Positions 1-23,681 of a DNA stretch of 23,681 nucleotides are shown piece after piece (positions within the stretch are counted from its first letter, which is position 1; each line of letters begins with the position of its first letter). Source of the stretch: Prasinococcaceae sp. CCMP 1430 (lineage: Eukaryota > Prasinodermophyta > Palmophyllophyceae > Prasinococcales > Prasinococcaceae); the NCBI GenBank assembly GCA_013416795.1, contig RQSC01000028.1:795057-818737 (forward strand), read 5' to 3'. Made by a program: the position numbers and the translations under genes. The notes under the pieces were generated by a model that was given only the letters and a program-made list of their open reading frames with translations, was not told the DNA's origin and did not search any database.

Positions 1-1684
1 GCGAGGCGGCCGGTCGGCGCGCGGGCGAAGCCGAGCGCCGCGCGGCGGCGGCCGAGCAGCGCGCGCTCGAGGCCGAGGCACGGCTTGCCGCCGTCGCCGC
101 CGAGAAGAAGCGCGTTGAGGGGGAGCTGGAGCGATCCACGGTGGGCCACCGCGCGGCCCTGAGCCGGGCGCTGCTGCGCGAGGCCGCGCTGGAGCGCGAC
201 GCGCAGCGCGCCGCGCTGCAGGCCGAGGCGCCGCGCGTTGGGCGCGTCAGTGTGCAGCGGCAGGGCGCGTCGCTCGTCGAGGTGTGGGAAGAGGGCACCG
301 CGCATCGCGCGCTCGAGGCGAGGACGGCGGCTCTTGCAGATGAACGTGCGGCCATCGAGCGCGCGCGCAAGGCGCTGAGGAAGCGCCACCTGCCACCCCC
401 GGCTGCCGGCGCGTCCTCCGGGGCCGCCGCGGCCGCCGCTGCGGCCGAGAAGGCCGCGAGCGGCGAGACAGCACTGCGCGACGCCGAATTCTTGGCAGCG
501 GATGCGCTGGTGACGGCGCGCCTGGAGACGCTGCGCAAGCAGGAGACCGCGCTCGCACGCGAAAAGGAGCGGCTAGAGGCAGAGAAAGTCGCGCACATTC
601 GTGAGCTGCGCCGGCAGCGCGACGAGGATGCGAGCAGGCTGGGAAGCCTTGGGCACGCCCTCGGTGCGGACCCGGCGAGCCCGCGGTACGTGCTGAACCG
701 GTTGCTCGGCAAGGGTGGCTTTTCGGAGGTTTTCAAGGCGTACGATCTCGCGAGCCTTGGCGACGTCGCGGTGAAGGTCCACCAACTCGATGCCAACTGG
801 TCCGAGGAGCGCAAGTCCTCGTACGTGCGGCACGCCGTGCGCGAGTATCACATACACAAGGCCATGGAGCATCCGAACATTTGCGAGCTGCGCGACATCT
901 TTGAGGTGGATGCAAACACATTTGCCACCGTGCTGGAGCACTGCCCCGGTGGCGATCTCGATAGCCATCTGAAGGCTTCGGCCGGTGGGGTCCTGCCCGA
1001 GCGCGAAGCGCGCGCGATTATCGTCGCGGTCTTCTCCGGGTTGCTCTACCTCGCCGACCGGGAGAAGCCCATCATCCACTACGATTTGGTACGATGCGAG
1101 CTGCCCGCTTGCGCACGCACCGCATCGATGCACAAGCACGTCCTGAGCGACCGCGCACTGCCTGGTGTGCTAATCGTCGCCCGCCCGCCCCAATCCCATG
1201 CCGTCGCCGCCACCCACAGAAACCCGGAAACATCCTCTTCAGCGCCGATGGACAGGTCAAAATCACAGACTTTGGTCTGTCAAAGATCATCGAGGACAGC
1301 AGCGCCACCAGCATGGAGCTCACCTCGCAGGGCGCGGGGACTTACTGGTACCTGCCGCCGGAGTGCTTTGACACGGCGCGCAGACCCAAAGTCTCGTCCA
1401 AGGTGGACGTGTGGTCCGCGGGCGTCATCCTGTATCAGATGCTCTTTGGCCGACGGCCTTTTGCGCACAGCATGAGCCAGGAAAGCATCCTCCGTGACGA
1501 TGCCATACGCAAGGCCGGGTCCCTCGAGTTTCCCGACACTCCAAAGGTGTCACAGGCCGCGAAGGACCTCATCACGCGATGTCTGATCCGCGACCAGACA
1601 GCTCGCCCAGACATGAAGATGGTGGTCACAGATCCTTACCTCGATTACTCAAAACTTTCGGCCTCGCAGCTGAAGAGCAAGTGA
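1..1684 (+). CDS. TLK: Tousled-like serine/threonine kinase (5' partial, two exons visible)
   Basis: Nuclear Ser/Thr kinase; in plants and animals TLKs phosphorylate the histone chaperone ASF1 and support chromatin assembly. The frame is open from base 3, so the N-terminus lies outside the window. Visible residues 1-220 are Ala/Glu/Arg-rich coiled coil, as expected for a TLK. The kinase domain runs from about residue 229 to 505: glycine loop GKGGFSEV, catalytic Lys258 in VAVKVH, catalytic loop HYDLKPGN (residues 359-366, the TLK variant with Tyr in place of Arg), DFGLSK at 379, then TSQGAGTYWYLPPECF, a TLK signature. Exon 1 ends at 1088, and a 131-bp GT-AG intron (1089-1219) splits HYDL|KPGN in phase 0. 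Exon 2 is 1220-1684, ending TGA. It is convergent with the C2 gene. Identity is secure; the start is unknown. Confidence 0.95.
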
Positions 1685-1948
1685 CACGAAGCGGCTGGGG
1701 CCGCGTGGCACTTGTAGCGGGAGTGGGCAGGTTCGCAGCTTCTGCCTCTAGCGCGTGCGCGCGGCACGCGCGCTCGCATTCATTGTAATCTGGGGAAAGG
1801 AGTCAAAGAAGCGGCGCATGGCTTGCGCGAGTGTGCGTCGTGCAACGCGTGCAGCGCTTGCCAGTGATAAGTAGGAGTGCAACTCGTGTGTAAATGTATT
1901 GCAGGCCCATGCTCAACTCATTCATTCCTGCAGCCGGGCGCTGCTTGC
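1685..1948. other. Convergent 3' intergenic region between the TLK and C2-domain genes
   Basis: 264 bp lie between the TLK stop and the end of the converging minus-strand gene. It must hold both 3' UTRs. TGTAA pentamers occur at 1784-1788 and 1889-1893 on the + strand, about 100 and 205 nt after the TLK stop; TGTAA is the usual green-algal poly(A) signal, but two copies in 264 bp are not proof. No coding signal seen. Confidence 0.5.
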
Positions 1949-4900
1949 TCAGCCTTGCCACTCGTGGCCCGCGGCAGCCGCGGCAGCTTCCGCTGCGGCC
2001 AGGGCGTCTCGGGCGGCCCGCTCAGCGGCGCGCCCGCGACGCGACGCCGATCGGGACGCCGATCTGGACGCCGATCGGGACGCTTGACGCGCGACCGCGG
2101 GCGATCGTCCATTCGACATCGACGTATCAGACGACACCACCGATGGTGATAAAAGCCCGCGCTGTGTGCCGTCAGGCGTAGTGGTCTGCTGCGCTGCGAG
2201 TTCGGCGCGCAGCTTGCCTGCCTCGTCCTCCGCAGACTTCGCCCTGTCGGTGGCTGCTTGTGCGTCGCGTTGCGCGAGCTCTGCCTGGACGGTTGCGGCT
2301 TCTAGCTGAAGCCTCAAGTTGGACGCGTCCGATTCGCCCTCGGTGACCAGAGAGCGCGCTTCCTCGAGCTCTGACTTCAGCTCTGCCATCGCTTCCGCAG
2401 CTGCGGCTGCGGCTGCCTCGCGCGCTGTTTCGACACACGCAAGTTCCCTGCGGAGCAGATCAAGCTCCTCCTCCATGGCCGCGGTCGCTGCAGCGGAAGT
2501 TGCAGCCACAGCGATCATCGCGTCAGAGCTATCGTATGTGTCAGGGACAGTTCCACGCGAGCTGTCACTGTCCCAGTCGGGGCCCATGGCCTTGCCATTT
2601 GAGGCACGAGGCTCGGCTGCCTCAGCTACTCCTCCGTCGCCCGTCGCTGGGTTGATCTGGTGCTGGTGGGGGGCGCGGGGCGATTCAAAATCCGTCGCCA
2701 GCGCTACAACGTGATCGTGTGAGACAGATACGTCCTCTCCGCCGCGATCGCCCAGTTGGTCGAGGGTGCTGCGAGCGCGGTACCTCGTAGCGCGGTCGAT
2801 GACGGTTTTGAATGGCACACCTTGCTTGCGCGCGATCGCGCTGAGCTCGCTGGTTGTGCGCGCATCCTCGTCATCGCCTTCGTCGGAATCCGACGAGGAG
2901 CCTGCGAGAGCGCGATCGGTCGGCGCATCATACTCTTCCTCAATGCCGTTCGTCGCGCAGTCGTATAGGTGCTCGAAGTCTGCAAGCAGGCGCAGCGCCT
3001 CGCTGTGCTCGGCATCCACGGCGCCAACGGCCCACGCGGGCACCATCCCTTCGGCACCATCTGGCAGCCGCACGCAGGTCCATGTATCCTCGCCTTTGCT
3101 CACGTACGAGGCTCCAGTATGACCTATAGCGGTCTCGGCTTCATTAACGCCGAGTCGGCGCACGCGCTGATAGCACAGTCCGACGCTGATGGGCACTGTT
3201 CTGGAGATGGCACTGCGCTCCTTGCTTTTCCTGCGCGGCAGAGCGCCCTCGGGCGCGGGCGACACGCAGTCGGCAGGCACCTCACCGCCGAACGTCGCGC
3301 CCGCTGCGTCGCGAAGCATGACCCACTTGGGGTCGTCGGTGCTCCACATGGCGTAGAGCTGGCCAGGGAGGACCGACATCTCAGCGGCGTGCGCCGGGCT
3401 GTAGTCACCCTTGCCCACGACCCAGGTTGCGCCGTATGGCGGCGGGCCAAGCTCACCGCCCTCCTCTGAGTCGCCCTCGTCATCAGGCAGGGCGGACAAG
3501 CCGCTCAGCCGGGCGTTGTCAGCGGGATTAAAGTCCTGCAGACCGACCAGCCATTCCGATCCGCCCCCGCTCTCTTCTGCCAATGAGGAAGCAGCGGCAG
3601 GGCCGGCGGCGGCGGCTCCTCCTGACTTCGCGCCGTCTTCTCCGAGTCTACCGGGAGCGGCGTCGGTGCCACGCCCCTTTCCTGCTGTGGCAGTATCCGT
3701 CGCAGTGAAAGGCGCCACGCCGGCCACGGCCGCAGGCTGTGCTCCTTCGGGAACAGCGTCCGGAGGAGTTGCCTCGAGTGCCGCGGCAGAAATATCACCG
3801 GTACTGGTGCCAGCGTCGGAGGCCGCAATCTGCGTGCTACCTGCACGCGAGGCGACAGTCGTTGGTCTGGCGCCAGCTATCGCTCTTCCGTTCGCTCCCT
3901 CGTCGATGCTCCACACCGCCGCGCTCGCGTGTGTGAGGGACCCGCTCATCACGTGCATGGACAGCAGCGCCTGTTCAGAGCCGGAGGCGACCGAACGAAA
4001 GGCCGGGTAGATCATGAGCGGCACGCGAACGTGCGTGTGGCTGCGGCGCACTGATGCATACTGCGCGAGATCGACTTGGACCTTGGCGAAGGTACGCAGC
4101 ACACGCCGCTCCTCGTCCACTGCCTGGAGCTTGAGCTTGACGGTGACGCCCGCGAGCGCGGCGCCCGCGGGCCCCCGGCGTCGCATCTCGGACACATAAT
4201 GCAGCGACGAGCCCTCCGCGCCGAAGTCGACAAGGCCGCCCGCATCCACCACGCGCGAGGGCGTCTGCGTCGTCGCCGACGAGGAGTCCAGTCCGCGCAT
4301 TACAGCAGGAACAGGGTAGTGAGATGCAGGGGTCAGCAACGACGCCAATCATGCGCACAAATCAGTGCTGCCACTGGCAGCCGCTGACGACGGACGGGAT
4401 AGAGTGTCACGGTGAGTGTGAGCGCGAACGCGTGCATACTGATGCCGCACAATAATGCGTGCTATTGGGCGCTTCCCATCATGCCTTCCACGACACCCAA
4501 TATGCGCAGTCGGCGCCTGCCATCAAGGATGTTGGCATGCATCGCGTGATCGTGCCCGCGCGCACGGCGGCCACCAGCGGGAGCGTTCGCGAGGCGAACG
4601 CATCCGTGCGCGGTGAACGCACGGATGCGCGCTCGCCCGCGATCGAGGACGCCACGCATGCGCCCTACCGCGCGCAGGAAGTATTTCGTTCGCTGTTGGT
4701 AAATGCTAACGAATGTGACGCACCGTTTGCACGAGCGATCCTCGAGAATCGTACAGTGAGACCGCCACGCGCTGGACCCCCACGGGCGCGCCCTCGAGCG
4801 CGGCCGGCGTCAGCTGGAAGAGGAAGCGCTCGGACGAGGCCGCGCCATCGCCGCCGCCCACGCCCGCGCCGTCCCCGCCCCCCCCGTTACTGCCGCCGCC

Positions 4901-5119
4901 GCCGCCGCCATTGCCGCCGTGCGATGGGCCGGGGCAGACGCAGCTGCGCCCCGCCGCGGCGCGCGCGCCGAGTGGGCCCCGCGGCGCGCGAATAAATCCT
5001 CGCCGGCCGAAACGAGCGATGTATTTTTGTGTGTGTCTGCACAGTACGACGTGCGTGCACATTACCATTACGTTGCCGGGCGCGCGGCCTCGGGGCGCGG
5101 CAGGCGGCGGCGCAAGCAT
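1949..5119 (-). CDS. NT-C2 / SH3-like / coiled-coil protein (two exons, start uncertain)
   Basis: Probable membrane- or cytoskeleton-associated scaffold; function unknown. The upstream exon (5119-4724) ends with SSERFLFQLTPAALEG...VAVSLYDSRGSLVQT, matching the first strands of an EEIG1/EHBP1-type NT-C2 domain. A 459-bp GT-AG intron (4265-4723, donor GTGCGT, acceptor ACGCAG) joins it in phase 0 to TPSRVVDAGGLVDFGAEG and VQVDLAQYAS, completing the domain. The middle of the protein carries at least two SH3-like stretches (VVGKGDYSPA...GEVPADCV and YVSKGEDTWTCVRLPDGAEG). A C-terminal Glu/Ala coiled coil and a Ser-Arg-Ser-Ala repeat follow, then the stop at 1949. In-frame ATGs are at 5119, 5068 and 5062, only 18-75 nt after the upstream gene's stop, so the start is unsure. 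Total length is up to 903 aa. The C2 assignment is by pattern only. Confidence 0.7.
2043..2083. repeat. 12-bp tandem repeat encoding the SRSA motif
   Basis: Three consecutive units of GACGCCGATCGG (the second differs by one base, CTG for CGG) at 2043-2054, 2055-2066 and 2067-2078, with a partial fourth. The unit is a multiple of three. Read on the minus strand it encodes the Ser-Arg-Ser-Ala repeat near the C-terminus of the C2-domain protein, so expansion or contraction would keep the frame. Confidence 0.85.
4583..4628. repeat. Two abutting perfect hairpins inside the C2-gene intron
   Basis: GCGTTCGC (4583-4590) pairs with GCGAACGC (4594-4601) around a 3-nt loop. GCATCCGTGCG (4600-4610) pairs with CGCACGGATGC (4618-4628) around a 7-nt loop. 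The two palindromes share two bases, so they would compete or form alternately. They lie in the 459-bp intron of the minus-strand C2 gene. Function unknown. Confidence 0.7.
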
Positions 5120-5137
5120 GGCTTGGGGGGCGCGCGA

Positions 5138-8100
5138 TCACACGCCGAGCCTCGCGAGCGCCGCGGCGGCGGCCTCCTCCGGCGAGCGCTTGGGGTTGAG
5201 CGCGCCCCGGCCGAAGTGGTCCGCGATGACGGAGAAGGCCGCCTGGCCGTCAGAGGCGTTGGCGAGCTGCTGGAAGAACTTGTCGTGGTCACCCGCCTCG
5301 GCCTGCAGCGCGCGCTGCACCTCGCGCACGGTGCGGTGCGCTGGGGCGCACAGCGGGCATTCGTCCGCTTCAGCGATGCCGAAGCCGCCGCCTCCAGCGC
5401 CGCCGCCCAAACAGCGCGCGTGGTACGAGTGGCCGCACACGAAATGCGTCGCAGGCAAGTCGAGCGCGCCCTGGCAGGACGCGCAAGACGCGTTCTGAAA
5501 GATGCGCGCACGCCCGCGTAGCTCCGCCACCTCGGCGCGCATGGCGGTCGCCTCGTCGCGGTAGCGACGTGTGGCCGCAATGTCCTCCGCCGCCGCTGCC
5601 GACTGGCGCTCCAACAGGCCGCTCAGAAATGGGCGCACAGCGCCGAGAGTAATGAGCTTGTTTCCCGACAGCAGGCGCAGCGCCTCGAGCGGCGGCACCG
5701 CGCCGCTGGACTCCGCGCTGGCCAGCGCCTCCGCCGCAGCGTCCTCGCACGCTCCCGCACCTGGGCTGCCCAGGTACTGCAGAACGGCGCGCCACACTGC
5801 CGCCACGGCCGATTCCGTGGCCGACGCGGCCGACGCAGCACGCTTGGCGTAGTCAACCACCGCCTGCGGCCCGTGGTGGGGCGCTGGCGAGGCGATGATG
5901 ACCGCCAGCGCCTCGGAGAACAATCCCATGCGCTCACACAGTAGTACCGAGCCCTCGACGAATCCATGCAGACGACAGAGCACCAACGCCGCCTCGGCAT
6001 CGTACCGCGGCTTGCCACCGGGCGGCCAGCTTGAGCGAAGTAGGGTTGTCACCTTGGCGAGACGTTCCTCCGTCCTCCCGAGCCCGTCGTTTCTGCCCGT
6101 CCTACGCTCCGACTCCTTATCCGCCATTTCCTCCGCTGCGTCCTCATCGCCAGTACCGCCCAAGTAGAGCTCCAGCAAGGTGTTGTACACGGCAGGGGGT
6201 TGAGCAGGCTGATCCTCGCCGCCCTCGCCGGCGGAGGCCGCACTATTCACGACAAACTCGTAAAAGAACATGAGCGCGCGCGGCTGCTCGACGAAGAGGT
6301 GGGCAAACTCCTCCGGCGAGGCGCGCCCATCGCCTGAGCCCGTGCAGAGCGAGGCCAACGCGGCGGTGGCGGCCTCGGGCCGCGCGTCCACCAGGGCCTT
6401 GCCGTAGCGCTTCACGGCTCCCACTGCGTCCACGAGGTCGAGACGCGCGATGAAGGCAAGCGCCTCGTCGTAGTGCTCGAGGTCCTCGAGTAAGATGCGC
6501 AGCTGCCATTGGGCTTCTCCCGCAGACGCGGCGACCTGAAGCGCGTGCTCGTGATAGCCTGCGGTACTGAGCACGCCGATGGCCGTTTCGTGGTCGAAGC
6601 CAAACGGCGCACCCGGTGCGGTGGCACGGTCGACAAAGGCGCTCAGCTTCTCGGCGTCGCGCAGTTTCGTGTAGCAATTCAGCAGCAAAGTGGTGTGGTC
6701 AGGCGTGGCAAGCTCACCACCAACCTCGTGCAGGCGTTCGAGATAGGTCGTCAGAGCGTGGATGCGTTGCGCCTCGAGGTACTTTCTGATGACGTACGAT
6801 GGCGCTAGGTGGCCGATGGTCTTCTCGTACTGCGTCATGGCGCCGTCGTAGTCGCGCCGGCCATAAAGGTAGTCACCATAGCGGCGATAGACCGTCGCGG
6901 TGGCGGCTGTGGGCTCCCCCACCTCGTCGAGCGTTAGCGGCACGGCGTGCGTATACTTGTGCCGCCGGCACAAACCCTCGATGCGCGATGCGACGTCCAT
7001 CTCCTCCGAGGGTGCACGGGGCCTTGCGGGCGAGCCCGTAGGACCAGCGGCGCCGTCATGGGCATTGGCACTCCCCGCCACGATGCTCCGCGCGGGCGAG
7101 GCCGTCGCCGCCGGTGCCGGTGCCAGTCCTAGGTCGACGCCGACGAGGTTTCCCGCCGTCGGGGCGGCGGCCGTTGCGAGCGTCGAAAGAAGCGAGGCCA
7201 CCGGTGTGGCGTATGCGCCGCTCAGCGGCGCGCCCGCGGAGTCGACGGCAATCTTCCCGCCCGTCACTGGCGTCCGCCTTGCCAGCGGCGACGTAAAGAG
7301 CTGCCTCGGGCACTGGCCGAACTCGCTGATCTGTGCCTCCATGCCCGTCCGCTCCACCGGATCAGACACGGCATCCAAGTTGACGCTGCCGTCGTACGTC
7401 AGCGGATGAAAGAGGTTGTCCGCCCGCATAGCTGCCTCGCCACGCTGCTTGTGGCCGAAGATGAGGTCAATCCACTCATGCAAGTGCGCGCTCACGTGCT
7501 CACTCTCGAGAGCCTCCCTATTTTTCGCGATGAAGTCCGAGGGTGAGTCTGCCCACGGCGGCAGCACGACGTCGCCCACGGCCTCACCATTCTGCCGACG
7601 GCCGAGCGGCAGCGCCGCCGAGTTGAGCAGAAATGCGCCCGGCGCCGCTGCTCCGACGGCCGCGGTCGCACCTGAGCCTGTCGAGGGTGCCGCGGCAGCG
7701 AAAAACTCGGGCACCAGCTCCTTCAGGTCGGCGGGATTGGACAGCACGGAGCGCCAGCTCTCCGCAACCGAGCAGAAGAGTCGGTCAGGCGCATCAAAGC
7801 GACCGTTCTGAAGGCGCAGCATGTGCGCCGGCGCGCTGCGAACCATCCAGTAGAGCACGTAGCCTGGCGTGCTGTAGTGAGTGCCGTACAAATACGGCGC
7901 CGTGCGCACGCCGGGCCCGCTGCCTCGCGGCATCTGTTCCATGCGACGGCGCAATGTCGCGAGCCGCTGCTGGTTGAGCGCGCCAACTGGCTTGCTCAGG
8001 TCGCGAAAAGTCGCTTTGTTTGTCGTGTCGAGTGTGGACGATTCGTAGTCAGCGACCACCCAGGGAAACACCGGCCACTGCGACAGGTCGTTCGTCGAGC

Positions 8101-9259
8101 GCCCCGCCACCAAGTTCAGGTAGCTCAGAAAGTCGAAGTTCGAGATGGCGCCAGCACGCCACGCAGCGACGGTCCGCGTGAGCCACTGGTCCCCGCCCGC
8201 TGGGTCAAAGACTGCCGCAGCGGCTCGCGAGCCAAGTGGCGAGTCCTTGGCAAGCGCTCCCGCGGCGGCACGCTCGGCGAGCGCTGCGAGCGCCGCGGCG
8301 GCGTCCCCAGCTGAGCGGAACTCGAACAGCGCGCTCGCTCCGAATGCCTCGCCAGGCGCCGCCGTCAGGAAGTACGCTTCGAGCGCGCGCGGCCGGTGGC
8401 AGACGCGGCGCGGCGCAACAGCGCCGACGGCCCCCAGTGGGCGGCAGCGCGCCGGAGATGACTCTGCGAGATTGTGCAGCGGCTGGAAGTACATGTTTTT
8501 GTCGGTGATCACCAGGATGCCGGGCTCGCGCACGAGCGGCGTCAACTGCGCAATCACCAGGACGCGATGGCGCGCAGGCACACATGCGCATCAGAGTCAG
8601 CATTGGCATGAGCGAGCGCCCGGGCGCTCGCAACGGCGCAACGTCTACACGCGCCGCACCCCGACGCGGCGCGGTTTGCGCACCTGCACCGCGCGGCTCT
8701 GCAGCAGGATCCGCTCTGAGAACGATCGCAGCTGCGACATGTCAAAGGTCGCGGCTTCCTCGACGGCATCGGCAACGGCCGCGACGTCGGCCTCGCGCTG
8801 CGCCGGCTCGTCCTGCGCCCAAGCGTCCACCAGCGCGCGCAGCTTGCCAAGGAGCTGCGCCGGTTGCGCGTACGCGAGCGCCACGCGGTAGCGGCTTGGT
8901 GAGGAGTCGGTTTCGTACGGCGAAGCGCGCCCCTTGCCCCCACCCGCGGAGATGCGGGTGGCTCGTCGCGCGGTGAACTCGATCGCGCCATCGGCCGCCT
9001 CTTGCAGGTCGCCCACGGCGCGCAGTGACACCTTGAGAACCGCCTGCGACGGCGCGGCCGCCTCGGGCTCGAAGAAGAGGTTGTGTGTGCCCAGGCGCAC
9101 GCGCCCCTTGCAGCGCTGCGCTGCGGGCGCACCCGCGCCCGCACCCGCCCGCGTGACGTCGAGCTGCGCGATGAAGTCCGTCAGGTAGCGCTCACCCTCG
9201 TCGAGGCATAGGTAGGTGAAGCTGCGGCCCTGTGGGCGCGCAAGCGTCGACGACGCCAT
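5138..9259 (-). CDS. FAN-type GRAM/PH-BEACH protein fused to the VPS11 C-terminal half (two exons, 1327 aa)
   Basis: Predicted endolysosomal trafficking protein. ATG at 9259 opens MASSTLARPQGRSFTYLCLD, matching the FAN (NSMAF) N-terminus, followed by a GRAM/PH-like region (LGTHNLFFEPE). A 138-bp GT-AG intron (8546-8683) joins AVQ|LTPLVREPG in phase 0, exactly at the FAN PH-BEACH. BEACH spans about residues 313-612 (WPVFPWVVADYES, TFRDLSKPVGALN, YGTHYSTPGYVLYWMVR, LQNGRFDAPDRLF, LHEWIDLIFGHKQRG, FHPLTYDGSVNL). After a roughly 100-residue Ala/Pro/Gly/Ser linker, residues 711-1327 are VPS11: YGDYLYGRRDYDGAMTQYEK, TIGHLAPSYVIRKYLEAQRI, DHTTLLLNCYTKL, RING CASC...CGHSYHARC...CPLC (1213-1258), and SVIADHFGRG near the end. 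Neither the FAN WD40 nor the VPS11 N-terminal propeller is present. Exon 2 (8545-5138) is one uninterrupted frame. The domain calls are secure; single-transcript status is inferred. Confidence 0.92.
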
Positions 9260-9413
9260 CGGCCCCGCCGGCGTGCCCACGTTCCCCCCACCCCCAACAC
9301 CTTTCCCCCCACCACCCCCACCACCCACACCCGCACCACGCGGAACCGCCGCCGCCGGCCCCGCGCCCGACGAGGACAGGGCCACCAGCAGCAAGCCCCG
9401 CCCGGCGTTCGTC
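9260..9413. promoter_or_regulatory. 154-bp divergent promoter with a C-rich/G4-prone tract
   Basis: Separates the ATG of the FAN-VPS11 gene (9259, minus) from the first usable ATG of the half-receiver CCT gene (9414, plus). From 9283 to 9337 the plus strand is almost pure C with A/T breaks (runs of 6, 5, 6, 5, 3 and 3 C). The minus strand, which is the FAN-VPS11 leader, therefore carries closely spaced G-runs able to form a G-quadruplex. Read on the plus strand, the same tract followed by CGAGGACAG (9370-9378) also looks like a polypyrimidine tract plus splice acceptor, so part of it may be intronic for the CCT gene. Confidence 0.6.
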
Positions 9414-10223
9414 ATGATGAGCTCGCAGTGCGACCAGGCCAAGGTGCGCCGCTCGGAGGCGCTCGGCGCGCTGCGCTTCCTGTCCAAGCCGGTGGCCGCC
9501 GCCGACCTGCAGAAGGTCTTCGCCCAGCTGGCGGCCGGCGGCATGGACACGCGCGCCGTCGCCGAGGCGGCCGCCGCGGCGGGCGTGGAGATGGTGCCCA
9601 TCAAGCGCTGCCACTCGAGCGAGGACGTGACCGTGTCGCTGCCGCTCGCCGTGTCGCGGCTGGCGCCGACGAGCGCCATCGACGCGGCGGCGCCCACCGC
9701 CGGCCGCGGCGCGTTCCACGCCTTCACGCAGCCCAAACCCGTCGTCAGCGGCCCGCCGCCCATGGGTGCGCCGCAGGCGCTCACCGCGGAGCAGGTCGCG
9801 GCGCTCGTGTGCTACCACCAGCAGCAGAGCAAGCAACGGAATCACGCGCAGCCGCAGGCGCCGGTGGGGCACCTGCAGCAGCAGCAGCAGCGCGCCGGCG
9901 CGTGCTCCACGGGCACCGCCAGCGCGAGCACGGCGCCGAGCTCGGCGTGCGCCGGCCCGTTCATGGCGCGCATCAGCTGCAACCCGGTGCCCCAGAGCCA
10001 GCGGCGCGCGGTCGCGCTCGAGAAGTACAGGCAGAAGCGCAAGACGCGCTGCTGGGACAAGAAGGTGCGCTACGAGAGCAGGCAGCGCGTGGCGGTCAAC
10101 CGCCCGCGCGTGACGGGCCGCTTCGCCAAGCGCAGCGGCTCGGACTCGGACACCACGGACGTCACGCCGGCCCCCGCCGAGGCCGCCGCCACCGCGGGGC
10201 CGGAGCCAGCAACGAAGGAGTAG
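9414..10223 (+). CDS. CCT-domain protein with the C-terminal half of a receiver (pseudo-response-regulator-like)
   Basis: Likely nuclear transcriptional regulator. From ATG 9414 the protein is 269 aa. Residues 197-240 form a clear CCT domain: ALEKYRQKRKTRCWDKKVRY then SRQRVAVNRPRVTGRFAKR, as in CONSTANS, TOC1 and plant PRRs. The first 35 residues plus the preceding codons (PAFVMMSSQCDQ...EALGALRFLSKPVAAADLQK) match strand 4 to helix 5 of a receiver domain, including the conserved Lys in SKP. Strands 1-3 and the phospho-acceptor Asp are not encoded between 9260 and 9413, nor on this strand farther upstream. A poly-Gln run and a low-complexity middle separate the two parts. Either the receiver is truncated, or an upstream exon ends at the acceptor CGAGGACAG (9370-9378). 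CCT is certain; the PRR origin is a good inference. Confidence 0.85.
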   Translation: MMSSQCDQAKVRRSEALGALRFLSKPVAAADLQKVFAQLAAGGMDTRAVAEAAAAAGVEMVPIKRCHSSEDVTVSLPLAVSRLAPTSAIDAAAPTAGRGAFHAFTQPKPVVSGPPPMGAPQALTAEQVAALVCYHQQQSKQRNHAQPQAPVGHLQQQQQRAGACSTGTASASTAPSSACAGPFMARISCNPVPQSQRRAVALEKYRQKRKTRCWDKKVRYESRQRVAVNRPRVTGRFAKRSGSDSDTTDVTPAPAEAAATAGPEPATKE

Positions 10224-10619
10224 GGACGCCCCGCCGCCCCTCCCGTGTACCATAGCAAACGACAGGCGCACGCGAGAGCCCGCCGCGGCCGCGCAGTGCC
10301 GCGAGCGAAGCCGCCCTCTTTTAACATACGTAGCACGAGATCAACGCAGTCGCCGCGGCCGCCCGCGGCCGGCGCCGCCGGGCGCGTTGCATGTCCGAGG
10401 GCGGGCTGAGTCCTGCTCTGCTTCATGGACTCTACTAGCGCGGCGGGGTGCTGCCTCGGGCGTGCGGTCTTGCGAGCGTGCGAACGTGCCCTTGCGAGTG
10501 CCCAGCGACTTGCTCGGGGCGGTCCCTCGCCCTCCCCTCCCCCGCGCCGCGCCGCGCCGCACCGCGTTGCCCAGCTCGCACTCCCTCGCCCGCTCCTCAA
10601 GCTCCCACTCCCGCTCGCG
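10224..10619. other. Intergenic region between the CCT and bromodomain genes
   Basis: 396 bp between two same-strand genes, so it holds the CCT 3' UTR and the bromodomain gene's promoter and leader. Visible: an A/T-rich patch (TCTTTTTAACATA-like, 10316-10328) in otherwise GC-rich DNA, a self-complementary GCCGCGGCCGCCCGCGGCCGGC stretch near 10350-10375, and pyrimidine-rich DNA just before the ATG at 10620. An earlier in-frame ATG at 10425 gives a Cys/Arg/Pro-rich leader that does not look coding. Confidence 0.45.
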
Positions 10620-12034
10620 ATGGTGTTCACGCTCAAGCTCAAGCTCGGCAAGCGCAAGGCGGGCGACGACGGCGCGCCGCCGGCCGCCGGGGCGGCGCCC
10701 GCGGCGTCGCGCGCCCGGCGGTGCCGTCGGTGGACGCGGCGCTGAGCGCGGCCGAGCAGCAGCGCCAGTTCTACATGCAGGCGAACCGCGACGCGGAGGA
10801 GCGGCAGCGGGCGGAGGCCGAGCGCCTCGCGCGCGAGCAGGAGGAGGTGCTGAGGCGGGCCGCTGCGGCGGCCGCCGAGCCGGAGGTCTCAGAGCAGACC
10901 TCGCAGAAAGCGAGGGGGCGGTCGGGGGGGCGCCGCGGACCTCGGGCGCGCCCCGCGCCCTCGCCGGCGCCGAGGGCGCCCGCTGCGCCCAAGCCGCAGC
11001 GCGACCGCGGCTTCAAGGCTGAGCGCGCCGCCGCCGTCATCGCGTCGCTCGCACGCAAGGACAAGTCGTCGGTGTTCCTCAAGGAGGTGCGCGCTGAGGA
11101 CGTGCCGGGGTACTACGACGTCATCAAGGAGGCGATGAGCTTCGATACGATTCGTGCCAAGTTCAAGAAGGACGCCTACACGACGTGGCAGGAGGTGAAG
11201 GACGACGTGGATCTCATGTGCAACAACGCGATGTACTTCAACGCGCCCAGCACTTTCTACCACACCGCGGCGAAGACCATCTATGAGGCAGCGCAGAGCC
11301 AGTTCAAGAACTGTGCCGGCAGGGCGCTGCCTGTGCGCCGGGGCGCGTGCCTGTGGGCGGGGGATCACACGCCCGCGCCCAATCCGCTCGCGGCAGAGGT
11401 GGGGACGGGAGCGGCGGGGGTGACGGCCACTGGCGATGACAGTGTGACCGAGCCGCTCGATGCTGGGGCGACCGGCGGCGGCAGCGACCGGCCGCAGGCG
11501 GCAACGCCGGAGCCGTCCACGATGGGTCCGGCGATGTCACAAGACACAATGGCAGCTGATGCTCAGGGCGGCGGGGCGGCGGGCTCGGCAGCCATCGACG
11601 GCGAGGGCGGTGCCAGGCAGCAGAATGCCGACGGCGCCCCGAGTGCGGCTGCCGCAGCGACGGCCGTGCCGCTCGTGTTCCGCTCGAGCAAAGCTGGCAC
11701 TGCCATCGATTTCCGCACAAGGCTCGACAAGCGAGAAAACCGGCGCCGCACGTACCCCAAGCCACCGAGTGTCTTGAGGACCAAGGCGCCCACCAACAAG
11801 GGGCCCGCCGCAGCCGAGCAGATGCGCGTGCACCAGGCGGAGAAGGCTGAGAAAGCGGCGCTCGAGCGCGCATTGTCCGGAGAACGCGTGGCTGCGCCCG
11901 ACCCCGCGGCGCGCGCGGCGCTAGCGCGAGTCGAGGTGTACGAGCATTCGCTCATGCGCTTCGCGCGAGGGATGGGAAGCGTCGTGCAACGAGTAGCGGA
12001 GGAGATGAGGGCCCGCGTGGCAGGGGCGAAATGA
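10620..12034 (+). CDS. BRD7/9-like bromodomain protein (one frame break)
   Basis: Acetyl-lysine reader, probably nuclear; BRD7/9 homologues are SWI/SNF subunits. ATG 10620 starts MVFTLKLKLGKRKAGDD, a basic start that fits better than the earlier ATG at 10425. The frame must change near 10706-10746 to reach VDAALSAAEQQRQFYMQ, a Glu/Arg/Ala coiled region. The bromodomain is encoded at about 11035-11310: FLKEVRAEDVPGYYDVIKEA, MSFDTIRAKFK, then LMCNNAMYFNAPSTFYHTAA with the ligand-contacting Asn of FNAPSTFY. An Ala/Gly-rich linker and a basic C-terminal region (TRLDKRENRRRTYPKP, then a helical end) follow, with the stop at 12034. The break is either a 2-nt difference in the CG-rich run at 10708-10716 or a 41-nt GT-AG intron (10706-10746); length is about 470 or 457 aa. 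It is followed by the convergent cyclin gene. Confidence 0.85.
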
Positions 12035-12334
12035 GTATGGTAATGTGTGTAATTATGGATGCCTGAGCGCGTCAGATCATTCGTTCATGCGTACAGTGTC
12101 AGTCCCAGGAAGTTGCTGTGCACGCACTGTTGTAGTTGGGCTGTGCGTGCAAGAGGAGTCGATTCCAACATCATATGTGTATCATTGCGTCGGGTTGTTC
12201 TTCATTCGCATCGTGTCGTTCGTCGGTAGCAATGTGGCGGAGCGACATGATGATTTGTGCCGCCGTCCATCAGCACGCGCGCCAGTGGGCACTGCCACTC
12301 GAAATGGCGAGTAGGTGCTAGTGGCTCTACCGGC
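12035..12334. other. Convergent 3' intergenic region, bromodomain / cyclin genes
   Basis: 300 bp with noticeably lower GC than its surroundings, as expected for paired 3' UTRs. TGTAA at 12048-12052, 14 nt after the bromodomain stop, could be a poly(A) signal if the organism uses the green-algal pentamer. No open frame with coding character was recognised. Confidence 0.5.
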
Positions 12335-13720
12335 TCACATTCGCGAGCACTGCGAACACGATGGTGATGCGTGCGCAGCGGCAGCGGCATGTGCATTGCT
12401 GACATTTCCGGCTTGAGGCCGACCGCGTGATCCAGGCACGAGACAGCTGCCGTCAGGGTCACTGTCGCCGCGTTCTCCGGAGCATGCCGCGTGCTGCTCC
12501 CAAGGGTGGGCAATTCCAGAGGTGATCAGAGACTGCCCTCTTGCTCCTTTGCCTCCGCTGCCACCGGCAGCGGCAGCACCATCTCTATCGCCATTGGCGG
12601 GCGTGAGAGTTATTTCGAGCACACATTTGGCAAGGGCACTGATGTCGTGGACCTCGGCGCCTATCTCCTTGGCGAGCCATCCCGTGATGCTGAAACGCCG
12701 CGGGACGGGAGGGCGCAGGCGCACGATGACGAACGCAGCCGCGAGCACCGCTGCGGCATGCAGCTCGGTGTGCAGGGCCGCGAGCGTGGCAAACGAGGAG
12801 AGCTCGTCGTAGAGGGCATACACCTGCATGACACAGAAAAGAGCACAGTCGGGCAAAATAGATTGTACGTAAGTGTCAGATGAGGGATCGATGACGGACG
12901 GATGCGCACACACATCACGGCACGCACTTTGGCAAAACTTTGGCGCAGGCTATCACGCACGTACCAAAAGTTCTCCGAACTCTGCTATCTCGCCGAGGTC
13001 ACAAGAGGCGACAGACATGGCGTCGCCGTCGGCGCCGAGCGCCGCAAGGAGGGCCTCCAGTCTCGAGCCGATGAGCGCGCACTCAGGGAGCCAGCAAGCT
13101 CCGCAGGCGCCACCCCCTCCACCGCCGACGCCGGCGACCGCCACAAGTGTCGCGAGCTCTGCCGCCCGCGCGTCGCTCGGGCAGAGGGGATACGTGCACG
13201 CTCCCTGCGTTGAAGTGTGCATGAGGCGCAGAATGTCGTTGCATCCCAGCGCACGAAACGCGCCCGGCTGGCCACGCTCGCCGTCACTGAAGACCATCTT
13301 GGACGCCAACTGGACGCACGCGCCCGCGGCCGCAAGTGCGGCCCGCGGCCGCGCCAACGGCGTCGACGCGCCAAATCCGCCATCGCCGCCGGGCACCGCG
13401 GAGGCGATGCGGTCCCTTCCAGCTGCTCCTTCAGCACCACTCGCCAATCGTGACTTGATCCTCATGCTGCGCCTCAAGGTACCGAAAGTATGCCACGACT
13501 CGAGGGGAGCGCTGTCAGGGCACACTGCTGCTGGCAGGTAGCCGACATCATCCTGGCCGTGCGGGGGGACGGGTGCCGCCAGGGCCTGCGTTGCCGCGGC
13601 GCGGGCGTACAGCTCTGCGAAGAGGTGCAGCGCGCGCCGCGTGACTGCCCGCGGCGCACCGCTCGCCGCGGCGCAGGCGACCACGAGGCGCACGCCCTCG
13701 CGTCGCGTGGCGTCATCCAT
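12335..13720 (-). CDS. Divergent cyclin-fold protein (two exons, 414 aa)
   Basis: Putative CDK-partner cyclin of unassigned class. ATG 13720 (context GCGCCATGG) opens MDDATRREGVRLVVACAAAS. The first cyclin box is suggested by RRALHLFAELYARAA and, after an insertion, AALAAAGACVQLASKMVF, resembling the helix 2-3 pattern in which cyclins have Ala-x-Lys. A 141-bp GT-AG intron (12824-12964, donor GTACGTGCG, acceptor TCATGCAG) joins GELL|VYALYDELSSFA in phase 0. The second exon then reads like the second cyclin box: LAALHTELHAAAVLAAAFVI and ISALAKCVLEITL. A low-complexity tail ends at the stop at 12335. Both boxes carry Gly/Ala-rich insertions and no destruction box was noticed. It is head-to-head with the transporter gene. 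The cyclin call is structural pattern matching, not a strong signature. Confidence 0.65.
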
Positions 13721-14040
13721 GGCGCTTTTTCTTCTTTGCAGCGACAGGCGGGACAGGGGGCGCCACGCCGCCCGCCGCCGCACGCGACCAACCGGCGCCC
13801 CAACCCCCCACCCCCCCGCCCGCGCGGCGCGGCGCCTCTTCCAACCCCCCAACCGACCGCGACGCGACAATGGCGCCCGCGCGCGCGTGGGCTGGGGTGG
13901 CTTCGGAGGGGGCGCCGGCGGCGCGCGCTGTGGTGCGCGCGCGCGCCTGCTTTTTCTCGCGCGAGCGAGCGAGCCCCCCGCCAGAACACGGTTCGAAAGC
14001 GTGCCGCGCGCGCGGCTGCCGCCACACTGCGCGCGAGTGC

Positions 14041-14096
14041 TCGCTCGCTCGCTCGCTCGCTCGCTCGCTCGCTCGCTCGCTCGCTCGCTCGCTCGC
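14041..14096. repeat. (TCGC)14 microsatellite
   Basis: Fourteen exact consecutive TCGC units (56 bp) in the divergent promoter between the cyclin and transporter genes. A similar but shorter (GCGA)n run lies at about 13958-13971. Confidence 0.97.
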
Positions 14097-14099
14097 GCG

Positions 14100-14240
14100 T
14101 GTGTACGTCGTTCGCGTGCGTGCGTGTCGTGCGTGTCGTGCGTGCTCGCTTGCGCGCTCGCGCGCGCGCGTGTGTGTGCGCGCGCGCGCGCGCGTGTGTA
14201 CGTACGTGTGCGCTCGCTCGCGCGCGCGTGTGTGTGCGCG
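14100..14240. repeat. Alternating purine-pyrimidine (GT/GC) tract, Z-DNA-prone
   Basis: Nearly continuous GCGC, GTGT and CGTACGT alternation, including an uninterrupted CG/TG block at about 14157-14206 and another at about 14219-14239. Such tracts favour Z-DNA and replication slippage. The tract sits upstream of the transporter ATG, after the TCGC array. Confidence 0.75.
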
Positions 14241-14295
14241 GCGGTAGTGGGTGTGTGGGTGGGTGTGGTGGTGGTGGTGGTGGTGGGACGGGACG

Positions 14296-15495
14296 ATGAG
14301 CGCGCAGGAGGCGCTCTCCGCGGGCGCGCTCCTCGCGTCGGGCACGGTCAACACGCTGCTGAACGCGCGCGTGCTCGGGCTGGGCTGCTACGCGGCCGAG
14401 AGCCTGCTGCAGACGGCGGCCAAGCTGGCCGCGCAGAGCGCCGTCGTGGGGGTGCGCGCGCTGCGCTCCCGCGGCGCGGCGCGCGCGCGCTCGCAACGTC
14501 ATCTGCCTCCGCCGCGCGAGCGGCGGCGGCGGCGGCGGCGGCGGCGCGTCATGGCGCACGCGCGCGCAACTCGTGGGCTCGGCGGTGTGCGACCTCGTTG
14601 GCTTCCTGCTGTATCAACAGGGGCTCGTGCGGTGCGGCCCGGCGCTCTATCAGGTGGCGTGCAGCGCGCAGGTGGTATTTGGCGTCGCCTTCTCGGCGGC
14701 GTTTGTCGGTGCCCGGTACTCGCTCGGGCAGCTGGTCGCAGTGGCGTGGGTCGTGGGGTCAATCGCAGCTAGGGGCGCGCTCGCGGCGAGAAAGGCGGGC
14801 GCTGCGGACGAGGGCGACGCTGGGGCAGTCACTTTCGGCATCCTCATGGTGCTGCTCGGCTGCGCGGTCTATTCGGCCGGGGCGGTGCTCGTAACGCGCA
14901 TGAACAGGGACTGCGTGCGAGCCGGGGAGACGCCGCCCAGCGGGTCCGACGTGTCTGCGGCGAATGGCGTCGTAGGCCTTTGCTTCATTCTCGTGTACCT
15001 CGCGGCCTACACCGTGCCCCGCTGGACTGAGCTCGTGACCGACGTCCAGGCAGCGTCCGGCGTGACCCCATGGGAGGTGCTGAGCACCCACGCCATCTAC
15101 CTGGCGTGCTACGTCGTGCACAACGCGGTGAGTGCGCGCGCGACCGCGCGCACGCACGCGATTGTGCGTGCGCGCACGTGTGCGCCTGCGTGTGTGCGTC
15201 CTCCTGACTCGCACACCCGCCCTGTGCCGGCGATTGCACGTGCGTGCAGAACTATTGGAACTGCGTCGCGAGCGCCGGCGTCACGACCGCACAGTGCGCG
15301 AACGCCGTCCGCACTGTTTCCGTCGCCCTCGTCTCCGCCGCGGTCATGTGCCGCGGCGACACGCCTGCGGAGTGCCTGGACGCCGGATCGATGGCGTGCG
15401 CTCTGGCGACAGCAGGTGGCGGCGCGATGTACGCGCTCGCGACCTCCCGCGCGAGCGCGACCAAGGCCACGCTCGTCGCGAAGAAGGAAAAGTAG
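14296..15495 (+). CDS. DMT-superfamily transporter, SLC35F6-like (two exons, one frame break)
   Basis: Integral membrane transporter of the drug/metabolite (SLC35/nucleotide-sugar-like) superfamily; substrate unknown. ATG 14296 opens MSAQEALSAGALLASGTVNT, matching SLC35F6-type TM1 (GTVNTLLN). About ten hydrophobic segments are visible, including VGSAVCDLVGFLLYQQGL (ALCD-type TM), ALYQVACSAQVVFGVAF, TFGILMVLLGCAVYSAGAVL and FILVYLAAYTV. A 122-bp intron (15128-15249, donor GTGAGT, acceptor CGTGCAG) joins HNA|NYWNCVASAG in phase 0; the last exon adds two TMs and a lysine-rich tail ending KKEK. Between TM2 and TM3 (14470-14560, CG- and GGC-repeat DNA) the frame shifts by one base; no GT-AG pair there restores frame. 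One surplus base would give about 358 aa, close to SLC35F6 length, so an indel is likelier than an intron. The end of the last exon is duplicated in the palindrome. Confidence 0.75.
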
Positions 15496-17929
15496 CAGGG
15501 CACGCCCCAGCCACCAGCAGAACGCGTGAAATCAAGAGACGCAACGGCCCAACGCACATACGCGCACGCAAGCGCGCGCACGCGCACGCGCACGCGCGTG
15601 CCCACGTGCATATCTCGCAATGATAATACAGGCATGATACACACTCTGCGCGCGAGGGCGCCGGCATTCTCAACGGCCGCCCACGCCCGCCGCGCTGACG
15701 GCGGCCATGGCAGCGATGACACCGAGGTCTGTGCGCGCGCGGAGTGCTCGGAGGGCGCTCGGATCGACTGTGGCGGGTGCGTCGAGCGTTGCCGCTGTCG
15801 CCACGGCCTCCTCGTCGGCGGCAGCCTCGTCGGCGGCACGCATGGCCGCGGCGCGCAGCGAGAGGATGGCGGAGCGCACGTCGCGCCCGTCCTCGCCTTG
15901 GGAAGTGGCTGGCTGGCGCTGCTCTTTGTCGGCGTCTGTCGTTGCTGCCATTTGTTGTTGTTGCGCTGCACCGTTTGGCACGCGGTCTGGCGAGCCCGGA
16001 GAGCGGCAGCGCTTGCGCGAGATAGCAGCCGCATCGATGTCGCCCACGTGCTGGAGTACGCGCGCCGCACCTGGGCTGTACGCCGCAGCGCCCCACCGGG
16101 CGCGAGCCCGCTCGGCCGCCCCCCGCCAGCCAATTGCGGCGATAGGATCTGCGCACGCACCCTGGGGAGCGCTGTCCGCGGCGCAGATGTACACCTCGTA
16201 CCTGTACGCGCCCTCGCCCAGCTCGTCGCCCGCCGCGCGCTCCGCAGCCACCTCGGCTCGCCAATCGTCGATGACGGCGTGCAGATCCGCTTTGGCGTGG
16301 GGCGCAAGGTCGTGGACGACGTTTCCTGACGCAGAGACGAGGTCGATCTCTTCCCCGTCGAGGTCCGAGGCGGGCGCAAGCATCAGCAAGCGCACGTCAC
16401 GTAGCGCGCGGGCTGCGGCGACGACCCGGGCGCGTACGACAATCCTCCCGTCGGCGCCGCGGGTGGCGATGACGTCGGCGCGGACGCGGTGCTCCTCCGT
16501 CAGCTGCTGTCGTGCGACGTCGTCTCCGCTCGCGCTGTCCTTGCTCGCCTCGCCTGACTGCGGCGAGCCCCCTTTTTCAGCATCTGCACCGACATGTTCG
16601 CCGCTTCGCTCACCGTCGCACATGGACGCGAGCAACGACGCGGCGTCGGCAAGCATGGCCTTCTTCGCCGCCGCCTGCTTCTCGCCCTCCCAGAGCTCCC
16701 GCGTGAGCTCCTCCCTTCGCTCTTCGAGCGCAGCGGAAAAGAGGGCCTCGCCGGCCGCGGCACGCGCGGCGGCAGCGCTAACCCCGGTGCCGCCCACGCC
16801 GACACTGGCGCCGCCGGGCTGCGGGCCACGCGCGCCAGTCAGGTCGACGAGCGTGACCGCCGGCAGAGCCTCGTCCTGGGAGCGCGCCTCGCCCTTCGCA
16901 CCCCTGAGCACAAGCAATTGCTGCGTGCCGTCACCCGCGGGCGCCCTGAAGTCGCCTGGGAGCAGGGCCGCCACGCGTTCGCCGAGCGCCATCAGCGGCA
17001 CCAGCGCCTCCGCGCAGTAGAGCGTCGCCGTCGAGTGCATGTCGTCGTGCGCGGCGGCGACCACACGCGCCCTGCCGCCCAGCAGCGCCGCCGCGAGCGA
17101 AGCGGGGCGCGGCACTGACCCCGGTCGCGCGCGTGCGAGCTCGCGTCCAGCGCCGTAGCGCGTGACAGCATTGCCCTCGCCGTCCGCGATGACCACTTCC
17201 ATCGTGTCCGCGCCGGGACCCGCCCCTGCGCGCGGCGGCAGGACGCACGCCACGGCGCCCTCTGCGGTAGCGGCAGCTGCGAGGCCGTCGCCGCCGACTG
17301 CGAGCGCGGCGCGCCGCCAGCACGCATCATCACCGCCCTCGTTGAGGACGACCGCAGCGATCGGAACGGCGAGCGCTCCTGGCGTAGCGCCGGCGCTGCG
17401 AGCGCGCGTGGCTACGAGCGCCACGGGCGGGGCACCTGTGCACCCGCCGCCCGCGCAGAGCACGCGCGCGCCGCGCCCAAGCTGCACTACGAACGACTGC
17501 CAGCGACCGCGCGCGCCGCGCGCGATGACCAGGAGGGACACGGACGCGTCCGCATCCGTCTCGCCCGCCTCGTCCCCTTTCGCCTCGTGACCGCCCTCGA
17601 ACACGACGGCGGCCGCTGGCCCATCGAGCACGAACGCCCTCACCGCACGCGCCCCTGGCGGGGCTGCGGCGATCGCGACTGACTCCCAGCGCACGCCGCC
17701 GCATCGCGCGTCGTCGGAGCGCGCTTCGGCGCGCACGGCGCCCAGGACGAGCTCTCCGGTGCGCTTGTCGAGCGCAACGCCGTACGGCGCCTCCACCCAG
17801 CTCTGGCCGTCCTCGACGACGGCCGCCGCGAGCAGCGACAAACTCTCCGGGCACACGCGCGCTCCGTACTCGGGGCGGCCGCCGCTCACCTCAACCAGCG
17901 ACTCCGACGCCTCACTCACGCACGCCGCC
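15305..17929. repeat. Left arm of a 2,625-bp inverted repeat
   Basis: Every position i pairs with 35930-i in the right arm at the places checked: both inner and outer ends, and by identical translations of long frames in several reading frames on opposite strands. It contains the end of the transporter's last exon and nearly all of the 771-aa minus-strand gene. Confidence 0.95.
15496..15669. other. Convergent 3' region, transporter / FANCB-like gene
   Basis: 174 bp with an alternating CGCACG tract (about 15555-15605) and a short A/T-rich patch (AATGATAATACAGGCATGATAC). It lies within the left palindrome arm and is repeated in reverse at 20261-20434. Confidence 0.5.
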
Positions 17930-17985
17930 ACGCCCGTCCGCGCGTCCACGACGCGCGCTCCGCCGGCGTGCACGAAGCGCGCCAT
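15670..17985 (-). CDS. 771-aa protein, possibly FANCB/FAAP100-like
   Basis: Function not established. The single exon starts at ATG 17985 inside the palindrome spacer (MARFVHAGGARVVDARTGVA) and ends TGA at 15670. The N-terminal 390 residues are beta-rich, propeller-like repeats (FVLDGPAAAVVFEGG, MEVVIADGEGNAVTRYGAG). Then come LLPGDFRAPAGDGTQQLLVL and AVTLVDLTGA, an arrangement also seen in FANCB (Fanconi core complex), followed by a charged helix (ERREELTRELWEGEKQAAAK) and a beta segment (GRIVVRARVVAAARALRDV). The C-terminal tail is low-complexity with basic KRCRSPGS and QQQQ runs. The order propeller, helical stalk, beta domain fits FANCB/FAAP100, but similarity is weak. The gene's own upstream region is absent because the inverted copy begins 15 bp beyond its ATG. 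Confidence 0.7.
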   Translation of the reverse strand: MARFVHAGGARVVDARTGVAACVSEASESLVEVSGGRPEYGARVCPESLSLLAAAVVEDGQSWVEAPYGVALDKRTGELVLGAVRAEARSDDARCGGVRWESVAIAAAPPGARAVRAFVLDGPAAAVVFEGGHEAKGDEAGETDADASVSLLVIARGARGRWQSFVVQLGRGARVLCAGGGCTGAPPVALVATRARSAGATPGALAVPIAAVVLNEGGDDACWRRAALAVGGDGLAAAATAEGAVACVLPPRAGAGPGADTMEVVIADGEGNAVTRYGAGRELARARPGSVPRPASLAAALLGGRARVVAAAHDDMHSTATLYCAEALVPLMALGERVAALLPGDFRAPAGDGTQQLLVLRGAKGEARSQDEALPAVTLVDLTGARGPQPGGASVGVGGTGVSAAAARAAAGEALFSAALEERREELTRELWEGEKQAAAKKAMLADAASLLASMCDGERSGEHVGADAEKGGSPQSGEASKDSASGDDVARQQLTEEHRVRADVIATRGADGRIVVRARVVAAARALRDVRLLMLAPASDLDGEEIDLVSASGNVVHDLAPHAKADLHAVIDDWRAEVAAERAAGDELGEGAYRYEVYICAADSAPQGACADPIAAIGWRGAAERARARWGAAAYSPGAARVLQHVGDIDAAAISRKRCRSPGSPDRVPNGAAQQQQMAATTDADKEQRQPATSQGEDGRDVRSAILSLRAAAMRAADEAAADEEAVATAATLDAPATVDPSALRALRARTDLGVIAAMAAVSAAGVGGR

Positions 17986-18000
17986 GCGCTCGCTCGCAAC
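17930..18000. other. 71-bp spacer of the inverted repeat, containing both copies' start codons
   Basis: Non-palindromic centre. On the minus strand it encodes the first residues of the left-copy gene (ATG 17985). On the plus strand an overlapping ATG at 17984 is in frame with the right copy. The match to the arms stops abruptly at A17930/C18000. Confidence 0.93.
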
Positions 18001-20260
18001 GGCGGCGTGCGTGAGTGAGGCGTCGGAGTCGCTGGTTGAGGTGAGCGGCGGCCGCCCCGAGTACGGAGCGCGCGTGTGCCCGGAGAGTTTGTCGCTGCTC
18101 GCGGCGGCCGTCGTCGAGGACGGCCAGAGCTGGGTGGAGGCGCCGTACGGCGTTGCGCTCGACAAGCGCACCGGAGAGCTCGTCCTGGGCGCCGTGCGCG
18201 CCGAAGCGCGCTCCGACGACGCGCGATGCGGCGGCGTGCGCTGGGAGTCAGTCGCGATCGCCGCAGCCCCGCCAGGGGCGCGTGCGGTGAGGGCGTTCGT
18301 GCTCGATGGGCCAGCGGCCGCCGTCGTGTTCGAGGGCGGTCACGAGGCGAAAGGGGACGAGGCGGGCGAGACGGATGCGGACGCGTCCGTGTCCCTCCTG
18401 GTCATCGCGCGCGGCGCGCGCGGTCGCTGGCAGTCGTTCGTAGTGCAGCTTGGGCGCGGCGCGCGCGTGCTCTGCGCGGGCGGCGGGTGCACAGGTGCCC
18501 CGCCCGTGGCGCTCGTAGCCACGCGCGCTCGCAGCGCCGGCGCTACGCCAGGAGCGCTCGCCGTTCCGATCGCTGCGGTCGTCCTCAACGAGGGCGGTGA
18601 TGATGCGTGCTGGCGGCGCGCCGCGCTCGCAGTCGGCGGCGACGGCCTCGCAGCTGCCGCTACCGCAGAGGGCGCCGTGGCGTGCGTCCTGCCGCCGCGC
18701 GCAGGGGCGGGTCCCGGCGCGGACACGATGGAAGTGGTCATCGCGGACGGCGAGGGCAATGCTGTCACGCGCTACGGCGCTGGACGCGAGCTCGCACGCG
18801 CGCGACCGGGGTCAGTGCCGCGCCCCGCTTCGCTCGCGGCGGCGCTGCTGGGCGGCAGGGCGCGTGTGGTCGCCGCCGCGCACGACGACATGCACTCGAC
18901 GGCGACGCTCTACTGCGCGGAGGCGCTGGTGCCGCTGATGGCGCTCGGCGAACGCGTGGCGGCCCTGCTCCCAGGCGACTTCAGGGCGCCCGCGGGTGAC
19001 GGCACGCAGCAATTGCTTGTGCTCAGGGGTGCGAAGGGCGAGGCGCGCTCCCAGGACGAGGCTCTGCCGGCGGTCACGCTCGTCGACCTGACTGGCGCGC
19101 GTGGCCCGCAGCCCGGCGGCGCCAGTGTCGGCGTGGGCGGCACCGGGGTTAGCGCTGCCGCCGCGCGTGCCGCGGCCGGCGAGGCCCTCTTTTCCGCTGC
19201 GCTCGAAGAGCGAAGGGAGGAGCTCACGCGGGAGCTCTGGGAGGGCGAGAAGCAGGCGGCGGCGAAGAAGGCCATGCTTGCCGACGCCGCGTCGTTGCTC
19301 GCGTCCATGTGCGACGGTGAGCGAAGCGGCGAACATGTCGGTGCAGATGCTGAAAAAGGGGGCTCGCCGCAGTCAGGCGAGGCGAGCAAGGACAGCGCGA
19401 GCGGAGACGACGTCGCACGACAGCAGCTGACGGAGGAGCACCGCGTCCGCGCCGACGTCATCGCCACCCGCGGCGCCGACGGGAGGATTGTCGTACGCGC
19501 CCGGGTCGTCGCCGCAGCCCGCGCGCTACGTGACGTGCGCTTGCTGATGCTTGCGCCCGCCTCGGACCTCGACGGGGAAGAGATCGACCTCGTCTCTGCG
19601 TCAGGAAACGTCGTCCACGACCTTGCGCCCCACGCCAAAGCGGATCTGCACGCCGTCATCGACGATTGGCGAGCCGAGGTGGCTGCGGAGCGCGCGGCGG
19701 GCGACGAGCTGGGCGAGGGCGCGTACAGGTACGAGGTGTACATCTGCGCCGCGGACAGCGCTCCCCAGGGTGCGTGCGCAGATCCTATCGCCGCAATTGG
19801 CTGGCGGGGGGCGGCCGAGCGGGCTCGCGCCCGGTGGGGCGCTGCGGCGTACAGCCCAGGTGCGGCGCGCGTACTCCAGCACGTGGGCGACATCGATGCG
19901 GCTGCTATCTCGCGCAAGCGCTGCCGCTCTCCGGGCTCGCCAGACCGCGTGCCAAACGGTGCAGCGCAACAACAACAAATGGCAGCAACGACAGACGCCG
20001 ACAAAGAGCAGCGCCAGCCAGCCACTTCCCAAGGCGAGGACGGGCGCGACGTGCGCTCCGCCATCCTCTCGCTGCGCGCCGCGGCCATGCGTGCCGCCGA
20101 CGAGGCTGCCGCCGACGAGGAGGCCGTGGCGACAGCGGCAACGCTCGACGCACCCGCCACAGTCGATCCGAGCGCCCTCCGAGCACTCCGCGCGCGCACA
20201 GACCTCGGTGTCATCGCTGCCATGGCCGCCGTCAGCGCGGCGGGCGTGGGCGGCCGTTGA
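17984..20260 (+). CDS. Inverted duplicate of the FANCB-like gene (probable assembly copy)
   Basis: The 758-aa frame from ATG 17984 is identical to the minus-strand gene from ACVSEASESLVEV to the stop. Only the first residues differ (MRSLATA in place of MARFVHAGG...GVA), because the spacer is read in the opposite direction. There is no independent upstream sequence. If the inverted repeat is real, this is a recent, sequence-identical second gene with an altered N-terminus; if it is an assembly fold-back, the gene does not exist. I favour the artefact because the arm ends at an N. Confidence 0.4.
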   Translation: MRSLATAACVSEASESLVEVSGGRPEYGARVCPESLSLLAAAVVEDGQSWVEAPYGVALDKRTGELVLGAVRAEARSDDARCGGVRWESVAIAAAPPGARAVRAFVLDGPAAAVVFEGGHEAKGDEAGETDADASVSLLVIARGARGRWQSFVVQLGRGARVLCAGGGCTGAPPVALVATRARSAGATPGALAVPIAAVVLNEGGDDACWRRAALAVGGDGLAAAATAEGAVACVLPPRAGAGPGADTMEVVIADGEGNAVTRYGAGRELARARPGSVPRPASLAAALLGGRARVVAAAHDDMHSTATLYCAEALVPLMALGERVAALLPGDFRAPAGDGTQQLLVLRGAKGEARSQDEALPAVTLVDLTGARGPQPGGASVGVGGTGVSAAAARAAAGEALFSAALEERREELTRELWEGEKQAAAKKAMLADAASLLASMCDGERSGEHVGADAEKGGSPQSGEASKDSASGDDVARQQLTEEHRVRADVIATRGADGRIVVRARVVAAARALRDVRLLMLAPASDLDGEEIDLVSASGNVVHDLAPHAKADLHAVIDDWRAEVAAERAAGDELGEGAYRYEVYICAADSAPQGACADPIAAIGWRGAAERARARWGAAAYSPGAARVLQHVGDIDAAAISRKRCRSPGSPDRVPNGAAQQQQMAATTDADKEQRQPATSQGEDGRDVRSAILSLRAAAMRAADEAAADEEAVATAATLDAPATVDPSALRALRARTDLGVIAAMAAVSAAGVGGR

Positions 20261-20625
20261 GAATGCCGGCGCCCTCGCGCGCAGAGTGTGTATCATGCCT
20301 GTATTATCATTGCGAGATATGCACGTGGGCACGCGCGTGCGCGTGCGCGTGCGCGCGCTTGCGTGCGCGTATGTGCGTTGGGCCGTTGCGTCTCTTGATT
20401 TCACGCGTTCTGCTGGTGGCTGGGGCGTGCCCTGCTACTTTTCCTTCTTCGCGACGAGCGTGGCCTTGGTCGCGCTCGCGCGGGAGGTCGCGAGCGCGTA
20501 CATCGCGCCGCCACCTGCTGTCGCCAGAGCGCACGCCATCGATCCGGCGTCCAGGCACTCCGCAGGCGTGTCGCCGCGGCACATGACCGCGGCGGAGACG
20601 AGGGCGACGGAAACAGTGCGGACGG
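18001..20625. repeat. Right arm of the 2,625-bp inverted repeat
   Basis: Reverse complement of 15305-17929 with no mismatch found in the stretches compared. It ends directly before the N at 20626; beyond the N the sequence no longer matches the left side (20628 C would need T to pair with 15302 A). Confidence 0.95.
20435..20625 (-). pseudogene. Duplicated 3' fragment of the transporter's last exon
   Basis: Mirror copy of 15305-15495, encoding on the minus strand VRTVSVALVSAAVMCRGD... through the lysine-rich end and stop. It lacks the rest of the gene because the arm ends at the N, and is explained wholly by the inverted repeat. Confidence 0.85.
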
Positions 20626-20626
20626 N
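20626..20626. other. Single ambiguous base N at the end of the palindrome arm
   Basis: The only N in the window. It sits exactly where the inverted repeat stops and where the truncated frame of the CWF19L2-like gene starts, which suggests a contig join or unsized gap rather than one uncertain base. Confidence 0.95.
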
Positions 20627-22531
20627 GCGAGCGGCTCTTGGCGGCGGGCAGAGCGCCCGCGGGGCGGCGAGCGACGCGACGACGACCGCGGTGGACGAAA
20701 TCGCGCGCGCGATGACGATCGGCGCGTGCCCGACGGAGACAGGCGCGAGCGGGGTGGCGGCGGGGGGCGCGGCGCGGAGCTGCGCAGCAGGCCCGGGCTA
20801 GGGGCGAAGCCCCTGTCCGAGGAGGAGCAGTGGGAGCGCGACCAGCAGCCGCGTCCACGCAGTGGCGGCGTGGCAGCAAACGCATTCGCGAGCGATGGGT
20901 CGTTCATGGCGCGCTTCACCGCGGCGGCGGGGGGTGGCGGCAAGGATCAGGGCGCTGCGGCAGGGGAGAACGCGAAGGCCTCCGCCGCCTTGCCAGCCAC
21001 TGCACCAGGGGAGGAAGCACGCAGCGCCCTGGCGGCGCTCGCTGCCCTCGCACCGGGCGGGGCGGGAGTGGGCTCGGCCGGGACCGTGCCAGGCCCGACC
21101 CCGGCCGCCAAGGCGACAGAGCGAACGGCCCCTGTCCCCGCCCCTGCGCCCGCCCCTGCGCCCGCTCCCGTGCCCGTGCCCTCGCCCGCGCCCAGTGCCA
21201 CTCCCGCGTCTGCTCCGGCCGCGAGTGGCAACGCGTCCGTCGCCGCCATGCTGCGCGCCAAGCTCGGTGGCAGGCCGATGGCCAAACCGGCGGCGCCTGC
21301 ACAGCTCCCCGCGGCGCCGGCGCAGCCGAAGGTCACGCCTGTGGCGGCACCCGCGGCTGTCGCCCCGGGCCCGCAGGAGCGACAACCCAAGCAGCTCCCC
21401 GTCATCGACAACAGCGGCCGCATGGCCGACTACTCGGGCGCCGCGCAGGGGGGCGTGAACGCCGCCACAGGCCGCGCGCAGCCTAAGCGCGTAGAACGCT
21501 ACGGCGAGGACGGACACAAAGCGCGATACTTTGCCTCGGATGACGCCGAGGGCAAGGATCTGGCCACACTGCGGGCGGCTGAGCACAAACGCCGCGCTGG
21601 AGATCTCGACGAGAACATGGCGCGCAACATCGTCCGCGGACACCAGCGCTACAAGGGGCCGACGTCCGCCGACGACGAGTACGACTACGACATGGGCGTG
21701 GAGGCAGGCGACCCGCGCACGTCCAAGCGCGCGCGCCGCGACGGCAACTTTGCTGCATCAGCCGCGCGCGCGCGCGGCATTGCCGACGCACGTTCGCTGG
21801 AACGCGCGGCGGCGAGCGACTGGCTGCGCGCGACGCCGCATCTGGTGCTCGCCGCGAGCGAGCGCGCGTACCTCATGCTTGCGCCGGCGACCGACCGCGT
21901 TGTGGAGAACCACTGCTACGTAGTGCCGATGGAGCACTCCGGCGCGACGCGCTCTCTGGACGACGGCACGTGGGAAGACATGCGAAACTTCAAGAAATGC
22001 CTCATGCGTATGTGGGGCGAGCGTGGCAGGCAGGTGGTCTTCTTGGAGACTGCGATGAAACTCGACAAGAAGGGCGCGCCGCCGAGGTGCTACGTGGAGT
22101 GTGTGCCTGTCTCCGCGGAGGCGTTTAGCCTCGCACCAATGCATTTCAAGCGTGCCATCGACGAGGCGGAGGACGAGTGGTCGACACATGCCGCCAAGCG
22201 CCTCATTGATACGAGCGGCAGGGGGCTGCGCGCGAGCGTGCCGGTGGGTTTCGCGTACTTCCACGTCGAGTTCGGCCTGCGGCAAGGCTACGCGCACGTG
22301 ATCGATGACGAGCTGCGCTGGAAGAGGTCGTTCGGCCGCGACGTGCTCAAGGGTGCGATGGGCATCGAGGACAGGGGCGGGCGCAGGCCGAAGCCGAATC
22401 CTGCGCTCGACGCCCAAGCCGCCGCCAAACTCAAAGCGGTCTACGCCAAGTACGACTGGGTGCCGCAGCTGGCCGACGCCGCGAGGGCACGGGCGGGCGG
22501 CGCTCAGGCAGGTGGCAGCGGTGGTCCCTAG
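20627..22531 (+). CDS. CWF19L2: CWF19L2/CwfJ-like spliceosome-associated protein (5' partial)
   Basis: Homologue of CWF19L2/Cwf19, which acts in late pre-mRNA splicing and intron-lariat turnover. The frame is open up to the N at 20626 and begins with an Arg/Asp/Glu/Gly-rich stretch typical of the family's N-terminus, so the true start is missing; 634 aa are visible. A Pro-Ala repeat region (APAPAPAPAPVPVP) is followed by ASVAAMLRAKLGG, KRVERYGEDGHKARYFASDD, then the CwfJ C-terminal domain 1 (NHCYVVPMEHSGATRSL, VVFLETAMKLDKKGAP, CYVECVPVSAEAFSLAP) and domain 2 (FKRAIDEAEDEWSTHAAKRL, SVPVGFAYFHVEFG, YAHVIDDELRWKRSFGRDVL). The C-x2-C pair normally found at the start of CwfJ domain 1 is absent (AAASDWLRATPHLVLA). 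Stop at 22531; convergent with the racemase gene. Confidence 0.93.
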   Translation, partial: ASGSWRRAERPRGGERRDDDRGGRNRARDDDRRVPDGDRRERGGGGGRGAELRSRPGLGAKPLSEEEQWERDQQPRPRSGGVAANAFASDGSFMARFTAAAGGGGKDQGAAAGENAKASAALPATAPGEEARSALAALAALAPGGAGVGSAGTVPGPTPAAKATERTAPVPAPAPAPAPAPVPVPSPAPSATPASAPAASGNASVAAMLRAKLGGRPMAKPAAPAQLPAAPAQPKVTPVAAPAAVAPGPQERQPKQLPVIDNSGRMADYSGAAQGGVNAATGRAQPKRVERYGEDGHKARYFASDDAEGKDLATLRAAEHKRRAGDLDENMARNIVRGHQRYKGPTSADDEYDYDMGVEAGDPRTSKRARRDGNFAASAARARGIADARSLERAAASDWLRATPHLVLAASERAYLMLAPATDRVVENHCYVVPMEHSGATRSLDDGTWEDMRNFKKCLMRMWGERGRQVVFLETAMKLDKKGAPPRCYVECVPVSAEAFSLAPMHFKRAIDEAEDEWSTHAAKRLIDTSGRGLRASVPVGFAYFHVEFGLRQGYAHVIDDELRWKRSFGRDVLKGAMGIEDRGGRRPKPNPALDAQAAAKLKAVYAKYDWVPQLADAARARAGGAQAGGSGGP

Positions 22532-22728
22532 CAAAGTAGCGAGGGCCAGCAGCGGGGCCGTGCGCAGCGGTGTAAGAATGCGCATGTACAGTACCATACG
22601 AGGGCGCGCAATCCGCGCGGCCCACGCGCGCACGTGCACCCTCTACGCCCTACAAATTGTTGTGTGGTTGCTCAAGTGTGTTTGTTGTGTAGTCGGTCGT
22701 GCCAGGGGAGCTCTGGCCGGGCGTCCGG
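22532..22728. other. Convergent 3' intergenic region, CWF19L2 / racemase genes
   Basis: 197 bp. The right half is T/G-rich (TTGTTGTGTGGTTGCTC, TGTGTTTGTTGTGTAG), the lowest-GC DNA nearby and consistent with 3' UTRs. No gene seen. Confidence 0.5.
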
Positions 22729-23681
22729 CTAGGCGACGCACTCGGCGATGGCCACCGAGAGCGAGTCCATTGCGTCCACGAGTGGCACCCCGCACGCGTC
22801 GCGCGGGCAGTAAGTGCCAATGTCGGTGCAGCCCAGCACGATCGCCTGGGCGCCTGCCGCCTCGAGCTCGCGCGCGGCGGCAGCGAGCACCTCGACCGCC
22901 TTGGTGCCGTCGGCAAGCACGCCCGTCTTTCCGGTGCCCACGCTCTCCACCGCCTCTTGGATGCGCGCCTGCGTGGTCTCCGTGGGGATGACCATCTCCT
23001 TCCCCCACAGCTCCATCTTGACTGTCAGCGTGGTCGCGAGGAGGCCGAGCGGCTTGCGGCCGTCGCTCTCGCATTTCTCGATGGTCTTGTTGACCATGTG
23101 GATGGTCTCCAGCTCGGGCACGTCCTCGCTCAGCTTGTCGAACCATTGGTGTGCGGTGCAGCACGGAAAGCAGACGTGCGTGCACCCATGCTCGTCGCGG
23201 AGGGCCTTCGTCCCGCGTAGCATGCTCACGTAGCACCCCTCGGGGTCGACGGAGCAGCGCGGCATCTCAAGGTCCGCCCACATCACCACGCGATCGGGGT
23301 CGGCGGCGTTGCCACCCAGCTTCGGGGCGCGCGCATCGTGCGCGAGTGCACCAGGGAGCCAGGGTGCGAGCGCGCCGCGGGAGCCCGCCGGGAGGGCAGG
23401 TAGCGTCAGCGCTTGGACGTGGGACGCGAGGGGTGGGGTGGGGGGTGGGTGGGGGGGACTCCTCAGGGAGAGGGGGCGGGTCGACCAATGCGCGCGCGCG
23501 ATGCAGATGCGCCACGGGAAGGGGATGCGTGCGTGGCGTCGTGGCTAACGCACCGCGGCAAGCCTCGCCATGAAGTCATCGTTGGTCACTGGGAACGCCC
23601 CGCCGAGCACGCCGACCTTGGGCACGCCCGCGCCCGCGCCCGCCGCCGTCGCCTCCGCCCCGCGCGGCAGGCAGCGCGCCG
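22729..23681 (-). CDS. Aspartate/glutamate racemase-family enzyme (5' partial, two exons visible)
   Basis: Cofactor-independent amino-acid racemase of the Asp/Glu/hydantoin racemase family; substrate uncertain. The first visible exon (window end to 23554) contains KVGVLGGAFPVTNDDFMARL, the family's N-terminal KVGVLGG strand. A 234-bp GT-AG intron (23320-23553, donor GTGCGT, acceptor CCGAAG) joins RLAA|LGGNAADPDRVVMWADLE in phase 0, matching the usual spacing to the VVMWSDP-type strand. The second exon (23319-22729) carries both catalytic cysteine motifs: FPCCTAHQWFD and VLGCTDIGTYCP. It ends ECVA-stop. The first cysteine motif reads CCTAH where CNTAH is usual. The start lies beyond the window. 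An alternative acceptor (near 23409) opens the same frame but leaves the wrong phase. Confidence 0.88.
23430..23457 (+). repeat. G-quadruplex-prone tract in the racemase intron
   Basis: G-runs of 4, 4, 6, 3 and 7 separated by single T residues. On the sense (minus) strand it is the C-rich polypyrimidine part of the racemase intron. Confidence 0.9.

Follow-up and report, generated by a model that had tools for sequence, protein, structure and literature searches.

A FAN-type BEACH protein joined to VPS11 in a Prasinococcaceae alga, with the propeller of each protein missing

Gene structure and domain content

What BEACH domains do at the molecular level has long been an open question, and the evidence tying them to tethering has so far been indirect. 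A locus in Prasinococcaceae sp. CCMP 1430 raises two questions in turn: does one gene here join the front half of FAN (NSMAF, lvsF), a small BEACH protein, to VPS11 (Pep5), a core subunit of HOPS and CORVET, the complexes through which vesicles dock at endosomes and lysosomes, and what might such a protein do? The locus lies in a window of 23,681 nucleotides (contig RQSC01000028.1, positions 795,057 to 818,737), which is the whole stretch of DNA that we analysed. Exon boundaries were fixed from the reading frame and the GT-AG sites, giving the following features.

8684..9259, minus strand: exon 1, 192 codons, with the start ATG at 9259; FAN N-terminal PH domain
8546..8683, minus strand: intron, 138 bp, phase 0, GT...AG
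5138..8545, minus strand: exon 2, a 3408-bp open frame including the stop
7280..8164, minus strand: BEACH domain, fusion residues 320-614
7004..7279, minus strand: linker, residues 615-706, about 90 aa, Ala/Pro/Gly-rich, with two conserved blocks
5141..7003, minus strand: VPS11 part without propeller, residues 707-1327; solenoid, RING and C-terminus
5348..5485, minus strand: RING-H2 finger, residues 1213-1258, with eight C/H ligands
5195..5338, minus strand: VPS11_C domain

The spliced product is 1327 aa long (1327 codons plus the stop), with ...SRAVQ at the end of exon 1 and LTPLVREPG... at the start of exon 2. Exon 2 encodes, in order, a second PH-like part, the BEACH domain, the linker, the VPS11 solenoid, the RING and the C-terminus.

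An earlier sequence-only reading had described one gene with a single phase-0 intron near its start, encoding a FAN PH and a BEACH domain and then, in an uninterrupted 3.4-kb frame, the VPS11 solenoid, a RING of the C3HC4 type and the VPS11 C-terminus. All of this was borne out except the type of RING. The two exons (9259-8684 and 8545-5138) are separated by a 138-bp GT-AG intron. In Pfam, PH_FAN (PF25400) matched exon 1 with an E value of 7.5e-11 (42.6 bits against a cut-off of 27), while exon 2 matched Beach (PF02138; 7.8e-103, 344 bits), TPR_PEP5_VPS11 (PF23356; 5e-47, 161 bits) and VPS11_C (PF12451; 2.4e-9, above cut-off). Matches of exon 2 to PDB sequences included neurobeachin (1mi1, 8.9e-81), LRBA (1.5e-76) and yeast Pep5/Vps11 (1.5e-10). 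Pfam RING models scored below their own cut-offs against exon 2, though all eight ligands are present (C1213, C1216, C1229, H1231, H1234, C1237, C1255 and C1258). The ligand spacing is C3H2C3, i.e. RING-H2, rather than C3HC4.

Two propellers missing

The fusion shares the N-terminal PH_FAN, the second PH-like part and the BEACH domain with FAN, but FAN continues into a C-terminal WD40 propeller where the fusion has VPS11 instead. No WD40 family from Pfam matched either exon up to an E value of 1. Similarly, the solenoid, the RING-H2 and VPS11_C are common to the fusion and VPS11, whereas the N-terminal beta-propeller of VPS11 is missing. Similarity to VPS11 begins at fusion residue 707, which corresponds to about residue 339 of the Sphagnum VPS11, and the BEACH domain ends at about residue 614. 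We also built our own VPS11 HMMs from a profile of 16 VPS11 proteins, split at Sphagnum residue 338 into a propeller and a solenoid part. The solenoid HMM matched the fusion protein with an E value of 4e-173, and the propeller HMM gave no match to it up to an E value of 10.

Because VPS11 similarity starts only at residue 707 and WD40 matches are absent from both exons, FAN has lost the propeller at its C-terminus and VPS11 the one at its N-terminus. As judged from its predicted sequence, the fusion is a replacement of the VPS11 propeller rather than an addition to VPS11. The loss of VPS11's own propeller had not been mentioned in the sequence-only reading.

The join in related sequences

Some 6 kb from the gene, the assembly has a suspect stretch (15305-20626) with a perfect inverted repeat of 2625 bp that ends at an N, which favours an assembly or annotation artefact that joined two genes. 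Related sequences argue strongly the other way. P0003 (source code lgn, taken to be Logan; a contig of 4218 bases and a cluster of 29 member sequences) crosses the join with 99% identity. It is probably genomic, as the sequence starts inside the intron. P0004 (source ena; a contig of 12,269 bases and nine members) has the same join, is 78% identical over 94% of the length and, at that identity, probably comes from another species. It reads straight across the position of the intron (...RAVQLTPLVREPG...). The same fusion, sought in relatives as the earlier reading had advised, is therefore present in a related genome. With an identical join in P0003, from another source, and in P0004, and with the missing parts found nowhere in the genome as separate copies, we rejected misassembly, and we consider the chance of an artefact of either kind to be negligible.

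The open frame across the linker is weak evidence by itself, since 1319 of 5000 base-shuffled linkers also stayed open in this GC-rich DNA; the strength of the case comes from P0004. Identity to P0004 was highest in the BEACH domain (252/295, 85%) and the solenoid part (429/501, 85%), followed by the RING and end (95/117) and the second PH-like part (94/127). PH_FAN was the least conserved folded part (69/107, residues 83-191). In the linker, 43 of 88 aligned residues were identical over residues 614-703, with 12 gap columns, and the blocks AYATPVASLL and SPARPRAPSEEMDVASR were both preserved in P0004.

These comparisons bear on whether the locus might give two products, by an inner promoter, by processing or by cleavage of the linker, so that a FAN-like and a VPS11-like protein would work separately. 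The low-complexity linker, as the least conserved part of the protein, is what favours such a division. Conservation of its two blocks across both genomes counts against it, as does the fact that each half, if separated, would still be without its own propeller. We regard two products as quite improbable.

Copy number and partner genes

We searched the genome (24.5 Mb in 145 contigs, not closed) by exon in all six frames. PH_FAN gave one match, at the fusion locus. BEACH domains were found at three loci including the fusion, and the other two were rejected as a second FAN: one (on C79) is a neurobeachin-type gene that has PH_BEACH and WD40 but lacks PH_FAN, and the other (on C72) is a divergent BEACH gene without PH_FAN and with no other Pfam domain at an E value of 1e-5. 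Only one locus has a full VPS11 solenoid, the remaining solenoid matches being in one frame on C76 that encodes the clathrin heavy chain. When the Sphagnum VPS11 was compared with the whole genome, it had two matches, both at the fusion locus (residues 339-628 and 686-969), and no match anywhere in the genome for residues 1-338. A profile search of the genome for the VPS11 propeller family likewise found nothing above cut-off; a single weak match below it, on C3, is the BOP1 gene.

A stand-alone VPS11 elsewhere, named beforehand as evidence that would count against the fusion, was thus sought in the genome and not found, and the search for a separate FAN found no second FAN-type PH. Given a by-exon six-frame search of an assembly that is not closed, the case for the absence of a second FAN or VPS11 is strong, though not absolute.

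Partners of VPS11 were also identified in the genome. These include VPS18, VPS16 and VPS8, VPS41 with its own propeller, VPS33 (VPS33A, 1.7e-100) and an ORF with a Vps39_1 domain (VPS39 or its relative of the VPS3 type). From these genes, the alga has a set for HOPS and for most of CORVET, in which the fusion is the only VPS11 found.

Rarity among proteins

Database searches returned 162 proteins for the fusion and 174 for the VPS11 half, with 120 listed in each case. We then scanned 238 rows with local HMMs, made up of the listed proteins of both searches, two frames from the window and the spliced protein. Among the listed matches, 129 rows had a VPS11 solenoid at an E value below 1e-20, which is 128 proteins because the protein from our window was entered twice. 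The propeller was missing in three of these 128 (the window protein, P0003 and P0004) and present in the other 125 of 125 listed, with the weakest match in a partial protein from Volvox (E value of 5.5e-5). Across the 238 rows scanned, the same three were the only ones to combine a FAN-type BEACH with a VPS11 solenoid in one protein.

The sequence-only reading had known of no described BEACH-VPS11 protein, and our search of the open-access literature (titles and abstract openings among the matches listed) agreed, with no description of such a fusion found there. Every component is already known; it is the combination of FAN and VPS11 that is surprising, and it is directly testable.

Origin and conservation of the two halves

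Quick maximum-likelihood trees were constructed for the two halves, using 36 and 32 hand-chosen rows (with some organism labels read from gene codes). The two fusion sequences grouped together in both trees (support 100). Both halves fall inside the green lineage (support 100 and 99), the FAN half grouping with green-lineage FAN proteins and the VPS11 half with green-lineage VPS11. Support for placement on the chlorophyte side was weaker (91 and 81), deeper placement is unresolved in these quick trees, and the fusion rows in the VPS11 tree were flagged, with some others, for a letter composition unlike the rest. As both halves cluster with green plants and algae, we rejected a transfer from some source outside the green lineage; each half looks to have been inherited vertically.

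The stem branch was 1.34 changes per site for the VPS11 half versus 0.71 for the FAN half, a length that means some contacts of the VPS11 half may be altered. At conserved columns, the window protein kept 122/145 for VPS11 and 141/155 for FAN, and P0004 kept 122/145 and 134/155. In leave-one-out comparisons on the same columns, the fusion fell below the left-out VPS11 in 20 of 20 cases, with 92-98 positions kept vs 101-106 (of 106-113), and below the left-out FAN in 17 of 20, with 115-123 vs 115-122 (of 123-133). Two VPS11 stretches are eroded, one adjoining the lost propeller (residues 707-781, 18/24 columns kept) and one at residues 1062-1180 (13/24), and the last VPS11 segment, which includes the RING, kept 24/25. 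On this count of columns, the VPS11 half is remodelled, with the BEACH core, the middle of the solenoid and the RING largely intact. Comparative sequence data establish how the predicted protein is built, that two related genomes share it, that it is the only copy found and that both of its halves keep most conserved residues.

Possible function of the fusion

We infer that the fusion acts as the VPS11 of HOPS and CORVET in this alga. In the explanation that we favour, and consider likely, one gene encodes one protein, composed of FAN cut after the BEACH domain, a flexible linker and VPS11 cut after the propeller, and this protein works as the alga's VPS11 with PH-BEACH in the propeller's place. 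The solenoid would pair the fusion with VPS18 and its RING would hold VPS39, so that the fusion would enter both HOPS and CORVET. PH-BEACH would occupy the distal end, where the propeller used to be, and could have two jobs there. It may stand in for the propeller as a support of the complex, and it may permanently attach FAN's ability to recognise endosomes (early, RAB5-type ones, or cargo tails) to the tether. Since the fusion is the only VPS11 copy found, every HOPS and CORVET complex would carry a BEACH module.

Published work on yeast provides a laboratory counterpart in Vps11 cut at the same place. Removal of the Vps11 propeller, which is distal, leaves HOPS able to assemble and tether but unable to promote fusion (PMC9592082), and CORVET lacking it can also assemble and tether (PMC11187117). 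A propeller-less VPS11 is, on the evidence of these truncations, a workable core with something missing at one end. The yeast construct has nothing in the gap and its HOPS is non-fusing, whereas the alga has PH-BEACH there.

The same yeast results suit an explanation in which PH-BEACH is a structural spare part, a support or spacer in the propeller's place, with FAN's own activity now irrelevant, because the Vps11 propeller is described as required for fusion and dispensable for assembly and tethering (PMC9592082). The weak conservation of the FAN PH (69/107) and the 17 of 20 comparisons in which the FAN half fell below a left-out FAN also fit a spacer. Against this, the BEACH domain is conserved between the two genomes to the same degree as the VPS11 half (252/295 vs 429/501), and the FAN half keeps 141/155 of the FAN-family columns, which a mere spacer would not need. 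We therefore view a pure spacer as unlikely, and prefer a VPS11 in which PH-BEACH retains a function from FAN.

Additional background for such a retained function comes from several reports. Human NSMAF shares early and sorting endosomes with RAB5A and RAB14, and a role as cargo-sorting adaptors has been proposed for BEACH proteins (PMC11554844). In Toxoplasma, a BEACH protein reportedly interacts with TgVps11 and belongs to HOPS/CORVET together with Rab5 proteins, and a pulldown of PfVps16 contained a BEACH protein (PMC12306165, PMC12011295). As these last two papers describe it, the apicomplexan BDCP likewise brings a BEACH protein to the Vps-C core, but as a separate protein held by binding rather than as one chain. 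We liken it to the fusion at the level of the BEACH domain. In the alga, an association of BEACH proteins with the Vps-C core would have been turned into a single chain.

Three observations speak against the favoured explanation. VPS8 is present in the alga, yet the surface that partners it in yeast CORVET is gone; in yeast, Vps8 is more flexible in propeller-less CORVET because the Vps11 propeller binds Vps8 (PMC11187117). The fusion retains fewer conserved columns than left-out VPS11 proteins (20 of 20) and, mostly, left-out FAN proteins (17 of 20), and it has the two eroded VPS11 stretches and the long VPS11 stem branch. Finally, the precomputed Pfam list for P0004 is without PH_FAN and VPS11_C and that for P0003 is without PH_FAN, and the first residues of both are unlike exon 1.

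The only FAN found is fused to the only VPS11 found, and a related genome has the fusion as well. On evolutionary grounds this is strong evidence of a shared workplace, and suggests that BEACH proteins may work directly with the vesicle-docking machinery. The fusion also indicates that propeller loss from a core HOPS/CORVET subunit, as engineered in the yeast truncations, can occur in nature too, provided that the gap is filled. Both points are testable in yeast. A wider hypothesis, which we advance tentatively and at somewhat less than even chances, is that BEACH is integral to every HOPS and CORVET in this lineage, where it would take over from the VPS11 propeller as a structural element and also as a reader of membrane or cargo; that the Vps-C core is where FAN-type BEACH proteins act in general; and that apicomplexan BDCP-Vps11 would be the two-protein version of the same arrangement.

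One minor observation concerns the Sec1 family, which was found at five places in the genome, four of them above cut-off. Besides VPS33, these are Sec1-, Sly1- and Vps45-like, and the Vps45-like sequence has one internal stop.

The VPS11 half of the fusion

Across fusion residues 1062-1180 (window 5938-5582), the VPS11 half keeps only 13/24 of the conserved VPS11 columns, and the next segment, RING included, keeps 24/25. This eroded stretch may be the mark of a contact that was altered once the propeller had gone.

Neighbouring and related ORFs

The fusion gene is arranged head to head with an ORF carrying a CCT motif, and a promoter region may be common to the two. This ORF is listed below with the other neighbours and with a divergent BEACH ORF found elsewhere in the source genome (G000).

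ORFs with domain matches
window 965-1684, plus strand, protein kinase domain
window 9216-10223 (stop-to-stop bounds), plus strand, CCT motif (PF06203, 1.7e-16)
window 10439-12034, plus strand, bromodomain
window 20399-22531, plus strand, CwfJ C-terminal domains
window 22729-23544, minus strand, Asp/Glu racemase domain
G000:C72:785041-785700 (locus L003), BEACH match

No further Pfam domains were found in the L003 ORF at E 1e-5. Compared by eye, it may be a WDR81-type protein.

Assembly features

A perfect inverted repeat occupies window 15305-20626, with two arms of 2625 bp separated by 71 bp, and an 889-aa ORF within it is present twice, one copy per strand. A single N immediately follows the outer arm, at 20626. 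The repeat is probably an artefact of assembly or of a chimeric read; a real palindrome is possible.

Three RbcL copies lie on one large contig of the source genome, C136 (loci L023, L024, and L025). Two of them encode differing proteins and sit in stretches of low GC (0.42 and 0.40); the third is interrupted by a run of N. These stretches are plastid-like DNA, perhaps from two sources, either inserted or misjoined.
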